Position numbers and translations under genes: made by a program. The notes beneath the pieces are model-generated. The model searched no databases and was not told the origin of the DNA. It was given only the letters and a program-made list of their open reading frames with translations. A stretch of DNA of 64,000 nucleotides from Burkholderiales bacterium (GTDB lineage Bacteria > Pseudomonadota > Gammaproteobacteria > Burkholderiales > Thiobacteraceae): NCBI GenBank assembly GCA_023511995.1, contig JAIMAL010000001.1:124001-188000 (forward strand), given 5' to 3'. Below are positions 1-64,000 of the stretch, in pieces; within the stretch, counting starts at the first letter, position 1, and each line of letters begins with the position of its first letter.

Positions 1-44
1 TAGAATCCTCTGATTCATTGATAGGACGGGCGAGGGGCGGGATT

Positions 45-1118
45 TTGCGTGATTTCCTCATTATCGGCGGTGGCGTGATCGGCTGTGCCACCGCCTGGGA
101 GCTCACCGCAACGGGGGCGCGGGTGACCCTCGTGGAGCGGGGCGCGCTGGGTGGGGAGTCGTCCTGGGCCGGGGCCGGGCTGCTGTTTCCCCTGTTGCCC
201 TGGGACTACCGGCCAGAGGTGGCGCAGCTTGCGCAGGCGGGCCGCCGGCGCTTTGCCGCGTGGGCGGCTGAGCTGGCGGCGGAAAGCGGTGTCGATCCGG
301 AATACCTGGAAAGCGGCCTGCTGGTGCTGCCACCCTATGACCGCGAGGCGGCGCTCGCCTGGGCCGCGGCGGAACGGGAGGAGGCCGCGGAAGTGAGCCC
401 GCGCCTGGTCGAGCCGCAGCTCGACGCCAGGGGGGTGGCCCTGTGGCTGCCCCGGGTGGCTCAGGTGCGCAATCCACGGCTGCTTGCCGCGCTGCGCGGC
501 GCGCTTGCCGCCCGCGGCGTGCCGATCGTGGAAAACGCGGGCGTGATGCGCTGGCAGGTCAAGGCCGGGCGCATCGAGGCTGTGCTCACCGCCGATGGGC
601 AACGGCTGGAGGCGGAGCGATACGTGGTTGCCGCCGGTGCCTGGAGCGCCTCCCTGCTCGCGCCCTTGGGGCTTGCGCTCCCCGTCTGGCCGGTGCGGGG
701 TCAGATGCTGCTTTTCCACGCGCCGGGCGCACTCGGCCACATGGTGCTCGCCGGCGGCCGCTACCTCATCCCCCGCCGGGATGGCCACCTGCTGGTGGGC
801 AGCACCCTGGAGGAGGTGGGGTTCGACAAAGCCGTGACGGAGGCGGCGCGCAGCGAACTTCTGACGCTCGCCCAGACCCTGGTGCCGGCCCTGCGGGGCC
901 GCGTGCCCCTGCGTCAGTGGGCGGGGCTGCGCCCGGCCAGCCCCGACAATCTGCCCGTCATCGACCGCGCCCCCGGTTTTTCGAATCTTTGGCTCCACAC
1001 CGGTCATTTCCGCTATGGCGTGACCATGGCCCCCGCCTCGGCGCGGCTTTTCGCCGACCTCGTCCTCGGCCGGGAGCCCCTCCTCGACCCCGTGCCGTAC
1101 CGCTACAGGGATCAGTGA
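45..1118 (+). CDS. thiO: FAD-dependent oxidoreductase, glycine oxidase ThiO-like
   Basis: A DadA/ThiO-type flavoprotein of about 357 residues. ThiO oxidises glycine to iminoacetate for the thiazole half of thiamine. The N-terminus is a dinucleotide-binding fold with FLIIGGGVIGCATAWEL and an acidic residue after the second strand (VTLVERG). Near the C-terminus, RQWAGLRPASPDNLPVI and the following LHTGHFRYGVTMAPASA are typical of the family's flavin-binding tail. I chose the TTG start at 45 because GAGG lies nine bases upstream; an in-frame TTG at 18 also exists. No other thiamine genes are visible here, so the substrate could be another D-amino or imino acid. The stop codon lies inside a CAGG-type intergenic repeat. 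Confidence 0.75.
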   Translation: MRDFLIIGGGVIGCATAWELTATGARVTLVERGALGGESSWAGAGLLFPLLPWDYRPEVAQLAQAGRRRFAAWAAELAAESGVDPEYLESGLLVLPPYDREAALAWAAAEREEAAEVSPRLVEPQLDARGVALWLPRVAQVRNPRLLAALRGALAARGVPIVENAGVMRWQVKAGRIEAVLTADGQRLEAERYVVAAGAWSASLLAPLGLALPVWPVRGQMLLFHAPGALGHMVLAGGRYLIPRRDGHLLVGSTLEEVGFDKAVTEAARSELLTLAQTLVPALRGRVPLRQWAGLRPASPDNLPVIDRAPGFSNLWLHTGHFRYGVTMAPASARLFADLVLGREPLLDPVPYRYRDQ

Positions 1119-1160
1119 TCAGGCATCAGTGATCAGGGGACAGGGGACAGGCGACAGGGA
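1105..1160 (+). repeat. CAGG/ACAGG-type intergenic repeat overlapping the thiO stop
   Basis: A short degenerate run of ATCAG, GCATCAG, GGGACAGG and GCGACAGG units begins just before the thiO stop codon. It resembles, in the same gene-relative orientation, the copy at the 3' end of the cfa-like gene near 63060. The second, CACGGAG-like half found in other copies is not clear here. Confidence 0.55.
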
Positions 1161-1252
1161 ACGCCGTGCTCTTCCGCGACCGTGGCGCTTGGGCCGCAAG
1201 AAGCCTGCATCCCGGATGGTGGAATGACCCTGGCGCGGGGCAGGGAGCGCAC

Positions 1253-1281
1253 TTTACAGCCCTGGGGGAGGTTCATATACT
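1253..1281 (+). promoter_or_regulatory. Sigma-70-type promoter for the symporter pair
   Basis: TTTACA at 1253-1258 and TATACT at 1276-1281 are separated by 17 bases, close to the vegetative consensus. The predicted transcript would have about 95 bases of leader before the DUF4212 gene. Confidence 0.65.
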
Positions 1282-1384
1282 GCGGCCACTGGCGCCATAA
1301 AGAGAATTTATGCAGTCAGCATAAACCGTCGCCGGTCCGGCTCTGCCGGTTGCGTCCGTTCCCCAACCCGTTCGAGGAGGCATC

Positions 1385-1651
1385 GTGGAAATCACCGAAA
1401 AGCATCGCGAGTACTGGCGAAGGAATCTCGTCCTTACCGGGGTTCTGCTCGTCATCTGGTTCGTGGTCACCTTCGTGGTGGGCTATTTCGCCCGGGAGCT
1501 CAACCAGTTCACCTTCCTTGGCTTCCCCTTTGCCTTTTACATGGGCGCGCAGGGGTCGCTGATCATCTACGTGATCATGATTTTCTACTACGCCAAGCGC
1601 ATGAACCGCCTCGATGAGGAATACGGGGTGGCGGAAAGGGAGGAAAAATAA
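1385..1651 (+). CDS. DUF4212 small subunit of a sodium/solute symporter
   Basis: An 88-residue membrane protein with two hydrophobic segments, roughly residues 14-36 and 45-68, flanked by charged ends (EKHREYWRRN at the start, KRMNRLDEE near the end). Proteins of the DUF4212 family are encoded directly before large SSS-family symporters and are thought to be their small subunit. That arrangement is present here: the next gene starts one base after this stop. The start is GTG, set by a strong GAGGAGG just upstream. A longer overlapping reading frame from 1182 in another frame is not considered real because it lacks a ribosome site and membrane-protein composition. Confidence 0.85.
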   Translation: MEITEKHREYWRRNLVLTGVLLVIWFVVTFVVGYFARELNQFTFLGFPFAFYMGAQGSLIIYVIMIFYYAKRMNRLDEEYGVAEREEK

Positions 1652-3748
1652 ATGGCTGCCACGACTCAGGCTCAGTTCACCCAGTCGCTCAAGAAGTACT
1701 ACAGCTTCTACACGGGTGGCTTCATTCTCTTCATCATTCTGCTCGCCATTGCCGAGCAGATGGGCATGCCGGCGAAATGGATCGGCTATGTCTTCCTCTT
1801 CGCCACTGTGGCCCTCTACGCCGGCATCGGCATCATGAGCCGTACCGCGGACGTGGCCGAGTATTACGTCGCGGGGCGCCGCGTGCCGGCGGTGTTCAAC
1901 GGCATGGCCACCGGCGCCGATTGGATGAGCGCCGCTTCCTTCATCGGCATGGCGGGCGGCCTCTACATCCAGGGCTATGACGGCCTTGCCTTCATCATGG
2001 GCTGGACCGGCGGTTATGTGCTGGTGGCGCTGTTGCTTGCCCCCTACCTGCGCAAATTCGGCCAGTTCACCATTCCCGATTTCCTCGGCGCCCGCTATGG
2101 CGGCCATACCGTGCGCACCATCGGCGTGCTGGCGGCCATTCTGTGCTCGTTCACCTACGTGGTGGCGCAGGTGATGGGGGTGGGGCTGATCACGGCGCGT
2201 CTGACCGGCATCGAGTTCCAGATCGGTGTCTTCGTCGGCCTGGCGGGTATCCTGGTCTGCTCCTTCCTGGGCGGCATGCGCGCGGTGACCTGGACGCAGG
2301 TAGCGCAGTACATCATCCTCATCATCGCCTATCTGATTCCGGTGGTCTGGCTTTCGGTGCAGCAGACCGGCAATCCGGTGGCGCAGATCGCCTATGGTCA
2401 GCAGCTTGCCAAGGTGTCGGAGCTGGAAAAGAAAATCAAGGACGATCCGAAAGAGATCGAGGTGCGCCAGATCCACAAGGAGAAGCAGCTGGCCCTGGAG
2501 GCGCGCATCAAGGAGCTGGACGCCAATCCCGAAGCCGTGTACGCGGAGGAGAAGGCCAAGGTGCAGGCGAAGCTTGCCGAGCTCAAGGCTTCACCCACAG
2601 CGGATGAGAAGGCCATCGCCGCTGCGGAAAAAGCGGTGAAGGAGTTTCCGCCCACGCCGGCCAAGCTCAAGGAGAAGCTGAAGAAAGATGCCGACGCCGC
2701 CAAGGCGAAGGCGGCTCCGCCGCGCGCCCATGCCGAGGCCTTCCCGGGCAAGGACGAGGAGGAGCGTAACGTGAAACGGCGCAACTTCCTGGCGCTGATC
2801 TTCTGCCTCATGCTGGGCACGGCGGCACTGCCCCACATCCTGATGCGCTACTACACCACGCCCTCGGTGCGGGAAGCGCGGGAATCGGTGGGCTGGTCGC
2901 TGTTCTTCATCTTCCTCCTCTATTTCACCGCGCCGGCGCTCGCCGTGCTGGTGAAGTTCGACGTCTACAGCCACCTGGTGGGCACAAGCTTTGCCACGCT
3001 CCCGGCCTGGGTGGCGAAGTGGGCGGCGGTGGATCCCACGCTCCTGTCGGTGAAGGATGTCAACGGCGATGGCATCGTTCAGCTCGCCGAGATCTCCCTG
3101 GGTCAGGACATCATCGTGCTCGCCACACCGGAAATCGCCGGCCTGCCCTACGTGGTGTCGGGCCTGGTGGCGGCGGGGGGTCTGGCGGCGGCGCTGTCCA
3201 CTGCGGATGGGCTTCTGCTCACCATCGCCAATGCCCTCTCCCATGACGTCTACTACAAGATGATCAACCCCAATGCGTCCACCAAGACGCGGCTCACCGT
3301 GGCCAAGACGCTGCTTCTTCTGGTGGCGGTGGCAGCGGCGTCGGTGGCGGCGCAGAAGCCTGCCGACATCCTCTTCCTCGTGAGCGCGGCCTTCAGCTTC
3401 GCCGCGGCGAGCTTCTTCCCGGCGCTGGTGTTGGGCATCTTCTGGAAGCGGGCCACCAAGTGGGGGGCCATTCTGGGTATGATCGCGGGGCTGGGCATCA
3501 CCTTCTACTACATGGCCACGACCCAGCCCTGGCTGCGGGGCGTGTTCGGCGTGACCATGCCCATTGCGGATGCGAAGTGGTGGGGGATCGAGCCCATTTC
3601 CGCCGGCCTGTTCGGCGTGCCCCTGGGCTTTGCGGTGATGATCATCGTGAGCCTCCTCACCCCGGCGCCTGACAAGGCGACCCAGGAGCTGGTGGAGCAT
3701 GTGCGCTATCCCAGCCTCGAGGGGGATATCCGCACCGAAGCCACCTGA
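1652..3748 (+). CDS. Sodium/solute symporter large subunit, VC_2705-type SSS family
   Basis: A 698-residue multi-span symporter of the SSS family, distantly like acetate permease ActP, probably working with the DUF4212 subunit encoded immediately upstream. SSS hallmarks include VAEYYVAGRRVPAVFNGMA near residue 70 and GGLAAALSTADGLLLTIANAL near residue 515. Two unusual parts stand out. Residues about 250-373 form a highly charged Lys/Glu/Ala-rich stretch between membrane segments. Residues 469-480 (DVNGDGIVQLAE) match an EF-hand calcium loop. The substrate cannot be told from sequence; organic acids are the usual guess. A strong terminator follows the gene. Confidence 0.88.
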   Translation: MAATTQAQFTQSLKKYYSFYTGGFILFIILLAIAEQMGMPAKWIGYVFLFATVALYAGIGIMSRTADVAEYYVAGRRVPAVFNGMATGADWMSAASFIGMAGGLYIQGYDGLAFIMGWTGGYVLVALLLAPYLRKFGQFTIPDFLGARYGGHTVRTIGVLAAILCSFTYVVAQVMGVGLITARLTGIEFQIGVFVGLAGILVCSFLGGMRAVTWTQVAQYIILIIAYLIPVVWLSVQQTGNPVAQIAYGQQLAKVSELEKKIKDDPKEIEVRQIHKEKQLALEARIKELDANPEAVYAEEKAKVQAKLAELKASPTADEKAIAAAEKAVKEFPPTPAKLKEKLKKDADAAKAKAAPPRAHAEAFPGKDEEERNVKRRNFLALIFCLMLGTAALPHILMRYYTTPSVREARESVGWSLFFIFLLYFTAPALAVLVKFDVYSHLVGTSFATLPAWVAKWAAVDPTLLSVKDVNGDGIVQLAEISLGQDIIVLATPEIAGLPYVVSGLVAAGGLAAALSTADGLLLTIANALSHDVYYKMINPNASTKTRLTVAKTLLLLVAVAAASVAAQKPADILFLVSAAFSFAAASFFPALVLGIFWKRATKWGAILGMIAGLGITFYYMATTQPWLRGVFGVTMPIADAKWWGIEPISAGLFGVPLGFAVMIIVSLLTPAPDKATQELVEHVRYPSLEGDIRTEAT

Positions 3749-3768
3749 TGGCTGGATGAGTGGAGCTT

Positions 3769-3800
3769 GCGAGGCCCGCCTCCGGCGGGCCTCGCTTTTT
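3769..3800 (+). terminator. Rho-independent terminator after the symporter gene
   Basis: A perfect 12-bp stem (GCGAGGCCCGCC with its complement) and a 3-base loop are followed by five T residues. It lies 20 bases after the symporter stop. The convergent TPR gene ends two bases beyond it. Confidence 0.9.
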
Positions 3801-3801
3801 G

Positions 3802-4386
3802 CTATTCGAGTTCCCGTACCAGATGCGCGAGGTCGGCGCGTTGGGTGTCCTGGATGAGCTTTTTGCACACCAGCGGGTGATAGCGCAGAAGATGCCGGGC
3901 CACCGCCTCCACCTTGTCGGGGGCGTGGGCGTGGTGATGGGCAAGGCCCAGGGCATACCAGACGTGGGGATTGCGCGGCTGCAGGGCCGCGGCCTGCTCC
4001 AGCGCGGCTACCGCTTCTGCATGGTGGCTGAGACGGGCCTGGCAGAGCCCCAGGCCATACCAGGCGCGGTCGAGCCGGGGATCGAGGCGGACGGCCTCGC
4101 GAAAGGCGGCGATGGCTTCCTCGATGCGGCCCCGTTGTTCCCGCAGGTAGCCCAGGTTGAACCAGCTCACCGCATCGGGCGCGAGGGTGATGGCCTTGGT
4201 GAGATAATCCTCCGCGGTGAGGAAATCGCCTTCCTCGCCATACAGGTAACCCAGCGCCCGCAGCAGGCGCGGGTCCTGCGGCGCGCGCGAAAGCGCCGCC
4301 TCATAGGCGGCGATGGCCGGCCGCCGGCGTCTGAGCCGCGCCAGCAGGCGGCCCCGCCAGTAATGACGGAGAAAATCGAAATCCAT
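3802..4386 (-). CDS. Tetratricopeptide repeat protein
   Basis: About 194 residues made almost wholly of TPR helices. Successive repeats can be read: AIAAYEAALSRAPQDPRLL, DYLTKAITLAPDAVSWFNLG, AIAAFREAVRLDPRLDRAWYGLG and AVAALEQAAALQPRNPHVWYALG. There is no signal peptide, so it is probably a cytoplasmic protein-protein interaction scaffold. I chose the ATG at 4386 because GGAG precedes it by six bases; the open frame runs on upstream to 4449 without a better ribosome site. The gene converges on the symporter operon. The partner is unknown. Confidence 0.75.
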   Translation of the reverse strand: MDFDFLRHYWRGRLLARLRRRRPAIAAYEAALSRAPQDPRLLRALGYLYGEEGDFLTAEDYLTKAITLAPDAVSWFNLGYLREQRGRIEEAIAAFREAVRLDPRLDRAWYGLGLCQARLSHHAEAVAALEQAAALQPRNPHVWYALGLAHHHAHAPDKVEAVARHLLRYHPLVCKKLIQDTQRADLAHLVRELE

Positions 4387-4460
4387 GCAGGCTCCGTGAA
4401 GGCAGGGCCATTGTCGCCGCAGCCCGGCTTGCCGGCAAGGGTGCGGCATGGGGGAAAGAG

Positions 4461-4766
4461 ATGAGTGTTGCGCAGCAGATCTTTCTTTTGAGCGCCTTGC
4501 GGGCGATCGTGGAAGTGGCGGGGCTTGCCCTGCTGGGGCAGGGGGTGCTGGCGCTTTTAGCGGGCAGCCGCCGGCACGAAAACTTTTTCTACCAGATTTT
4601 CACCATCGTCACCCGGCCGGTGATCCGTCTTGCGCGCCTGCTCACCCCGCGTGTGATCGTGGATGACCACGTGCCGCTGGTCGCCTTCTTTCTCCTCCTC
4701 TGGCTTTGGCTTGCGCTGGCCTACTGGCGGCATCAGCTTTGTCTGGCGCACAGGCTCGCCTGCTGA
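4461..4766 (+). CDS. Small two-span membrane protein of unknown function
   Basis: A 101-residue protein with hydrophobic segments at about residues 12-34 and 72-90, joined by a basic loop ([27 protein letters not shown]). The layout resembles YggT-like small membrane proteins, where RP..R and LTP motifs sit before the second helix, but the match is too weak to name. It starts with ATG after a GGAAAGAGATG context. It lies between the divergent TPR gene and the glycine cleavage operon. No function is assigned. Confidence 0.6.
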
Positions 4767-4941
4767 GCTTGAGCAGGTGGCCACCCTCCGGTATAGTTCC
4801 TGGCCTTGGCTGCCGATCATGGCGGCCTCGCGCGCCTTGCTTTGCGTCGGACGTGGCATGCGCCCGCCGGGCGACCCGTCGAGCATCCAGTCAACGCCGC
4901 GTTGCCCCCGCCTGCGACGGAGCGGGATGAGCCCACGAACC

Positions 4942-6024
4942 ATGCTGAAAACAACCGCACTCAACGCCGCACATCGCACTCTGGACGCGAAGATGGTGGA
5001 TTTCTCCGGTTGGGAAATGCCCCTTGCCTACGGCTCCCAGATCGAGGAACACCACCGCGTGCGGCGGGATGTGGGCATGTTCGACGTCTCCCACATGCTG
5101 GTCATCGATCTCCAGGGCGAGGGCAGCCGCGCCTTCCTGCGCTGGCTGCTTGCCAACAACGTGGACCGCCTGCAACTGCCGGGCAAGGCGATGTATTCCT
5201 GCATGCTCAACGAGCAGGGCGGCGTGCTCGACGATCTCATCGTCTATTTCATGGCCGAGGACTGGTTCCGCGTGGTGGTCAATGCCGGCACCGCGGAAAA
5301 GGACCTTGCCTGGATGATGCGCCAACGGGATGCGCATGCCCCGGGGGTGGTCATCGAGCCGCGGCGGGATTTGGCCATCATCGCCGTGCAGGGGCCCAAT
5401 GCCCGGGAGCGGGTGTGGCTTGCGAAGCCCGAACTGCGCGCCGCCACCGAATCCCTCAAACCCTTCCAGGCGGCGCAGGTGGATGAATGGTTTGTCGGCC
5501 GCACCGGCTACACCGGTGAGGATGGTTTCGAAATCATCCTCCCCGCGGCCCACGCGGAGGATTTCTGGTGGCTCCTCTACCGGCTGGGGGTGAACCCCGC
5601 GGGGCTGGGCGCACGGGATACCCTGCGCCTGGAAGCGGGCATGAATCTCTACGGCCAGGACATGGATGAAACCACCACGCCTCTGGAATCGGGGCTCGCC
5701 TGGACGGTGGATCTCAAAAGTCCCCGGGATTTCGTGGGCAAAGCCGCCCTGGAGGAACAACGCCCCCGCCGCAACCTTTACGGGCTCATCTTGCTGGACC
5801 CGGGTGTGCTGCGCAGTCATCAGCGTGTGCTCACCGCCCACGGCGAGGGCGAAACCACCAGTGGCAGTTTTGCGCCCACCCTGAACCGCTCCATCGCCTT
5901 TGCCCGTCTGCCCATCGAAGTGCAGGTGGGGGATTTGGTGCAGGTGGCGGTGCGGGACAAACTGTTGTCGGCGAAGGTGGTGAAATATCCCTTCGTCCGC
6001 AATGGCAGAAGTCTGATCGATTGA
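4942..6024 (+). CDS. gcvT: Aminomethyltransferase, T-protein of glycine cleavage
   Basis: A 360-residue GcvT. It takes the aminomethyl group from lipoylated GcvH and passes the one-carbon unit to tetrahydrofolate, releasing ammonia. Family signatures are [15 protein letters not shown] near the N-terminus, [43 protein letters not shown] and [10 protein letters not shown]. Length is normal for the family. The start is ATG at 4942, which matches the usual MLKTT N-terminus; an in-frame ATG at 4927 is an alternative. This is the first gene of gcvT-gcvH-gcvPA-tpx-gcvPB-dgkA. I looked for a glycine riboswitch in the 175 bases upstream and saw none. Confidence 0.96.
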
Positions 6025-6035
6025 AGGAACCCACC

Positions 6036-6425
6036 ATGACCATTCCCAGCGACCTGAGATACACCAAAACCCACGAATGGGCGCGCCGCGAGGCCGATGG
6101 CACCGTGACGGTGGGCATCACCCACCATGCGCAGGATCTCCTCGGCGACATGGTATACGTGGAAAACCCCGCCGTGGGGCGCAAGGTTGCCGCCGGTGAG
6201 GAATGTGCCGTGGTGGAATCGGTGAAGGCCGCCTCCGACGTCTATGCGCCTGTCGCTGGCGAAGTGGTGGCGGTGAACGAGGAAGTGGCAGCAAGCCCCG
6301 AGCGCATCAACAAGGATCCTTACGGTGCCTGGATGTTCCGCCTGCGGCCCGTTGACCCCGGCGAGTTCGACCGCCTCCTCGATGCCCAGGCCTACCAGGC
6401 GGTGGTGGAGAGCGAAGCCCATTGA
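6036..6425 (+). CDS. gcvH: Glycine cleavage H-protein
   Basis: A 129-residue lipoyl carrier that shuttles the aminomethyl intermediate among the P, T and L proteins. The lipoylation site is in [14 protein letters not shown], with Lys64 as the modified residue. The N-terminus, [14 protein letters not shown], is typical. The start is ATG at 6036 with AAGGA seven bases upstream; the reading frame also opens at a TTG overlapping the gcvT stop, which has no ribosome site. It is 11 bases after gcvT, so the genes are co-transcribed. The L protein, dihydrolipoamide dehydrogenase, is not in the window. Confidence 0.96.
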
Positions 6426-6461
6426 GCGCTTGAGCCGCTGCCAGCCGAACCCGGAACGGTC

Positions 6462-7847
6462 ATGCCTTTCATCCCCCATACTGAAGAAGACGTGCGGGCG
6501 ATGCTGGAGGCCATCGGCGTGGCTTCCATCGATGCCTTGTTCGATGAGATCCCGCCGGGGCTCGCCGCGGCGGAACTTGCCGGCATTCCGCCGGGGCTGA
6601 CGGAGATGGAAGTGACCCGCCTTGCCGAGGAGCGGGCGGGGCGCGACGGACGCTATCTCAATTTCATCGGCGCCGGTGCCTACGACCACCACATCCCCGC
6701 TGCCGTGTGGCAGATCGTCACCCGCGGCGAGTTCTATTCCGCCTACACGCCCTACCAGGCGGAGGCAAGCCAGGGTACGCTGCAGGTGGTGTACGAATTC
6801 CAGACCATGATGGCTTCGCTCACCGGCCTCGACGTCTCCAATGCGAGCCTCTACGACGGCGCTTCGGCGCTGGCGGAGGCGGTGCTGATGGCGGTGCGGG
6901 CCCACAAGGGAGCACGCCGGGTGGCGTTGCCGCGCACCGTGCATCCCTTCTACCGGCGGGTGGTGCAGACCCTGGTCACACCGCAGATGATCGAGCTCGT
7001 GGAGGTGGATTTCGATCCCGAGCGCGGCATCACCGATTGCGGCTCTTTGCCGGAGGGGGAGCTTGCCGCGGTGGTGATCCCGCAACCGAATTTCTTCGGC
7101 TGCCTGGAAGAGGTGGATGCCCTCACCGACGCCGCCCACGCCCGCGGTGCGTTGGCGATTGCCCTGGTCAATCCCACTTCGCTCGCGCTCCTCAAGCCGC
7201 CGGGCCGCTGGGGAAGCCGCGGTGCCGACATCGCGGTGGGAGAGGGACAGCCATTGGGTGCGCCGCTTTCCTCCGGTGGGCCCTATTTCGGTTTCATGTG
7301 CTGCCGCCAGGCGCTGGTGCGCCAGATGCCCGGCCGCATCATCGGCCGCACGGTGGACGTGGAGGGCCGCCCGGGCTTCGTCCTCACCCTGCAGGCGCGG
7401 GAACAGCACATCCGGCGCGCCAAGGCCACCTCCAACATCTGCACCAATCAGGGCCTGCTCGTCACCGCGGCGACCCTGTACCTCGCCCTGCTGGGGCCGA
7501 ATGGCCTGCGCCGGGTGGCGGCCACCTCCCATGCCAACACGCGGCGCCTGGTGGAAAGCCTCACGGCCATTCCCGGTGTCACGCGCGCCTTTGCCCGGCC
7601 CTTCTTCCACGAGGCGGTATTGCGCCTCACGGTGCCGGTGGCGGGCGTGCTGCATGCGCTGGAGGCCCAGGGCATCGTTGGCGGCTTCGATCTCACTCCC
7701 TATTATCCGGAGCTGGGTCACGCGTTGCTGGTGTGCGCCACGGAAAAGCGCACCGAGGCGGACATCGCGCGCTATGCCGAGCATCTCGGGCGTATCATGG
7801 AGCGGCGCACCGCGGCGCCCCCCTGTCCCATCAAACCCCGCATCTGA
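6462..7847 (+). CDS. gcvPA: Glycine dehydrogenase (decarboxylating) subunit 1
   Basis: A 461-residue N-terminal-half subunit of the split P-protein, which decarboxylates glycine. It pairs with GcvPB, which carries the PLP lysine. Recognisable segments are [19 protein letters not shown] at the start, [16 protein letters not shown]-like [14 protein letters not shown], the ASQGTLQ region and the [10 protein letters not shown] motif. Length is normal for the two-subunit form. It lies 36 bases after gcvH. Unusually, it is separated from gcvPB by a thiol peroxidase gene, so the two subunits of one enzyme are not adjacent. Confidence 0.95.
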
Positions 7848-7861
7848 ATGGTGGAGGTCCC

Positions 7862-8362
7862 ATGAGCACTGTCACCCTGGAAGGCACACCGCTGCACGTA
7901 AGCGGCCATTTCCCCCAACCCGGTGAAAAGCTGCACAGCTTCATGCTGGTGGACAAGGATCTCAACGACGTGTCCCTGTCCAAGTTCGCCGGCAAGCGCA
8001 AGATTCTCTCCATCGTGCCCAGCCTGGATACACCGGTCTGTGCCCAGAGCACACGGGTATTCAACGAAAAGGCGGCGAGTCTGCCCAACACCGTGGTGCT
8101 GGTCATCTCCGCCGATCTGCCCTTCGCCCAGGCGCGCTTCTGCGGCGCGGAAGGCCTCGACAACGTGATCACCCTTTCTTCCATGCGGGGCCGCGATTTC
8201 GCCAAGGATTACGGGGTGATGATCACCGACTATCCGCTGGCGGGCCTCATGGCACGGGCGGTGATCGTGGCCGACGAAAACGACACCGTGCTCTATTCCC
8301 AGCTGGTGCCGGAAATCACCCAGGAGCCGGATTACGATGCCGCACTCGCGGCGCTGAAATGA
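7862..8362 (+). CDS. tpx: Thiol peroxidase (atypical 2-Cys peroxiredoxin)
   Basis: A 166-residue peroxiredoxin reducing hydrogen peroxide or lipid hydroperoxides with thioredoxin as donor. The peroxidatic Cys60 lies in [16 protein letters not shown] and the resolving Cys94 in [13 protein letters not shown], the spacing expected of Tpx. The C-terminus [20 protein letters not shown] is also typical. The ATG has GGAGG six bases upstream. It lies 14 bases after gcvPA and 16 bases before gcvPB, all on one strand, so it is probably translated from the glycine cleavage mRNA. Its role there is not known; protecting PLP, lipoyl or folate chemistry from peroxide is my guess. Confidence 0.93.
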
Positions 8363-8378
8363 GGCTTGGGCGCCTGCC

Positions 8379-9827
8379 ATGCTGATCTTCGAACTTTCGC
8401 GGCCCGGGCGGCGTGCTGCGGCGCAGATGCCCAGCCGCCTGCCGGAAGTGGATCTGCCCGCGGAACTGCTGCGGCAGGAGGGGCCGTGGCTGCCCGAATG
8501 CTCGGAGCTCGACGTGGTGCGCCACTACACCCGGCTGTCGCAGAGGAATTTCTCCATCGACACCCATTTCTACCCGCTGGGTTCCTGCACCATGAAATAC
8601 AACCCGCGGGCCTGCAACAGCCTGGCCATGCTGCCGGAGTTCCTCGGCCGGCATCCCCACGCGGCGGCGCCCACCGGACAGGGCCTCCTTTCCTGTCTTT
8701 TCGAGTTGCAGGAAATCCTCAAGGAAGTGACGGGCATGGCCGGCGTCAGTCTCGCCCCGATGGCGGGGGCGCAGGGGGAATTCGCCGGGGTCGCCATGAT
8801 CCGCGCCTATCACCTGGCGCGGGGGGACACGGCGCGCACCGAGATGCTGGTCCCGGATGCGGCCCATGGCACGAACCCGGCCACGGCGGTGATGTGTGGC
8901 TATACGGTGAAGGAGATTCCCACTGACCGCAACGGCGATGTGGATCTCGCGGCGCTGCGGGCGGCGGTGGGCCCCCGGACGGCCGGTCTCATGCTCACCA
9001 ATCCTTCCACCCTGGGCGTGTTCGAGCGTAACATCGTGGAAATCGCGCGCATCGTGCACGAGGCCGGCGGGCTCCTCTACTACGACGGGGCCAATCTCAA
9101 CGCCATCCTCGGCCGCGTGCGGCCGGGGGACATGGGCTTTGACGTCATCCACGTCAATCTGCACAAGACCTTCTCCACGCCCCACGGCGGGGGCGGTCCC
9201 GGCGCGGGGCCGGTGGGGGTTGCCGAACGGCTGCTGCCTTTTTTGCCGGTGCCCATCGTGCAAGAAGAGCGGGGTGTCTATCGGTTGCTGAGCGAACGGG
9301 ACCGACCGCAAAGCATCGGCCGCCTCTCCGCCACCCTGGGCAATGTGGGCGTGCTGCTGCGGGCCTGGGTCTATGCGCGGATGCTGGGCCGCGAGGGCAT
9401 GCGGCGGGTGGCCGACTACGCCACCCTCAACGCCAACTACCTGATGGCGCAACTCAAAAAAGCCGGCTTCGAGCTCGCCTATCCCCAGCGGCGGGCGAGC
9501 CACGAATTTATCGTCAGCCTCAAGGGGCTCAAGGAGCAGACCGGCGTGTCGGCGATGGATGTGGCCAAGCGTCTCCTCGACAAGGGCTTTCATGCCCCCA
9601 CCACCTATTTCCCCCTCCTCGTCCCGGAGTGCCTCCTCATCGAGCCCACCGAGACCGAGTCGAAGGAAACCCTCGATGCCTTCGTCACCGCGCTGCGGGA
9701 AATCGTCGAGGAGGCCCACACCGACCCCGAACGGGTCAAGGGCGCGCCCTACACCACGCCGGTGCGGCGGCTGGATGATGTCCGCGCGGCGCGCGAGCTC
9801 GATCTCGTGTACAAACCCGCCGCCTGA
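8379..9827 (+). CDS. gcvPB: Glycine dehydrogenase (decarboxylating) subunit 2
   Basis: A 482-residue C-terminal-half subunit of the split P-protein. It carries the pyridoxal phosphate lysine, Lys263, in [17 protein letters not shown]. Other hallmarks are [22 protein letters not shown] and AHGTNPATA. With GcvPA it forms the decarboxylating enzyme that loads the aminomethyl group on GcvH. The ATG lies 16 bases after tpx with no strong ribosome site (GGCTTGGGCG), suggesting coupling to upstream translation. The stop overlaps the start of dgkA. Confidence 0.95.
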
Positions 9828-10195
9828 TGGAATCGCCCCACAAGAGCAAAGGCGGCGTGGTCCGCATCTGGCGCGCACTTTTCTATTCCCTCGCAGGGCT
9901 CACCGCCGCGATGCGCCACGAGCATGCCTTCCGCCAGGAGCTGGCGGCCGCTGCGGTGCTCATCCCGCTCGTTTTTTTCTTGCCGGCAGATGGCACGGGC
10001 CGCGCGCTCATGATCGGCGTCGTGCTTCTGGTGTTGATCGTGGAATTGCTCAATTCCGCCGTGGAGGCGGTGGTGGACCGGGTGTCCACTGAGGACCATC
10101 CCCTGGCCAAACGAGCCAAGGACCTGGGCAGCGCGGCGGTGTTCCTGGCTTTGCTTAGCGTGCCGACGGTGTGGGCGCTGGTGCTTCTTGGCTGA
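9827..10195 (+). CDS. dgkA: Diacylglycerol kinase
   Basis: A 122-residue inner-membrane enzyme that phosphorylates diacylglycerol to phosphatidic acid, recycling lipid from envelope glucan synthesis. The signature NSAVEAVVDRVS with downstream KDLGSAAVF matches the DgkA active-site region, and three hydrophobic segments are visible. The N-terminal helix includes the RALFYSLAGLTAAMRHEHAFRQE stretch with the conserved Glu. The start ATG shares a base with the gcvPB stop, so translation is coupled. The 3' end overlaps the convergent grxD by 41 bases. Confidence 0.93.
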   Translation: MESPHKSKGGVVRIWRALFYSLAGLTAAMRHEHAFRQELAAAAVLIPLVFFLPADGTGRALMIGVVLLVLIVELLNSAVEAVVDRVSTEDHPLAKRAKDLGSAAVFLALLSVPTVWALVLLG

Positions 10196-10508
10196 CCGCC
10201 AGGTCTTTGAGCAGCGCCTGCAGTTCCCCCTTCTGGTACATCTCCGTCATGATGTCGGAGCCGCCGATGAACTGCCCCCGCACATAGAGCTGGGGGATGG
10301 TCGGCCAGTTGGAAAACTCCTTGATCCCCTGACGGATCGCCGGGTCTTCCAGGACGTTCACCGCGAAGAATTCCTTCACCCCGCAGGCGCGCAGCAACTG
10401 CACGGCGTTGTGGGAAAAACCACACTGAGGGAACTGGGGCGTCCCCTTCATGTAGAGCACCACCGGATGGGTGGTAATCTGATTGCGGATCACATCGTGG
10501 ATGTTCAT
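10155..10508 (-). CDS. grxD: Monothiol glutaredoxin, Grx4 family
   Basis: A 117-residue monothiol glutaredoxin with the active-site motif CGFS within GTPQFPQCGFSHNAVQ. It has the family's glutathione-binding WPTIPQLYVRGQFIGGSDI. Such proteins bind [2Fe-2S] clusters with glutathione and deliver them in iron-sulfur assembly. Length is normal, with a short Pro/Ala-rich tail (QEAPAPTPSAR). The C-terminal codons overlap the end of dgkA on the opposite strand. The gene lies just downstream of the HprK-like cassette but is separated by about 55 bases, so it need not be part of it. Confidence 0.94.
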   Translation of the reverse strand: MNIHDVIRNQITTHPVVLYMKGTPQFPQCGFSHNAVQLLRACGVKEFFAVNVLEDPAIRQGIKEFSNWPTIPQLYVRGQFIGGSDIMTEMYQKGELQALLKDLAVSQEAPAPTPSAR

Positions 10509-10564
10509 TTTATACTCCGGAAAGATGAAATACCCGAGCAGTTTATTCAGGTATTAGCCCCCTG

Positions 10565-11662
10565 TCAAGGCGGCCTGTCCCGGCGGGCGGCGGGGGGTTG
10601 CCGCCGCGCCAGCGCCTTGCGCAGGAGATGGGGGAGCAGCAGGTGCAGCGGCATGCGCAGCCAGTGGCCCCGGACATAGAGGGCGAAATGGGCAAGGGCG
10701 GTGAAAGGCCCGCGGCAGCTTGCGTGCTTCGGGCGGAAGATTTCGGCCGCCAGCCCATCCATGGCAAGGCGCAGGGGCAGGGGCGGGGCGGCCTGTTGGG
10801 CTGCCTGCATCACCGCTTCCGGGATGGGGGTGCCCAACAGCCTTTGCGCGTAGCGGAGTGCGTAGAAGAGGGGCCGGGCGAGATCAAGCAGCCTGGCGCG
10901 GGGCACGAGGCCGGCATAGAAACCGGGCTCGACCGCGGCGAAATGGCGCAGCAGGCCGTCGAAATCCATGAGGTCGCGCAGGGCGCGGTCGGTCTCCCCT
11001 TCGTGGAAGAGGTGGGTGGCGCAGTGCACCACGAGATCGGCGGGACTCGGCAGGCGGAAGCCTGCCCACGGTGATGCCCGGGACGCAGCGAAGATGAGCG
11101 CGGGATCGGGGTGGTGCCGGGCAGTGAGGGGTAGCAGGGTGTGGTGGACGTCCACCACGGTCTGCCGGCGCACGTGCTCCAGGGGCGGGATTTCGTGCAT
11201 CCACCGGCGGTAGTAGCGCTGGTCGTAGGGGTCGAGTTTCATCGGCGCCCAGCCATGGGCAAGGAGCGCGCCTTCCACCTCCCTAAGCCGCGGCCGGGGC
11301 ACCAGGAGATCGATGTCGCCGAAGAGGCGGCCTTCCGCCACCGGTAGCCCCGCCGCCCCATAGGCTGCGCCCTTCAGGAGCACCACGGGAACCTCGAGGG
11401 GCGCGAGCAGCCGCCCAAGGCACTGGAATTCCCACTCCAGTGCCTGCCGCAAGCGGCTTGCCACCTGCAGCGCGGCGTCGAGGTGACGGCGGACCGCGGG
11501 CGGCACGGCATCCAGCGCTTTCGCCTCCCGCAGGCGCACGGCGAGCCGCCCGGTGAGCGCCGCCGCCCGGGCCTGGCGCAGGGCGAGGTCCCATTCGTCC
11601 GGCGAAAGGGCGGCGGCCATGGCCGGCGCACGCAGCAGGCGGAGCAGGAGGTCAGCCGTCAT
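10565..11662 (-). CDS. PF14907-type nucleotidyltransferase of the HprK-like cassette
   Basis: About 365 residues of the uncharacterised nucleotidyltransferase family PF14907. The catalytic motif of the polymerase-beta fold is GRLFGDIDLLVPRPRL, with the paired acidic residues DID, preceded by VVLLKGAAYGAAGLPVAEG. A second half is helical and His-rich (VDVHHTLLPLTARHH, LVVHCATHLFHEGE). The start is ATG at 11662, which overlaps the kinase gene stop by 11 bases; a longer open frame to 11728 would run inside the kinase gene. Members also occur in lasso-peptide clusters beside HprK-like kinases. Substrate unknown. It is the last gene of the four-gene cassette. Confidence 0.82.
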   Translation of the reverse strand: MTADLLLRLLRAPAMAAALSPDEWDLALRQARAAALTGRLAVRLREAKALDAVPPAVRRHLDAALQVASRLRQALEWEFQCLGRLLAPLEVPVVLLKGAAYGAAGLPVAEGRLFGDIDLLVPRPRLREVEGALLAHGWAPMKLDPYDQRYYRRWMHEIPPLEHVRRQTVVDVHHTLLPLTARHHPDPALIFAASRASPWAGFRLPSPADLVVHCATHLFHEGETDRALRDLMDFDGLLRHFAAVEPGFYAGLVPRARLLDLARPLFYALRYAQRLLGTPIPEAVMQAAQQAAPPLPLRLAMDGLAAEIFRPKHASCRGPFTALAHFALYVRGHWLRMPLHLLLPHLLRKALARRQPPAARRDRPP

Positions 11663-12563
11663 GGGCGAGCCCATCGAAGACCGCCAGCGCATCGGTGAGC
11701 CGGCTGTAGGTGAAGTCGTAACAGTCACAGGCAGCGATCAGGCGCACCAGGGTCTCGTAGCCCACCTCCCCCAGCACGCTGTAATTGAAGCCATTGCGGG
11801 CGAATTCCAGCAGGGCATGCCCCCGCGCATGGGGTGTGAGGCGGGGCGCTGAGGCCGGCACATAGCGGGGAAAGATCACCCAGGCGGGCCGCGCCGGCTC
11901 GTCCATGCGCGCCACACTGTCGGTAGGGGGGCGCATGTGGGTGACCAGCCCCTTGCGCGTATCCCGGGCCGGCGGCCCGAACACGGCCTCCGGCGCCCAG
12001 GCGCGGAGGAGTTCCACCGAGGCGTTCTTGAGATTCACCGGCCGTGCCAGCCCGTGCACGAGGCCGCTCGCCGGATCGATCAGGGCGAGCTCGTCGGAAA
12101 GGAGGCGCCAGCCCCGCTGCACCAGGGCGGCGGTGAGGGTGCTCTTGCCCGAGCCGGGGGGCGCGGGCAGGAGAGCGGCGCGGCCCCCCTTTTCGATCAC
12201 CGCCGCATGCAGGATGAGAAACCAGTGGGCGTGCTGGGTCACCGCCCAGTTGAGCCCCCACTCCAGCATGGGGAAGGCGTGATCATAGGGCAGGGGCTTG
12301 AAGGGCTCGGTGTCATCGAAGGCGAACCTGACCTGGGGCCGAAAAAAGCGGCGCAGCCCCAGGGGACGGAAAACGCGGACGGTAAAGTCGCAGAAGACCG
12401 GCTCTTCCAGCACCGGGTGTTCGGCGTAGAGCACTGCCAGGGCCTCTTCCACGGCGGGGATGCGGCTTCGGATGCGCACCGTGAAAGGCCCGGTGCGCAG
12501 GCAAAGCCCGGCGCCGTGAAGCCGATGCTTGAGCTCAGCGGGGGCAAGTTCAGAGAGTTTCAC
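11652..12563 (-). CDS. HprK-related kinase A
   Basis: A 303-residue protein related to the C-terminal kinase domain of HPr kinase/phosphorylase. The P-loop is APPGSGKST at residues 134-142, preceded by ILHAAVIEKGGRAALLP. The acidic motif LSDELALIDP follows at about residue 155, as in HprK's ADD region. It lacks HprK's N-terminal domain, and no HPr or PTS gene is near. Families with this layout are named HprK-related kinase A and are found with a PqqD-like protein and a nucleotidyltransferase, which is the arrangement here. The target is unknown. HprK-like kinases in some lasso-peptide clusters phosphorylate the peptide's C-terminal Ser, which is only an analogy. Confidence 0.85.
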   Translation of the reverse strand: MKLSELAPAELKHRLHGAGLCLRTGPFTVRIRSRIPAVEEALAVLYAEHPVLEEPVFCDFTVRVFRPLGLRRFFRPQVRFAFDDTEPFKPLPYDHAFPMLEWGLNWAVTQHAHWFLILHAAVIEKGGRAALLPAPPGSGKSTLTAALVQRGWRLLSDELALIDPASGLVHGLARPVNLKNASVELLRAWAPEAVFGPPARDTRKGLVTHMRPPTDSVARMDEPARPAWVIFPRYVPASAPRLTPHARGHALLEFARNGFNYSVLGEVGYETLVRLIAACDCYDFTYSRLTDALAVFDGLAHDG

Positions 12564-12637
12564 AGGGGCGGGGGTGGGCCGGGTGGCTGACGGTGGAGAG
12601 GCGGCGCCTGAAGAGGGGCACGGCCGGCGGTGCTGCT

Positions 12638-12916
12638 TCAGGGGGACACCAGGACCAGGTGCACGCGTTCCAGGGCGGCGAGCGCCGTTTCCATGGCCGC
12701 CCGCTCGTCGCTGCCGAGGGCGGCCAAGGGGCGATCCATGAGGGCGAGGGCCAGCTCTTCGAGCCCCATGGGGCCGTTTTGGAGACAGGATAGGACCTGA
12801 CCGGCGAAAGGGTCAAGGAGGTGGGTATCGCCGCTTGACGTGTGGAAGACGGTGTAACCATCCTCCCAGGCGGCAAGACGCACCTCCGGGGCAATGCGCC
12901 AGCGGGGGCCACTCAC
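12638..12916 (-). CDS. PqqD-like protein of the HprK-related system
   Basis: A 92-residue protein with the PqqD/RRE-like pattern: an N-terminal beta part (WRIAPEVRLAAWEDGYTVFHTSSGDTHLLDP) followed by helices (AGQVLSCLQNGPMGLEELALAL). PqqD-type domains bind leader peptides of ribosomally made, modified peptides and present them to enzymes. The GTG start overlaps the stop of the exported-protein gene (GTGA), so the two are translationally coupled. That coupling makes the exported protein a candidate client. A 74-base gap without a visible gene separates it from the kinase. Confidence 0.75.
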   Translation of the reverse strand: MSGPRWRIAPEVRLAAWEDGYTVFHTSSGDTHLLDPFAGQVLSCLQNGPMGLEELALALMDRPLAALGSDERAAMETALAALERVHLVLVSP

Positions 12917-13569
12917 GGGATGGGGTTACCGTGGGCGTCGTAGCCGCAATAGAGGCTGTTGTACTGATCCCACTCCGCCTTCAGTTGGGTGAGGGCGGCG
13001 CCGCAGTCCAGTGCGGCGTTGTCGAAGGCAGCCTGGAAGGCATTGATCACCTTCTGCGGCGTGTCGTACTGGGGCAGATAACGCCAGGCGAAGGTCGCCG
13101 CGTTAAGGAGCGCCGCCACCGCATGGAAGGCGGCGTTGCGGACCTTCCCGTAGTAATCCTTGTGGTTTTGGCAGGCGGGGGGGATGCTTGCCAGATCAAG
13201 CTTTTTGGACTGCTGGGCGACCTCGCCCAGGGTGGCGTTGTTCTTGAACACATTGCGCCCGAACACGGTGTTGAACACCATCTGGGGCAGGTAGAGATTG
13301 TCCGTGAGTCCTCCCCACACCTCCGGATGCTGACCCCAGTAGCCGGGGCTGCAGCCGCACTGCACCGGGCTTTGGCCTTGGGAGAGGTTGCCGGAAAGGA
13401 TGGCCGAGCGGGTGCACTGGTTGGCCCCCAAAACGGGGTGACTCACCAGGGTGAGCAGGACACCGGAGCCGGCGAGCCCGCCCCGGGTGAAGCGCCGCCG
13501 GCTTTCATCGACCCTGCCGGGTTCGCTTTTGGCCTGCCTGACGTTCTCGTCTTTGCCTGAATCCACCAT
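12913..13569 (-). CDS. Exported Cys-rich protein with GYWxxHPxxW motif, lead gene of the HprK-related cassette
   Basis: About 218 residues. The N-terminus is Tat-like: charged, then ESRRRFTRGGLAGSGVLLTLV and a likely signal peptidase site near VLGANQ. The mature part has six cysteines (NQC, QCGC, PAC, LDC, YCG) and the motif CGCSPGYWGQHPEVW, seen in assorted secreted proteins of unknown role. The rest is mostly helical and ends DAHGNPIP. The ATG at 13569 has AGGAG upstream; an open frame to 13629 lacks one. Its GTGA overlap with the PqqD-like gene suggests it is the substrate or target of the cassette. No enzyme motif is recognised. Confidence 0.7.
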   Translation of the reverse strand: MVDSGKDENVRQAKSEPGRVDESRRRFTRGGLAGSGVLLTLVSHPVLGANQCTRSAILSGNLSQGQSPVQCGCSPGYWGQHPEVWGGLTDNLYLPQMVFNTVFGRNVFKNNATLGEVAQQSKKLDLASIPPACQNHKDYYGKVRNAAFHAVAALLNAATFAWRYLPQYDTPQKVINAFQAAFDNAALDCGAALTQLKAEWDQYNSLYCGYDAHGNPIP

Positions 13570-13770
13570 GGAATACTCCTCGCGCCTTGGGCCGGTGGCA
13601 GCCGGCCGCCCCTCACCGGAAAAAAACAATGCAAGAATCGCGCCATGCCGTCATGATGCAACAAAATCATGGCAAAACAGGGACATGGCCAAAAGACAGG
13701 GGCTGCCCCGCGCTCCCTTTCGGGGGGAAGTGTAAAGTTTCCCGACAGGCTCCGCCAGCGCGCGAGGCGC

Positions 13771-14679
13771 TCAGCCTGGTTTTTGCCCGCCGCTCACCCG
13801 CTCCCAGCCCGCCAGGTCCCGGTGGGTCTGCACCGCGCCAAAGCCCGCCGCCCTGAGGAGCGCCCGGCAGGCTTCCCCCTGGTTCCAGCCGTGTTCCACA
13901 AACAGCCAGCCGCCCCGGTGGAGCCAGCGGGGCGCCTCCGCCACGATGTGGCGCAGGGCGGCAAGGCCATCCCTGCCGGCTACCAGCGCCGCCCGGGGTT
14001 CGAAGCGCACATCGCCCTGGGCGAGGTGGGGATCATCCTCCGCCACGTAGGGGGGATTGGCGACGATGAGGTGGAAACGCGCTTCCCCCTCGAGGGAGGT
14101 GAACCAGTCCCCTTGCAGGAACCGCACCCGGGTGAGCCGAAGCCGCCGGGCATTCTCATGCGCCACGGCGAGGGCGGCGGGAGAGCGCTCGATGGCGGTC
14201 ACCCGCGCCGCCGGCCGGGCATGGGCGATGGCCAGGGCCACCGCACCGCTGCCCGTGCCCAGCTCCAGCACCTCGCACGGATGGCCATCGGGCAGGTGAG
14301 CGAGCGCCAACTCAACCAGCCGTTCCGTCTCCGGACGGGGAATCAGCACGGCCGGCGTCACCGCCAGGGTGAGACCGAAAAACTCCCGCCGCCCGAGGAG
14401 GTAGGCCACGGGTTCCCCGGAAAGCCGCCGGGCAAGAAGCCCCTGGAAGCGCGCCAGGGCCTCGGCCGGGACCGGGTCGGTGTCGTGGGCGATGAGCCAG
14501 GCGCGCCCTTGGCCGAGGGCCTCGCAAAGGAGTATCTGGGCTTCGAGGCTCGCATCCCGGGCATCGAGGCTAAGCGCAGAGGCCAAAGCCCCGCGCGCCT
14601 GGCGCAGGGTTTCCCCGACCCGCCGGGAAGCTTTCTGGGCCACCTCGGTGGGGGAAGGGGGGAGGCATGGGCGGGTCAT
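13771..14679 (-). CDS. prmC: Release factor glutamine methyltransferase
   Basis: A 302-residue SAM-dependent methyltransferase that methylates the Gln of the GGQ motif in release factors 1 and 2. The SAM site is VLELGTGSGAVALAIAH and the catalytic motif is NPPYVAEDD. A helical N-terminal domain (LEAQILLCEALGQGRAWLIAHD) and the RRLSGEPVAYLLGRREFFGL linker are typical. It lies directly after prfA, its substrate gene, on the same strand. The ATG at 14679 lacks a clear Shine-Dalgarno sequence, so the start is the least certain part. Confidence 0.93.
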   Translation of the reverse strand: MTRPCLPPSPTEVAQKASRRVGETLRQARGALASALSLDARDASLEAQILLCEALGQGRAWLIAHDTDPVPAEALARFQGLLARRLSGEPVAYLLGRREFFGLTLAVTPAVLIPRPETERLVELALAHLPDGHPCEVLELGTGSGAVALAIAHARPAARVTAIERSPAALAVAHENARRLRLTRVRFLQGDWFTSLEGEARFHLIVANPPYVAEDDPHLAQGDVRFEPRAALVAGRDGLAALRHIVAEAPRWLHRGGWLFVEHGWNQGEACRALLRAAGFGAVQTHRDLAGWERVSGGQKPG

Positions 14680-14711
14680 GGGCCGGTTGCCGGTCGAGCT
14701 CGCTTCGCCCC

Positions 14712-15794
14712 TCAGGCGGCCTCGCCGAGGCTTGCAAGCTGCTCCGCCTGGTGCTGGTTGGCCAGGGCCTCGATGAGCTCGTCGAGTTCCCCGTCGAGGA
14801 TCTCCGGCAGCTTGTAAAGGGTGAGGTTGATGCGATGATCGGTGACCCGACCCTGGGGGAAGTTGTAAGTCCGGATGCGTTCGGAGCGGTCGCCGGTGCC
14901 GATCAGGGAGCGGCGGGTGGCCGCCTCCTTCGCCTGTTGCTGCCGCACCTGCATGTCCTTCAGCCGGGCGGCGAGGATGGCCATGGCCTGCGCCTTGTTG
15001 CGATGCTGGGAACGGTCGTCCTGACATTCGACGACGATGCCGGTGGGCAGGTGGGTGATGCGTACCGCCGAATCGGTCTTGTTCACGTGCTGGCCGCCCG
15101 CCCCGCTGGCGCGGAAGGTGTCGATCTTGAGCTCGGCGGGATTGAGGTCCACCTCGCCGATTTCTTCCGCTTCCGGCAGGACTGCCACGGTGCACGCGGA
15201 GGTGTGAATGCGGCCCTGGGCTTCCGTTTCCGGGACCCGCTGCACGCGGTGCACCCCGGATTCGAACTTGAGCCGGGAATAGGCGCCGGCGCCGCTCACG
15301 CGGGCGATGATTTCCTTGTAGCCCCCCACCTCGCCATCGCTGTGGGAGAGGACTTCCACCTTCCAGCCCTGGCGTTCCGCGTAGCGGCTGTACATGCGGA
15401 AAAGATCCCCGGCGAAGAGGGCGGATTCGTCGCCGCCCGTGCCGGCGCGGATTTCCAGGAAGACGTTGCGGTCGTCGTTGGGGTCCCGCGGCAAAAGCGC
15501 CTTGCGCAGGTCGAGCTCCAGCTCGGCAAGCCTGGCCTCTGCCGCTTTCAGCTCGCCTTCCGCGTAAGCCTTGAGTTCCGGGTCGGCCAGCATCTCCTGC
15601 GCCGCCTCGCGGTCGCGCAAGGTGTGCTCATAGGCGCGGAAGCGTTCCACCACCGGCGCGATCTCCGCGTGCTCCCGCGACAGGCGCCGGTATTGGGCGA
15701 GATCGGCGGTGATCTCCTGGTTGGCAAGGAGCTGGTTGAGCTCGTCAAGCCGGGCGGCGAGCTGGCGAAGGCGGGCAAGGAGAGCGGGTTTCAT
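14712..15794 (-). CDS. prfA: Peptide chain release factor 1
   Basis: A 360-residue RF1 that releases peptides at UAA and UAG codons. The catalytic GGQ is in [21 protein letters not shown], with Gln at residue 235, the usual RF1 position. Domain 1 coiled helices are at the N-terminus, and the [16 protein letters not shown] segment is characteristic. Length is standard. The start ATG overlaps the hemA stop (ATGA), so hemA-prfA-prmC form one operon, a widely conserved order. Confidence 0.97.
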
Positions 15795-17041
15795 TCGAGG
15801 TGGAGGTGGTAGAGGCGGCGCAGCCAGTTTTCAAGTTCCGCCCGCTCCTCCGGCCGCACGTGGTGCAGCGCATCGGTGGGCCCGTGCAGCAGTTTGTTGG
15901 TGAGCGCCTTCGACAGGTGATCCAACACCCGCGCCGGATCATCGCCCCGCGCCAGATGCTTGAGGGCGCGCTCCAGCTCCTGGCGGCGGAAGCGTTCCGC
16001 CGAGTCGCGCAGGGCGCGGATGGTGGGCACCACCTCCCGGCTTCGCACCCATTCCATGAAGCTTTGCACCCGGCTTTCGATGATGGCTTCCGCCTGCTGC
16101 GCCGCCGCCTGCCGGTTGCCGATGCCTTCCTGCACGATATGCGCCAGATCGTCCACGGTGTAGAGGAAGACATCGGGCAGTTCCCCCACCTCCGGTTCGA
16201 TGTCGCGGGGAACCGCCAGATCCACCATGAACATGGGGCGGTGTTTCCGTTGCCGGATGGCCCGCTCCACCATGCCCTTGCCCAGGATGGGCAGCGGACT
16301 CGCGGTGGAGCTGACGACGATGTCGTAGTGGTGCAGCGCCTCCGGCAGCTCGTTCAAGGTGAGACTGCCCCCGTTGCAGCGGCGGGCGAGGTGTTGGGCA
16401 CGATCCAGGGTGCGGTTGGCGATGGTGATGCGGCGGGGATGCTGGGCGGCGAAATGGTCCAGGCATAGCTCGATCATCTCCCCCGCCCCGATGAAGAGCA
16501 CCGCCTGTTCCGCGATGCTGGGAAAAATGCGGCTGGCCAGTCGCACCGCCGCCGCCGCCATGGAGATGGAATTGGCGCCGATGTCGGTGGTGGTGCGCAC
16601 TTCCTTGGCCACGGCGAAGGTGCGCTGGAAAAGCTTGTGCAGCAGGGTGCCCAGGGTGCCCGCCGCCTGCGCGGCGCGCACCGCCTGTTTCATCTGGCCG
16701 AGGATCTGCGCCTCTCCCAGCACCATGGAATCGAGGCCGCTGGCAACCCGGAAGGCGTGTTTGACCGCCTGTTCCTGGGGCAGAAGGTAAAGGTATGGGG
16801 TGAGGCTTGCCCGCGGCAGGCTGTGGAATTCGGACAGCCAGTCGATGGCCGCCTCCGGCACCTCGGTGTTGCAGTAGATTTCCGTGCGGTTGCAGGTGGA
16901 GAGGATGGCCGCTTCCTTCACCGCCCGGCGGGAAGCGAGGTCCCGCAGGGCCGGCATCAGTCGGTCGGAGGGGAAGGCCACCTGTTCCCGGATGGCCAGC
17001 GGTGCCGTCTGATGGTTGATGCCGAAGGTGAAAAGCTGCAT
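15791..17041 (-). CDS. hemA: Glutamyl-tRNA reductase
   Basis: A 416-residue enzyme making glutamate-1-semialdehyde from glutamyl-tRNA with NADPH, the first step of C5-pathway tetrapyrrole synthesis. The catalytic Cys50 is in [17 protein letters not shown]. The NADPH-binding motif is [14 protein letters not shown]-terminal dimerisation domain rich in helix completes it. The start [15 protein letters not shown] is typical; the open frame upstream to 17623 lies opposite the ATPase gene and is not coding. Haem supply suits a genome with several c-type cytochromes nearby. It overlaps prfA by four bases. Confidence 0.96.
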
Positions 17042-17079
17042 GGGCGAAAAAGCGGAACCGTTGCCGAAACTTTCCGATT

Positions 17080-19809
17080 TTACTCCTTTTTCATCAATGG
17101 CTTCAGGCCCGCTCCCGCAAGCTTGCGCAAAAGAGCCTTTTCCGCCTCCACCAGCAGGAGCACCAGCACGCCGAAAAGAAGGATCATGCCCCAGGCTTCC
17201 ACGGGCAGGGGCGCGGTGTGGAAAAGACGCTGCATCAGGGGGGAATAGGTGAACGCAAGCTGCAGCGCCACCACCACACCAATGGCGATGGCCACCCAGC
17301 GGTTGCCGCGGAAAGCGGCGGCGGGAGAGAGGGGGGCAAAGAGCCGGCGGCAGTTGAGGAGGTAGAAGGCTTCGCCCACCATGAGCAGGTTGACGGTGGC
17401 GGTGCGCGCCACCTCGACGGGGGTTCCCTGCGCGGTCTCCCACAGGAAAAGGGCGAGGCCGCCCCCTACCAGAAGCAGGGAGACGAAAGCCACCCGCCAA
17501 GCCATGAAGGGAGTGAGCACCGGCTCCCGCGGATCCCGCGGCGGGCGCTTCATGACGTCGGCTTCGGCCGGTTCGAAGGCGAGCGCCAGGGCGAGGGTGA
17601 CGGCGGTCACCAGATTCACCCACAGAATCTGCACCGGGGTGACCGGGAGTTGCGCAAGCCCCAGGAGCACCGCCGCCACCAGCACCCCCGCCTGGCCGCC
17701 GTTGGTGGGCAGGATGAAGACGATGGCCTTGCGGATGTTGTCGTAGATGGTGCGCCCCTCCTCCACGGCGGCGGCGATGGAGGCGAAATTGTCGTCGGCG
17801 AGCACGATCTCCGCCGCCTCTTTCGCCGCCTCCGTTCCCTTGCGCCCCATGGCGACGCCCACGTCGGCGCGCTTCAGGGCCGGCGCATCATTCACCCCAT
17901 CCCCGGTCATCGCCACCACTTCGCCATTTGCCTGCAGGGCCTGGACCAGCCGCAGTTTGTGTTCGGGGCTTGCCCGGGCGAAGACTTCGGTGTGGCGCAC
18001 CGCCTCGCGCAGGGCGGCATCACTGAGGGATTCGATTTCGGCGCCGGTGAGCACCCGCACCGCTGGCCGGCCCAGACCCAGGGCCTCGCCGATGGCGCGG
18101 GCGGTGGCGGCATGGTCGCCGGTGATCATCTTCACCGCGATGCCCGCGGATTGGCAGGCCGCCACGGCACGCCGGGCCTCTTCCCGGGGCGGATCGGTGA
18201 GTCCGATCACCGCCAGCAGGACGAAGCCGCCGGCCTCCACGTCATCGAAGGTGAGCTCCCGTTGTCGGGCGGGCTTTTTCGCCAGCGCGAGCAGGCGCAT
18301 GCCCTCCGCCGCCGCCGCTTCCATGGCCGCGTGCCAGCGGGGCGCATCGAGGGGGCGGTCTTCCCCGTCCAGGCGTTCCCACGGGCAGAGGGCGAGCAGG
18401 CGCTCCGGCGCGCCCTTCAGCAGGATCACGCCGTGCCCGGCGTGATCGTGGTGCAGCGTGGCCATGAAACGGTGTTCCGATTCGAAGGGAATGACATCCA
18501 AGCGGGGCCAGGCTTCGGCCTCGAAACCGGGGTTGAGTCCCGCTTTCATCGCCAGGGTGATGAGGGCGCCTTCCGTGGGGTCGCCCGCAAGCTTCCATTC
18601 CCCGTTCTCCCAATGGAGCGCCGCATCGTTGCAAAGGAGCCCCGCCCGCGCGGCTTCCAGGAGCGTCGGCTCCTCTTCCGGCGCCACCTCCACCGCTTCC
18701 CTGAGAAATCCCCCTTCCGGCGCATAGCCCACGCCGGTCACCCGGAACACGCCCTTGGCGGTGATGATCACCTGGGCGGTCATCTCGTTGCGGGTGAGGG
18801 TGCCCGTCTTGTCGGAGCAGATGACCGTGACCGACCCCAGCGCCTCCACCGCCGGCAGGCGGCGCACGATGGCATTGCGCCGGGCCATGGCCTGCACCCC
18901 GATGGCGAGCGTGATGGTGATGATGGCGGGCAAACCCTCGGGGATGGCCGCCACCGCCAGACCCACGGCGGCGAGGAACATCTCCCCACTCGAATAGCCG
19001 CCCACCAGGGTGCCGTGGGCGAAGGTGCCGGCGGCAAGGAGTAGGATGAGGACGGTCAGCCAGCGGCCGAACTGCTTCATTTTGCGCAAAAGCGGCGTGT
19101 CCAGCGGCTCCACGTCGGCAAGCAGGCTGCCAATGCGGCCGATTTCCGTGGCAGCACCCGTTGCCACCACCACGCCCATGCCCTGGCCGGCGGTGACCAG
19201 GGTGCCCGACCAAGCCATGTCACTGCGATCCCCCAAGGGCGCGTTTTCGGCAACCGGCTCCACCTGCTTGTCCACGGCCAGGGATTCGCCGGTGAGGGCC
19301 GATTCGTCCACCTTCAGCCCCTTCACCGAAAGCAGACGCAGATCGGCGGGCACCCGGTCGCCCGCGGCGAGGAAGACGATGTCGCCGGGCACCAGTGCCT
19401 CGGCCTCGATTGCCTGGCGACGCCCCTCGCGCAGCACCATCGCCTGGGGCGAGAGGAGATTGCGGATGGCATCCAGCGCCGCCTCCGCTTTGCCTTCCTG
19501 GATGAAGCCGATGAAGGCGTTGATGAGCACCACGCCGAGGATCACGCCGCTGTCCACCCACTGGCCCATGGCGGCGGTGATCACCGCCGCCAAAAGCAGG
19601 ACGTGGATGAGTACGTCGGAAAACTGGGCGAGGAAGCGCAAGGTGGGGCTGCGGCGTCCTGCGGCGGGCAGGCGGTTGGGGCCGATGGCCTGCCGGCGGC
19701 GCGCGGCCTCCTCGTGGGCCAGACCACTGCGCCCGGTGTCCAGTCGGGCGAGAACGGCATCCGGCGCGAGGCTGTGCCAGGGGGGAGGCGACGGCGGGAG
19801 GGGATTCAC
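17080..19809 (-). CDS. P2-type cation-transporting P-type ATPase with unusual ion-site residues
   Basis: A 909-residue P-type ATPase. The phosphorylation motif is [12 protein letters not shown], the actuator loop has LTGES, and the hinge is [22 protein letters not shown]4 reads [13 protein letters not shown], as in calcium pumps. M5 reads [10 protein letters not shown] (Asn703, Gln706) and M6 reads [11 protein letters not shown] (Asn732, Thr735, Ala736). In SERCA the positions corresponding to Gln706 and Ala736 are Glu771 and Asp800, so ordinary calcium transport is doubtful. The GTG start at 19809 overlaps the trmL stop (GTGA). Ion unknown; Na, K or Mg are options. Confidence 0.88.
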
Positions 19810-20270
19810 ACGCCCCCCGGGAAGCCGTTCTGCCGCCAGGCCTCGTAGAGGATGACGGCGGCGGCGTTGGAGAGATTGAGGCTGCGGGAGTGGGGCAGCA
19901 TGGGGATGCGCAGCCGCTGCGCTGGCGGGAATTCCGCGAGGACCGCTTCCGGCAGGCCGCGGGTTTCCGGCCCAAGGACGAAGACATCGCCGGGCTGAAA
20001 GCGGGGGTCGCTGTAGCGGCGGCTGCCCCGCGTGGTGAGGGCGAACAGGCGGCGCTTGGCGAGCCACTCCCGACAGGCATTCCAGTCGGGGTGGACGACG
20101 AGGCTCGCAAACTCGTGGTAGTCCAGGCCGGCGCGCCGCAGCGCTTTGTCCTCCAGACCGAAGCCCAGGGGCTCAACCAGATGCAGGCGCGTGCCGCTAT
20201 TGGCGCACAGGCGGATGATGTTGCCGGTGTTGGGGGGGATTTCCGGCTGGTAGAGAACGAGTTCGAACAT
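19806..20270 (-). CDS. trmL: tRNA (cytidine(34)-2'-O)-methyltransferase
   Basis: A 154-residue SPOUT methyltransferase that 2'-O-methylates the wobble base of tRNA-Leu isoacceptors. Family motifs are MFELVLYQPEIPPNTGNIIRLCANSG, a central VLGPETRGLP and the knot IPMLPHSRSLNLSNAAAVILYE. Length matches TrmL. The ATG at 20270 is preceded by AGGCA; an upstream frame to 20348 has no support. The next gene downstream, the P-type ATPase, starts within the last four bases. Confidence 0.93.
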   Translation of the reverse strand: MFELVLYQPEIPPNTGNIIRLCANSGTRLHLVEPLGFGLEDKALRRAGLDYHEFASLVVHPDWNACREWLAKRRLFALTTRGSRRYSDPRFQPGDVFVLGPETRGLPEAVLAEFPPAQRLRIPMLPHSRSLNLSNAAAVILYEAWRQNGFPGGV

Positions 20271-20350
20271 TGCCTTGCGTTCTGCCTGGAAAAGGGTTAG
20301 TGTTGTCAAATCAAGGATATGCAGCGTGAATATGAAGTGTAACGTCAAGT

Positions 20351-22099
20351 ATGGAGCAGGCCGGGCGAAAGCGCCCGCAGCCAGCGGAGGTGCCGGTGGC
20401 CCGACCTGAAAAAATCCGCCTGGGGGAGGTCCTCGTCCAGCAGAAACTCCTGTCCCAGGAGCAGCTCGCCCTCGCCCTGGAAGAGCAGAAACGCAGCGGG
20501 CGCAAGCTGGGGCGCGTGCTGGTGGAGCTGGGTTTCGTCACCGAGGAGCAGATTTCCGAGGCCCTCGCCCGCCAGCTCAACATCCCTTACATCAACCTCA
20601 AGTTCCACAACCTGCGCCCGGAAGTGGTGAAGCTGTTGCCGGAAACCCAGGCGCGGCGTTTCCGCGCCATCGTCATGGAGGTCAAGGGTAACACGGCGCT
20701 GGTGGGCATGGCCGATCCCACCGATCTTTTCGCCTATGACGAAATCTCGCGGCTCCTCAAGCGGGAGATCAGCCTTGCCGTGGTCAACGAAGGCCAGTTG
20801 ATGGAGGCTATCGACCGGCTCTACCGTCGCACGGAGGAGCTCACCGACCTCGCCCATGCCCTGGAGGAGGAGCTTGGCGACACCGCCGTCGATTTTGGCC
20901 TGCTTTCCGCCGGCACCACCCTCGAGGATGCCCCGGTGGTGCGCCTTTTGCAGACCATGTTCGAGGACGCGGCGCAGGTCCGGGCTTCCGACATTCATAT
21001 CGAACCCCAGGAGAAGGTGCTGCGCATCCGCTTCCGCATCGATGGCGTGCTGCATCTGCAGACCGAGGTGGATGCGAAAATCGCCCCGGCGCTGGCGCTG
21101 CGGCTCAAGCTCATGTCGGGCCTCGACATTTCGGAAAAGCGCCTGCCCCAGGACGGCCGCTTCCATGTGCGGGTGAAGAACCGTACGGTGGATGTGCGCA
21201 TCTCCACCCTGCCCACGCAATACGGCGAATCGGTGGTGATGCGGCTCCTCAACCAGGAGGAGGGCATCCCTTCGCTGGAGAGCCTGGGGTTTCCGCCGGC
21301 CATGCTGGCGCGTTTTCGCCAGATTTTCCACCGTGCCCAGGGCATGGTGCTGGTCACCGGCCCCACCGGTTCCGGCAAGACGACCACGCTTTATTCGGTA
21401 CTGGCCGAGCTCAACTCGGTGGAGCGCAAGATCATCACCGTCGAGGACCCGGTGGAATACCGCCTGCCCGGCATCAACCAGGTCCAGGTCAACGAGAAAA
21501 TCGACCTCACCTTCGCCCGCGTGCTGCGTACCGTGCTGCGCCAGGACCCGGACATCGTGCTGGTGGGGGAGATGCGTGACCAGGAAACCGCCCAGATCGG
21601 CATGCGCGCCGCCATGACCGGCCACATGGTGCTCTCCACCCTGCACACCAACGATGCTGCCTCCACGCCCATCCGCCTGCTGGACATGGGGGTGCCTTCC
21701 TACATGGTGGCCATGTCCGTGCATGTGGTGCTGGCGCAACGGCTGCTGCGCCTGGTCTGCGACAGTTGTGCCACGGAGCGTGCCCCGGAGGACCATGAAC
21801 TCGCCTGGCTTTCCCTGGAGCTGGGGCCGGAGGCGGGCCGCCACCGCTTTGTCGCCGGGCGTGGCTGTGGCCATTGCAATGGCACCGGCTACCGCGGCCG
21901 GGTGGCGATCTACGAGATGCTGGAGATGACCGCTCCCCTCATCGAAGCCCTCAATCGCCACGACACTCACGGCTTCGTCAAACTGGCCCGCAATCAGCTT
22001 GCCGGGCACACCCTGCGCCGCGCGGCGGTGGAGCTGGCGCTGGCCGGTCGCACCAGCGTGGCCGAGGCCATGCGCGTCACCGCGGCGCTGGAGGATTGA
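20351..22099 (+). CDS. mshE: MSHA pilus assembly ATPase MshE
   Basis: A 582-residue extension ATPase of the type IV pilus (GspE/PilB family). The N-terminus has two tandem MshEN motifs, residues 23-46 (RLGEVLV...) and 52-75 (KLGRVLVELG...), each ending in Gln; such motifs bind c-di-GMP in MshE. The core has Walker A GPTGSGKTTT near residue 336, the Asp box TVEDPVEYRLPGINQVQVN, Walker B VLVGEMRD and the His box STLHTNDA. A zinc site with CDSC and CGHC follows. It is the first gene of the locus, diverging from trmL. Confidence 0.92.
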   Translation: MEQAGRKRPQPAEVPVARPEKIRLGEVLVQQKLLSQEQLALALEEQKRSGRKLGRVLVELGFVTEEQISEALARQLNIPYINLKFHNLRPEVVKLLPETQARRFRAIVMEVKGNTALVGMADPTDLFAYDEISRLLKREISLAVVNEGQLMEAIDRLYRRTEELTDLAHALEEELGDTAVDFGLLSAGTTLEDAPVVRLLQTMFEDAAQVRASDIHIEPQEKVLRIRFRIDGVLHLQTEVDAKIAPALALRLKLMSGLDISEKRLPQDGRFHVRVKNRTVDVRISTLPTQYGESVVMRLLNQEEGIPSLESLGFPPAMLARFRQIFHRAQGMVLVTGPTGSGKTTTLYSVLAELNSVERKIITVEDPVEYRLPGINQVQVNEKIDLTFARVLRTVLRQDPDIVLVGEMRDQETAQIGMRAAMTGHMVLSTLHTNDAASTPIRLLDMGVPSYMVAMSVHVVLAQRLLRLVCDSCATERAPEDHELAWLSLELGPEAGRHRFVAGRGCGHCNGTGYRGRVAIYEMLEMTAPLIEALNRHDTHGFVKLARNQLAGHTLRRAAVELALAGRTSVAEAMRVTAALED

Positions 22100-22104
22100 G
22101 CGGC

Positions 22105-23337
22105 ATGCCCCACTTCGCCTACAAGGGCCGCAACCAGCGGGGAGAACTGGTGGAGGGCACACTGGAAGCGGCGAGCGCGGCCGCCGTGGCCGACCGTCTG
22201 CTCACCATCCGCGTCACCCCCGTCGAGATCCGCGAGGCACCGCGCCCCCGGGCAAGCCAGCGTCCGGAGTGGTTGAACCGCCTGCTCGAGCCACGGGTCA
22301 CCCCTATCGACGTGCTCCTTTTTAGCCGTCAGATGCACACCCTGCTCAAGGCGGGCGTACCCATCCTGCGGGCGCTGGCGGGGCTCGAGGAATCCACCAC
22401 CAACCGCAGCTTCGCCAGAGTCTTGCGCAATCTGCGGGAAAGCCTGGAGGCGGGCCGCGAGCTTTCCATGGCCATGCGCCGCGAACCCGTGTTCTCGCCT
22501 TTTTACGTGAGCATGGTGCGCGTGGGGGAGATGACCGGCCGGCTCGATGAAATCTTCCTGCGCCTCTTCCATCATCTCGATTTCGAGCGGCGCACCAAGG
22601 AAAGGATCAAATCCGCGCTGCGCTATCCCGCTTTCGTGGTCATCGCCATGGCAGCGGCCATCGTCATTGTCAACCTCTTCGTCATCCCCGCCTTCGCCAA
22701 GGTGTATGCGGGTTTCGGTGCCAAGCTCCCCCAGGTGACGCGCTGGCTCATCGCCTTCTCGGATTTCATGGTGGCCTCCTGGCCGGTGCTCGCCGCGCTC
22801 CTCGTCTTCGCCGTGCTGCTGTTGCGGCTGTGGATCCAGACACCGGCCGGGCGCTACCAGTGGGACCGCGCGAAGCTGCGGCTGCCGGTGGTGGGCGGGA
22901 TCGTGCGCAAAGCCACCCTGGCGCGTTTTGCCCGCTCCCTGGCGCTCGCCGTCAAAAGTGGCGTGCCCATCGTGCAGGCCCTATCCACGGTGGCCCGGGT
23001 GGTGGACAACGACTACATCGGCGCCCGCATCGAGCAGATGCGGGATGGCGTGGAACGGGGGGAGACCATCCTGCGCACGGCAATTGCCAGCGGCGTGTTC
23101 ACGCCCGTGGTGCTGCAGATGGTGGCGGTGGGAGAGGAAACCGGCGCGGTGGACGAGCTGATGCAGGAAATTGCCGACATGTACGACCGCGAGGTCGAAT
23201 ACGAGGTGCAGAACCTCTCGGCGCAGATCGAGCCCCTCCTCATCCTGGCCATGGGCGTGCTGGTGCTCATCCTCGCCCTGGGCGTCTTCCTGCCCATGTG
23301 GGACCTGGGCCGCGCCGCCCTGGGCAAGTCCATGTGA
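22105..23337 (+). CDS. mshG: MSHA pilus inner-membrane platform protein MshG
   Basis: A 410-residue GspF/PilC-type platform protein with which the ATPase works. Two GspF repeats are visible: one from LLFSRQMHTLLKAGVPILRAL to YPAFVVIAMAAAIVIVNLFVIPAF, the second from ARFARSLALAVKSGVPIVQAL to the C-terminal helix EPLLILAMGVLVLILALGVFLP. Each has a conserved VGEMTGRLDE or VGEETGAVDE. The ATG lies five bases after mshE's stop with GAGCGGC before it. Open frame upstream to 21874 lies inside mshE in another frame. Confidence 0.93.
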   Translation: MPHFAYKGRNQRGELVEGTLEAASAAAVADRLLTIRVTPVEIREAPRPRASQRPEWLNRLLEPRVTPIDVLLFSRQMHTLLKAGVPILRALAGLEESTTNRSFARVLRNLRESLEAGRELSMAMRREPVFSPFYVSMVRVGEMTGRLDEIFLRLFHHLDFERRTKERIKSALRYPAFVVIAMAAAIVIVNLFVIPAFAKVYAGFGAKLPQVTRWLIAFSDFMVASWPVLAALLVFAVLLLRLWIQTPAGRYQWDRAKLRLPVVGGIVRKATLARFARSLALAVKSGVPIVQALSTVARVVDNDYIGARIEQMRDGVERGETILRTAIASGVFTPVVLQMVAVGEETGAVDELMQEIADMYDREVEYEVQNLSAQIEPLLILAMGVLVLILALGVFLPMWDLGRAALGKSM

Positions 23338-23355
23338 GCGTGGCAGGGGCGAGGC

Positions 23356-23910
23356 ATGGGCGCGCGGCGCGGGGCGGGCTTCACCCTGCTGGAGCTCGTG
23401 GTGGTCGTGTGTGTGGTGGCGCTTCTGGGGCTTGCTGCCATCGACCGCCTGCTCTACCTGCGGGAACAGGCGGAAAAGGCCATGCTGGAGCAAAACATCC
23501 AGATGCTGAAGACCGCCCTGCGCTTCCAGGTGGCGGCGGCGGTGGCGGCAGACCGCCCGGCAGAAATTGCCGCCCTCGCCGGGAAAAACCCGGTGGATTG
23601 GCTGGAGGAACCCATGGCGGGCTACCAGGGCGAGCTTGCGGCGCCGCCTGCCTGTCGGGGCTGTTGGTATTTCGACACAAACCGCCGGGAACTCGTTTAT
23701 CTCGTGGACCGGGGCGACTATTTCGCCCCGGATGCCGGGGGCGAGAAGCGCGTGCGGATGCGGGTGGAGGTGGTTTTGCCTCAAGTTTCTGGGGCAGATG
23801 CCGTAAAAACAACAATGCCCTTCGCCCGGCTGGTGGTGGAACCCTACCGCTGGTTTGGCGGTGCGCATGCGCCGCTCCCGCCCCGCCTTCCAGGGCAGCG
23901 GGCGGGGTGA
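23356..23910 (+). CDS. mshF: Prepilin-like protein MshF
   Basis: A 184-residue prepilin-like protein. The cleavage site is RGAG/FTLLELVVVVCVV, with Glu at +5, for processing by a type IV prepilin peptidase. Position after mshG suggests MshF, a minor component whose exact role is unknown. The globular part has a CRGC pair and no obvious family signature. There are 122 bases between its end and the first major pilin gene, which has its own strong ribosome site. Confidence 0.75.
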   Translation: MGARRGAGFTLLELVVVVCVVALLGLAAIDRLLYLREQAEKAMLEQNIQMLKTALRFQVAAAVAADRPAEIAALAGKNPVDWLEEPMAGYQGELAAPPACRGCWYFDTNRRELVYLVDRGDYFAPDAGGEKRVRMRVEVVLPQVSGADAVKTTMPFARLVVEPYRWFGGAHAPLPPRLPGQRAG

Positions 23911-24032
23911 GGGGGTGAGGCAACTGGGCCGCTGCCCGCCGCGCCTTACGGGGGTGCGGCTTCTGGTACGGACTTTGCTTCACCGTAGGGTGTCTTTGGT
24001 TTTTGAGGCTTTTTTTGATAAGGAGAAACATC

Positions 24033-24443
24033 ATGCGCAGCCAACAAGCAGGTTTCACCCTCATCGAACTGGTGGTGGTGATCGTCATTCTGGGCATCCT
24101 GGCCGCAACGGCGTTGCCGAAGTTTGTGGACTTGAGCAGCGATGCTGGAAACGCTGCCGCCAAGGGCGTGGCCGGCGCCATTGCCAGTGCTTCGGCCATC
24201 AACTATGCGAAAAAATTGGCTGATCCGACTGCCACCGTGACGACGGTCGGAAGTACGACCACGTGTGCAGGTCTGCAAGCCTTGGTTACTGGTGTGGACT
24301 GGACGAATGATTTCGAGTGGGCGAACTCGGCTGCCACCCTAAGCGGGTGTACCGGCGCCGGTGCTGTGGCGACAAACTGCTCGGTCAAGAGCAAAAAAGG
24401 TGGCGTGGCTCAAACCGTCACCGTGACCTGCACAACGAACTGA
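24033..24443 (+). CDS. mshA: MSHA-type major pilin, first copy
   Basis: A 136-residue type IV pilin. After a short leader, cleavage at QAG/FTLIELVVVIVILGILAATALPKF would release a mature pilin with Glu at +5. The KFVDLSSDAG segment resembles MshA. Four cysteines (TTCAG, SGCTG, TNCSV, VTCTT) could form two disulfides. AGGAG lies eight bases before the ATG, the best ribosome site in the locus, as expected for a major subunit. Which of the two adjacent pilin genes is MshA and which MshB cannot be settled from sequence alone. Confidence 0.85.
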   Translation: MRSQQAGFTLIELVVVIVILGILAATALPKFVDLSSDAGNAAAKGVAGAIASASAINYAKKLADPTATVTTVGSTTTCAGLQALVTGVDWTNDFEWANSAATLSGCTGAGAVATNCSVKSKKGGVAQTVTVTCTTN

Positions 24444-24540
24444 TGTCCAGGGGGAGAGGGGGTTCCGCTTTGGGGCTGCAAGGCTTGGGAGTCGGGGCGG
24501 CGCCCCCGCGGGGACAACGAGATGAAAGAGGACTGAAATC

Positions 24541-25029
24541 ATGAAAGCGCGAAGAGCCAAACGACTCGCCGGGGGCTTCACCCTCATCGAACTCATCGTG
24601 GTCATCGCCATCCTTGGCATCCTGGCAGCGACCGCCCTGCCGCGCTACATCAACGCGCAACAGCAGGCGCGGATAGCGAAGGCCCAAGGCATCTACGGCG
24701 CCGTCCGCTCCGCGGCGGCGCTGGCCCACGCCCAGGCGCTGGTGACCAACACGACGCTTAGCGGTGCCGCGACGATCAGCATGGAAGGGGTGAACGTCAC
24801 CCTGATCAACGGCTATCCCACGGCCAACGCTGCGGGCATCGTGACGGCCGCCCAACTCAATGCGGCCGCTGATGGCCTGATCATCAGCGGGGGTGGGGCG
24901 GGTGCGGGCGCAACCATCACCATGGATGTCGTCGGGGCGACTACCCCTGCGACCTGCCGGATCAGCTATACCTCCCCGGCAGCGGCCAACGGCTCGCCCA
25001 CCATTACCCTCAACACAGCCGGCTGCTGA
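24541..25029 (+). CDS. MSHA-type pilin, second copy (MshA/MshB)
   Basis: A 162-residue prepilin with an unusually basic leader (MKARRAKRLAGG) cleaved before FTLIELIVVIAILGILAATALPRY. The mature N-terminal helix is nearly the same as the preceding pilin, but the globular domain differs and has only two cysteines (PATCRIS and the last residue), as in a C-terminal D-loop. AAAGAGGA precedes the ATG. It could be MshB, or a second major pilin. The gap to the previous gene (97 bases) has no clear terminator. Confidence 0.83.
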   Translation: MKARRAKRLAGGFTLIELIVVIAILGILAATALPRYINAQQQARIAKAQGIYGAVRSAAALAHAQALVTNTTLSGAATISMEGVNVTLINGYPTANAAGIVTAAQLNAAADGLIISGGGAGAGATITMDVVGATTPATCRISYTSPAAANGSPTITLNTAGC

Positions 25030-25078
25030 GGCTGCGCGGGGGGGGGGCGGGCGCCCCTCCAGGCTGAGGAAGACGGGT

Positions 25079-25519
25079 ATGCGCGGCTTCACCCTCGTCG
25101 AGCTGATCGTTATCCTAGTCATCCTCGGCATCCTGGCCGTGGTGGTGCTGCCACGCTTCTTCGACCGGAAGGAGTTCGACGCCCGCGCCTTCCTCGATGA
25201 GACGGCCGCGGCGCTGCGTTATGCGCAGAAGGCGGCCATCGCCCAGCGGCGCACGGTGTGTGCGGCCTTCACGGCGAATTCGGTGACCCTTACCGTGCGT
25301 TCCACGCCCGGCAGCGGCCCCTGCGACACCCCGCTCGCGGGTCCCGGCGGCACGGCCCCCTACACCGTGACGGCACCGGGGGGCGTGACCTTCACCAGCG
25401 CGCCTGCTTCCTTAAGCTTCGATGCCGAAGGGCGACCCAGCGCGGCGGCGACCCTGGCCGTATCCGGCATTTCGGCCACCCTCACCGTCGAGGCGGAGAC
25501 GGGCTATGTGCACCCGTAA
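25079..25519 (+). CDS. mshC: MSHA minor pilin MshC
   Basis: A 146-residue prepilin-like protein with cleavage MRG/FTLVELIVILVILGILAVVVLPRF. The next segment ETAAALRYAQKAAIAQRRTVCAAF is a GspH/FimT-like feature, fitting MshC. Two cysteines could pair. ATG at 25079 follows TGAGGA. An open frame upstream to 24893 runs inside the second pilin gene and is not used. Its end overlaps the next gene by 14 bases. It is part of the minor-pilin set that primes pilus assembly. Confidence 0.82.
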   Translation: MRGFTLVELIVILVILGILAVVVLPRFFDRKEFDARAFLDETAAALRYAQKAAIAQRRTVCAAFTANSVTLTVRSTPGSGPCDTPLAGPGGTAPYTVTAPGGVTFTSAPASLSFDAEGRPSAAATLAVSGISATLTVEAETGYVHP

Positions 25520-25961
25520 GCATGCGCGGGGGCTCACCCTGGTGGAGCTCATCATTTTCATCGTCGTCGTCTCGGCGGCGGTGGCCGGGGTGCTCGCCGT
25601 CTTCACCCAGGCCACCCGCGCTTCCAGTGATCCCCTGATCCGCAAGCAGGCCATCGCTGTCGCCGAAAGTCTGCTGGAGGAAATCCTGGCCGTGCCTTAC
25701 ACCTGCCCCAGTGGGGCGAGCTGTGTCGCAGTGACCACGGCCAACCGGGGCGCCACCCATGCGGTTGCCGATTACAACGGCTTTGCCATGACCGGCATTG
25801 CGGCCTTTGACGGCACGCCCATCCCTCAGCTTGCCAACTACACGGCGAGCGTGACGGTCACGCCGCAGCCGTTGAATGGGGCCAACGGCAGCCGGATCAC
25901 CATCACCGTGGCAAGCGGAGGCGAGACGGTCACGCTGGAAGGCTGGCGGGGGAACTACTGA
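25506..25961 (+). CDS. mshD: MSHA minor pilin MshD
   Basis: A 151-residue prepilin-like protein. The cleavage site is HARG/LTLVELIIFIVVVSAAVAGVL, with Leu rather than Phe at +1 and Glu at +5. A GspI/PilV-like stretch, RKQAIAVAESLLEEILAVPYTCP, follows. The start ATG lies within the end of mshC and the stop overlaps the mshO ATG, so all three are probably translationally coupled. It is likely one of the tip minor pilins. Confidence 0.82.
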   Translation: MCTRKHARGLTLVELIIFIVVVSAAVAGVLAVFTQATRASSDPLIRKQAIAVAESLLEEILAVPYTCPSGASCVAVTTANRGATHAVADYNGFAMTGIAAFDGTPIPQLANYTASVTVTPQPLNGANGSRITITVASGGETVTLEGWRGNY

Positions 25962-26800
25962 TGCGCGCGCAGGGTTTCACGCTGGTGGAGATGATCGTGG
26001 TCATCGTCATCACCGGCATCGTCGCCGCCATGGTGGCCGTGTTCATCCGCAGGCCGGTGGAGGGCTACCTGGACAGCGAGCGCCGCGCCCGCCTGACGGA
26101 CATCGCCGACACCGCCCTGCGCCGCATCGCCCGCGACGTGCAGGCGGCGCTGCCCAACAGCCTGCGGCCCAACGGCAGCGGGCAGAACCTGGAAATGCTC
26201 ATCACCGCGACGGGGGGACGCTATAGCCAAAACGCCGCCGACAGCCAGGGCTGCTTCGCTGCGGGGTGCACCAGCCTCACCTCCCTGGGCAGCGTGATTG
26301 CGGCAAGCGGTGAACAGGTGGGGCGACGGCTCGTCATCTACAACCTCTATAACAACGATGCCGGCGGTTGCGGCCCCACCAATCCTTCCGCCTGGTGCGG
26401 CAACAACTCGGCGCAAATCACCGCCTCCACCGACGGGGGCGCGACGGACACCTTCACCTTTGCCAGCACGGTTTTCCGGCCGGCCACCGGCAGCCCGTCG
26501 CGGCGTTTTTACATCGTTTCCGGCCCCGTGGCCTATGTCTGCGCCAATGCGGGGGCAAGCGGGGGCAATGGCACGGGAACATTGAGCCGTTACGAGAACT
26601 ATGCCATCACAAGCTTGCCCAGCTTCCCGCCGGCCGGGGCGACGGGGCGGCTCCTTGCCCAGCGGGTGAGTGCCTGCCAGTTCACCTACCAGCCGGGGGC
26701 CACGGAACGGCAGGGGCTGCTCACCCTGTATCTGGAACTGATGGAGGCCGGTGAAAAGGTCGGGCTCTACCATGAAGTGCATGTGGACAACGCGCCCTGA
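25961..26800 (+). CDS. mshO: MSHA minor pilin MshO
   Basis: A 279-residue prepilin-like protein, long for a minor pilin as MshO is. Cleavage is at RAQG/FTLVEMIVVIVITGIVAAMVAVF. The helix continues to ARLTDIADTALRRIARDVQAALPNSLR, a GspJ/PilW-like feature. The ATG shares its first base with the mshD stop. Its end overlaps the start of mshP by 29 bases. It probably sits near the pilus tip. Confidence 0.85.
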   Translation: MRAQGFTLVEMIVVIVITGIVAAMVAVFIRRPVEGYLDSERRARLTDIADTALRRIARDVQAALPNSLRPNGSGQNLEMLITATGGRYSQNAADSQGCFAAGCTSLTSLGSVIAASGEQVGRRLVIYNLYNNDAGGCGPTNPSAWCGNNSAQITASTDGGATDTFTFASTVFRPATGSPSRRFYIVSGPVAYVCANAGASGGNGTGTLSRYENYAITSLPSFPPAGATGRLLAQRVSACQFTYQPGATERQGLLTLYLELMEAGEKVGLYHEVHVDNAP

Positions 26801-27221
26801 GGGCTTTGCCATCGTCTCCGCCCTCTTTCTCATCACCGCGCTGGCGGTGCTGGGGGCGGCCATCATGCATTTCAGCGCCACCCAGCACGTCACCGGCGCG
26901 CAGGATATCCAGGGCTCACGGGCGCTGGCCGCCGCCCGCGCCGGCGCCGACTGGCAGGTGACCCAGATCCTTGCCCAGGAGTTGCCCAACAACCCGCAAT
27001 ATGCCTGTGGGCCCGCGGCGGGCTTCAGCTTCGGCGACTTCGCCCTGAACGTTTCCTGCACCCACAGCGACCACGACGAGGAGGGCAACAAGGTGCGCGT
27101 CTATAACATCACCGCCATTGCCAGCAGCGGCGGCAGTCCCGGCGCCCTGGGTTTCGTCGAGCGGCGGGTGGATGTGGTGGTGGCCACCTGCAGGAAAACG
27201 CCAGATGGGGATTTGTGTTGA
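26772..27221 (+). CDS. mshP: MSHA biogenesis protein MshP
   Basis: A 149-residue protein with a PilX/GspK-like N-terminus, PEGFAIVSALFLITALAVLGAAIMHFSATQH, lacking the usual Glu at +5. The segment SRALAAARAGADWQVTQIL is typical of PilX-like minor pilins. The ATG at 26772 overlaps the mshO end; other ATG or GTG codons nearby (26751, 26781) are possible. The family is poorly studied. It lies just before mshQ, as in Vibrio. Confidence 0.78.
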   Translation: MKCMWTTRPEGFAIVSALFLITALAVLGAAIMHFSATQHVTGAQDIQGSRALAAARAGADWQVTQILAQELPNNPQYACGPAAGFSFGDFALNVSCTHSDHDEEGNKVRVYNITAIASSGGSPGALGFVERRVDVVVATCRKTPDGDLC

Positions 27222-27372
27222 AAGCCGGGGCAATCGCTCTGGGGGCGTCTGAAAAAGGAAGCCGGAATCGCGCCGCAGGGGCACAGGGCGGACCGGTGGG
27301 CGCCAGTGCGCGGAAGGGGTTTGCACTCCGGCTTAAGGAAGCGGCGTTCAACCACCAGAACAGGGGGAAAAG

Positions 27373-30165
27373 ATGAGCAGAGGATATCGGTTGATGCGCA
27401 GCCTGTCTGTTGTCACCCTCGCCTCGTCGGTTTTCGCGCTGGCGGGTGAGGCAAAAGCGGCGCTGATTGCCGAATACCGCTTTGAAGAATCCCTCTGGAA
27501 CGGCACGCCGGGGGAAGTCAAGGATAGCAGCGGCAACGGCTACCATGCCACGGCGGTCCAGGCCGGGGGTGGCGTGCGGCCAGGGGTTGTGGTAGGGGGC
27601 AAGGTCTGTCGCGGCGCGCAGATCAGCCACAATACGAGCAAAGCCGACATCAGCGCGATCGCCACCCCCGTGGCGATCCCCACCACGGTCGGCAATGCCG
27701 GCACGATCATGTTCTGGTACAACAACAGCGCCAACACGCCGAACCTCACCCGCGTGTTGTTCGATGCGACCACCACCGCCAACCGCTTCTTCTACCTGCG
27801 ACGCACCACGAAGCGCGCGCTTTCGTTCACGGTGACAGACAGTGACAACACCAACCGTACCGTCGCCACGTCCAACAACGTGCTGCCGAACACGGGCTGG
27901 TCGCACATCGCGGTGTCATGGAACTTCAACAACCTGGCCGGTTCCAACCAAGACCGCCTGCGCATCTGGGTGAATGGCGTGCTGCAAAAGACCTCCTCAT
28001 TCACCACCAACGCTGGCGTGTCGAGTGAGATTGGCACGCTCTACATCGGCGATAACCGCAGCGCCAACAGCAGCAATGGTGTCTCGGCCGGCAATCCCGG
28101 CAGCACTTTCGCAACGATTGACGAATTCGTCCTCTACAACCATGAAGCCGACTCCGCGCTGATACAGCAACACAAGGACCAGACCCGGGTCTGCCATTAC
28201 GCGATCTCGCACGCCGGCACTGGCCCAGCCTGCCAGGCCAACAACGTGACCGTTGCGGCACACGACGCGGCGCATGGCCCCGTTACCATCACGGGGAAAA
28301 CCATCACGCTTTCCACCTCGACTGGCCAGGGTAACTGGGCGCTGGTCAGCGGTAGCGGCGTGTTCAACAACGGCACACCCAATGATGGCATGGCCACCTA
28401 CACCTGGAATGGGGAGTCCCAGGCGGTGTTTGCCCTGTCACATCCTACGCCAGGGGTGGTCAACATCAACGTGAGCGATGGTGCAGTCACAGAAGATGCA
28501 ACGGAAGACCCTTTACTTAACCTGACGGCATGCTTCGCCAAGTTCAGTGCCTGCCACAACTACACCACTTCACATTGCTCCGCGGCGACGGGTCGGCTCT
28601 ATACGCGGCTGGCCGGGGTGGGGAGCGACTATGACATCGTGGCCCTCGATGGCTCGGACAACGTCGACACCTCGTTCAACGGCAAGGCCCAGGTCTTGCT
28701 GATCGCGCGCGTCAATCCCGGCGCAGTCGATGCGCAGAACTGTTTCTCGCCCGATTACACGCAGGTGCTCGATAACGCCGTGACCAACTTCACGGCGGGG
28801 CGCCTCACCCTGACCAACAAGATTGTGCCGAACGCCTACCGCGAGGCGCGTATCAAGGTGGTGTGCGATGCCACCAACTGTCCGCCCTCGGGAATCGCGT
28901 GGTGCAGCGTGGACAATTTTGCCATCCGCCCGCAGACGTTCACGGTGACGGCGAGTGCCAGCGTCAACAACCCGCCAACGAGCAAGCTTGCGGCCGGCAA
29001 CGACTTTACCCTGACCGTGGCAAGCGGCACCAGTACCTACGATGGTGCGCCCACTGTGGATGCGGCGCTCGTGCGGGATCACAACAACAATGCCATTGAC
29101 CCAGGATCTCTGGTCGGAACGTTCCCGTCGGCTAGCGGGGGAAGCAGCACGGGAACTTTCCAGTACCACGACGTCGGCACGATTTCCCTGCTCGCTGATG
29201 CCGTCAAAGACGCCACCTACACCAGCGTCGATGGCAGCACCGGCTGTGTAGCCGGCTCGACCTCGAACACCCTGAGCGGGGGTAAATACGGGTGCGTCAT
29301 CGGTAGTGTCGCTGCCGGCCCCTTCGGGCGCTTCTATCCCCACCACTTCACCTATACGGCGACCCTCACCTCGGGATGCAGCTCCGGCGACTTCACTTAC
29401 ATGGGTCAGCCGGCCTTGGAGATCGATCTGACCCTGGAGGCCAAAAGTGCCAACGGCACCACCACCACCCGCTACACGAGCGGCTACAGTCCACTTGGCA
29501 CCTTCAGCATCACCGGTGATAATGGTGGAACACCAGTGAATCTCACCGGCCGTCTTGCGTTGCCCGCCTTTGTGTGGAACAACGGGGTGTACAACGGGAG
29601 CGGCACCTACACTTTCAATCGCCAGGCCTCACCCGATGGTCCCTTCGACAGCTTTGCCCTGAAGGCGACGGTGAGTGACCCCGACGGCGCCACCCTCTCC
29701 GGCAGCAATCTCAGCGACACCACCAAGCTGCGCTTTGGCCGCCTCGTGCTGTCCAACGCCCACGGCTCGGAACTGCTCAGCCTGGTGATGCCCTTCCAGA
29801 CCCAGTATTGGACCGGCAGCGCCTGGGCGACGAACACGCTGGATTCCTGCACCGACCTCACGGGGCAGTTCGTTTTCGTGAAGAACCCGGCCGGCATGCC
29901 CACGCCCACCGGGGGCACCGTCATGAGCGGCAAGGGAAGCCTCACCTTCAGCGCGCCGGGCACCAAGGGCACTGTTGATGTCTGCGCCAACATCGGCAGT
30001 GACGGGGACAATCCCATGACCACGTGCCGCACGGGCAGCTCCTATCCGTGGCTGCAGGGCAGTTGGGATGCCGACGGGCAGTACAACGACAACCCCTCGG
30101 CCCGGGCGACCTTCGGCATCTTCGAGCAGAAACCGCCCATCATCTACCGGCGGGAGCGGTACTAA
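27373..30165 (+). CDS. mshQ: MSHA-associated exported protein MshQ with LamG domain
   Basis: A 930-residue exported protein, likely a surface adhesin. A signal peptide (LSVVTLASSVFALAGEAKA) is followed by a concanavalin/LamG-like domain from about residue 30 (LIAEYRFEES, DSSGNGYHATA, IMFWYN) to about 265. The long rest is Thr/Ser/Gly-rich with pairs of cysteines, and its C-terminal half fits the DUF6701 architecture of MshQ. The ATG lies 152 bases after mshP, with AGGGGGAAAAG before it. The carbohydrate-binding fold suggests contact with glycans or solids, unproven. A composite intergenic repeat follows the stop. Confidence 0.8.
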   Translation: MSRGYRLMRSLSVVTLASSVFALAGEAKAALIAEYRFEESLWNGTPGEVKDSSGNGYHATAVQAGGGVRPGVVVGGKVCRGAQISHNTSKADISAIATPVAIPTTVGNAGTIMFWYNNSANTPNLTRVLFDATTTANRFFYLRRTTKRALSFTVTDSDNTNRTVATSNNVLPNTGWSHIAVSWNFNNLAGSNQDRLRIWVNGVLQKTSSFTTNAGVSSEIGTLYIGDNRSANSSNGVSAGNPGSTFATIDEFVLYNHEADSALIQQHKDQTRVCHYAISHAGTGPACQANNVTVAAHDAAHGPVTITGKTITLSTSTGQGNWALVSGSGVFNNGTPNDGMATYTWNGESQAVFALSHPTPGVVNINVSDGAVTEDATEDPLLNLTACFAKFSACHNYTTSHCSAATGRLYTRLAGVGSDYDIVALDGSDNVDTSFNGKAQVLLIARVNPGAVDAQNCFSPDYTQVLDNAVTNFTAGRLTLTNKIVPNAYREARIKVVCDATNCPPSGIAWCSVDNFAIRPQTFTVTASASVNNPPTSKLAAGNDFTLTVASGTSTYDGAPTVDAALVRDHNNNAIDPGSLVGTFPSASGGSSTGTFQYHDVGTISLLADAVKDATYTSVDGSTGCVAGSTSNTLSGGKYGCVIGSVAAGPFGRFYPHHFTYTATLTSGCSSGDFTYMGQPALEIDLTLEAKSANGTTTTRYTSGYSPLGTFSITGDNGGTPVNLTGRLALPAFVWNNGVYNGSGTYTFNRQASPDGPFDSFALKATVSDPDGATLSGSNLSDTTKLRFGRLVLSNAHGSELLSLVMPFQTQYWTGSAWATNTLDSCTDLTGQFVFVKNPAGMPTPTGGTVMSGKGSLTFSAPGTKGTVDVCANIGSDGDNPMTTCRTGSSYPWLQGSWDADGQYNDNPSARATFGIFEQKPPIIYRRERY

Positions 30166-30222
30166 AGCAGGGGTCAGGTTACAGTGGGCAGGATACAGAC
30201 ACCTTACGCGCCTCCGTGGGCC
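30166..30222 (+). repeat. Composite intergenic repeat after mshQ
   Basis: It begins directly after the mshQ stop. The first half is GCAGGGGTCAGGTTACAGTG with further CAGG and ACAG units. After about ten bases comes GCGCCTCCGTGG, the complement of the CACGGAG half. It is in the same order as the copy near 52765. Confidence 0.55.
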
Positions 30223-30338
30223 GTGGCCCTCGGAAGCCTTCAGCCCCGCCCGCCGGTGGCATGCGAAAATGGTTTGACAACAACCACTTATTGCTTTAAG
30301 TTCGAGTCATTTCACGAAACAGGCGTAAGGCGCGGGGC

Positions 30339-31280
30339 GTGGGGTTCTGGTTGAAGAAAAAAAAGACCGCCGGGTGGCTGGTCTTGAGCTTTGCTGGGGA
30401 GGAGCTGCAGCTCGCCCACAGCGAGCCGGGCGCGGATGGGCGGGCGGTGGTGACGCTGTGCGGCACCGCTTCCCGGCCGGTGCGGGATGCCGCCGGACTC
30501 GGGCAGGTGGCGCGGGAGATGCGGCTTGCCCATTACCCGGTGAGCCTGGTGTTGCGCCTCGATGAATACCAGATGCTGGTCACGGAGGCTCCGGCGGTGC
30601 CGCCGGAGGAGCTGAAGGCGGCGGTGCGCTGGCGGGTGAAGGACATGCTCGACTATCACATCGACGATGCCACCCTCGACGTGCTGGACATCCCGCCTGA
30701 TCCCAATGCGCCCAACCGTGGCCATTCGCTTTATGTGGTGGCGGCGCGCAACGAGGTCATCAGCCGCTACATCGGGCTTGCCCAGGAGGCAGACATTCCC
30801 CTCCAGGTGATTGACATTCCGGAAATGGCAAGCCGCAACATCGCCAATGTGGTGGCGGAACCCGGTCGCGGCGTGGCCATGCTGACCTTCACCGACCAGG
30901 GGGGACTGCTCACCGTCAGTTACGGGGGCGAGCTCTATCTTTCCCGGCATCTCGACGTCACCTGGCAAGACGTGAATGACGAGGGCCCCATGCGCGAGGC
31001 CCATTTCGACCGCGTCACGCTGGAGCTGCAGCGTTCCCTGGATTATGTGGAACGCCAGTTTTCCTTCGTCTCGGTGGCGCGGCTGTGGCTCGCCCCCCTG
31101 CCCGGGGCAGCTTCGCTGCGGGACCATCTGGCGGCGAATCTCTACGTGCCGGTGGAAGTCCTCGACATGGGGCGGGTGTTCGATTTCTCCCGCGTTCCCG
31201 CCCTGGCCACCCCGGAAAACCAGGCGCGTTTTTTCGTTCCCCTCGGCGCCACCCTGCGGCGGGAGCCCACCGCGCTATGA
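30339..31280 (+). CDS. mshI: MSHA biogenesis protein MshI (PilM-like)
   Basis: A 313-residue protein of the actin-like PilM/MshI kind, with no signal peptide, expected at the cytoplasmic face of the pilus machine. Features are the VPPEELKAAVRWRVKDMLDYH segment, which PilM-type proteins share, and the later GGLLTVSYGGELYLSRHLD. It starts with GTG (GFWLKKKK), supported by GGCGCGGGG upstream; no ATG fits the conserved N-terminus. The ATGA overlap with the next gene couples them. It begins the second half of the locus after a 173-base gap holding a repeat. Confidence 0.82.
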   Translation: MGFWLKKKKTAGWLVLSFAGEELQLAHSEPGADGRAVVTLCGTASRPVRDAAGLGQVAREMRLAHYPVSLVLRLDEYQMLVTEAPAVPPEELKAAVRWRVKDMLDYHIDDATLDVLDIPPDPNAPNRGHSLYVVAARNEVISRYIGLAQEADIPLQVIDIPEMASRNIANVVAEPGRGVAMLTFTDQGGLLTVSYGGELYLSRHLDVTWQDVNDEGPMREAHFDRVTLELQRSLDYVERQFSFVSVARLWLAPLPGAASLRDHLAANLYVPVEVLDMGRVFDFSRVPALATPENQARFFVPLGATLRREPTAL

Positions 31281-31891
31281 GCCAGCAGATCAACCTCTTC
31301 AACCCGATCTTCCTCAAGCAGAAGAAGATTTTTTCCGCGCGCACCATGGCGCAGGCGCTGGGGATCATCGTGCTGGGTCTTTGCGTGCTCACGGGGCTTG
31401 CGGCATGGCAGGTGCACCGGCTGTCGCGGGACATCGCCACCATCGAAGCGCGCTTCCGCGCCGAGGAGGCGCGCATGAACGAAGCCCGCGCGGCGCTTTC
31501 CCAACGCAAGGCCAGCGCCGCCCTGGAGCAGGAAGTGCGCGCCCTTGAGCAGGAGGTTGCCCTGCGCGAGGCGGTGTTGAGGCTCATGGAAAGCAACGTC
31601 CTTGGCGAGGTCACTGGCGCCGGTGTCTATCTGCGGGCGCTGGCGCGCCAGCACCTGCAGGGTCTGTGGCTGACGGCGGTGGAGCTGGAGGGCGGGGAGC
31701 TGAATCTCGCCGGGCGCGCCCTCTCCGCGGAGCTCGTGCCGGAATATCTGCGCCGGCTGGGTGAGGAGGAGGTGCTGCGCGGCCGTCGGTTTGCCACCTT
31801 TCAGATGGCGCGGCCGGTGGCCACGGACAAAGAGGCGCCGCGTTATATCGAATTCGTCCTGCGTTCCCGGCCGCCACGGGAGGCACCATGA
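31277..31891 (+). CDS. PilN-like MSHA biogenesis protein (MshI2)
   Basis: A 204-residue bitopic protein starting SQQINLFNPIFLKQKK, the PilN-type N-terminal tail that docks to PilM/MshI. One membrane segment (AQALGIIVLGLCVLTGLAAWQV) is followed by a coiled coil to about residue 110 and a small alpha/beta domain. The ATG overlaps the mshI stop, and its own stop overlaps the mshJ ATG. It links the cytoplasmic MshI to the periplasmic MshJ. Confidence 0.8.
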   Translation: MSQQINLFNPIFLKQKKIFSARTMAQALGIIVLGLCVLTGLAAWQVHRLSRDIATIEARFRAEEARMNEARAALSQRKASAALEQEVRALEQEVALREAVLRLMESNVLGEVTGAGVYLRALARQHLQGLWLTAVELEGGELNLAGRALSAELVPEYLRRLGEEEVLRGRRFATFQMARPVATDKEAPRYIEFVLRSRPPREAP

Positions 31892-32547
31892 AGCAGACCC
31901 TTGCCCTCTGGGCGGAACGCATCGACGCCCGCAGCCTGCGCGAGCGGCTTTTCATCTTCGCCGCCGCGGCGCTGGCGGTGAGCATGCTCTTCGTCTCCCT
32001 TGCCCTCGATCCCCTCACCGCGAAGCGCAAGGCGCTGCTGGCCACCCTGCAGGAACACCAGACGCGCATGGAGGCGGCGCGGCTGCAGGTGCAAACCCTG
32101 GTGAAGGAGGCCTCGCGGGACCCCGATGCCCCTCTGAAGCAGCGCCTTACCGAGCTGCGGCAGCGGGCCGTGGCGGCGCAGGCCCGGCTCGACGCCCTGG
32201 CCAAAACGCTGGTGGGTGCGGAAAAAATGGGCGAGGTGCTGCGCGATCTTCTGGCGCGGCATCGCAACGTGCGGCTCATTGCCCTGAAGAGCCTGCCGCC
32301 CGCCGGCATCGGCGCCGATGGCAAACTGGTGAGTGGCGATGCTCCGCCCCTCGTCTATCGCCAGGGAGTGGAGATCACCGTCGAGGGCACCTTCCCCGAT
32401 CTGCTCGCCTATGTGGAGGCCATCGAAGCCTCCCCCTGGCGCCTGTTGTGGGGCGGGGCGCGCCTGACGGTGGAGGAATATCCCCGTTCCCGCTTGACCC
32501 TCACCCTCTATACCCTCAGTCGGGACAAGCCGTGGCTTACAGTCTGA
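31888..32547 (+). CDS. mshJ: MSHA biogenesis protein MshJ (PilO-like)
   Basis: A 219-residue protein with one N-terminal membrane helix (RLFIFAAAALAVSMLFVSLAL), then a coiled coil (AKRKALLATLQEHQTRMEAARLQ) and a C-terminal PilO-type domain (VEITVEGTFPDLLAYVEAIEASPW). It forms the inner-membrane alignment complex with the preceding PilN-like protein. It overlaps both neighbours (4 bases before, 16 after). Length and order match MshJ. Confidence 0.83.
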   Translation: MKQTLALWAERIDARSLRERLFIFAAAALAVSMLFVSLALDPLTAKRKALLATLQEHQTRMEAARLQVQTLVKEASRDPDAPLKQRLTELRQRAVAAQARLDALAKTLVGAEKMGEVLRDLLARHRNVRLIALKSLPPAGIGADGKLVSGDAPPLVYRQGVEITVEGTFPDLLAYVEAIEASPWRLLWGGARLTVEEYPRSRLTLTLYTLSRDKPWLTV

Positions 32548-32912
32548 TCCTTTTGCTCCTTCTGCTGGCGGCACCCGCAGGCGCGGCCGGCCTGCCCGAC
32601 CCCACGCGTCCCGCACTGTCCGACGCGCAGGAAGCCGCCGAAGGGGCGGCGGCCAGCAGCGGCCCGCGGCTCACCATGGTGCGCATTGGCGCCAAGCGAC
32701 GCATGGCCGTCATCGATGGTCAGGAGGTGACCGTCGGCAGCCGCATCAACGACATGCGGGTGGTGCGCATCGGCGAAGAGGGGGTGGTGCTCAAGGGGCC
32801 CGCCGGCACGGAAGTGCTGAAGCTCCTGCCGGAGGTGGAAAAACGTCCCCTTCCGACCCCCCAAGGCAGGAAACCGGGTGACAAGCCCGCATCGAGGAAG
32901 ACACGACCATGA
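32532..32912 (+). CDS. mshK: MSHA biogenesis protein MshK
   Basis: A 126-residue periplasmic protein with signal peptide VAYSLILLLLLLAAPAGAAG and then LPDPTRPA, the motif shared by MshK and pilot-type partners. The domain RRMAVIDGQEVTVGSRINDMRVVRIGEEGVVLKGPAG resembles the GspC/PilP HR domain that contacts the secretin. The GTG start lies within mshJ; an open frame from 31761 is in other genes. The stop overlaps the mshL ATG. The next gene encodes the secretin, its likely partner. Confidence 0.8.
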   Translation: MAYSLILLLLLLAAPAGAAGLPDPTRPALSDAQEAAEGAAASSGPRLTMVRIGAKRRMAVIDGQEVTVGSRINDMRVVRIGEEGVVLKGPAGTEVLKLLPEVEKRPLPTPQGRKPGDKPASRKTRP

Positions 32913-34597
32913 GAATCCATCCCCTTTTGCTGCTGGCTTTGGCTTTCGCCGGCTGCGCCACGCCGCCGGAGCGCCCGCCCACCACCCTGGAGCGAATCGA
33001 CGCCGCGCTGCGGGAGGCCACCCAGCCCGCCACGCAGACGGGCCCGGCCCAGGTGGCCGATCAGCTCCTGCCGCCCCTGAAGCTGGACCTGCCGGCGCCC
33101 CCCGCTACCGAACCCCGCTTCGATCTGGTGGTCAACAACGCGCCCGCCAACCAGGTGTTCATGGGCATCGTCCATGGCACCCGCTACAGCATGCTGGTGC
33201 ATCCCGAGGTGAGTGGCACGATCTCCGTGAACCTCAAGGACGTGACGGTGAAAGAGGCGCTCGATGCCATCCGCGAGCTCTATGGCTACGACTACCGCAT
33301 CGAGGGTAACCGCATCTTCGTGCAGCCCCTCACCCTGCAGACGCGGGTGTTCAAGGTCAACTACCTGACCGCCACGCGCAAGGGGGCCTCGGATGTGCGC
33401 GTGGTGTCCGGTTCCGTGAGCGACAGCCCGCGTCAGGCCACGCCGGGCACACTCGGTGCGCCCGTCACCCAGCCGGGGGTGAGCAGCGAAAGCATCCAGA
33501 GCACCCGGGTGTCCACCCAGTCGGAGGCCAATTTCTGGGCCGAGCTCACCGACGCCGTGAAGGCCATCGTCGGCACGGAAAACGGGCGTAGCGTGGTCGT
33601 GAGCCCCCAGTCCGGTGTGCTCGTCGTGCGCGCCCTGCCCAGTGAGCTGCGCGCCGTGGAGCAGTATCTGCGGGCCACCCAGGGGGCGGTGGATCGCCAG
33701 GTGATCCTGGAGGCGAAGATCATCGAAGTGGAACTCAACGAGGGCTTCCAGTCCGGCATCAACTGGGCGGCCTTCGACAGCCTCGCGCGGCATCGTTTTT
33801 CGGTGGGCGCCGACACGCGCAGTTTCCCCATCCCTCCCGATGTGCCGGTGAATCCGGCCACCACGGGACCGGCGACCGTGGGGGATGTGCTGGGGGGCGC
33901 ACTGGCCGCCACCGGGCGCACGGCGGGGGGGCTGTTCGGCATTGCCTTCCAGACCGGCAGCTTCGCCGCCCTCATGCAGTTTCTGGAAACCCAGGGCGGT
34001 GTGCAGGTGCTCTCCAGCCCGCGCATCGCCACCCTGAACAACCAGAAGGCCGTGCTCAAGGTAGGCACGGATGACTTTTTCGTCACCAACGTGAGCACCA
34101 CCACCACCACCGGCACGACCACCACCACCACCCCCAACGTCACCCTGCAGCCCTTCTTCTCCGGCATCGTGCTGGATGTCACGCCCCAGATCGACGATGA
34201 CGACAACATCACCCTCCACATCCACCCCGCGGTGAGTGACGTGAAGACGAAGGTGAAGGAGGTCAACCTCGGCACCGCCGGCTCCCTCACCCTGCCCCTT
34301 GCCTCGAGCACCGTAAGCGAAACCGACAGCATCATCCGCACCAGAAACGGCCAGGTGGTGGCCATCGGCGGCCTCATGAAATCGGCGTCGCTGTCCGACC
34401 GCTCCCAGGTGCCCGTGGCGGGCGAGGTGCCCCTTTTGGGCAACCTCTTCAAGCAACAGAACAAAAGCAGCGTGAAGAAGGAACTGGTCATCCTCCTCAA
34501 GGCGACCGTGGTCAAGGGTGAGGAGACCTGGGCGCGCAACATCCTCGACAGCCAGCGCAACATCGAGCAGATGACACGGCCCTCACCCTTGCCCTAG
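32909..34597 (+). CDS. mshL: MSHA outer-membrane secretin MshL
   Basis: A 562-residue secretin lipoprotein. The lipobox is LAFAGC, with Cys16 as the lipidated residue. An N-terminal STN-like domain contains VTVKEALDAIRELYGYDYRI. The secretin core has QTGSFAALMQFLETQGGVQVLSSPRIATLNNQKA and ends with VPVAGEVPLLGNLFKQQNKSS. A Thr-rich linker (TTTTTGTTTTTTPNV) interrupts the barrel region. It forms the pore through which the pilus crosses the outer membrane. Confidence 0.93.
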   Translation: MRIHPLLLLALAFAGCATPPERPPTTLERIDAALREATQPATQTGPAQVADQLLPPLKLDLPAPPATEPRFDLVVNNAPANQVFMGIVHGTRYSMLVHPEVSGTISVNLKDVTVKEALDAIRELYGYDYRIEGNRIFVQPLTLQTRVFKVNYLTATRKGASDVRVVSGSVSDSPRQATPGTLGAPVTQPGVSSESIQSTRVSTQSEANFWAELTDAVKAIVGTENGRSVVVSPQSGVLVVRALPSELRAVEQYLRATQGAVDRQVILEAKIIEVELNEGFQSGINWAAFDSLARHRFSVGADTRSFPIPPDVPVNPATTGPATVGDVLGGALAATGRTAGGLFGIAFQTGSFAALMQFLETQGGVQVLSSPRIATLNNQKAVLKVGTDDFFVTNVSTTTTTGTTTTTTPNVTLQPFFSGIVLDVTPQIDDDDNITLHIHPAVSDVKTKVKEVNLGTAGSLTLPLASSTVSETDSIIRTRNGQVVAIGGLMKSASLSDRSQVPVAGEVPLLGNLFKQQNKSSVKKELVILLKATVVKGEETWARNILDSQRNIEQMTRPSPLP

Positions 34598-34651
34598 ACT
34601 GTGCCCCTCAACTGTGCCCCTGACGGGCAGGGTGGCTCAACACTTAAGACC

Positions 34652-35563
34652 ATGTATCGCCGGCATTTCGGGTTGCGGGAGGCGCCCTTCAGCATCACCC
34701 CCGACACCGCCTTTTCCTTTGCCTCGTGCAGCTTCCAGGAGGCCCTGAACACCCTGCTGGTGGCGGTGCGCAATGGCGAGGGTTTCATCAAGATCACCGG
34801 CGAGGTGGGGACGGGCAAGACGCTGCTGTGCCGCAAGTTCCTCTCCAGTCTCGACCAGGGCTTCGTCAGCGCGTATCTGCCGAATCCTTATCTCGAGCCG
34901 CGCACCCTGCTCCTCGCGCTGGCGGAGGAGCTGGGCGTGAGACTCCCGGCAGAGGCCGACCAGCATCAGGCCCTCAAGGCCGTCACGCGGGCTCTCCTCG
35001 ACTTTGCCCGCGCCGGCAAAAAGGTGGTGCTGTGTCTCGACGAAGTGCAGGCCATGCCCCTGGAAACGCTGGAAGCCCTGCGGCTGCTGTCCAATCTGGA
35101 AACGGAAAAACGCAAACTGCTGCAGGTGGTGCTGTTCGGCCAGCCGGAACTGGACGCAAAGCTTGATCAACACGCCGTGCGCCAGATCAAAAGTCGCATC
35201 ACCTTCCACTACACCCTGGGTCCCCTGACCCGGCAGGAGATGGATTACTACATCGCCCACCGCCTTTCCGTGGCGGGCTATGCCGGCGGCCCCCTGTTCA
35301 GCCGGCGGGCGCTGGCGCTCCTCTATCGCGCCAGTGGCGGCATCCCGCGGCTCGTCAACGTGCTGGCGCACAAGGCCCTGCTCCTCGTCTTCGGGGAAGG
35401 CGGCCAGCGGGTGACCGGCCGCCACGTGGTCCTCGCCGCCCGCGACACCCCGGCAGCGCGGCCGCTCGCCCGTTTATCCTTGACGCGTTTTGGGCTCTGG
35501 GCCTGGGCGGCGGGGCTCATGGGGCTGGGATTGCTTGCCGGCGCCTGGGTGGTGCTGCGATGA
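34652..35563 (+). CDS. mshM: MSHA biogenesis ATPase MshM (ExeA-like)
   Basis: A 303-residue AAA+ protein of the ExeA/MshM type. MYRRHFGLREAPFSITPD is the family N-terminus, Walker A is TGEVGTGKTLLCR and Walker B is VVLCLDEVQAM. The sensor segment HYTLGPLTRQEMDYYIAHRL is conserved. One hydrophobic helix near the C-terminus (WAWAAGLMGLGLLAGAWVVL) may anchor it. The start ATG at 34652 fits homologous N-termini although its ribosome site is weak. It may remodel peptidoglycan-linked assembly. Overlaps mshN by four bases. Confidence 0.87.
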   Translation: MYRRHFGLREAPFSITPDTAFSFASCSFQEALNTLLVAVRNGEGFIKITGEVGTGKTLLCRKFLSSLDQGFVSAYLPNPYLEPRTLLLALAEELGVRLPAEADQHQALKAVTRALLDFARAGKKVVLCLDEVQAMPLETLEALRLLSNLETEKRKLLQVVLFGQPELDAKLDQHAVRQIKSRITFHYTLGPLTRQEMDYYIAHRLSVAGYAGGPLFSRRALALLYRASGGIPRLVNVLAHKALLLVFGEGGQRVTGRHVVLAARDTPAARPLARLSLTRFGLWAWAAGLMGLGLLAGAWVVLR

Positions 35564-36618
35564 GCGTCATCAACCGCATGCTGCAGGAGCTGGACGCGCG
35601 GCACGAGTCCCTCGACACCCTGCCGCAGCCCGTGCGCGCCGTTCCCCCGGCCACGCCCCGCCGCTTCCCGTGGCTCATCGGCGCCCTGGTCCTGATTGCG
35701 GCAGGCCTGGGGCTTGCTCTCTGGGGGTACTTCTCGCATTCCCGGCCGCCCGCACCCAAGCCGCCCGTAAGCCGGGCACCACTGGCGGAACCCCAGCCCG
35801 CCCATCCCCCTGCGGTCCCTGCTCCTGTGCCCGTGGCGCCCGCAGCGCCCCCCGCGGCGCCCGTGGCGGACACCCCCTCCGTCGCGCCGGCGCCCGCCGT
35901 GGTCGAGGCAACCGCGCCTCCCCGCCGCACGGTGGAGAAGCCCGTTGTGATGCCCGCTGCGCCTCCGCCCGCAGCTGCCGGGGAGGTGGCATCGCCGGGA
36001 AGCCTCAAGCGTTTCACCCCCGCCCAGCAGGCGGAGCAGCGCTACGCCGAGGGCCTCAATCTGCTCGCCCAGGGAAAGGCCATGGAAGGCGAGGCCGCGC
36101 TCAAGGAGGCGGCAAGCCTCGACCCCAGCCATGGCGGCGCGCGCCAGGCGCTCCTTGCCCTCTACCTCAACGGTCGGCGGCTCGACGAGGCGGAGCGGCT
36201 GCTCCAGAGGGGGCTTGAGGAGGCGGGCGGCAACGGCCGTCTCATCGGCCGGCTGGCCATGGCGCTCGCGCGGGTGCAACTGGAAGCCAAAGGGGAACAG
36301 GCTGCGCTGGCCACCCTCGAGCGCTACGCGGCCCAGGGGGAAAGTGAGGCCGCGTATGCGGCGTTCCACGCGGCCGTGCTGCAGCGGCTGGGGCGCCATG
36401 GGGAAGCGATCGCCCAATACCAGGCCGCCTTGGGCCGCGAGCCGGAGCGCGCTCCGTGGTGGGTGGGGCTGGGCATCTCCCTGGAAGCGGCGCAAAGACC
36501 TGCCGAGGCGGCGGAGGCCTTTGCCCGCGCGATGGCGCTGCCGGGCTTGAGCCGGGAACTGCGCGCCTTCGCCGAGCAGCGCTTAAAACAGCTGCGCCCC
36601 GGCAGGGCGGGCGAGTAG
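35560..36618 (+). CDS. mshN: MSHA biogenesis TPR protein MshN
   Basis: A 352-residue bitopic protein. The start MSVINRMLQELDARHE is typical of MshN. A membrane helix (FPWLIGALVLIAAGLGLALWGYF) is followed by a Pro/Ala-rich linker of about 75 residues, then TPR repeats (QRYAEGLNLLAQGKAMEGEAAL; HGEAIAQYQAALGREPERAPW) to the end. It is the last gene of the locus. Its stop is followed by a composite intergenic repeat. Confidence 0.85.
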   Translation: MSVINRMLQELDARHESLDTLPQPVRAVPPATPRRFPWLIGALVLIAAGLGLALWGYFSHSRPPAPKPPVSRAPLAEPQPAHPPAVPAPVPVAPAAPPAAPVADTPSVAPAPAVVEATAPPRRTVEKPVVMPAAPPPAAAGEVASPGSLKRFTPAQQAEQRYAEGLNLLAQGKAMEGEAALKEAASLDPSHGGARQALLALYLNGRRLDEAERLLQRGLEEAGGNGRLIGRLAMALARVQLEAKGEQAALATLERYAAQGESEAAYAAFHAAVLQRLGRHGEAIAQYQAALGREPERAPWWVGLGISLEAAQRPAEAAEAFARAMALPGLSRELRAFAEQRLKQLRPGRAGE

Positions 36619-36625
36619 CTTTCAG

Positions 36626-36713
36626 CGCCACGGAGGAGGCGGAGCGCATGGAGGAGCAGGGCGTTTCAATGTTCTGCACCCTGAAGCCTGTGCCCTGAAA
36701 CCTGAAACCTGTC
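36626..36713 (-). repeat. Composite intergenic repeat after mshN, inverted orientation
   Basis: Read on the minus strand it is a block of ACAGGTTTCAGGTTTCAGGG and GCACAGGCTTCAGGGTGCAG units, a spacer, then CTCCTCCATGCGCTCC and CTCCTCCGTGGCGC. This is the same half-order as the copy at 52762-52870, but here it points against the flanking genes. Confidence 0.6.
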
Positions 36714-36766
36714 TCATTTTTGCAACACTGCCGCCATGGGGACTGGTCATTTCCTACCAAAACGCT

Positions 36767-36795
36767 TTGCGCAACACCGAACCATAGGTTAGTAT
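36767..36795 (+). promoter_or_regulatory. Probable sigma-70 promoter of the FadL-like gene
   Basis: TTGCGC at 36767-36772 and TAGTAT at 36790-36795 are spaced by 17 bases. They lie about 70 bases upstream of a gene with a strong AAGGAGG site. Confidence 0.45.
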
Positions 36796-36866
36796 CGCCC
36801 CAACGACGCATCGCGTTGTTGGGTCATCCTTCAAGCAAAAACCGCTCATCTCAAGGAGGAAAAGCA

Positions 36867-38087
36867 ATGAAGCTTCGTGCTCTCGCAGGCGCCCTGGCTC
36901 TGGCAGGCCTGATGGCTCCGGCCTTCGCCACCAATGGTTACTTCTCCCACGGCTATGGCATCAAGTCCAAGGGCATGGCGGGCGTAGGCATCGCCTACGG
37001 CCAGGACGCCCTCGCCGCCGCCACCAACCCGGCCAACATGGTGCTGGTGGGCAGCCGCTGGGACGTGGGTCTCGATTACTTCCGGCCGCAGCGGGAGTCG
37101 ACCATCACGGGCGCAGGGACGTTCGATGGAAACGACACCGAAAACTTCTTCATCCCCGAGTTCGGCTACAACCAGATGATCAGCAACAACATGTCCCTGG
37201 GGGTGTCCGTGTATGGCAACGGGGGCATGAATACGGATTATGGAAACCTGAATAGCAGAACATTTGGTTTGATTTTTGGCACCGGCAATCTCGGCGTCGA
37301 TCTCATGCAACTGTTCATCGCCCCCACCTGGGCGATGAAGATCAACGACCGCAACGCCATCGGTGTCAGCCTCAAGCTCGCCTATCAGCGATTCAAGGCT
37401 TATGGACTTCAGAACTTCGACAATGGCATGATGTCCTCTTCCCCGGGCAATGTCACGAACAATGGCTATGACAGCTCCTGGGGCTATGGCATTGGCCTCG
37501 GCTGGACGGGGCAGCTCACGCCCACCTTCAGCGTGGGTGTGACCTACCAGTCCCGCACCTGGATGCAGAAATTTGACAAATACAAGGGCCTCTTCGCCGA
37601 GCAGGGGGATTTCGACATTCCCGAGAACTACGGCATCGGCTTTGCCTGGCAGGCCACCCCGCAACTTACCATCGCCGCCGACGTGCAGCGCATCAACTAT
37701 GGCGACATCAAGTCCATCGCCAACCGTGGCTCCAACACGGCTCAGCTGGGTACGGACAACGGCCCGGGCTTTGGCTGGGAGAATATCACCGCCTACAAGC
37801 TGGGCGTGTCCTATGACCTCAATAAACAATGGACCCTGCGCGCCGGCTACAGCTGGAACGACGTGCCCTATGCCGGCACCGAGACCTTCTTCAACATCCT
37901 GGCGCCGGGCGTGATCAAGGAACATGCCACGCTGGGTGCCACCTGGCGCATGCCCAATGGCGGTGAGCTGTCCTTCGCCTACATGCATGCCTTCAAGAAC
38001 ACCGTCAATGGTACGGGGCCCAGTACCGGTATCAACAACACCATGTACGAGGACAGCTTCGGCGTGGCCTACGGCATGAAGTTCTGA
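36867..38087 (+). CDS. OmpP1/FadL-family outer-membrane channel
   Basis: A 406-residue outer-membrane beta-barrel. A signal peptide (LRALAGALALAGLMAPAFA) is followed by TNGYFSHGYGIKSKGMAG and then YGQDALAAATNPANM, the hatch-domain features of FadL. The C-terminus ends FGVAYGMKF, with a terminal aromatic as barrel proteins need. FadL relatives import hydrophobic molecules; the substrate here is unknown. AAGGAGG precedes the ATG and a strong terminator follows, so it is probably a well-expressed single-gene unit. Confidence 0.88.
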   Translation: MKLRALAGALALAGLMAPAFATNGYFSHGYGIKSKGMAGVGIAYGQDALAAATNPANMVLVGSRWDVGLDYFRPQRESTITGAGTFDGNDTENFFIPEFGYNQMISNNMSLGVSVYGNGGMNTDYGNLNSRTFGLIFGTGNLGVDLMQLFIAPTWAMKINDRNAIGVSLKLAYQRFKAYGLQNFDNGMMSSSPGNVTNNGYDSSWGYGIGLGWTGQLTPTFSVGVTYQSRTWMQKFDKYKGLFAEQGDFDIPENYGIGFAWQATPQLTIAADVQRINYGDIKSIANRGSNTAQLGTDNGPGFGWENITAYKLGVSYDLNKQWTLRAGYSWNDVPYAGTETFFNILAPGVIKEHATLGATWRMPNGGELSFAYMHAFKNTVNGTGPSTGINNTMYEDSFGVAYGMKF

Positions 38088-38101
38088 CGGTATCGCCAAC
38101 G

Positions 38102-38141
38102 AAAAAGCTGAAAGTTGCAGTTCGACTTTCAGCTTTTTTTT
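38102..38141 (+). terminator. Rho-independent terminator after the FadL-like gene
   Basis: A 14-bp stem, AAAAAGCTGAAAGT pairing with ACTTTCAGCTTTTT, with a nine-base loop and a run of eight T residues, lies 15 bases after the stop. Confidence 0.92.
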
Positions 38142-38235
38142 GCTCTGCATCGGACTGGTCGGAACCTACCGGTTCCGGCCGGTCTTTCCGGAACAAGCCG
38201 CCCGGTGAGGCGGCGCATCACCAGAGGAGACTGCC

Positions 38236-39150
38236 ATGAGGATTGCGAAATGGTTCGCGGTGTTCTGCCTGGCTTTGCTGGCCGGCACGGCGATTGCGGA
38301 TGACCTGCTCAAACCCTTCGTCCTCGCCTACAAGGGCCCCGGCGATCAGGCGGCCAAGGTGGAGGAAGTGAAGAAAGCCCTTACCGCCAATGGCTTCCAG
38401 GTGGTGGGGAGTTACACGCCCTATCCCGGCACGACCATCATCGCCGTGACCAACGACGAGCTCAAGCGCACGGCGGCGCAGAGCGAGCACGGCGGCTTCG
38501 GCGCGGCCATGCGCGTGGCGGTGGTGAAGGCCGGCAACGAGGTGCAGGTGTCCTACACCAACCCGCCTTACTGGGCCAATGCCTACCGCATGAAAAACGA
38601 TCTAGCGGGCGTGAGCGCGGCGCTGGAAAAGGCCCTGGGGCGCGTGGAGGAGTTCGGTGCGAAGGGGCTTTCTGCCTCCAAGCTGCGCAAATATCACTAC
38701 ATGATGGGCATGGAATACTTCGACGAGCCGAGCGTGCTCGCTGAGTACAAGTCCTATGAGGAGGGCGTGAAGACGGTGGAGGCGAATCTCGCCAAGGGGG
38801 TGGCGGGCGTGACCAAGGTCTATCGTATCGACATCCCGGGCAAGCAGGAAACCGTCTTCGGCGTGGCCATGAAGGGCAAAACCGAGGCCGACAAGTACAT
38901 GGATGACAAGTACATCATGAGCGAGATCGACTTCAAGGAGGTGAAGTCGGCGGCTCACCTGCCCTATGAAATCCTGGTCTCCGGCAACAAGGCCTATGCC
39001 CTCTATGCGCGCTTCCGCATCGCCGTGAGCTTCCCCGACCTCTCCATGATGGGCAAAAACAGCTTCATGAACATCATGAAGAGCCCGGAAGCCATCCGTA
39101 AGGCGCTCACCCTCGCCGCGGGCGGCGAATTCGAGGAAGTGAAGTTCTGA
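38236..39150 (+). CDS. Periplasmic protein of unknown function
   Basis: A 304-residue protein with a clear signal peptide (WFAVFCLALLAGTAIA) and a soluble alpha/beta-looking remainder. The N-terminal part (KKALTANGFQVVGSYTPYPGTTIIAVTNDEL) vaguely resembles DUF302-type domains. No catalytic or metal-binding motif is recognised and it has no cysteine in the mature part. AGAGGAG precedes the ATG. It is flanked by terminators, so it is probably monocistronic. Its position next to the FadL-like channel suggests an envelope role, but I assign none. Confidence 0.75.
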   Translation: MRIAKWFAVFCLALLAGTAIADDLLKPFVLAYKGPGDQAAKVEEVKKALTANGFQVVGSYTPYPGTTIIAVTNDELKRTAAQSEHGGFGAAMRVAVVKAGNEVQVSYTNPPYWANAYRMKNDLAGVSAALEKALGRVEEFGAKGLSASKLRKYHYMMGMEYFDEPSVLAEYKSYEEGVKTVEANLAKGVAGVTKVYRIDIPGKQETVFGVAMKGKTEADKYMDDKYIMSEIDFKEVKSAAHLPYEILVSGNKAYALYARFRIAVSFPDLSMMGKNSFMNIMKSPEAIRKALTLAAGGEFEEVKF

Positions 39151-39174
39151 CCGGGCTACACCCCAGCACGTGGG

Positions 39175-39220
39175 CAGGGCCGGCCGCGCTTCGAGAGTTG
39201 GCGCCGGCCCTGATTTTTTT
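39175..39220 (+). terminator. Rho-independent terminator after the periplasmic protein gene
   Basis: CAGGGCCGGC pairs with GCCGGCCCTG across an 18-base loop, followed by a run of seven T residues. It lies about 25 bases after the stop. Confidence 0.85.
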
Positions 39221-39407
39221 GCGCGGTGAAAACACACCCGCGTCGCCATGCTCGTCCTTATCCGTGCCCGGGGAACAGTGCCTTGCGGGTGAGGGGGGGA
39301 GGCCTCTTCACCGCGGCGGCCTTCTTCCGTGATCCTCGCCCAGCGGGCGTTTGCACATCTTTCCCGAGGAGGGACGGGTGGGGAAGCGTCGGGGTGGCGC
39401 CGCCTGC

Positions 39408-40139
39408 CTACGGTAGCCGTCCGGCGGCGATCAGGCGGTGGAGCAGGATGCTGGGCGAAAGCCAGGTGACGATGTCGTCGAATTCGCAAAGGGGCGTGCC
39501 ATTGTCGTCGCAGGGGGTCTGCGGGCCTTTGCTGGGGCGTGCGTAAAAGGTTTGCGTGCTCGTGGCGTTGGTGGTCTCGTCCGCATTCTGGGGCGGCACC
39601 GGCGCTGCCGGCATGCCATCGCCGTCGATGCCGCCGTAACCGTTTTTGCCGTGGGAAAGGACCACGGCGGGCACGCCGTTCACCTTGGAGACGGCGATGC
39701 TGTTGCCGTTCGCATCCCGCGATTTCACCGTGAGGGTGGGGCTGCTTGTCAGGCTGATGGCCTGGCTGAACTCGGGGCTCACGGCGTAACGGAAAAGCCG
39801 GCCCCACGCATCGGTCTTCGCCACGCCTAGCTCGGCCCAGGGGAGATTGCCGGCCTGGGCGACGCAATCGCCGGTGGGGGTGCGGTCTTCCAGCCCATCG
39901 TTGGGCGTGTAGCCGGCGGCGGGGCTGCGAAGATCGGGGCAGGGCAGGCGGCCATTGGCGATGGCATAACCGATCAGGGCTTCTTTCGCTTCCTCGAGGA
40001 TTTTCTGCGTCTCCGCCACGCGGCGCTGTTCCACCTGGCTGTTGAAGGGCACCAAGAGGCTACCCAGCAGGAGCACGACGATGAACAGCACCACCGCCAT
40101 TTCGATGAGGGAGAAGCCGCCTGGCCTGTGGCCAGTCAT
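39408..40139 (-). CDS. Type II/IV pseudopilin, isolated from the pilus locus
   Basis: A 243-residue prepilin-like protein with cleavage PGG/FSLIEMAVVLFIVVLLLGSLL and Glu at +5. The segment QKILEEAKEALIGYAIANGRLPCPDL is like that in large GspG/H-type pseudopilins of betaproteobacteria. The rest includes DAWGRLFRYAVSPEF and four cysteines. It starts with an ATG that overlaps the stop of the DegQ-like protease gene (ATGA), so the two are co-translated. It is outside the MSHA locus and no secretion genes adjoin it. Function unknown; substrate presentation to the protease is conceivable but unproven. Confidence 0.8.
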   Translation of the reverse strand: MTGHRPGGFSLIEMAVVLFIVVLLLGSLLVPFNSQVEQRRVAETQKILEEAKEALIGYAIANGRLPCPDLRSPAAGYTPNDGLEDRTPTGDCVAQAGNLPWAELGVAKTDAWGRLFRYAVSPEFSQAISLTSSPTLTVKSRDANGNSIAVSKVNGVPAVVLSHGKNGYGGIDGDGMPAAPVPPQNADETTNATSTQTFYARPSKGPQTPCDDNGTPLCEFDDIVTWLSPSILLHRLIAAGRLP

Positions 40140-41293
40140 GGTTCGTCCTCCTGGGTGGGGCCAGGCAGCCTGGGCGGGCGCCGTCCGATGACGATGTCAA
40201 GCCGCTTTTCCCGGCCCTGGCGCACGATGGTGGCGGTCACCCTGCGCCCTGGGGCGAGCTGCGCGATCTGGCGCAGGGCGGCATTGGCATCGGCGAGGGG
40301 CTTCCCGTCGATGCGGGTCAGGATGTCCCCGGCCTCGATGCCGGCGCGGTCGGCCGGGCCATCGCGCAGCACGCCGACGATGAGGATGCCCCGGCTCTGG
40401 CCGGGCCCCTGGGCGCGCGCGGCCTCGGGCGGGAGATCCCGCATGGAGACGCCGATCCAGCCCCGCACCACCGCGCCGTGCTGCACGATTTCGCGCAAGA
40501 CCTGTCTTGCCTGGGTTTCGGGGATGGCGAAGCCGATGCCCAGCGAGCCGCCGCTCCTGGAAAAGATGGCGCTGTTGATGCCCACCAGGGCGCCGTTGGT
40601 GTCCACCAGCGCGCCGCCGGAATTGCCGGGGTTGATGGGGGCGTCGGTCTGGATGAAATCCTCGAAGGTGTTGATGCCCAGATGGCTGCGGCCCAGGGCA
40701 CTGACGATGCCCATGGTGACCGTCTGGCCGACGCCGAAGGGGTTGCCGATCGCCAGCACCACATCGCCCACGGCGAGGCGTTCCGCATGGCCGAACTCGA
40801 TGACGGGCAAATCCGGCAGATCGATGCGGATCACCGCGAGGTCGGTCTCCGGGTCGGAACCGACGAGGCGAGCCGGGGCGCGGCGTCCATCGGCGAGCAG
40901 AACCTGGATTTCGTCGGCGGCCTCGATGACATGGTGGTTGGTGAGGATGTAGCCCTGGCGATCGACGATGACCCCGGAGCCGAGGTTGGTCACCCGCTGC
41001 GGCTCGTTGGGGAACTCATCGCCGAAGAAGCGGCGGAAGAGGGGATCGTCGAGGAAGGGGTGTCTGGAAGGACGCACCCGCTTCGCCGTGTAGATGTTCA
41101 CCACCGCCGGCATCGCCTTTTTCGCCGCGGCGCGGTAGGATGCCGGCGCGGGCGTGGCCGGCAAGGGTAGCGTCACGTTGCCTTCCGGCGCAGACCCACG
41201 GCGCAACAGCTCCGGCCGGAAGGTGGCGACGACGAAGAGCACGGCCACGCACAGGGTGGTGAACTGGGCGAAGAGGAGCCAGAGTCTTTTCAT
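40136..41293 (-). CDS. DegQ/AlgW-like periplasmic serine protease
   Basis: A 385-residue trypsin-like HtrA protease with one PDZ domain. The triad is visible as His in LTNHHVIEAADE, Asp in DPETDLAVIRID and Ser in INPGNSGGALVDT. One N-terminal hydrophobic helix (WLLFAQFTTLCVAVLFVVATF) anchors or exports it. The PDZ domain covers about residues 285-375 (GILIVGVLRDGPADRAGIEAGDIL). One PDZ suggests the DegS/AlgW class, which can act in envelope-stress signalling. The ATG at 41293 is divergent from the Nif3-like gene, and the 3' end overlaps the pseudopilin. Confidence 0.9.
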   Translation of the reverse strand: MKRLWLLFAQFTTLCVAVLFVVATFRPELLRRGSAPEGNVTLPLPATPAPASYRAAAKKAMPAVVNIYTAKRVRPSRHPFLDDPLFRRFFGDEFPNEPQRVTNLGSGVIVDRQGYILTNHHVIEAADEIQVLLADGRRAPARLVGSDPETDLAVIRIDLPDLPVIEFGHAERLAVGDVVLAIGNPFGVGQTVTMGIVSALGRSHLGINTFEDFIQTDAPINPGNSGGALVDTNGALVGINSAIFSRSGGSLGIGFAIPETQARQVLREIVQHGAVVRGWIGVSMRDLPPEAARAQGPGQSRGILIVGVLRDGPADRAGIEAGDILTRIDGKPLADANAALRQIAQLAPGRRVTATIVRQGREKRLDIVIGRRPPRLPGPTQEDEP

Positions 41294-41308
41294 TGGGCAG
41301 AGGAAAAC

Positions 41309-42055
41309 ATGCGGCTCACCGACTTGGACGATTATACGCGCAGCCTCCTTGACGTCGGCCGCTTCCGCGACTATTGCCCCAATGGCCTGCAGGTGGAGGG
41401 CAGGCCGGAGGTGCGGCGCATCGTCACCGGCGTGAGCGCCAATCTGAGCTTCCTTGCGGCGGCGATCGAGGCGGGAGCGGATGCGGTGCTGGTCCATCAC
41501 GGCTTCTTCTGGAAGAACGAGCCGGCGCCCATCGTGGGCGTGAAGCGTCGTCGCATCGGGCTCCTGCTGCAACACGAGGTGAGCCTCTTTGCTTTCCATC
41601 TGCCCCTCGATGCCCACCCGGAACTGGGCAACAATGCGCGGCTTGGCCACCGGCTGGGGTTCACCGTGGAAGCGTGGGTGGGCGAGCAGGGCCTCATTGC
41701 CGTGGGGCGGGTCGATGAACCCGTTCCCCTGGCGCAGCTTGCCGGGCGCATCGCCGCGGCGCTGGCGCGCCCGCCGCTGGTGGTGGGCGAGGCGGAACGG
41801 GTCATCCGCCGCATCGCCTGGTGCAGCGGCGGCGCCCAGGGGTGGTTCGAGACCGCCGCCGGCTATGGCGTGGATGCCTATCTCACCGGCGAAGTCTCCG
41901 AGCACAACGTCCACTTCGCGCGGGAATCCGGGGTCGCCTTCCTCGCCGCAGGACACCACGCCACCGAACGGGACGGGATCCAGGCCCTGGGCGAGCACCT
42001 GGCCGCTCGCTTCGGGCTCGAACATCAATTCATCGACATTCCCAATCCCGTGTGA
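41309..42055 (+). CDS. Nif3/GTP cyclohydrolase I type 2-like dinuclear metal protein
   Basis: A 248-residue Nif3-family protein, a conserved hexamer with a two-metal site. Signature segments are FRDYCPNGLQVEG, LVHHGFFWKNE with metal-binding His, HLPLDAHPELGNNARL and, near the C-terminus, AGHHATERDGI with the His and Glu ligands. The biochemical role of the family is unsettled. ATG at 41309 has GAGGAAA upstream. It diverges from the protease gene, with only 15 bases between start codons, so the promoters must overlap the opposite coding sequence. Confidence 0.9.
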   Translation: MRLTDLDDYTRSLLDVGRFRDYCPNGLQVEGRPEVRRIVTGVSANLSFLAAAIEAGADAVLVHHGFFWKNEPAPIVGVKRRRIGLLLQHEVSLFAFHLPLDAHPELGNNARLGHRLGFTVEAWVGEQGLIAVGRVDEPVPLAQLAGRIAAALARPPLVVGEAERVIRRIAWCSGGAQGWFETAAGYGVDAYLTGEVSEHNVHFARESGVAFLAAGHHATERDGIQALGEHLAARFGLEHQFIDIPNPV

Positions 42056-42181
42056 GGCCCCGGCAGGGATGGTTTCCTTGAGCGAAATCAAGGCGATATA
42101 GAGCAGGGGCTTCTAAAGCCGCACCGCTTTTGGGTAGAATGCCGCTTTTGCCTTTTCTTGGACATTTCGACAGGACGGGAT

Positions 42182-42772
42182 ATGAGCAACCAAGGAGTGA
42201 ATCGCACCCGCCGCCGCCTGGTGATCGCCACGTCGGTGGTGGGGGGAGCGGGGGTGCTGGCGGCGGCCTGGCCGTTCATCGCCAGCATGAACCCGAGCCA
42301 GCGCGCCAAGGCGGCAGGCGCCCCGGTGGAAGTGGACATCAGCAAAATCGAGCCCGGCAGCTACGCCACGGTGGAATGGCGCGGCAAGCCGGTCTGGGTC
42401 GTCTACCGCACCAAGGAAATGCTGGCGCTTCTCGACAAACATGACGACCGCCTGTCCGATCCCAAGTCCGAAAGCTCCATCCAGCCCGAATACTGCAAGA
42501 ACCACCGGGCGATCAAGGACCAGTATCTCGTCGTCATCGGCATCTGCACCCACCTGGGCTGCTCGCCCACACCCAAGCTCAAACCGGTGTCCGACAACGA
42601 AACCGGGCCGGATTGGCACGGCGGCTTCTACTGCCCCTGCCATGGTTCCCGTTTCGACCTGGCGGCGCGGGTGTTCAAGGGGTCGCCGGCACCCACCAAC
42701 ATGGTCGTGCCGCCGCACCGCTACCTCAGCGACACCCGCATCCTGATCGGCGAAGACACCAAGGGAGCGTGA
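42182..42772 (+). CDS. petA: Ubiquinol-cytochrome c reductase Rieske iron-sulfur subunit
   Basis: A 196-residue Rieske protein of the bc1 complex. The cluster ligands are in CTHLGCSPT and CPCHGSRFD. A Tat-type N-terminus (NRTRRRLVIATSVVGGAGVLAAAWPFIAS) also provides the membrane anchor. It passes electrons from quinol to cytochrome c1. ATG at 42182 was chosen because it precedes the conserved tail; an upstream in-frame ATG at 42158 is weaker. It heads petABC, with one base between its stop and petB's ATG. Confidence 0.97.
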   Translation: MSNQGVNRTRRRLVIATSVVGGAGVLAAAWPFIASMNPSQRAKAAGAPVEVDISKIEPGSYATVEWRGKPVWVVYRTKEMLALLDKHDDRLSDPKSESSIQPEYCKNHRAIKDQYLVVIGICTHLGCSPTPKLKPVSDNETGPDWHGGFYCPCHGSRFDLAARVFKGSPAPTNMVVPPHRYLSDTRILIGEDTKGA

Positions 42773-42773
42773 C

Positions 42774-44009
42774 ATGAGCAAGATGCAACAACTCCTCGCC
42801 TGGGTGGACGAGCGCTTCCCCCTGACGGCCACCTGGAAAGCCCATCTGTCCGAGTACTACGCACCGAAGAACTTCAACTTCTGGTACTTCTTTGGTTCGC
42901 TGGCCCTGCTGGTGCTGGTCATCCAGATCGTGACCGGCATCTTCCTCACCATGAACTACAAGCCCGACGCCGGGCTTGCCTTCGCCGCCGTGGAATACAT
43001 CATGCGCGACGTGGACTGGGGCTGGCTCATCCGCTACATGCATTCCACCGGCGCCTCGATGTTCTTCGTCGTGGTCTATCTGCACATGTTCCGCGGTCTG
43101 CTCTATGGCTCCTACCGCAAGCCGCGGGAACTCATCTGGATTTTCGGCGTGCTCATCTACCTCGCGCTGATGGCGGAAGCCTTCCTGGGCTACCTCCTGC
43201 CCTGGGGGCAGATGTCCTTCTGGGGCGCGCAGGTGATCGTCAATCTCTTCGCTGCCATCCCCGTCATCGGTCCTGATCTGGCGGTGTGGATCCGCGGTGA
43301 CTACGTCATTTCCGATGCCACGCTGAACCGCTTCTTCGCCTTCCACGTCATCGCCCTGCCACTGGTGCTCATCGCGCTGGTGTTCGTGCACCTGGTGGCG
43401 CTGCACGAGGTGGGCTCGAACAATCCGGACGGCATCGAGATCAAGAAGAAAAAGGACCCCAACACCGGCATCCCCCTGGATGGCATTCCCTTCCACCCCT
43501 ACTACACGGTGAAGGACATCTTCGGCGTGGTGGTCTTCCTCATCGTCTTTTCGGCGATCATCTTCTTCGCGCCGGAGATGGGGGGCTATTTCCTCGAAGC
43601 CAACAACTTCATCCCCGCCGATCCGCTGAAGACGCCGGAGCACATCGCGCCCCTGTGGTACTTCACCGCCTTCTACTCCATCCTGCGCGCGGTGCCGCCC
43701 ATCCTGGGTTCCCAATTCCCGGGGGTGTTGGCCATGGGCGCGGCCATCGTGCTCCTCTTCTTCCTGCCCTGGCTCGACAAGTCGCCGGTGAAGTCCATCC
43801 GCTACCGGGGTGTGCTCTACAAGACCGCGCTCACCCTGTTTGCCATTTCCTTCATCGGGCTCTCCTACCTGGGCATGCAGCCGGTCACACCCGTGTACAC
43901 CGTGCTGGCGCGGATCTTCAGCGTGATCTATTTCCTCTTCTTCCTGCTGATGCCCTGGTACACCAGGATCGACAAGACCAAACCGGAACCGGAAAGGGTG
44001 ACTGGATAA
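42774..44009 (+). CDS. petB: Cytochrome b subunit of the bc1 complex
   Basis: A 411-residue cytochrome b with eight to nine membrane helices. Haem-ligating histidines lie in RYMHSTGASMFFVVVYLHMFRGLLYGSY and RFFAFHVIALPLVLIALVFVHLVALHE. The quinol site has the PEW-equivalent APLWYF. It holds both b haems and the quinol-oxidation and quinone-reduction sites. Length is typical of betaproteobacterial one-piece cytochrome b. The stop TAA shares a base with the petC ATG. Confidence 0.97.
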   Translation: MSKMQQLLAWVDERFPLTATWKAHLSEYYAPKNFNFWYFFGSLALLVLVIQIVTGIFLTMNYKPDAGLAFAAVEYIMRDVDWGWLIRYMHSTGASMFFVVVYLHMFRGLLYGSYRKPRELIWIFGVLIYLALMAEAFLGYLLPWGQMSFWGAQVIVNLFAAIPVIGPDLAVWIRGDYVISDATLNRFFAFHVIALPLVLIALVFVHLVALHEVGSNNPDGIEIKKKKDPNTGIPLDGIPFHPYYTVKDIFGVVVFLIVFSAIIFFAPEMGGYFLEANNFIPADPLKTPEHIAPLWYFTAFYSILRAVPPILGSQFPGVLAMGAAIVLLFFLPWLDKSPVKSIRYRGVLYKTALTLFAISFIGLSYLGMQPVTPVYTVLARIFSVIYFLFFLLMPWYTRIDKTKPEPERVTG

Positions 44010-44746
44010 TGAAAAGCAAGCTGATCCTCCTCCTCTTTGCGCTGCTGCCGGCAACCGGCCTGGCCAGCGGGCCAGCGGTGCATCTAGACCGCGCCCCCGT
44101 CAATGTCAACGACAGGGTTTCCCTGCAAAAGGGCGCGCGTCTGTTCGTCAACTATTGCCTCAACTGTCACAGCGCCAATTACATGCGCTATTCGCGGCTG
44201 ACGGATCTGGGGCTCACCGAGCAGCAGATTGCCGACAATCTGCTCTTCACCCAGGAAAAGGTGGGACAGCCGATGACCATCGCCCTGCGGCCGACGGACG
44301 GCAAGGCCTGGTTCGGGGCCACGCCGCCGGATCTTACGGTGATCGCCCGTTCCCGCGACCCGGACTGGCTCTACACTTACCTGCGCAGCTTCTACCGTGA
44401 CCCGTCCCGCCCCACGGGTTGGAACAACACCGTCTTCCCCAACGTGGGCATGCCCCACGTGTTGTGGGAGCTGCAGGGGGAGCAGGTGGCGCACTTCAAG
44501 ACGGTGAAGGACCACGAAGGCAAGGAAAAACAGGTCTTCGACCACTTCGAGCTGGTCAAGCCGGGCAAGCTCACCCGGGCCGAGTACGACGCAGCGGTGG
44601 GCGATCTGGTGAACTACCTGGTGTACATGGGTGAGCCGGCCCAGGCGCAGCGCAAGCAGTTGGGCATCATCGTGATCTTTTACCTCCTCGGCTTGGCGGT
44701 GCTGACCTATTACCTGAAGAAGGAATACTGGAAGGACGTGCACTGA
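44009..44746 (+). CDS. petC: Cytochrome c1 of the bc1 complex
   Basis: A 245-residue cytochrome c1. A signal peptide (KLILLLFALLPATGLA) precedes the mature domain. The haem motif is NYCLNCHSANYMRYSRL, and the sixth-ligand Met is probably in NVGMPHVLWELQG. A C-terminal helix (LGIIVIFYLLGLAVLTYYL) anchors it to the inner membrane. It accepts electrons from the Rieske protein for soluble cytochrome c. The open frame before 44009 lies in petB in another frame. Confidence 0.96.
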   Translation: MKSKLILLLFALLPATGLASGPAVHLDRAPVNVNDRVSLQKGARLFVNYCLNCHSANYMRYSRLTDLGLTEQQIADNLLFTQEKVGQPMTIALRPTDGKAWFGATPPDLTVIARSRDPDWLYTYLRSFYRDPSRPTGWNNTVFPNVGMPHVLWELQGEQVAHFKTVKDHEGKEKQVFDHFELVKPGKLTRAEYDAAVGDLVNYLVYMGEPAQAQRKQLGIIVIFYLLGLAVLTYYLKKEYWKDVH

Positions 44747-44756
44747 AGCCCGGGCG

Positions 44757-44798
44757 GAAGGGGGCGGGGGCGGCAGGGCCTCCGCCCCTTCTCCTTTT
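44757..44798 (+). terminator. Possible terminator after petC
   Basis: GAAGGGGGCGG can pair with CCGCCCCTTC with one bulged G. The stem is followed by TCCTTTT, a weak T-run. It lies ten bases after the petC stop and before sspA. Confidence 0.4.
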
Positions 44799-44877
44799 GG
44801 GCGCCCTGCTCTTGAACCGGGGCCGGCCCCGCCCCATCTAAAGGGGCCAGTGAGGCTTACACGACGGGTGAACGCCT

Positions 44878-45477
44878 ATGATGACTCTCTACTCGGGGAT
44901 GACCGACCCCTTCAGCCAGCGCTGCCGCATCGTGCTCTATGAAAAGGGCATGGACTTCCAGGTGATCGACGTGGACGTCGAGAACCTGCCGGAGGACATC
45001 GCGGTGATGAACCCCTACAACCGGGTACCGGTGCTGGTGGAGCGCGACCTGGTCCTGCACGAGGCCAACATCATCAACGAATACATCGACGAGCGCTTCC
45101 CCCACCCCCAGCTCATGCCCGCCGATCCGGTGATGCGTGGGCGCGCGCGGCTGTTCCTCTTCCGCTTCGAAAACGAGCTTTTCTCCCACATCGACACCCT
45201 GGAAAAGGGGCCGAAGAAGGAGGCGGACAAGGCGCGGGCCATCATCCGGGATCACCTCACCCTCATTGCGCCGGTGTTCCAGAAGCAGAAATACATGCTG
45301 GGCGACGAGTATTCCATGCTGGATGTGGCCATTGCGCCCCTCCTCTGGCGCCTGGATTACTATGGCATCCAGTTGCCCAAGCAGGCCTCGCCGATCCTCA
45401 AATACGCCGAGCGGATTTTCTCGCGGCCCGCCTTCATCGACGCCCTGACGCCGTCGGAAAAGGCCATGCGCAAATGA
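44878..45477 (+). CDS. sspA: Stringent starvation protein A
   Basis: A 199-residue GST-fold protein that binds RNA polymerase and aids transcription in stationary phase and acid stress. The thioredoxin-like N-terminus (MTLYSGMTDPFSQRCRIVLYEKG) and the NRVPVLVERDLVLHEANIINEYIDERFPHP segment are typical of SspA, as is the C-terminal GST domain. Either ATG at 44878 or 44881 could be used. It is followed by sspB, and the petABC-sspAB order is common in betaproteobacteria. Confidence 0.94.
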   Translation: MMTLYSGMTDPFSQRCRIVLYEKGMDFQVIDVDVENLPEDIAVMNPYNRVPVLVERDLVLHEANIINEYIDERFPHPQLMPADPVMRGRARLFLFRFENELFSHIDTLEKGPKKEADKARAIIRDHLTLIAPVFQKQKYMLGDEYSMLDVAIAPLLWRLDYYGIQLPKQASPILKYAERIFSRPAFIDALTPSEKAMRK

Positions 45478-45525
45478 CGAGGGAGGGCGGCAGCCTCGAG
45501 GGGTGTCCGTAGAGGGTCAAGCGCG

Positions 45526-45930
45526 ATGTTCGAGCCATCCACCAAGCCTTATCTGATCCGCGCCATCTACGAATGGTGCGTCGATCAAGGCTATACGCCC
45601 TATCTCGCGGTGCAGGTGGATGCCCGCACCCGGGTGCCCATGGAGTACGTGAAAGACGGCCAGATCGTCCTCAACATCAGCTACACGGCCACCCACAAGC
45701 TCAAGATCGACAACGACTTCATCCGCTTCGCGGCGCGCTTCAATGGCGTGTCGCGGGAGCTGGAAATCCCCATCGAGGCGGTCTCCGGCATTTTCTCCAA
45801 GGAAACCGGGCAGGGCCTCTTTTTCCAGATGCCCGCCGTTGGCGACACGCCGCCCCCTTCCGGCACCGGCACCAACCCCGGTCCCGGCGGCAAGCCCCCG
45901 CGGGGCGCCCACCTCAAGGTGGTGAAATAA
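45526..45930 (+). CDS. sspB: ClpXP protease specificity-enhancing factor
   Basis: A 134-residue SspB adaptor. It captures ssrA-tagged peptides from stalled ribosomes and delivers them to ClpXP. The N-terminal SspB fold begins PSTKPYLIRAIYEWCVDQGYTPYLAV. A flexible Pro/Gly linker follows, then the ClpX-tethering tail RGAHLKVVK. Length is slightly shorter than the E. coli protein. The ATG at 45526 lacks a strong ribosome site (GAGGGTCAAGCGCG). Confidence 0.93.
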   Translation: MFEPSTKPYLIRAIYEWCVDQGYTPYLAVQVDARTRVPMEYVKDGQIVLNISYTATHKLKIDNDFIRFAARFNGVSRELEIPIEAVSGIFSKETGQGLFFQMPAVGDTPPPSGTGTNPGPGGKPPRGAHLKVVK

Positions 45931-45944
45931 GCTTGAGCGGGCGA

Positions 45945-46961
45945 GTGGGGGATAAGCCACGCCCCTGCCGCGGAGCATTCGCGGCCACCCTTCTCCTCAT
46001 CCTCCTTGCCTTCGCACCCGCGTCTGCGCAGACGCCCCCGGCGGTCATCCGCAATTCCCTGGGCATGGAGTTCGTGCTCATCCCGGCGGGGGAGTTTTTC
46101 ATGGGCAGCGATGAAGCGCCGGCGGCGCTGGCGCGGGACTTTCCCGCCTATCCCCTGCGCCGTTTCCTGGAGCTTGTGGACGAGGCGCCGGTGCACCGGG
46201 TGCGCATCACCCGGCCGTTCTATCTGGGACGGCACGAGGTGACGGTGGGGCAGTTCCGGCGTTTTGTCGAGGCATCCGGCTACAAGCCGGAGTCGGAGGC
46301 TGATGGCACCGGCGGCTATGGCTTCATTCCCGCCCATGATCCGGCCCGCTCTCCCCGCGAGGATGCTTTTGACGGGCGCGATCCGAAATATTCCTGGCGC
46401 AATCCGGGCTTCCCCCAGAGCGACGATCATCCGGTGGTGAACGTGACCTGGAACGATGCCGTGGCGCTCGCCCAGTGGCTTAGCGAGCGCGAGGGCAGGC
46501 GCTATCGGCTCCCCACCGAGGCGGAATGGGAATACGCCTGCCGCGCCGGCACCCGCACGCGCTATCACAGCGGCGACGATCCGGAATCCCTCCTGGGGGT
46601 GGCTAACGTCTTCGACGCTGATGCGCGCCCCTACTGGCCACAGTGGGCGGCCTTCGCCCTTGCCGGTCATGATGGGTTCGCCTTCACCGCGCCGGTGGGC
46701 AGTTTCGCCCCCAATGCCTTCGGCCTCTACGACATGCATGGCAACGTCTGGGAGTGGACCGCCGATTTCTACGCCGAGGACTATTACGCCCACTCGCCCG
46801 TGGACGATCCCCAGGGACCGGCAACCGGCACCGTACGTGTGCGGCGCGGCGGCTCCTGGCACACCTGGGCGTTCTATGCCCGCTGCGCCTATCGCAACTG
46901 GAATACCGAGGATACGCGCTACACCCTAGTGGGCATCCGGCTGGTGCGCGAGGCCGAGTGA
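45945..46961 (+). CDS. Exported SUMF1/FGE-domain protein
   Basis: About 338 residues with a signal peptide (RGAFAATLLLILLAFAPASAQ) and one FGE-sulfatase domain. Family marks are NSLGMEFVLIPAGEFFMGSDE, HPVVNVTWNDAVALAQWLSERE, YRLPTEAEWEYACRAGT, LYDMHGNVWEWTADFY and RRGGSWHT. The C-terminal ARCAYRNWNTED keeps one Cys, matching Cys341 of human FGE, but the position of Cys336 is Ala. It is therefore unlikely to make formylglycine; many bacterial members bind ligands or have other activities. A GTG start at 45945 is chosen to give the best signal peptide; TTG at 45933 is an alternative. Followed by chrA 19 bases later. Confidence 0.8.
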   Translation: MGDKPRPCRGAFAATLLLILLAFAPASAQTPPAVIRNSLGMEFVLIPAGEFFMGSDEAPAALARDFPAYPLRRFLELVDEAPVHRVRITRPFYLGRHEVTVGQFRRFVEASGYKPESEADGTGGYGFIPAHDPARSPREDAFDGRDPKYSWRNPGFPQSDDHPVVNVTWNDAVALAQWLSEREGRRYRLPTEAEWEYACRAGTRTRYHSGDDPESLLGVANVFDADARPYWPQWAAFALAGHDGFAFTAPVGSFAPNAFGLYDMHGNVWEWTADFYAEDYYAHSPVDDPQGPATGTVRVRRGGSWHTWAFYARCAYRNWNTEDTRYTLVGIRLVREAE

Positions 46962-46980
46962 AAATGGCAAAGGAGAGACC

Positions 46981-48336
46981 ATGACCGAAGACAAACCCGC
47001 CTCTCCGGCGCCGGCGACCCTGGGCGAAGCCTTCAAATACTGGCTCAAGCTGGGCTTCATCAGCTTCGGCGGTCCGGCCGGGCAGATCGCGATGATGCAT
47101 CAGGAGCTGGTGGAGAAGCGCCGCTGGATTTCCGAGCGCCGTTACCTGCACGCGCTCAATTACTGCATGCTGCTGCCGGGGCCGGAGGCGATTCAGCTGG
47201 CGATCTACATTTCCTGGCTGATGCACGGTGTGCGTGGCGCGGTGGTGGCGGGCGTGCTGTTCTTCCTGCCGGCCTTCGTGCTGCTGTCGCTGCTGGCGGG
47301 CATCTACCTGGCCTGGGGCGACGTGCCGGCGGTGGCGGGCATCTTCTACGGCATCAAGCCGGCAGTGGTGGCCATCGTGCTGTTTGCCGCCTGGCGCATC
47401 GGCTCGCGCGCGCTGAAAAACGAAATCCTGTGGGGCATGGCGGCGCTGGCCTTCGTCGGCATTTTCTTCTTCGACATCGGCTTTCCGTGGATCGTGCTGG
47501 CGGCAGGCATCCTCGGCGCCCTCGGTGGCAAGCTCATGCCCGCCAAGTTCCAGGGCGGCGGCGAACATGGCGCGAGCAACAAGACCTACGGTCCGGCGCT
47601 GATCGACGACGATACGCCCACACCACGGCACGCGAAATTTTCCTGGACCCGGCTGGCATTGACGCTCGCCGCCTTCGCGCTGATCTGGTTTGCGGCCCTG
47701 TTTGCCATCAGCGGCAGCCAGACGCTCACCGACATGGCTAAGTTCTTCACCCAGGCGGCCTTCCTCACCATCGGTGGCGCCTATGCCGTGCTGCCCTACG
47801 TCTACCAGGGCGGCGTCGAGCACTACACCTGGCTCACCGGTCCGCAGATGATGGATGGCCTGGCGCTGGGCGAAACCACGCCCGGGCCGCTGATCATGAT
47901 CGTGACCTGGGTCGGTTATCTCGGCGGCGTGGCCAAGGGCGTGTTCGAGCATCCCGTCGCGGCCGGCCTGGCCGGTGCGGCGGTGGCGACCTTCTTCACC
48001 TTCCTGCCGTCCTTCCTGTTCATTCTTGCCGGCGGGCCGCTGGTGGAGGCCACGCGCAACGAGATCAGGTTCACCGCGCCGCTCACGGGTATCACCGCCG
48101 CTGTGGTGGGCGTGATCGTCAACCTGGCGGTGTTTTTCGCCTGGCACACCTTCTGGCCAAAGGGCACGGCGATCGCGCCGTTTGCCGGTGGCTTCGAATG
48201 GTTTCCGGTGGCGATCACCGTCGCCTCCTTCGTGGCCCTGTGGAAATACCGGGTGGACATCATGAAAGTGATCGGCGCGTGCGCGCTCGCGGGGCTGGCA
48301 TGGGAGCTCGGCTTGAAATCGCTGCTGGGGACATAG
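46981..48336 (+). CDS. chrA: Chromate transporter ChrA
   Basis: A 451-residue two-domain CHR-family transporter thought to export chromate. The N-terminal CHR motif is LGFISFGGPAGQIAMMHQELVEKRRWI, and the C-terminal half has a matching TIGGAYAVLPYVYQGGVEHYTWLT and GLALGETTPGPLIMIVTWVGYLGG. About ten to twelve hydrophobic segments are present. AAAGGAGAG precedes the ATG. It forms a pair with an MFS gene seven bases downstream, an arrangement seen in chromate-resistance clusters. No chrB regulator is visible. Codon choice looks somewhat different from neighbours, which may mean transfer. Confidence 0.93.
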   Translation: MTEDKPASPAPATLGEAFKYWLKLGFISFGGPAGQIAMMHQELVEKRRWISERRYLHALNYCMLLPGPEAIQLAIYISWLMHGVRGAVVAGVLFFLPAFVLLSLLAGIYLAWGDVPAVAGIFYGIKPAVVAIVLFAAWRIGSRALKNEILWGMAALAFVGIFFFDIGFPWIVLAAGILGALGGKLMPAKFQGGGEHGASNKTYGPALIDDDTPTPRHAKFSWTRLALTLAAFALIWFAALFAISGSQTLTDMAKFFTQAAFLTIGGAYAVLPYVYQGGVEHYTWLTGPQMMDGLALGETTPGPLIMIVTWVGYLGGVAKGVFEHPVAAGLAGAAVATFFTFLPSFLFILAGGPLVEATRNEIRFTAPLTGITAAVVGVIVNLAVFFAWHTFWPKGTAIAPFAGGFEWFPVAITVASFVALWKYRVDIMKVIGACALAGLAWELGLKSLLGT

Positions 48337-48343
48337 CGGGCCG

Positions 48344-49540
48344 ATGCGCGACCGCCGCATCCTGCTGACCACCGCTTGCCTTCGCGCTTTCGCCACCGGC
48401 TTGATGGGGGTGCTGCTGGGCTTGTACCTGGCGCACCTAAACTTCAACGCGGGCGAGATCGGCGTGGTGGTCGGCGTCGGATTGACCGGCGCGGCGCTGT
48501 CTTCCCTCGTCGTGACTTTCCTCGGCGACCGGCTGGGACGGCGGTCTTCGCTGCTGGTGCTGGTGGCGCTGGCTGCTGGCGGCGGCGTGGTGCTGTGGTG
48601 GACCACCCACCTGCTTGCGGTGTGTGCCGCGGCCTTCTTCGGCATGGTCAACGGCGCCGGACGCGATCGCGGTGCGGCATTGGTGCTGGAGCAGGCGATG
48701 CTGCCGCAGACGACCGACGATGCCCATCGCACCAGAAGTTTTGCCTGGTACAACGTGCTGCAGGATGCCGGCCATGCGCTGGGCGTGCTGGCGGCGGGGC
48801 TGCCTGCGCTGATGGGCAACGGCGCGCTTTTCGGCTATCAGGTCGCGATCGGCGTCTATGTCGCGTTGTACGCGCTCACCGGCCTGCTGTATCTCGGCCT
48901 GTCTGCCGCGGTCGAACCCGCCGCGCCGTCGCCCCGATGGATCCCACCCGTCAGTCCCGAGAGCCGGCGCATCATCGCGCGCGTGGCGGGTTTGTTCGCC
49001 ATCGACAGCTTCGCCGGCGGCTTTCTCGGCACGGCGCTGCTGTCGTATTTTTTCTTCGTGCGCTTCGGCGTGGGGGAAGGCGCCATCGCGCTGCTGTTTT
49101 TCGCCGCGCGCATCGCCAACGGCGTGTCGCATCTGGGTGCGGCGTGGCTGGCGGCGCGCATCGGTTTGGTGAATACCATGGTGTTCACCCATGTCCCGTC
49201 GAGCCTTGTCTTGATCGCCGTGGCGCTGGTGCCGCAGTTCTGGATGGCGGCGCTGTTGTTCCTGGTGCGCGAACTGCTGGTGGAAATGGACGTGCCCACG
49301 CGCCAGTCCTATGTGATGGCGGTGGTGAAGCCGGAGGAGCGGACGTTCGCTTCAGGTGTGACTAGCCTGGTGCGGCTCGCCGGCTGGGCCATTGGACCGT
49401 TTGCCGCAGGGGTGCTGATGCAGGGGGTGGCGCTCACGATGCCGCTTATCGTCGGCGCCGGCTTGAAGATCGGCTACGACCTCATGTTGTATCGCTCGTT
49501 CCGCGACTTGAAACCGCCGGAGGAGCGTCAGGGCGACTGA
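48344..49540 (+). CDS. MFS transporter linked to chrA
   Basis: A 398-residue major facilitator with 12 hydrophobic segments. The loop 2-3 motif reads FLGDRLGRRSSLLVL, close to the MFS motif A. Homologous MFS genes follow chrA in some chromate-resistance clusters, but their substrate is unknown. The start ATG lies seven bases after the chrA stop, so the pair is probably one operon. The 3' end overlaps the convergent thioredoxin-like gene by 13 bases. Confidence 0.88.
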   Translation: MRDRRILLTTACLRAFATGLMGVLLGLYLAHLNFNAGEIGVVVGVGLTGAALSSLVVTFLGDRLGRRSSLLVLVALAAGGGVVLWWTTHLLAVCAAAFFGMVNGAGRDRGAALVLEQAMLPQTTDDAHRTRSFAWYNVLQDAGHALGVLAAGLPALMGNGALFGYQVAIGVYVALYALTGLLYLGLSAAVEPAAPSPRWIPPVSPESRRIIARVAGLFAIDSFAGGFLGTALLSYFFFVRFGVGEGAIALLFFAARIANGVSHLGAAWLAARIGLVNTMVFTHVPSSLVLIAVALVPQFWMAALLFLVRELLVEMDVPTRQSYVMAVVKPEERTFASGVTSLVRLAGWAIGPFAAGVLMQGVALTMPLIVGAGLKIGYDLMLYRSFRDLKPPEERQGD

Positions 49541-50055
49541 GCGAGGGCGGGAGGAAACAGGCTCTCGATCTTGCTGGTCGGATCCGCTTCGTCCCATTCC
49601 AGGGAGCCGGCCACCGCATAGCGGATCATGCCTTCGGCATCAACAAGGAAACTCGTGGGAAAGACGTGGACCTTCCACGCCTTCATCGCTTCGCCCTTGG
49701 GATCGAGGAGGATGGTGAAGTCGGGTTTCGCCTCCTTGAATTCCCGCAGGAAGTCGCGGATCTCCTTTTCCGTCTCCGCCATGTCCACCGCCAAAATCGC
49801 GAACGGTTTGTCGCGCATCATGGTTCTCAGCCGCTGCATGGAGGGCAACTCGGCGCGGCAGGGCGGACACCAGGTGGCCCAGAAATTCACCAGCACCACC
49901 TTCCCCCGGTAGTCCCGCAGGTCGTGGGGGTTGCCCGCCAGGTCCCGCAGCATGAGGGGCGGGGCGGCACGGGGGCTTACCGCCTTGAGCTCGGCGGCGC
50001 AGGCAGAGGCGCTCGCGAGCAGAAGAAACAGGAAGGTGGTCAGGGAACGGATCAT
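49528..50055 (-). CDS. TlpA/ResA-like thiol-disulfide protein
   Basis: A 175-residue periplasmic thioredoxin-fold protein with signal peptide (SLTTFLFLLLASASACA) and the redox motif NFWATWCPPCRAELP. A cis-Pro loop, HVFPTSFLVDAEG, follows. TlpA/ResA proteins reduce apocytochrome c cysteines or other periplasmic disulfides, which fits the cytochromes encoded nearby. Its ATG overlaps the stop of the exported-protein gene upstream (50052), so the two are coupled. Confidence 0.88.
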   Translation of the reverse strand: MIRSLTTFLFLLLASASACAAELKAVSPRAAPPLMLRDLAGNPHDLRDYRGKVVLVNFWATWCPPCRAELPSMQRLRTMMRDKPFAILAVDMAETEKEIRDFLREFKEAKPDFTILLDPKGEAMKAWKVHVFPTSFLVDAEGMIRYAVAGSLEWDEADPTSKIESLFPPALAQSP

Positions 50056-50798
50056 CTTCGGCTTCCGGTTGGGGGTTCACGCAGGGTCTGGCTGATGAGC
50101 TCCGGCAGACGCGCCGCTAGGGCTTTCTCTTCGGCAGTGGCGTCGGGCCGGAAATAAAAACGGTCGCGGATGCCGGAGAAGGTTTGCACCCTCACCCGGC
50201 TGCCACCGGCCTCAAAAGCGGCCTTGAGCGTGTCGAGGGTCCAGTACCAAGGCGAAAGCTCCCCCTGTAGGATGTGGAGGGAAAGGCGGGTGTCGCGGGT
50301 GATGGGCAGATACACGGGGTCAGTGCCCGGCTCGGGCTGGCCCACGTAGAGGTTGGGGTAGAGGAGCACGGCCCCCGCCAGCGCCGGCTGCCGGGCGTGG
50401 CTTTGCCGCAGGCGCGCGCCCTCCAAGGCATATTTTGCCCCGCGTCCGGCGGTGACCAGCCACACCTGCCGGGTACGTGCGAGGGCGGCGTCGATGAGCG
50501 CGGCAACATCCTCCGCCGGCAGCGCCTCGGCGCTGCTTGCCACGGTGGGCAGGAAGCGGGCGGCGTAGAGGTCGGCAAGCCAAACCTCCCAGCCGCGGCG
50601 GGCGAGTTCCTCCGCGATGCGATGTTCCTCGGCGAGCACCCCGTACTCGGAGGGCAGCCACAAAAGGAGGCGCTTGCCCGCGGCCTGATGGCGGGTGACA
50701 GGGATGTCGGCGGCGGGGGTGTGGACGGTGAAGACATCGGTGGCGGCCAGCAGCGGCGGGCTGAGAAACAGCCCCAGGCAGAGAAGCAGCCACCTCAT
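50052..50798 (-). CDS. Exported DUF3530-like/alpha-beta hydrolase-like protein
   Basis: A 248-residue exported protein. Signal peptide [18 protein letters not shown] precedes a domain with [37 protein letters not shown], the look of an alpha/beta hydrolase first half. The expected nucleophile elbow reads [10 protein letters not shown], with no Ser, so catalysis is doubtful. It lies in a moaC - this gene - TlpA-like chain with overlapping stops and starts. The ATG at 50798 overlaps the moaC stop (ATGA). Function unknown. Confidence 0.7.
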
Positions 50799-51271
50799 GG
50801 AGCCTGCCAGTGGCCGGAGCGGCCGCCGGATTTTTCCAGCAGGCGGATTTCCGTAAGCCGCATGCCCCGGTCCACCGCCTTGCACATGTCGTAGATGGTG
50901 AGCAGCGCCGCCGCCACCGCGGTGAGCGCTTCCATTTCCACGCCGGTGCGCCCCACAGTCTCGGTGGTGACGGTGCAGTCGATGGCCGATTCCGCCTCGT
51001 TCATCTCGAACTCCACCGCCACGCGCGTCAGCGCAATGGGATGGCACAGGGGGATCCAGTCGGGCGTGCGTTTGGCGGCCTGAATGGCGGCAATGCGCGC
51101 CACGCCCAGCACGTCGCCCTTTTTGGCGCCGCCTGACTGGATCAGCGCCAGGGTCTCCGGCTGCATGCGGATGCGCCCCCTGGCGCGGGCCACGCGGTGG
51201 GTTTCTGCTTTGTCGGCCACGTCCACCATGTGGGCCTGGCCTTGGCCATCGAAGTGGGTGAGTTCGCTCAA
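50795..51271 (-). CDS. moaC: Cyclic pyranopterin monophosphate synthase
   Basis: A 158-residue MoaC that, with MoaA, makes cyclic pyranopterin monophosphate for molybdenum cofactor. Conserved segments are [37 protein letters not shown] and [26 protein letters not shown], with the active-site Lys. The C-terminus KSGGRSGHW is typical. It is first in a short minus-strand operon and diverges from the M48 protease gene. Confidence 0.96.
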
Positions 51272-51316
51272 GTTCGGTCACCATGAACCAAATGCCGTGG
51301 GCGCTATCATAGCACC

Positions 51317-52768
51317 ATGCCAAAACGCTTTCGTTGTGTCGCCCTGCTTTTGGCTTCCCTTCACCTCATCCATCCGGCTTACGCCGTGCAGGAGCTGCCG
51401 GATTTGGGCGAGGTGTCCCAGTCCGTTTTCTCCGAGCAGACCGAACGCAGGCTGGGCGAAGCCATCATGCGCGAGCTGCGCGCCTCGCGCGCCTATTACG
51501 ACGACCCGGAGGCCCTCGACTATCTCAACAGCCTGGGCTATCGCCTCGCCGCGCACAGTGGTAACAACCGCCAGGATTTTGAGTTCTTCCTCATGCGCGA
51601 CGACACCCTCAACGCCTTCGCCCTCCCCGGTGGATATATCGGCGTGCACACCGGCCTTCTCTCCGCCGCCCAGACCGAATCGGAGCTTGCGGGCGTGCTG
51701 GCGCACGAAATCGCCCACGTCACCCAGCGCCACATCGCGCGCATGGTGGCCGCCGAAAGCCGCACCACCCTGACCACGCTGGCAGCGCTGGTGGTGGCCA
51801 TCCTCGCGGCGCGCTCCAACGGCCAGGTGGCGAGTGCCGCCGTGGCCACGGCCCAGGCCGGCGCCATCCAGAGCCAGCTCGATTTCACCCGCGACAATGA
51901 ACGGGAAGCCGACCGCGTGGGCCTGAAGACGCTGCAGGCGGCGGGTTTCGATCCCCGGGGCATGGTGACCTTCTTCGAACGCCTGCAGAAATACAACCGT
52001 ATCTACGAAAACAACGCGCCGAGCTATCTGCGCACCCATCCCCTCACCACCGAACGCATCGCCGACATGGCAGCACGGGTGGCGGAACTGCCCTACCGTC
52101 AGGTGCCGGACAGCCCCGAATTTGCCCTCGTGCGGGCCAAGCTGCGCGCCCAGTCGGGCAGTGCCCGCGAGGCCGTCGCCTACTTCCGCGATGCGCTGCG
52201 GGAGCATCGCTATGCAGCCGAGCTTGCCACCCGCTATGGCCTGGCCGCCGCCCTCCTGCGGGATGGCGAGATTGCTGCCGCATGGGAGGAAATCGAGCGG
52301 ATGAAGACGCGCTTTCCCGCCTCCCATCCCATGGTGGAAACCCTTGCCGGCGAGATTCTTGCAGCCCAGGGTAACGCCGAGGCCCTGCTCGCCCATTACC
52401 GGCAGGCGATGGCGCGCTTCCCGGCCCATCGCGCCCTCATCTACGGCTACGCCCGGGCGCTCCTCGATGCGGGACGGTCCGCCGAGGCGCTGGCGCTGGT
52501 GGAAAACCGCCTGCGCGCAACACCGTCTGACCTGCGCCTCTACGAATTGCAGGCGCGGGGCTATGCCCAGCAGGGGCGGGTGCTGCTGCAACACCGTGCC
52601 CTAGCGGAAGCGGAAGTGCTGCGGGGCAACCTCCCCGCTGCCATCGAACACCTGCAGATCGCCCTCAAAAGCGGCGAAGGCGACTTCTACCAACTTTCCA
52701 GTGTCGAGGCGCGGCTCAAGGAGCTGCGCGCCCGGGACGCCGAAAGAAGGGCGGAGGGTGGCAGGTGA
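51317..52768 (+). CDS. BepA-like periplasmic M48 metalloprotease with TPR tail
   Basis: A 483-residue exported zinc protease of the BepA/YfgC type, which helps outer-membrane protein assembly and degrades misfolded LptD. A signal peptide (ALLLASLHLIHPAYA) precedes the M48 domain. The zinc motif is HEIAH near residue 130, with the third ligand Glu in READRVGLKTLQAAGFDPRGM. TPR-like helices from about residue 300 complete it (HRALIYGYARALLDAGRSAEALALV). A composite repeat begins on its stop codon. Confidence 0.92.
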   Translation: MPKRFRCVALLLASLHLIHPAYAVQELPDLGEVSQSVFSEQTERRLGEAIMRELRASRAYYDDPEALDYLNSLGYRLAAHSGNNRQDFEFFLMRDDTLNAFALPGGYIGVHTGLLSAAQTESELAGVLAHEIAHVTQRHIARMVAAESRTTLTTLAALVVAILAARSNGQVASAAVATAQAGAIQSQLDFTRDNEREADRVGLKTLQAAGFDPRGMVTFFERLQKYNRIYENNAPSYLRTHPLTTERIADMAARVAELPYRQVPDSPEFALVRAKLRAQSGSAREAVAYFRDALREHRYAAELATRYGLAAALLRDGEIAAAWEEIERMKTRFPASHPMVETLAGEILAAQGNAEALLAHYRQAMARFPAHRALIYGYARALLDAGRSAEALALVENRLRATPSDLRLYELQARGYAQQGRVLLQHRALAEAEVLRGNLPAAIEHLQIALKSGEGDFYQLSSVEARLKELRARDAERRAEGGR

Positions 52769-52870
52769 CAGGCTTCAGGTTACAGGGTACAGGTTACAGC
52801 GGGGGCGGGAGGCAGACCATCGAAATTCTCGTCTCTCCGGTCCTCCGTGTCCTGCGCGTACTCCGTGATT
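52762..52870 (+). repeat. Composite intergenic repeat overlapping the M48 protease stop
   Basis: From the stop codon it reads CAGGTGACAGGCTTCAGG, then TTACAGGGTACAGGTTACAG. After about 45 bases come GGTCCTCCGTGTCCTGCG and TACTCCGTGA. This is the clearest plus-oriented copy of the two-part element. Confidence 0.65.
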
Positions 52871-52896
52871 CTCCAACTTTTTTCGCAATCGATGTG

Positions 52897-52930
52897 ATGG
52901 GCTTTTAGTCTTAAAAGACTAGAAGCCCAT
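52897..52930. promoter_or_regulatory. Long inverted repeat upstream of soxX
   Basis: ATGGGCTTTTAGTCT pairs with AGACTAGAAGCCCAT across a TAAA loop, 15 bp with a single G-T wobble. It lies about 160 bases before soxX and 30 bases before a candidate -35 box. No strong T-run follows, so it could be an operator or a weak terminator for the protease gene. Confidence 0.6.
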
Positions 52931-52960
52931 GTTTTGGCAAAAAAATCCGGTCGTCGAGGG

Positions 52961-52990
52961 TTGCGTCGGCAGAAAATCTTTGGGTATGCT
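52961..52990 (+). promoter_or_regulatory. Candidate sigma-70 promoter of the sox operon
   Basis: TTGCGT at 52961-52966 and TATGCT at 52985-52990 are spaced by 18 bases. They are placed correctly to drive soxX. Confidence 0.4.
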
Positions 52991-53088
52991 ATGCAAACCG
53001 ACTGATCGCCAGGGCTGGTGTTTCCCCGAGCCCGCTTCCGGCCGATTCGCTCGATCAACCAAAAACACAGAGGTAAAGGAGGATGTAC

Positions 53089-53451
53089 ATGCGCAAAGCC
53101 CCCGCCTTGCTGCTGGCCGCCAGTATCGTTGGCGCGCTGATGGCGGCTCCCGCTCTGGCTCAGGAGCAGAAGAAAGAGGAAACGGGCCAGGACATTGCCT
53201 TCAACAACCGCAAGGGCAACTGCCTCGCCTGCCATTCCATTCCCGGCGACCCGAAGGCGGTGACCATTGCCAACATCGGGCCTCCCCTCATCGCCATGAA
53301 GGCTCGGTATCCGGATAAAGCCAAGCTGCGTGCCCAGATCTGGGATGCCACGGCGGCCAATCCTTACACTTCCATGCCGCCCTTCGGCAAGCACAAGATC
53401 CTGAGCGAGCAGGAGATCGACAAGGTGGTCGATTACGTTTATGGTCTGTAA
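53089..53451 (+). CDS. soxX: Sulfur oxidation c-type cytochrome SoxX
   Basis: A 120-residue monohaem cytochrome c and the small subunit of SoxXA, which attaches thiosulfate to SoxY. Signal peptide ALLLAASIVGALMAAPALA is followed by the haem motif RKGNCLACHSIPGD; the distal Met is in TSMPPFGKHKIL. GGAGG lies six bases before the ATG at 53089, so I prefer it to the ATG at 53083, which is too close to the ribosome site. First gene of soxXYZAB. Confidence 0.95.
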   Translation: MRKAPALLLAASIVGALMAAPALAQEQKKEETGQDIAFNNRKGNCLACHSIPGDPKAVTIANIGPPLIAMKARYPDKAKLRAQIWDATAANPYTSMPPFGKHKILSEQEIDKVVDYVYGL

Positions 53452-53470
53452 CACAACGAAGGAGTCGTTT

Positions 53471-53941
53471 ATGAATCACGCACGCAGGACATTTATCAAG
53501 GGCGCCGGTGCCGCGGGTACGGTGGCCGTCGCCGTGGCGGCGGGCCTGCTCCGCCCCACCGAAGTGCTGGCCGCAGAGTGGAACAAAGCCGCCTTCGAGG
53601 CAAAGGCGGTGGCCGATGCGCTGAAGGCCATGGGCGCGTCCACGCCGGCCGACAGCAAGGATATCCAGATCAAGGCGCCGGACATTGCGGAAAACGGTGC
53701 CGTGGTGCCGGTGGAGGTGACGAGCAAGATCGCCGGCACGGAAGCCATTGCGCTGCTGGTGGAAAAGAATGCCACCCCGCTGGCGGCCGACTTCACCCTG
53801 GCCAACGGAGCCGAAGGCTACATCTCCACCCGTATCAAGATGGGGCAGACTTCCAACGTCCGCGTCGTGGTCAAGGCCGGTGGCAAGTATTACGCCGCGG
53901 TCAAGGAAGTGAAGGTGACCATCGGCGGCTGCGGCGGCTGA
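53471..53941 (+). CDS. soxY: Sulfur carrier protein SoxY
   Basis: A 156-residue carrier subunit. The twin-arginine N-terminus (NHARRTFIKGAGAAGTVAVAVAAGLL) directs it to the periplasm folded with SoxZ. The C-terminus is the swinging arm GGCGG, whose Cys carries sulfur intermediates covalently. ATG at 53471 has GAAGGAG before it; a longer frame from 53441 lies in the end of soxX. It is 19 bases after soxX. Confidence 0.96.
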   Translation: MNHARRTFIKGAGAAGTVAVAVAAGLLRPTEVLAAEWNKAAFEAKAVADALKAMGASTPADSKDIQIKAPDIAENGAVVPVEVTSKIAGTEAIALLVEKNATPLAADFTLANGAEGYISTRIKMGQTSNVRVVVKAGGKYYAAVKEVKVTIGGCGG

Positions 53942-53985
53942 TCCCCTGACTGGACAATACTGAAACCGATTGCGAGGTAGCGAAA

Positions 53986-54300
53986 ATGGCAGAACCGATG
54001 CGAATTCGTGCAACGTTGGCCGGTGATGTGGCCGACATCAAGGTGCTCATGAACCACCCCATGGAGACGGGGCAGCGCAAGGACGCCAAGACCGGCCAGC
54101 TCGTCCCCGCCCATTTCATCCAGACGGTGAAGGCGGAACTCAACGGCAAGCCCGTGCTGGAGGCCCAATGGAGTGTGGCCATCTCCCGCAATCCTTTCCT
54201 GGGCTTCCGGGTGAAGGGGGCCAAGGCGGGTGACAAGGTAACGGTGAGCTGGACCGACAACAAGGGCGATCACAACAGCGCCGAAGCCACCGTGGCCTGA
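53986..54300 (+). CDS. soxZ: Sulfur carrier partner SoxZ
   Basis: A 104-residue immunoglobulin-like partner of SoxY with no signal peptide, as expected because it travels with SoxY through Tat. Conserved segments are IKVLMNHPMETGQRKD, PAHFIQTVKAELNGKPVLEAQW and ISRNPFLGFRVKGAKAGD. The heterodimer SoxYZ is the substrate platform on which SoxXA and SoxB act. It lies 44 bases after soxY. Confidence 0.96.
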   Translation: MAEPMRIRATLAGDVADIKVLMNHPMETGQRKDAKTGQLVPAHFIQTVKAELNGKPVLEAQWSVAISRNPFLGFRVKGAKAGDKVTVSWTDNKGDHNSAEATVA

Positions 54301-54361
54301 TGTGGGCCTGGGGCGGCGGCAGGCACCGTCGCCCCGATTCAGAACGACGAGGAGGATAAAG

Positions 54362-55195
54362 ATGAAAAAATTGCTCATGGCCGTGTTGGGCGCAAGCCTG
54401 ACCCTGGGCGTCATGGGGGCGGCGCAGGCCAGCCCGGAGCAGGACCGCAAGGAAATTTTGGAGTACTTCAAGAACAAGTTCCCCAACGTCAAATTCGAGG
54501 ACTACGTCCACGGCGCTTTTATCTACTCGCCGGACGCCTTCGCCCAGTACCAGGCGATCATGGAATTACCGCCGTTCGTCTCCGTCATCGAGCAGGGCAA
54601 GAAGATGTGGGAGACCCCCTTCAAGAACGGCAAAACCTACGCCAGTTGCTTCCCCAACGGCGGCAAGAATATCGCCGGCCATTATCCCTACTTCGACGAG
54701 CAGTTGGGCAAGGTGGTCACCTTCGAGATGGCCATCAATGCCTGCCGTAAAGCCAATGGGGAGGAGGAGTACAGCTACAGCGACATGAAGACCATGGGCG
54801 TGCTCACCGCCTATGCGCGCACCCTCTCCGACGGCATGAAGATGCAGATCAAGGTGGAGGGGCCGAGGGCGCTGGAAGCCTACGAGCGGGGCAAACAGCA
54901 TTTCTTCCAGCGCCGGGGCCAGCTCAACTTCTCCTGCGCCACCTGCCACATCCAGAATGCCGGCAACCTGCTGCGGACTGAGTATCTGTCTCCGGTGCTG
55001 GGTCAGGCGACCCACTGGCCGGTGTTCCGCGGTGGCGAAAACCTGGTGACCCTGCAGGTGCGCTATGAGGGTTGCAACAAACAGGTGCGGGCCAAGCCGT
55101 TCAAGCCGGGCAGCGAGGAATACAACAACCTGGAGTACTTCCATTCCTACATCAGTAACGGATTGCCGATGCAAGCATCGGTGTTCCGCAAATAA
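54362..55195 (+). CDS. soxA: Sulfur oxidation c-type cytochrome SoxA
   Basis: A 277-residue SoxA and catalytic subunit of SoxXA. Signal peptide LLMAVLGASLTLGVMGAAQA precedes the mature protein. The C-terminal haem site is NFSCATCHIQNAG, and the axial Cys that carries persulfide is in QVRYEGCNKQVRAKPF. The N-terminal haem site is reduced to KTYASCFPNGGKN without CxxCH, so this is the monohaem type. ATG at 54362 follows GAGGAG. A terminator follows it, before soxB. Confidence 0.96.
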   Translation: MKKLLMAVLGASLTLGVMGAAQASPEQDRKEILEYFKNKFPNVKFEDYVHGAFIYSPDAFAQYQAIMELPPFVSVIEQGKKMWETPFKNGKTYASCFPNGGKNIAGHYPYFDEQLGKVVTFEMAINACRKANGEEEYSYSDMKTMGVLTAYARTLSDGMKMQIKVEGPRALEAYERGKQHFFQRRGQLNFSCATCHIQNAGNLLRTEYLSPVLGQATHWPVFRGGENLVTLQVRYEGCNKQVRAKPFKPGSEEYNNLEYFHSYISNGLPMQASVFRK

Positions 55196-55210
55196 TTCCT
55201 TCCGGAAGCA

Positions 55211-55250
55211 AACAAGGCTTGTGGGCGTCTCCAGCAAGCCTTGTTTTTTT
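55211..55250 (+). terminator. Rho-independent terminator between soxA and soxB
   Basis: AACAAGGCTTG pairs with CAAGCCTTGTT across a 13-base loop, then seven T residues. It starts 15 bases after the soxA stop and would limit read-through into soxB. Confidence 0.9.
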
Positions 55251-55322
55251 GTGACCGGGGCAAAACAGCACTAGGGTCCGCGCAAGCGGAAAACGAGCAG
55301 CAACTTTGCAGGAGCGAACCAG

Positions 55323-57038
55323 ATGTCGATGACGCGTCGTGAATTCATGCAGGTTCTGGCGGCGGCGGCCGCCGCCGGGCTGGCAATCGATAGCAAACAG
55401 GTGCTGGCGGGCAACGTGCCGGCGAATTTCTACGAACTGCCCAAGTTCGGCAACGTCTGCCTCATGCACTTCACCGATTGCCATGCGCAACTGCTTCCCA
55501 TCTATTTCCGCGAACCCGACGTGAACATCGGCGTCGGCTCCGCGAGCGGGCGGCCGCCCCACCTGGTGGGCGAGCACTTCCTCAAGGCCTTTGGCATCAA
55601 GCCCGGCAGCGCCGAAGCCCATGCCTTCACCCACCTCGATTTCGTCGCCGCTGCCCGCATCTACGGCAAGGTTGGAGGCTTTGCCCATCTCGCCACCCTG
55701 GTGAAGAACATCCGCGCGCAGCGGCCCGGCGCCCTGCTCATGGATTCCGGTGATACTTGGCAGGGCTCCGCCACCGCGCTGTGGACCAAGGGTCAGGACA
55801 TGGTGGATGCCCAGAAACTCCTCGGCGTCCAGGTGATGGCCCCCCACTGGGAATTCACCCTCGGGGCAGAACGGGTGAAGGAGATCGTCGAGAAGGACTT
55901 CAAGGGCAGCGTGGATTTCGTCGCCCAGAACGTGAAGACCGCCGATTTCGGCGACCAGGTGTTCAAACCCTATGTCATCCGCAATGTCAACGGCGTGCCG
56001 GTGGCCATCATTGGCCAGGCCTTCCCCTACACGCCCATTGCCAACCCCCGCTATTTAGTGCCCGAATGGACCTTCGGCATCCAGGAGGAAAGCCTGCAGA
56101 AATACGTGGACGAGGCGCGCGCCAAGGGCGCCCAGCTGGTCGTTGTCCTTTCCCACAACGGCATGGACACGGACCTCAAGATGGCCTCCCGCGTCACCGG
56201 CGTGGACGTGATCTTCGGTGGTCACACCCACGATGCCGTGCCCCAGGCAATTCCCGTCAAAAACGCCAAGGGCACCACCCTTGTCACCAATGCCGGCTCC
56301 AACGGAAAATTCCTGGGCGTCATGGACCTCGATGTGCGCAACGGCAAAGTGCAGGGTTACAAATACCGGCTGCTGCCCGTTTTCTCCAACCTCATCGAGC
56401 CGGACCGCGCCATGGCGGATTACATCCGCAAGGTGCGCGCACCCTATGAAGCCAAGCTCAACGAAAAGCTCGCCGTCACCGAAGAGCTTCTCTACCGCCG
56501 CGGCAACTTCAACGGCACCTTCGACCAGCTCATCGTCGATGCCCTCCTCGAGGTCAAAGGGGCCGACATCGCCTTCTCCCCCGGCTTCCGCTGGGGGACT
56601 ACGCTCCTGCCGGGTGATGCCATCACCATGGAGCGGCTCATGGACCAGACTGCCATCACCTATCCCGCGACCACCCTCAACGAAATGACCGGGGCGCAGA
56701 TCAAGGAAGTGCTGGAGGATGTCTGCGACAACCTCTTCAATCCCGACCCTTACTATCAGCAGGGTGGCGACATGGTGCGCGTGGGCGGACTGCAGTACAC
56801 CGTGAATCCCACCGCCAAAATGGGCAGCCGCATCACCGACCTGCGGCTCAAGGGCAAGCCCCTCGACCCCAACAAGAAATACCTCGTCGCGGGCTGGGCC
56901 TCGGTGCAGGAAGGCGTCAGCGGCACACCCATCTGGGAAGTCGTCGCGGAATACCTGCGCAGCGTCAAAGTGGTGAAAAACCTCAAGGTCAACCGCCCCA
57001 CCATCGTTGGCCTGGGCAAAAACCCCGGGCTGGCCTGA
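55323..57038 (+). CDS. soxB: Thiosulfohydrolase SoxB
   Basis: A 571-residue dimanganese hydrolase that removes the terminal sulfone from SoxY-bound intermediates as sulfate. Metal motifs are HFTDCHAQL, MDSGDTWQGS, VLSHNGMDTD and FGGHTHDAV. The N-terminus MSMTRREFMQVLAAAAAAGLA is a Tat signal. The middle segment HLVGEHFLKAFGIKPGSAEAHAFTHLDF is the SoxB-specific insertion used as a marker of the family. It lies 128 bases after soxA, behind a terminator, so it may have its own promoter. No soxCD follows. Confidence 0.97.
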   Translation: MSMTRREFMQVLAAAAAAGLAIDSKQVLAGNVPANFYELPKFGNVCLMHFTDCHAQLLPIYFREPDVNIGVGSASGRPPHLVGEHFLKAFGIKPGSAEAHAFTHLDFVAAARIYGKVGGFAHLATLVKNIRAQRPGALLMDSGDTWQGSATALWTKGQDMVDAQKLLGVQVMAPHWEFTLGAERVKEIVEKDFKGSVDFVAQNVKTADFGDQVFKPYVIRNVNGVPVAIIGQAFPYTPIANPRYLVPEWTFGIQEESLQKYVDEARAKGAQLVVVLSHNGMDTDLKMASRVTGVDVIFGGHTHDAVPQAIPVKNAKGTTLVTNAGSNGKFLGVMDLDVRNGKVQGYKYRLLPVFSNLIEPDRAMADYIRKVRAPYEAKLNEKLAVTEELLYRRGNFNGTFDQLIVDALLEVKGADIAFSPGFRWGTTLLPGDAITMERLMDQTAITYPATTLNEMTGAQIKEVLEDVCDNLFNPDPYYQQGGDMVRVGGLQYTVNPTAKMGSRITDLRLKGKPLDPNKKYLVAGWASVQEGVSGTPIWEVVAEYLRSVKVVKNLKVNRPTIVGLGKNPGLA

Positions 57039-57308
57039 GCCCCACACAGCGGCTCCCGCTGCCGGCCGGGAGCCGCGTTTACCTCCCTTCTGCCGGCCCT
57101 ATTCGCCGAAACGGCGGTTTCAGGAAACTTTGTCAAAGGGCGGAGCGCGCTTATTGTCCGTTGACTGTGCGCCTCGCTCCCCTGTGGTTCAGCCCCGCCA
57201 CTGGCTCCTACCCGCTTGGGTGACGACGACGAAACCCGAGGCCGTGCCTGGGCAAGCTTCCTCTGTGGGCGAGGGCTACCCTGCCGGTCTGTTGGGCTGC
57301 CGGCGCCA

Positions 57309-57338
57309 CAAAAACAAACCCCCGCCGTGGCGGGGGTT
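57309..57338 (-). terminator. Rho-independent terminator after the pilA-like gene
   Basis: Read on the minus strand, AACCCCCGCC pairs with GGCGGGGGTT around a very short loop, then a T-rich run (TTTGTTTTT). It is about 40 bases beyond the pilin stop. The remaining 270 bases between soxB and it contain no gene I can support. Confidence 0.85.
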
Positions 57339-57377
57339 GTCTCGAGGTCGCCACCGCGACCGGTGGCCTTCGACCCG

Positions 57378-57812
57378 TCAACGGCACTGGGCGGGACGGA
57401 ACCGATCTGCCAGCGTACCACCGGTGCAGTTCCAATCGACGCTGCCCCCCGCAGGAATGGCCCCCGCTGCGAGATCCGCGCCACCGGAGGACGGGTGCAT
57501 GATGATCGTGCCGTTGCCCGCAGCAGGCGTGTAGGTGATGGTGATCTCGCCGTTGGCGCCGTTACAGGCAACCGACGCCACCGAAGCCGTCGCGCCGGGC
57601 GCCGTGAAACCAGCACACAGGTCGGCCGCTGCGTTCGCTGCGTTCTCGGAAACGGTGGTTTTTGCGGAGGCGGCCAGCGTGAGACCTTCCGATACCCTGG
57701 CTCTCACCGTGTAGTCCTGATACGCCGGAATGGCGATCGCCGCCAGGATCCCGATGATCGCTACGACGATCATCAGTTCGATCAAGGTAAAGCCTTGTTG
57801 GACGCGTTTCAT
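57378..57812 (-). CDS. pilA: Type IVa pilin, PilA-like
   Basis: A 144-residue major-type IV pilin. The leader MKRVQQG is cut before [24 protein letters not shown], a classical type IVa sequence with Glu at +5. Four cysteines in the globular part (DLCAG, VACNG, DWNCT, PAQCR) could form two disulfides. It ends with the D-loop QCR. The gene is separate from the MSHA locus and has its own sigma-54 promoter and terminator, so it is a second pilus system's subunit. Machinery for that pilus is not in this window. Confidence 0.9.
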
Positions 57813-57874
57813 TGCATGCTCCTTCTGCTCAGGGTTGATGGGAAAACGGACACGCGAGTGTCTGGACGACCATC

Positions 57875-57891
57875 AGCAAGCTCCGTGCCAG
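57875..57891 (-). promoter_or_regulatory. Sigma-54 (RpoN) promoter of the pilA-like gene
   Basis: Read on the minus strand, CTGGCACGGAGCTTGCT matches the RpoN consensus at every conserved base of -24 (TGGCACG) and -12 (TTGCT). It lies 63 bases upstream of the pilin ATG. RpoN with the PilSR pair controls pilA in Pseudomonas, so similar control is likely. Confidence 0.85.
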
Positions 57892-58068
57892 GGCCTATGA
57901 ACGGCAGCCCGGAGGAAAACTTGAGGGGCGCGGCCTCGCGATGCCTGCGTCATTGCCCCCGCAAACCGCGCTCGGGCCCCGGCAGCAGCCGGCCGCCGCA
58001 GGACTGGGCTGGGCTCCGGGGTGACGCTCTGCGTCAGTTTTGGCCGCAGTGGGCGTCCTACGGGAGTG

Positions 58069-58815
58069 TTACCTCAGGCAGAACTGGAGCTTCACCGGGC
58101 CCAGTTGGATGAGGTCGTGATGGTTCAGGGGGCAGGGCTTGTCGTTGATGGGGCTGCCGTTCACCAGCGGGTGCTGGTCCCCATCCACATGGGCGAGGAA
58201 GTAGCCCAGGGGTTTGCGGGTGATGAGGGCGACCCCCACTCCGGGCTTGCCCAGGGAGACGATGGGCTTGTCCAGGGGGATTTCCCGTCCGCTGTCGGGG
58301 CCGGAGAGCACCCGCAGCAGGGCCGGGTGCGTGGCGGATTCGACCCCGGTGACGGTCTGCACGCCCCCATGCGCCCGGGGCGAAAGCTCGGGGGAAAAAG
58401 TGGGCGGGAAAGGCTCCGTGGCGGCATCGGGATCACTCGTTTCCCCCTTGAGGGCGGCGAGGGACTTGCCGGCGAAGGGGCTGCGCATGACCACGGTCTT
58501 TTCCAGCTCCGCCTCGCGCGGGGTCTCGGGGGCGGCGAGAAAACGCAGCCGGTAACGGCCGATTTCCAAGAGATCGCCATCCTTCAGCAGGTGGCGGGTG
58601 ATGGGCTCGCCCTTGAAGAGGGTGCCGTTGGTGCTGCCCAGGTCCTCGATCATCCATCCCTTGGGGGTGCGCAGGATCACGGCGTGATCGCCGCTCACCG
58701 CCAGGTTGTCGATGACGATGTCGTGGTAAGGCCGCCGCCCGATGGTGGTACGGGCGCGGGTGAGGACATGTTCCTGGACGATCTGCCCATCCAGGCTGAG
58801 CACGATCGTGGGCAT
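58069..58815 (-). CDS. FHA-domain protein, two domains
   Basis: A 248-residue protein with two forkhead-associated domains. The first (residues about 20-90) has TIGRRPYHDIVIDNLAVSGDHAV and EDLGSTNGTLFKG, the Gly-Arg, Ser, Asn motif set that binds phosphothreonine. The second (about 165-245) has VSLGKPGVGVALITRKPLGYF and PLVNGSPIND but lacks the first-domain Ser and Asn pattern, so it is probably weak or structural. There is no membrane segment. FHA proteins read Ser/Thr kinase signals; no kinase is encoded nearby. Confidence 0.85.
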   Translation of the reverse strand: MPTIVLSLDGQIVQEHVLTRARTTIGRRPYHDIVIDNLAVSGDHAVILRTPKGWMIEDLGSTNGTLFKGEPITRHLLKDGDLLEIGRYRLRFLAAPETPREAELEKTVVMRSPFAGKSLAALKGETSDPDAATEPFPPTFSPELSPRAHGGVQTVTGVESATHPALLRVLSGPDSGREIPLDKPIVSLGKPGVGVALITRKPLGYFLAHVDGDQHPLVNGSPINDKPCPLNHHDLIQLGPVKLQFCLR

Positions 58816-58905
58816 GGCCGATCCTCCGGGTTTTGGCGCTGGCTTGCCGACGTTGGAATTCTATGACACCGGCCTGAAAAGCCAGACGCCGTTCGTCGGC
58901 CCAGA

Positions 58906-58940
58906 CTGTCCACAGAAGCTGTGGAAAACCTTGTGGATAG
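58906..58940. other. Cluster of three DnaA-box-like 9-mers
   Basis: CTGTCCACA at 58906-58914, TGTGGAAAA at 58920-58928 and TGTGGATAG at 58932-58940 are each one or two mismatches from TTATCCACA in either orientation. An A/T-richer stretch follows to 59035. No replication gene is near. The 467 bases between the FHA gene and the tRNA hold no gene I can support. Confidence 0.4.
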
Positions 58941-59282
58941 CTTGTCGGAACAGGACTTAAACTGCCCCCGGACAAGGAAATTTTTCCCCTGACCAAAAAA
59001 CGCGCAGCAAAATAATCACACAAAAACAATGCCTTGCAAAACAGCGGCGGCGGTGGGGGCGCCGCGCTCGGGTGGCCCCCGGGAAAGCGCCTTGTTGTGG
59101 GTTTTTGCTGGCGCCCGACCTGCGGAAGCCCACCCGATGCGCCTTGCGGGGAGGGCTCGGGCGCAGGGTCGGTGGCGTGCGCCCCCGGCGGGTGCCTTTC
59201 GTCTCTGCGAGAACCTAAGCGGCTGCGAGAGGGATGGGGACTTATAGACAAGAGGACCGGCGGTGGGCCGATCCTGCGAGGA

Positions 59283-59358
59283 TGGTGGGTCGTGCAGGAT
59301 TCGAACCTGCGACCAACGGATTAAAAGTCCGCTGCTCTACCGGCTGAGCTAACGACCC
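59283..59358 (-). tRNA. tRNA-Lys (UUU anticodon)
   Basis: The minus strand folds as a 76-base tRNA: acceptor arm GGGTCGT with ACGACCC, D arm GCTCAGCCGGTAGAGC, anticodon loop CTTTTAA, T arm with GGTTCGAATCC, discriminator A and an encoded CCA. The anticodon is TTT, decoding AAA/AAG lysine codons. Confidence 0.96.
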
Positions 59359-59444
59359 GAAAAAAGAAGCGGCGATTATAGGGAGGGCGTGGGGTGCTGT
59401 CAACGAAAGCCCCGGTGCCTGCGGGCGCCTGAAGGCCCCACCCA

Positions 59445-59469
59445 TACCCGCTCCCCGAAGGAGCGGGTA
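59445..59469. other. Stable 10-bp hairpin between yeeE-like gene and tRNA-Lys
   Basis: TACCCGCTCC pairs perfectly with GGAGCGGGTA around a CCGAA loop; on the minus strand the loop contains a TTCG tetraloop-like sequence. It is downstream of the YeeE stop but has no T-run, so a terminator role is uncertain. It might also help process the tRNA transcript. Confidence 0.5.
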
Positions 59470-59522
59470 GCCGAAACACCGTCGGCGCCGCGTTTGTCTT
59501 CTGCCCGCAAGGGGCGGCGTGG

Positions 59523-60788
59523 TCAGACGGCTTCCAGTTTGCGCATGCCGGCGGGCAGGAGTTTCATGTCCACCAGGGCGGTGATGAAGGCCTTGTAGAA
59601 GGTGGCTTCGCTTTCATAGACCATCTTGTAGTACTGGACCTTCATGGTGATGGCGCTGCCCAGCACGATGGCGACGAAGGTGATGATGGAACCCACGGCC
59701 AGGGTGGAGACGCCGGTCACCGCCTGGCCGATGGTGCACCCCATGGCCAGCACGCCGCCAAAGCCCATGAGAATGGCGCCGATGAGATGGTTGATGAAGT
59801 CCCGCAGCGAGGCGAACCACTCGATCTTGAAGCTGCGGGAAATCAGCGCCCAGAGGAAGGAGCCGAGAACGACGCCAAACACCGACATCACGCCGAAGGT
59901 GATGAGCGCCTTGTTGAACCCGCCCATGGCATAGCCCAGGGTCTGCCCCATGGGGTTGATGAAGGTGTAGGACTGGGGGGAGAGCGCTGCCGACTGGGCG
60001 GGCTTCACGTCCTCGGGCGAGGCGAGGAGGTCCCATTGCTCGGCGACGAAGTTCTGCAGGGTGTAGGTCTCGCCTTCCGCGCGCACCATGATGTTGCTGG
60101 TGACATACCAGGCGGCGAGCACGGCGAGCCCCACCACCAGCCCGCCCAGGACGTTGTCGAAGCTTTTGCGGAAATCCTCGGATTTCAGGGCGAAGGCGAT
60201 GAGGAGCAGGGCGATCACCACACCCAGCCCCAGACGGGCCAGTGCCGGCTGCTCACCGCCGATGATGGCACCCAGGTCCTGCTTGGTGGAAAGGGTCACG
60301 GCGGCAGGCCGCATCCAGTCATAGAAGAGAATGGTGAAAAGCGTCTTGTCGCTGTTGGGGAAGGGATTGATCATGTAGTAGGCGATGACGGCGATGACGA
60401 GGAACACCATCACGGATTTCAGGTTGCCCCCGCCGATGCGCACCAGGGTCTTGTTGCCGCAACCGGAGGCGAGCGTCATGCCCACGCCGAACATGAGTCC
60501 GCCCACCAGGTTTTCCAGCCAGACGAGCTGGTTGGAACGGTAGGGCGGGAAAGCGAGATCGGGCTTCGCCAGGCCCAAGTACTCCAGCACCGCCACACCC
60601 AGCATCGCCACGGCGGCAGCGAAGAGCCAAGCGCGCAGCCGGCCCGTGTCCCCCATGTTCACCCAATCGGAGACCGCGCCCATGGTGCAGAAATTGGTCT
60701 TGTTCACCACTGCACCCATGATGACGGCAATCACGAAACCCGCCCACAGGAAGACGGACTGGGCCTGTCCGAAGCTGTCGAAAATCAT
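59523..60788 (-). CDS. YeeE/YedE-family thiosulfate/sulfur transporter
   Basis: A 421-residue membrane protein of the YeeE/YedE (TsuA) family, which imports thiosulfate or related sulfur compounds. Family repeats each have a conserved Cys: NKTNFCTMGAVSDWVNMGD, FGVGMTLASGCGNKTLVRIGGGN and MGFGGVLAMGCTIGQAVTG. About ten hydrophobic segments are visible, with an extra loop of about 45 residues (ASPEDVKPAQSAALSPQSYTF). The gene is alone on the minus strand, about 2.5 kb from soxB. Together with Sox this suggests sulfur-compound exchange across the inner membrane, an inference. Confidence 0.88.
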   Translation of the reverse strand: MIFDSFGQAQSVFLWAGFVIAVIMGAVVNKTNFCTMGAVSDWVNMGDTGRLRAWLFAAAVAMLGVAVLEYLGLAKPDLAFPPYRSNQLVWLENLVGGLMFGVGMTLASGCGNKTLVRIGGGNLKSVMVFLVIAVIAYYMINPFPNSDKTLFTILFYDWMRPAAVTLSTKQDLGAIIGGEQPALARLGLGVVIALLLIAFALKSEDFRKSFDNVLGGLVVGLAVLAAWYVTSNIMVRAEGETYTLQNFVAEQWDLLASPEDVKPAQSAALSPQSYTFINPMGQTLGYAMGGFNKALITFGVMSVFGVVLGSFLWALISRSFKIEWFASLRDFINHLIGAILMGFGGVLAMGCTIGQAVTGVSTLAVGSIITFVAIVLGSAITMKVQYYKMVYESEATFYKAFITALVDMKLLPAGMRKLEAV

Positions 60789-60932
60789 CTTGGTGTCCTC
60801 GCGCGTCGTTCAAGGGACCGGCCCGTGGGCCGGGCTGAATGCACCGATTTTACGGCCGCCGGCAGGGCGCGGCAAGGCAGGGTCGGCCGGTTTTTGCCAA
60901 TGAAATTCGGGACTTAGTACGTCCGTACCAGC

Positions 60933-61613
60933 TCAGGCGTAACGGGTGGGGTCGGGCAGCCCCGCTTCTTCGAAACCTTTGCGGCGGAACAGGCAGGCGT
61001 CGCAGACGCCGCAGGCGCGCCCCGCTTCGTCCGCCTGGTAGCAGGAGACGGTGAGGCCGAAATCGACGCCCAGGGCCACCCCCCGGCGGATGATGTCGGC
61101 CTTGGTCAGGGCAATGAGGGGCGCGTGGATGCGGGTGGGTCGCCCTTCCACTGCGGCGCGGGTGGCGAGATTTGCCATGCGCTCGAAGGCTGCCAGATAT
61201 TCCGGCCGGCAGTCGGGGTAGCCCGGGTAATCCACGGCATTGGCGCCGATGAAAATGTCCTGGGCGCCCAGCACCTCCGCCCACGCCAGGGCCAGGGAAA
61301 GGAGGATGGTGTTGCGCGCGGGCACGTAAGTGATGGGGATGGTGTCGGGCGCGCTGCCGCCGGTGGGCACGCCAAGACGCGTGTCGGTGAGGGCGGAGCC
61401 GCCGAAGACGGAGAGGTTTAGGCTCACCACCCGATGTTCGGCGGCGCCGACGGAGCGGGCCACGCGCGCGGCCGCCTCGAGTTCCGCCCGGTGGCGTTGA
61501 CCGTAATCCACGGACAGGCAATGGCAGCGGAAACCCTCCGCGCGGGCGATGGCAAGGGTGGTGGCGGAATCAAGTCCGCCGGAAAGCAAAACGATGGCGT
61601 CGCGTTGGCTCAA
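60933..61613 (-). CDS. queC: 7-cyano-7-deazaguanine synthase
   Basis: A 226-residue enzyme converting CDG to preQ0 for queuosine in tRNA. The ATP-pyrophosphatase P-loop is [12 protein letters not shown] and the zinc motif CGVCDAC lies near the C-terminus, with [18 protein letters not shown] in between. I chose the TTG start at 61613 because a GGAGG lies four bases upstream; an in-frame TTG at 61643 lacks one, and the ATG codons nearby are out of frame. It lies 34 bases after queE. Confidence 0.94.
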
Positions 61614-61647
61614 GCGTCCTCCATTTCCATGGGGGTGGTGCAAAGGC

Positions 61648-62304
61648 TCAGCGTCCCGGCTCCCCGCCCCAGAGAATCTTATGCAACTGAAGTTGGAAAC
61701 GCGCCGGTACCCTATCCCGCAGCATCCATTCCGCCAGGCGCCGGGGCTCGAGCCTCCCCCAGGCGGGGGAAAAGAGGACCGGGCAGCGGGCGACCAGGCC
61801 GTGCGTTTCCATCACGCCGCAGGCCCAGCGGTAATCGGCTTCGCTGCAGAGCACGAATTTGACTTCGTCCGTGGCGCGGAGACTGGCGAGATTCTCCCAG
61901 CGGTTTTTTTCCACTTCGCCCGAATCGGGTGTCTTGATGTCCATGATGCGCGCCACCCGCTCGTCCACCGGTGCAATATCCAGCGCGCCGCTCGTTTCCA
62001 GCGAGACCTGGTAACCCGCCTCGCACAGGGCGGCAAGCAGCGCCAGGCAATGCTTCTGTGCGAGCGGCTCGCCGCCGGTGACGCACACATAGGGTGTGTC
62101 ATAGCGGGCCACCTCCTCCAGCACTGCGCCGAGGGTCAGCGTGCGGCCGCCGGTGAAAGCATATTCGGTGTCGCAATAGGTGCAGCGCAGGGGACAACCG
62201 GTGAGCCGCACGAACACCGTGCGCAGCCCGGCGCGGGTGGACTCCCCCTGCAGCGAATGGAAAATCTCCGTCACCCGCAGGGGCAGGGAAAAATCCACCT
62301 TCAT
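61648..62304 (-). CDS. queE: 7-carboxy-7-deazaguanine synthase (radical SAM)
   Basis: A 218-residue radical SAM enzyme that makes CDG from carboxytetrahydropterin, the step before QueC. The cluster motif is [14 protein letters not shown] and the VTGGEPLAQ loop binds SAM. The N-terminus [21 protein letters not shown] matches the family. Its start overlaps the stop of the CNP1-like gene by four bases (ATGA), so the three genes are co-expressed. The open frame upstream to 62475 is not needed. Confidence 0.94.
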
Positions 62305-62822
62305 GGCGCCTCCGCCCGCGGATGGCGGCCCCGCTTGAGGGCGAAGACGATTTCCGCGGCGTCCCTGGCGATGATTCCGCCGGGACAGAAAAAATCGAAG
62401 TAGAGCACATGGTGCTGGCGGTTGCGGTCCTGGTAACGGATGGGGGCCCATTGCGCGTAACGATTGCGGGACCACTCCCCGTTGCGGCCGAAGGCGTAGA
62501 TCTTGAATTCCCGCGTGCGGCAGCGGATGCCCTCGAAGGTGATGTTGGTGGCGCCGGCCGGTGAGCGCACGATCAGCGTGTAGCGCACCACGTCGTCCTC
62601 CCCGACGGAGAGGGAGGCGGGGTCGATAAAAAAGCGGTTGTCGCTGGCGGCGGAAACGAAAAACGACAGCGCCGCGTCGAGGTCCGGAAACGCCGGTAGC
62701 TTGGCCTGCAGCTCCACCCAGGGTTTTTCATTGTCGAATTCGAAGTCGAAATCACCCCACGCCCCCCGCGCGGCAGGCGAGGTGAGGAAGAGGAGGGAAA
62801 GGCAAAGCAAAACGGCGCGCAT
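62301..62822 (-). CDS. Exported CNP1-like family protein
   Basis: A 173-residue exported protein. A signal peptide (RAVLLCLSLLFLTSPAARG) is followed by AWGDFDFEFDNEKPWVELQ and the CNP1-like domain: DNRFFIDPASLSV, TLIVRSPAGATNITFEGIRC and KIYAFGRNGEWS. The family, found in betaproteobacteria, is of unknown function despite its name. ATG at 62822; stop overlaps queE start. Its pairing with queuosine genes recurs in related genomes as I recall, though I cannot verify that here. Confidence 0.8.
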   Translation of the reverse strand: MRAVLLCLSLLFLTSPAARGAWGDFDFEFDNEKPWVELQAKLPAFPDLDAALSFFVSAASDNRFFIDPASLSVGEDDVVRYTLIVRSPAGATNITFEGIRCRTREFKIYAFGRNGEWSRNRYAQWAPIRYQDRNRQHHVLYFDFFCPGGIIARDAAEIVFALKRGRHPRAEAP

Positions 62823-62888
62823 GGCCCATTCTAACGTGAAACAATGGGAGCGTTTCCCCAGGAGTCGCAAAGCCCCGCGGGGGCCAAG

Positions 62889-63067
62889 GCGACAGACGCG
62901 CAGGAGGCGCAGGCCACGGAGGAAGGGTAAGTCGCCGCAAAGGCGCCCCCGCAGTGGACAGGAACCGGGAACTCGACAGGCTTGCCCGAGCAGGCAGCCC
63001 CTCTTGGACACGGGGCCTTGGATTGCCTTCTCTGCTCCCTGAGCTCTGATGCCTGATCCCTGTCAGC
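62889..63067 (-). repeat. Composite intergenic repeat after the cfa-like gene
   Basis: Read on the minus strand from the cfa-like stop codon: GGCTGACAGGGATCAGGCAT and CAGAGCTCAGGGAGCAG, then after about 100 bases CTTCCTCCGTGGCCTGCGCC and CTCCTGCGCGTCTGTC. The first half is nearly the same as the repeat at the thiO stop (1105-1160). Confidence 0.55.
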
Positions 63068-64000
63068 CGTAGACGTGCTCCCTCGTCAGGGGGTAGGGGA
63101 GACGGCCGTCCGGCAGGGGTTTGCCGGCGAGCACCTGGAAGAGGGACATCCAGCCGCGCTCGAAGGCGTGGGCGGAGCCGGCCATGTAAATCTGCCAGAT
63201 GCGGAATTTCTCCTCCCCCACCAGCCGTTTGGCTTCGGCGGCATTGGCTTCCAGTCGTTCCACCCAGTGCCAGAGGGTGCGCGCGTAATGGGGGCGCAGG
63301 CATTCGGCGTCCCAGGTTTCCAGGCCCTGTTCCGAGAGGGCTTCCAGCACTTCGGAGATGTGCACGAGCTCGCCCCCGGGGAAAACGTATTGGTCGATGA
63401 ATTCGCTGATGTCGCTGCCGAGCCCCTTGGCGTGGCGCTGGGCGGCGGTGATGCCATGGTTCATGACCAGGCCGCCGGGTTTGAGCAGGCGATGGATCTT
63501 GGCGAAATATTTGCCCAGATTGGCGCGCCCCACGTGCTCGAACATGCCCACCGAGGCGATCTTGTCGAAGGGTTCCTTCTCCGGCACGTCCCGGTAGTCC
63601 ATGAGGTGCACCTCGACGCGGCCGGCAAGCCCCTGCCGGCTAATCTGTTCCTTCACGTATTCGTACTGGTTTTGGCTGAGGGTGATGCCCGTGGCGTGGA
63701 CGCCGTGACGCTCGGCGGCCCAGAGGATGAGGCCGCCCCAGCCGCAGCCGATGTCGAGGAGGCGTTCCCCTGGTTTCAAGTGGAGCTTGCGGCAGATGTG
63801 TTCCAGCTTCTGTTCCTGCGCCACCTCCAGGGTGTCGTCGGCGGTGCGGAAATAGGCGCAGGAATACACCCGCCGCTTGTCGAGCCACAGGCCGTAAAAA
63901 TCGTTGGAGACGTCGTAGTGGTAGCTGATGTTTTTGCGGTCGGACGGCTTGGAGTGCCGCCACCAGGAAAGGAAGCGGCTGCCTTTCTTGTCCACGCACA
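63063..64000 (-). CDS. cfa: Cyclopropane-fatty-acyl-phospholipid synthase, 5' end beyond window
   Basis: At least 310 residues of a SAM-dependent cyclopropane synthase, which methylenates unsaturated acyl chains in membrane phospholipids. The segment NISYHYDVSNDFYGLWLDKRRVYSCAYF and SAM motif LLDIGCGWGGLILWAAERHG are clear, followed by SVGMFEHVGRANLGKYF. Full family members have about 380-400 residues, so the N-terminal 70-90 residues probably lie past the window end; a GTG at 63995 could be internal. The stop codon lies inside a composite repeat. Confidence 0.9.
   Translation of the reverse strand, partial: CVDKKGSRFLSWWRHSKPSDRKNISYHYDVSNDFYGLWLDKRRVYSCAYFRTADDTLEVAQEQKLEHICRKLHLKPGERLLDIGCGWGGLILWAAERHGVHATGITLSQNQYEYVKEQISRQGLAGRVEVHLMDYRDVPEKEPFDKIASVGMFEHVGRANLGKYFAKIHRLLKPGGLVMNHGITAAQRHAKGLGSDISEFIDQYVFPGGELVHISEVLEALSEQGLETWDAECLRPHYARTLWHWVERLEANAAEAKRLVGEEKFRIWQIYMAGSAHAFERGWMSLFQVLAGKPLPDGRLPYPLTREHVYG

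Follow-up and report, generated by a model that had tools for sequence, protein, structure and literature searches.

The closest described relatives of the system that we discuss here are the linear polyphosphorylated peptides (LPPs), with the proteins LppA, LppK, LppB, LppN, LppS, and LppD (Nat Commun 2026; PMC13381572). LPP precursors have 35–200 amino acids, with a conserved N-terminus and a variable C-terminus. Their leader carries the motif YxxPxVLxHQxIxFETxxS. The RRE LppB binds the tyrosine of this motif, and the HprK-like kinase LppK phosphorylates Ser3 of the core (PMC13381572). LPPs were reported to be restricted to Bacillota, and their clusters sit in polysaccharide loci (PMC13381572). 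In the tailoring of paeninodin-type lasso peptides and of pseudomycoidin, a homologue of HPr kinase phosphorylates the C-terminal serine of a short core, and in pseudomycoidin a nucleotidyltransferase attaches hexose(s) to this phosphate (PMC8498205).

We analyzed a stretch of 64,000 nucleotides from a Burkholderiales bacterium of the Thiobacteraceae (the window). Positions 10565–13569 contain four tightly packed minus-strand genes with no internal stops (Table 1). A preliminary description of this DNA had listed four overlapping or closely spaced genes, for an exported protein (which we will call the client), a PqqD-like protein, an HprK-like kinase, and a PF14907-type nucleotidyltransferase. 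This is correct: all four are intact, and the three enzyme-like proteins are above the cut-offs for TIGR04353, TIGR04352, and PF14907. It is also correct that databases name the families of the kinase and the PqqD-like protein as a system of unknown function (the "HPr-rel-A system") and that the client is new, as it has no match in Pfam or NCBIfam. The cassette is flanked by housekeeping genes, with gcvPB, dgkA, and a glutaredoxin on one side and prmC, prfA, and hemA on the other. In several loci from Thiobacillus, Hydrogenophilales, and Sulfuriferula, the cassette likewise has relatives of prmC, prfA, hemA, or the glutaredoxin at its side. The promoter-like site before the glutaredoxin gene suggests that the operon ends at the nucleotidyltransferase. 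A family of antisense ORFs over the kinase gene (34 loci) was set aside as a mechanical artefact.

Table 1. Features of the cassette, with positions in the window.
Feature	Position	Strand	Description
Client gene	12913..13569	-	218 aa, ATG start; Tat-type exported protein; family built from 112 loci
Leader (client residues 20–48)	13426..13512	-	R24-R25, hydrophobic stretch, signal-peptidase-type site (VLG/A)
Post-leader motif C52-T-x-S55-A-I-L-S59-G-N-L-S63	13381..13416	-	Proposed modification site; candidate phospho-acceptors S55 and S59
Mature domain	12913..13359	-	From C71; mostly helical (AlphaFold2), with GYWxxHPxxW near its start
PqqD-like gene	12638..12916	-	92 aa, GTG start overlapping the client stop; RRE fold, TIGR04353
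Kinase gene	11652..12563	-	303 aa, GTG start; HprK-related kinase A, TIGR04352
Kinase motifs			P-loop PGSGKST, H119, D157-E158
Nucleotidyltransferase gene	10565..11662	-	365 aa, ATG start, 11-bp overlap with the end of the kinase gene; PF14907 nucleotidyltransferase-like
Ribosome-binding site	13576..13580	-	AGGAG ahead of the client start (sequence)
Promoter-like site	10540..10568	-	TTGACA-17-TAAACT ahead of the downstream glutaredoxin gene (consensus match only)

The kinase matches TIGR04352 with 394 bits (NCBIfam cut-off 200). Its scores against the models for genuine HPr kinase/phosphorylase are below the cut-offs (15.5 of 240 bits for TIGR00679 and 14.7 of 33.3 bits for PF07475), and a genuine HprK is encoded elsewhere in the same genome (TIGR00679, 362 bits; G000:C15), which sets the cassette kinase apart from the housekeeping enzyme. 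The residues G137, G139, K140, T142, D157, and E158 are invariant, and an alignment of the kinase profile to HprK structures covers the P-loop, the Asp region that follows it, and His119 (E = 0.002).

The fourth protein matches positions 2–249 of the 249 positions of PF14907 (NTP_transf_5) with 194.4 bits (gathering cut-off 31.2), and its GDIDLLV motif (D-x-D) is widely conserved across the other loci. A search against PDB sequences gave no match. The preliminary description had suggested phosphorylation or nucleotidylation; only the family name supports the latter, and the nearest characterized enzyme of this type was reported to add hexose to a phosphate (PMC8498205). In the heterologous LPP system, no activity of LppN was detectable (PMC13381572), so even for the closest relative the case for a nucleotidyltransferase step is weak.

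The four genes are linked far beyond chance. Taking a genome as kinase-positive if it has a TIGR04352 match above the cut-off, we found the kinase in 33 of 321 sampled genomes from the host's class. We examined 113 kinase loci, 80 of which are named loci that we added by scanning genomes (at least 2 of the loci duplicate others). The PqqD-like gene is present in all 113, the client in 112, and the nucleotidyltransferase in 111. At the sole locus that lacks a client (L057), about 265 bp separate the contig end from the PqqD gene; at the two that lack a nucleotidyltransferase (L058 and L146), the contig is short and stops a little past the kinase. A full-length client profile has matches in 24 of the 33 kinase-positive genomes and in 0 of the 288 kinase-negative genomes (Fisher 4e-29, which is only indicative because the genomes are related). 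The exported protein was thus rightly said to accompany the kinase, and with a client at 112 of 113 loci, cassettes do not routinely lack it.

The constant feature of the client is its leader. The preliminary description asked whether a gene with a Tat-like N-terminus and the motif GYWxxHPxxW always precedes the PqqD-like gene. The leader profile does match 111 of the 112 clients (the exception is truncated at the start of its contig), and at 107 loci the client gene stands immediately before that for PqqD. But at five loci it follows the nucleotidyltransferase (two loci have two clients), and the GYWxxHP domain is present in just 104 of the 112 clients. The other 8 (L041, L043, L052, L054, L059, and L061–L063) combine the same leader with unrelated mature parts, so it is the leader, and not GYWxxHP, that defines a client. 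Conversely, the mature domain also occurs without the leader, in secreted multidomain proteins. With its twin-arginine motif and signal-peptidase-type site, the leader is probably a Tat signal, and TatC is present in the window's genome. The client in the window does not match TIGR01409. A 31-residue profile of the leader alone gives cassette leaders a median of 39.6 bits when each is left out in turn, with 55 of 58 above 25.3 bits, while the best match to an ordinary Tat-like protein in the genome sample is about 25 bits.

Across 86 aligned clients, the mean column identity is only 14%, and none of these proteins matches a Pfam or NCBIfam family above chance level. Two regions stand out. In the leader, R24 is conserved in 85 of 86 clients and R25 in 86 of 86, and the motif TLxSRP is conserved as well. 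Just past the leader, a tail rich in Ser and Cys is conserved at C52 (86/86), S55 (85/86), S59 (86/86), and S63 (70/84), followed by C71 (80/85). In the AlphaFold2 model of the client, most of the mature domain has pLDDT >90, and the leader and the C52–S63 tail have low confidence, with the tail in a flexible part. One would expect a modification site to be like this tail, conserved yet flexible and adjacent to where the leader is cleaved. We also considered that C52 might be the cysteine of a lipoprotein and rejected this: the residues before it do not form a lipobox. Comparing the modelled fold with the PDB gave nothing with E <1 (Foldseek), and VIA-align 2 gave no hit with Z ≥5 (the best reached 4.9, and the hits were mostly designed helical proteins), which does not imply a new fold.

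On balance, and with moderate confidence, we propose that the cassette is an RRE-guided, LPP-like phosphorylation system that acts near the mature N-terminus of its own Tat-exported client, before export, perhaps with a further decoration by the PF14907 protein. The PqqD-like protein, as a discrete RRE, would bind the client's leader in the cytoplasm, where the leader doubles as the Tat signal peptide, and would offer the HprK-like kinase the Ser/Cys-rich tail that follows the signal-peptidase site. The kinase would phosphorylate S55 and/or S59, and might add more than one phosphate. The PF14907 protein might then decorate the phosphate, with a hexose if the analogy to pseudomycoidin applies. 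The folded and tagged client would leave through Tat, and an ordinary signal peptidase would cut off the leader. The earlier suggestion of a modification system acting on the exported client gains partial support, as to a modification, from the linkage, from the likeness of the PqqD-like protein to lasso RREs (described below), and from the LPP precedent of phosphorylating a serine beside the leader (PMC13381572), but not as to its type.

In genomes whose HprK-like kinases are more divergent, short proteins (56–149 amino acids) carry the same leader. Some of these short clients are encoded in tandem beside a kinase and a PqqD gene, and some on other contigs. All 21 have the motif [Y/F]xxPx[VILM], 9–13 residues past the twin arginines, and 20 of the 21 have Gly-Ser after the leader; the distance from the tyrosine to the serine is 19–20 residues in most of them. 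The YxxP motif occurred in 1 of 20 other Tat-like ORFs, a background that comes from a crude filter and that we do not take as proof. Of the 86 long leaders, just 22 contain a weak form of it (hydrophobic-xxP), which we do not treat as supporting evidence. In most pairs of paralogous short clients, the leaders are more alike than the remainder.

These short clients bear on which residue is modified. Measured from the twin arginines, C52 of the long clients falls where the Gly-Ser serine of the short clients would be, with conserved serines 3 and 7 residues later. So the modification could be on a cysteine, or could be something else. Either the kinase and the nucleotidyltransferase would modify C52 along with C71, or the two cysteines would form a disulfide and the enzymes would act elsewhere on the client; the conservation of both residues fits this, and so does the position of C52. 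However, several short clients keep Gly-Ser with no cysteine near the leader, and the related kinases were reported to act on serine (PMC8498205, PMC13381572). We therefore consider a role for the cysteines as the target, or as a disulfide, to be unlikely, and we prefer phosphorylation of the tail serines.

The PqqD-like protein matches TIGR04353 with 54.6 bits (cut-off 35). For the modelled PqqD part of a homologue, the best structural matches are the lasso-peptide RREs TbiB1 and TfuB1 with their leader peptides (probability 1.00, E = 0.02–0.14). At the position that aligns with an Asp of TbiB1, the PqqD proteins from short-client loci have Asp (6 of 7) or Glu (1 of 7), and this Asp is probably equivalent to the one in LppB that binds the leader's tyrosine. 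In the TIGR04353 set, whose leaders have no such tyrosine, few proteins have the aligned Asp (5 of about 111). As judged from these alignments, the TIGR04353 branch appears to have lost the tyrosine of the leader and, mostly, the Asp of PqqD, which is to say that the two residues co-vary.

Such co-variation argues against the idea that the client is merely a neighbor, in a conserved operon that serves one shared process, with no contact between enzyme and substrate. The idea does agree with our AlphaFold2 model of a tethered client and PqqD, in which the leader was unstructured (pLDDT of about 40–52) and did not dock, although a single chain with a long linker can miss the docking of a short peptide. 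(For this model we read through from client to spacer to PqqD at loci that have both in one frame, with stops read as Gly.) The predicted binding that the preliminary description had asked for did not emerge with confidence from this single model, which also counts against our own proposal. But the leader is retained while mature parts are replaced, and clients that are encoded in trans carry the same leader. We view this idea as very unlikely, and return to the proposal that PqqD recognizes the client.

As for the cassette's role, 30 of the 33 kinase-positive genomes encode exosortase (PF09721), versus 74 of the 288 kinase-negative genomes. Many loci adjoin PrsT (identified by a family scan) along with apparent response-regulator and polysaccharide-export genes. 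The cassette likely acts at the cell surface, in the cell envelope or the exopolysaccharide matrix. This context, together with the Tat-like leader, would also suit a PqqD-like protein that is a Tat proofreading chaperone, with a role like that of TorD or DmsD. It would hold the client until the client has folded or bound a partner, and the kinase and the nucleotidyltransferase would act on an envelope or polysaccharide substrate. This seems improbable to us, because in divergent relatives PqqD is fused to the kinase beside genes with Tat leaders (L068 and L189), and because the same three types of enzyme modify a leader-bearing peptide in LPPs (PMC13381572).

If the PqqD-like protein instead guides the kinase to the client, as we propose, then a broader statement is quite possible, if somewhat short of probable. 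A large class of RRE-guided kinases in Pseudomonadota may read Tat signals as RiPP leaders and may phosphorylate, and perhaps glycosylate, N-terminal tails before export, on substrates as small as peptides of about 30 residues and as large as folded proteins of about 170. Within this class, the HPr-rel-A branch would act on a secreted domain that is tied to genomes with exosortase and exopolysaccharide genes, and one leader would serve as both export signal and modification tag. If a Tat signal peptide can act as a RiPP leader, tagging ahead of export may extend beyond small peptides to folded exported proteins. For a system that databases list without a function, our proposal would also supply a substrate, a likely chemistry, and a prediction at the level of residues.

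How does the cassette compare with the known systems? It belongs to the same families as the HPr-rel-A system (TIGR04352, HprK_rel_A; TIGR04353, PqqD_rel_X), above the curated cut-offs. We found no model for the client in NCBIfam release 20.0. In the open-licence literature we found no description of the cassette, no paper that names TIGR04352, TIGR04353, or HPr-rel-A, and no paper that combines PEP-CTERM, exosortase, and HprK. With the tailoring of lasso peptides it shares a nucleotidyltransferase, a PqqD-like RRE, and a kinase that would act on a serine of a leader-bearing substrate, but the genes that flank it in the window include no macrolactam synthetase (C) and no B2 leader peptidase.

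The cassette differs from the LPP systems in its client, which has a Tat-type leader and a folded domain of about 150 amino acids. The window's leader reads GLAGSGVLL and lacks YxxPxVL, and [YWF]xxPx occurs in 1 of 86 TIGR04353-type leaders, so recognition must differ from that by the LPP RREs. Also, no gene for a SipW-like or archaeal-type signal peptidase or for an MsbA-like transporter lies among the flanking genes; Tat export and an ordinary signal peptidase would make a dedicated transporter and peptidase unnecessary and would explain their absence. The likenesses are a discrete RRE, an HprK-like kinase, and an NTP transferase in one cluster (matched by type of enzyme, with LppN reported as uncharacterized) and a serine just after the leader. 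The short relatives also share YxxPx[VIL], with a distance from tyrosine to serine of mostly 19–20 residues versus 18 in the LPP motif. By sequence, then, the cassette would be LPP-like in its working, yet it lacks the two LPP-defining features that we tested (the leader motif and the genes for the peptidase and the transporter). Because the tyrosine of the leader and the Asp of PqqD are mostly lost, it looks like an LPP-like branch with altered details of recognition. The families of the kinase, the PqqD-like protein, and the nucleotidyltransferase were already named; what is new here is the client, the logic of its leader, and a connection both to LPPs and to short peptides with Tat leaders. 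Through this connection, peptides of the Bacillota are tied to a group that occurs in 33 of the 321 sampled genomes of the host's class.

The genome that carries the window's cassette also encodes a genuine HPr kinase/phosphorylase (TIGR00679). In another genome, a second full-size client is encoded in trans, on a different contig from the cassette; APVLMSIPGRQVFA is common to this client (L202) and the cis client of locus L049. Furthermore, at three loci (L177, L179, and L180), secreted proteins with several domains have, at their C-terminus or close to it, a client-type domain without the twin-arginine leader. This GYW...LNA...CPL domain has no Pfam name.

At six cassette loci (L052, L054, L059, L061, L062, and L063), the nucleotidyltransferase gene is divergent and lies 5' of the client gene, and the mature part of the client is unlike the GYW type in all six. 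Also, a secreted, HtrA-like protease of the Trypsin_2 type, often no more than a few kb from the cassette, was noticed at 24 loci; it is a possible processing partner.

Positions of the features discussed (L, loci; G, genomes; C, contigs)
Feature	Position	Strand	Remarks
Genuine HPr kinase/phosphorylase	G000:C15:63732-63902 (L002)		TIGR00679
Second full-size client, in trans	L202, inside ORF 4905-6101	minus	G296:C20
Client-type domain without leader	L177:520-1947		also L179, L180
Trypsin_2-type protease	L141:3153-4037		example
Trypsin_2-type protease	L040:4832-5620		example
Trypsin_2-type protease	L034:8604-9374		example
PqqD domain (PF05402), protein C-terminus	L197:4143-4859		precedes HprK-like kinase; Pfam

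We also noticed short proteins with a Tat leader (L183–L187, L192, L193, L195, L201, and L204–L209; three genes in tandem at L201), which have a [Y/F]xxPx[VIL] plus Gly-Ser motif at a fixed place. Those scanned against NCBIfam gave only weak, sub-threshold matches and no family. Some of the genes adjoin divergent HprK-like kinases, and others are on different contigs of the same genome. At three loci (L067, L068, and L189), a PqqD domain is naturally fused to the N-terminus of an HprK-like kinase; the fusions at L068 and L189 adjoin short Tat-leader genes.

At L197, PqqD was the sole Pfam match of the protein listed in the table, and the start of this protein, EGMSMAPLLLPGDQV, resembles a signal peptidase (as judged by eye). 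L197 is possibly a cluster of the type that makes linear polyphosphorylated peptides, but outside the Bacillota.
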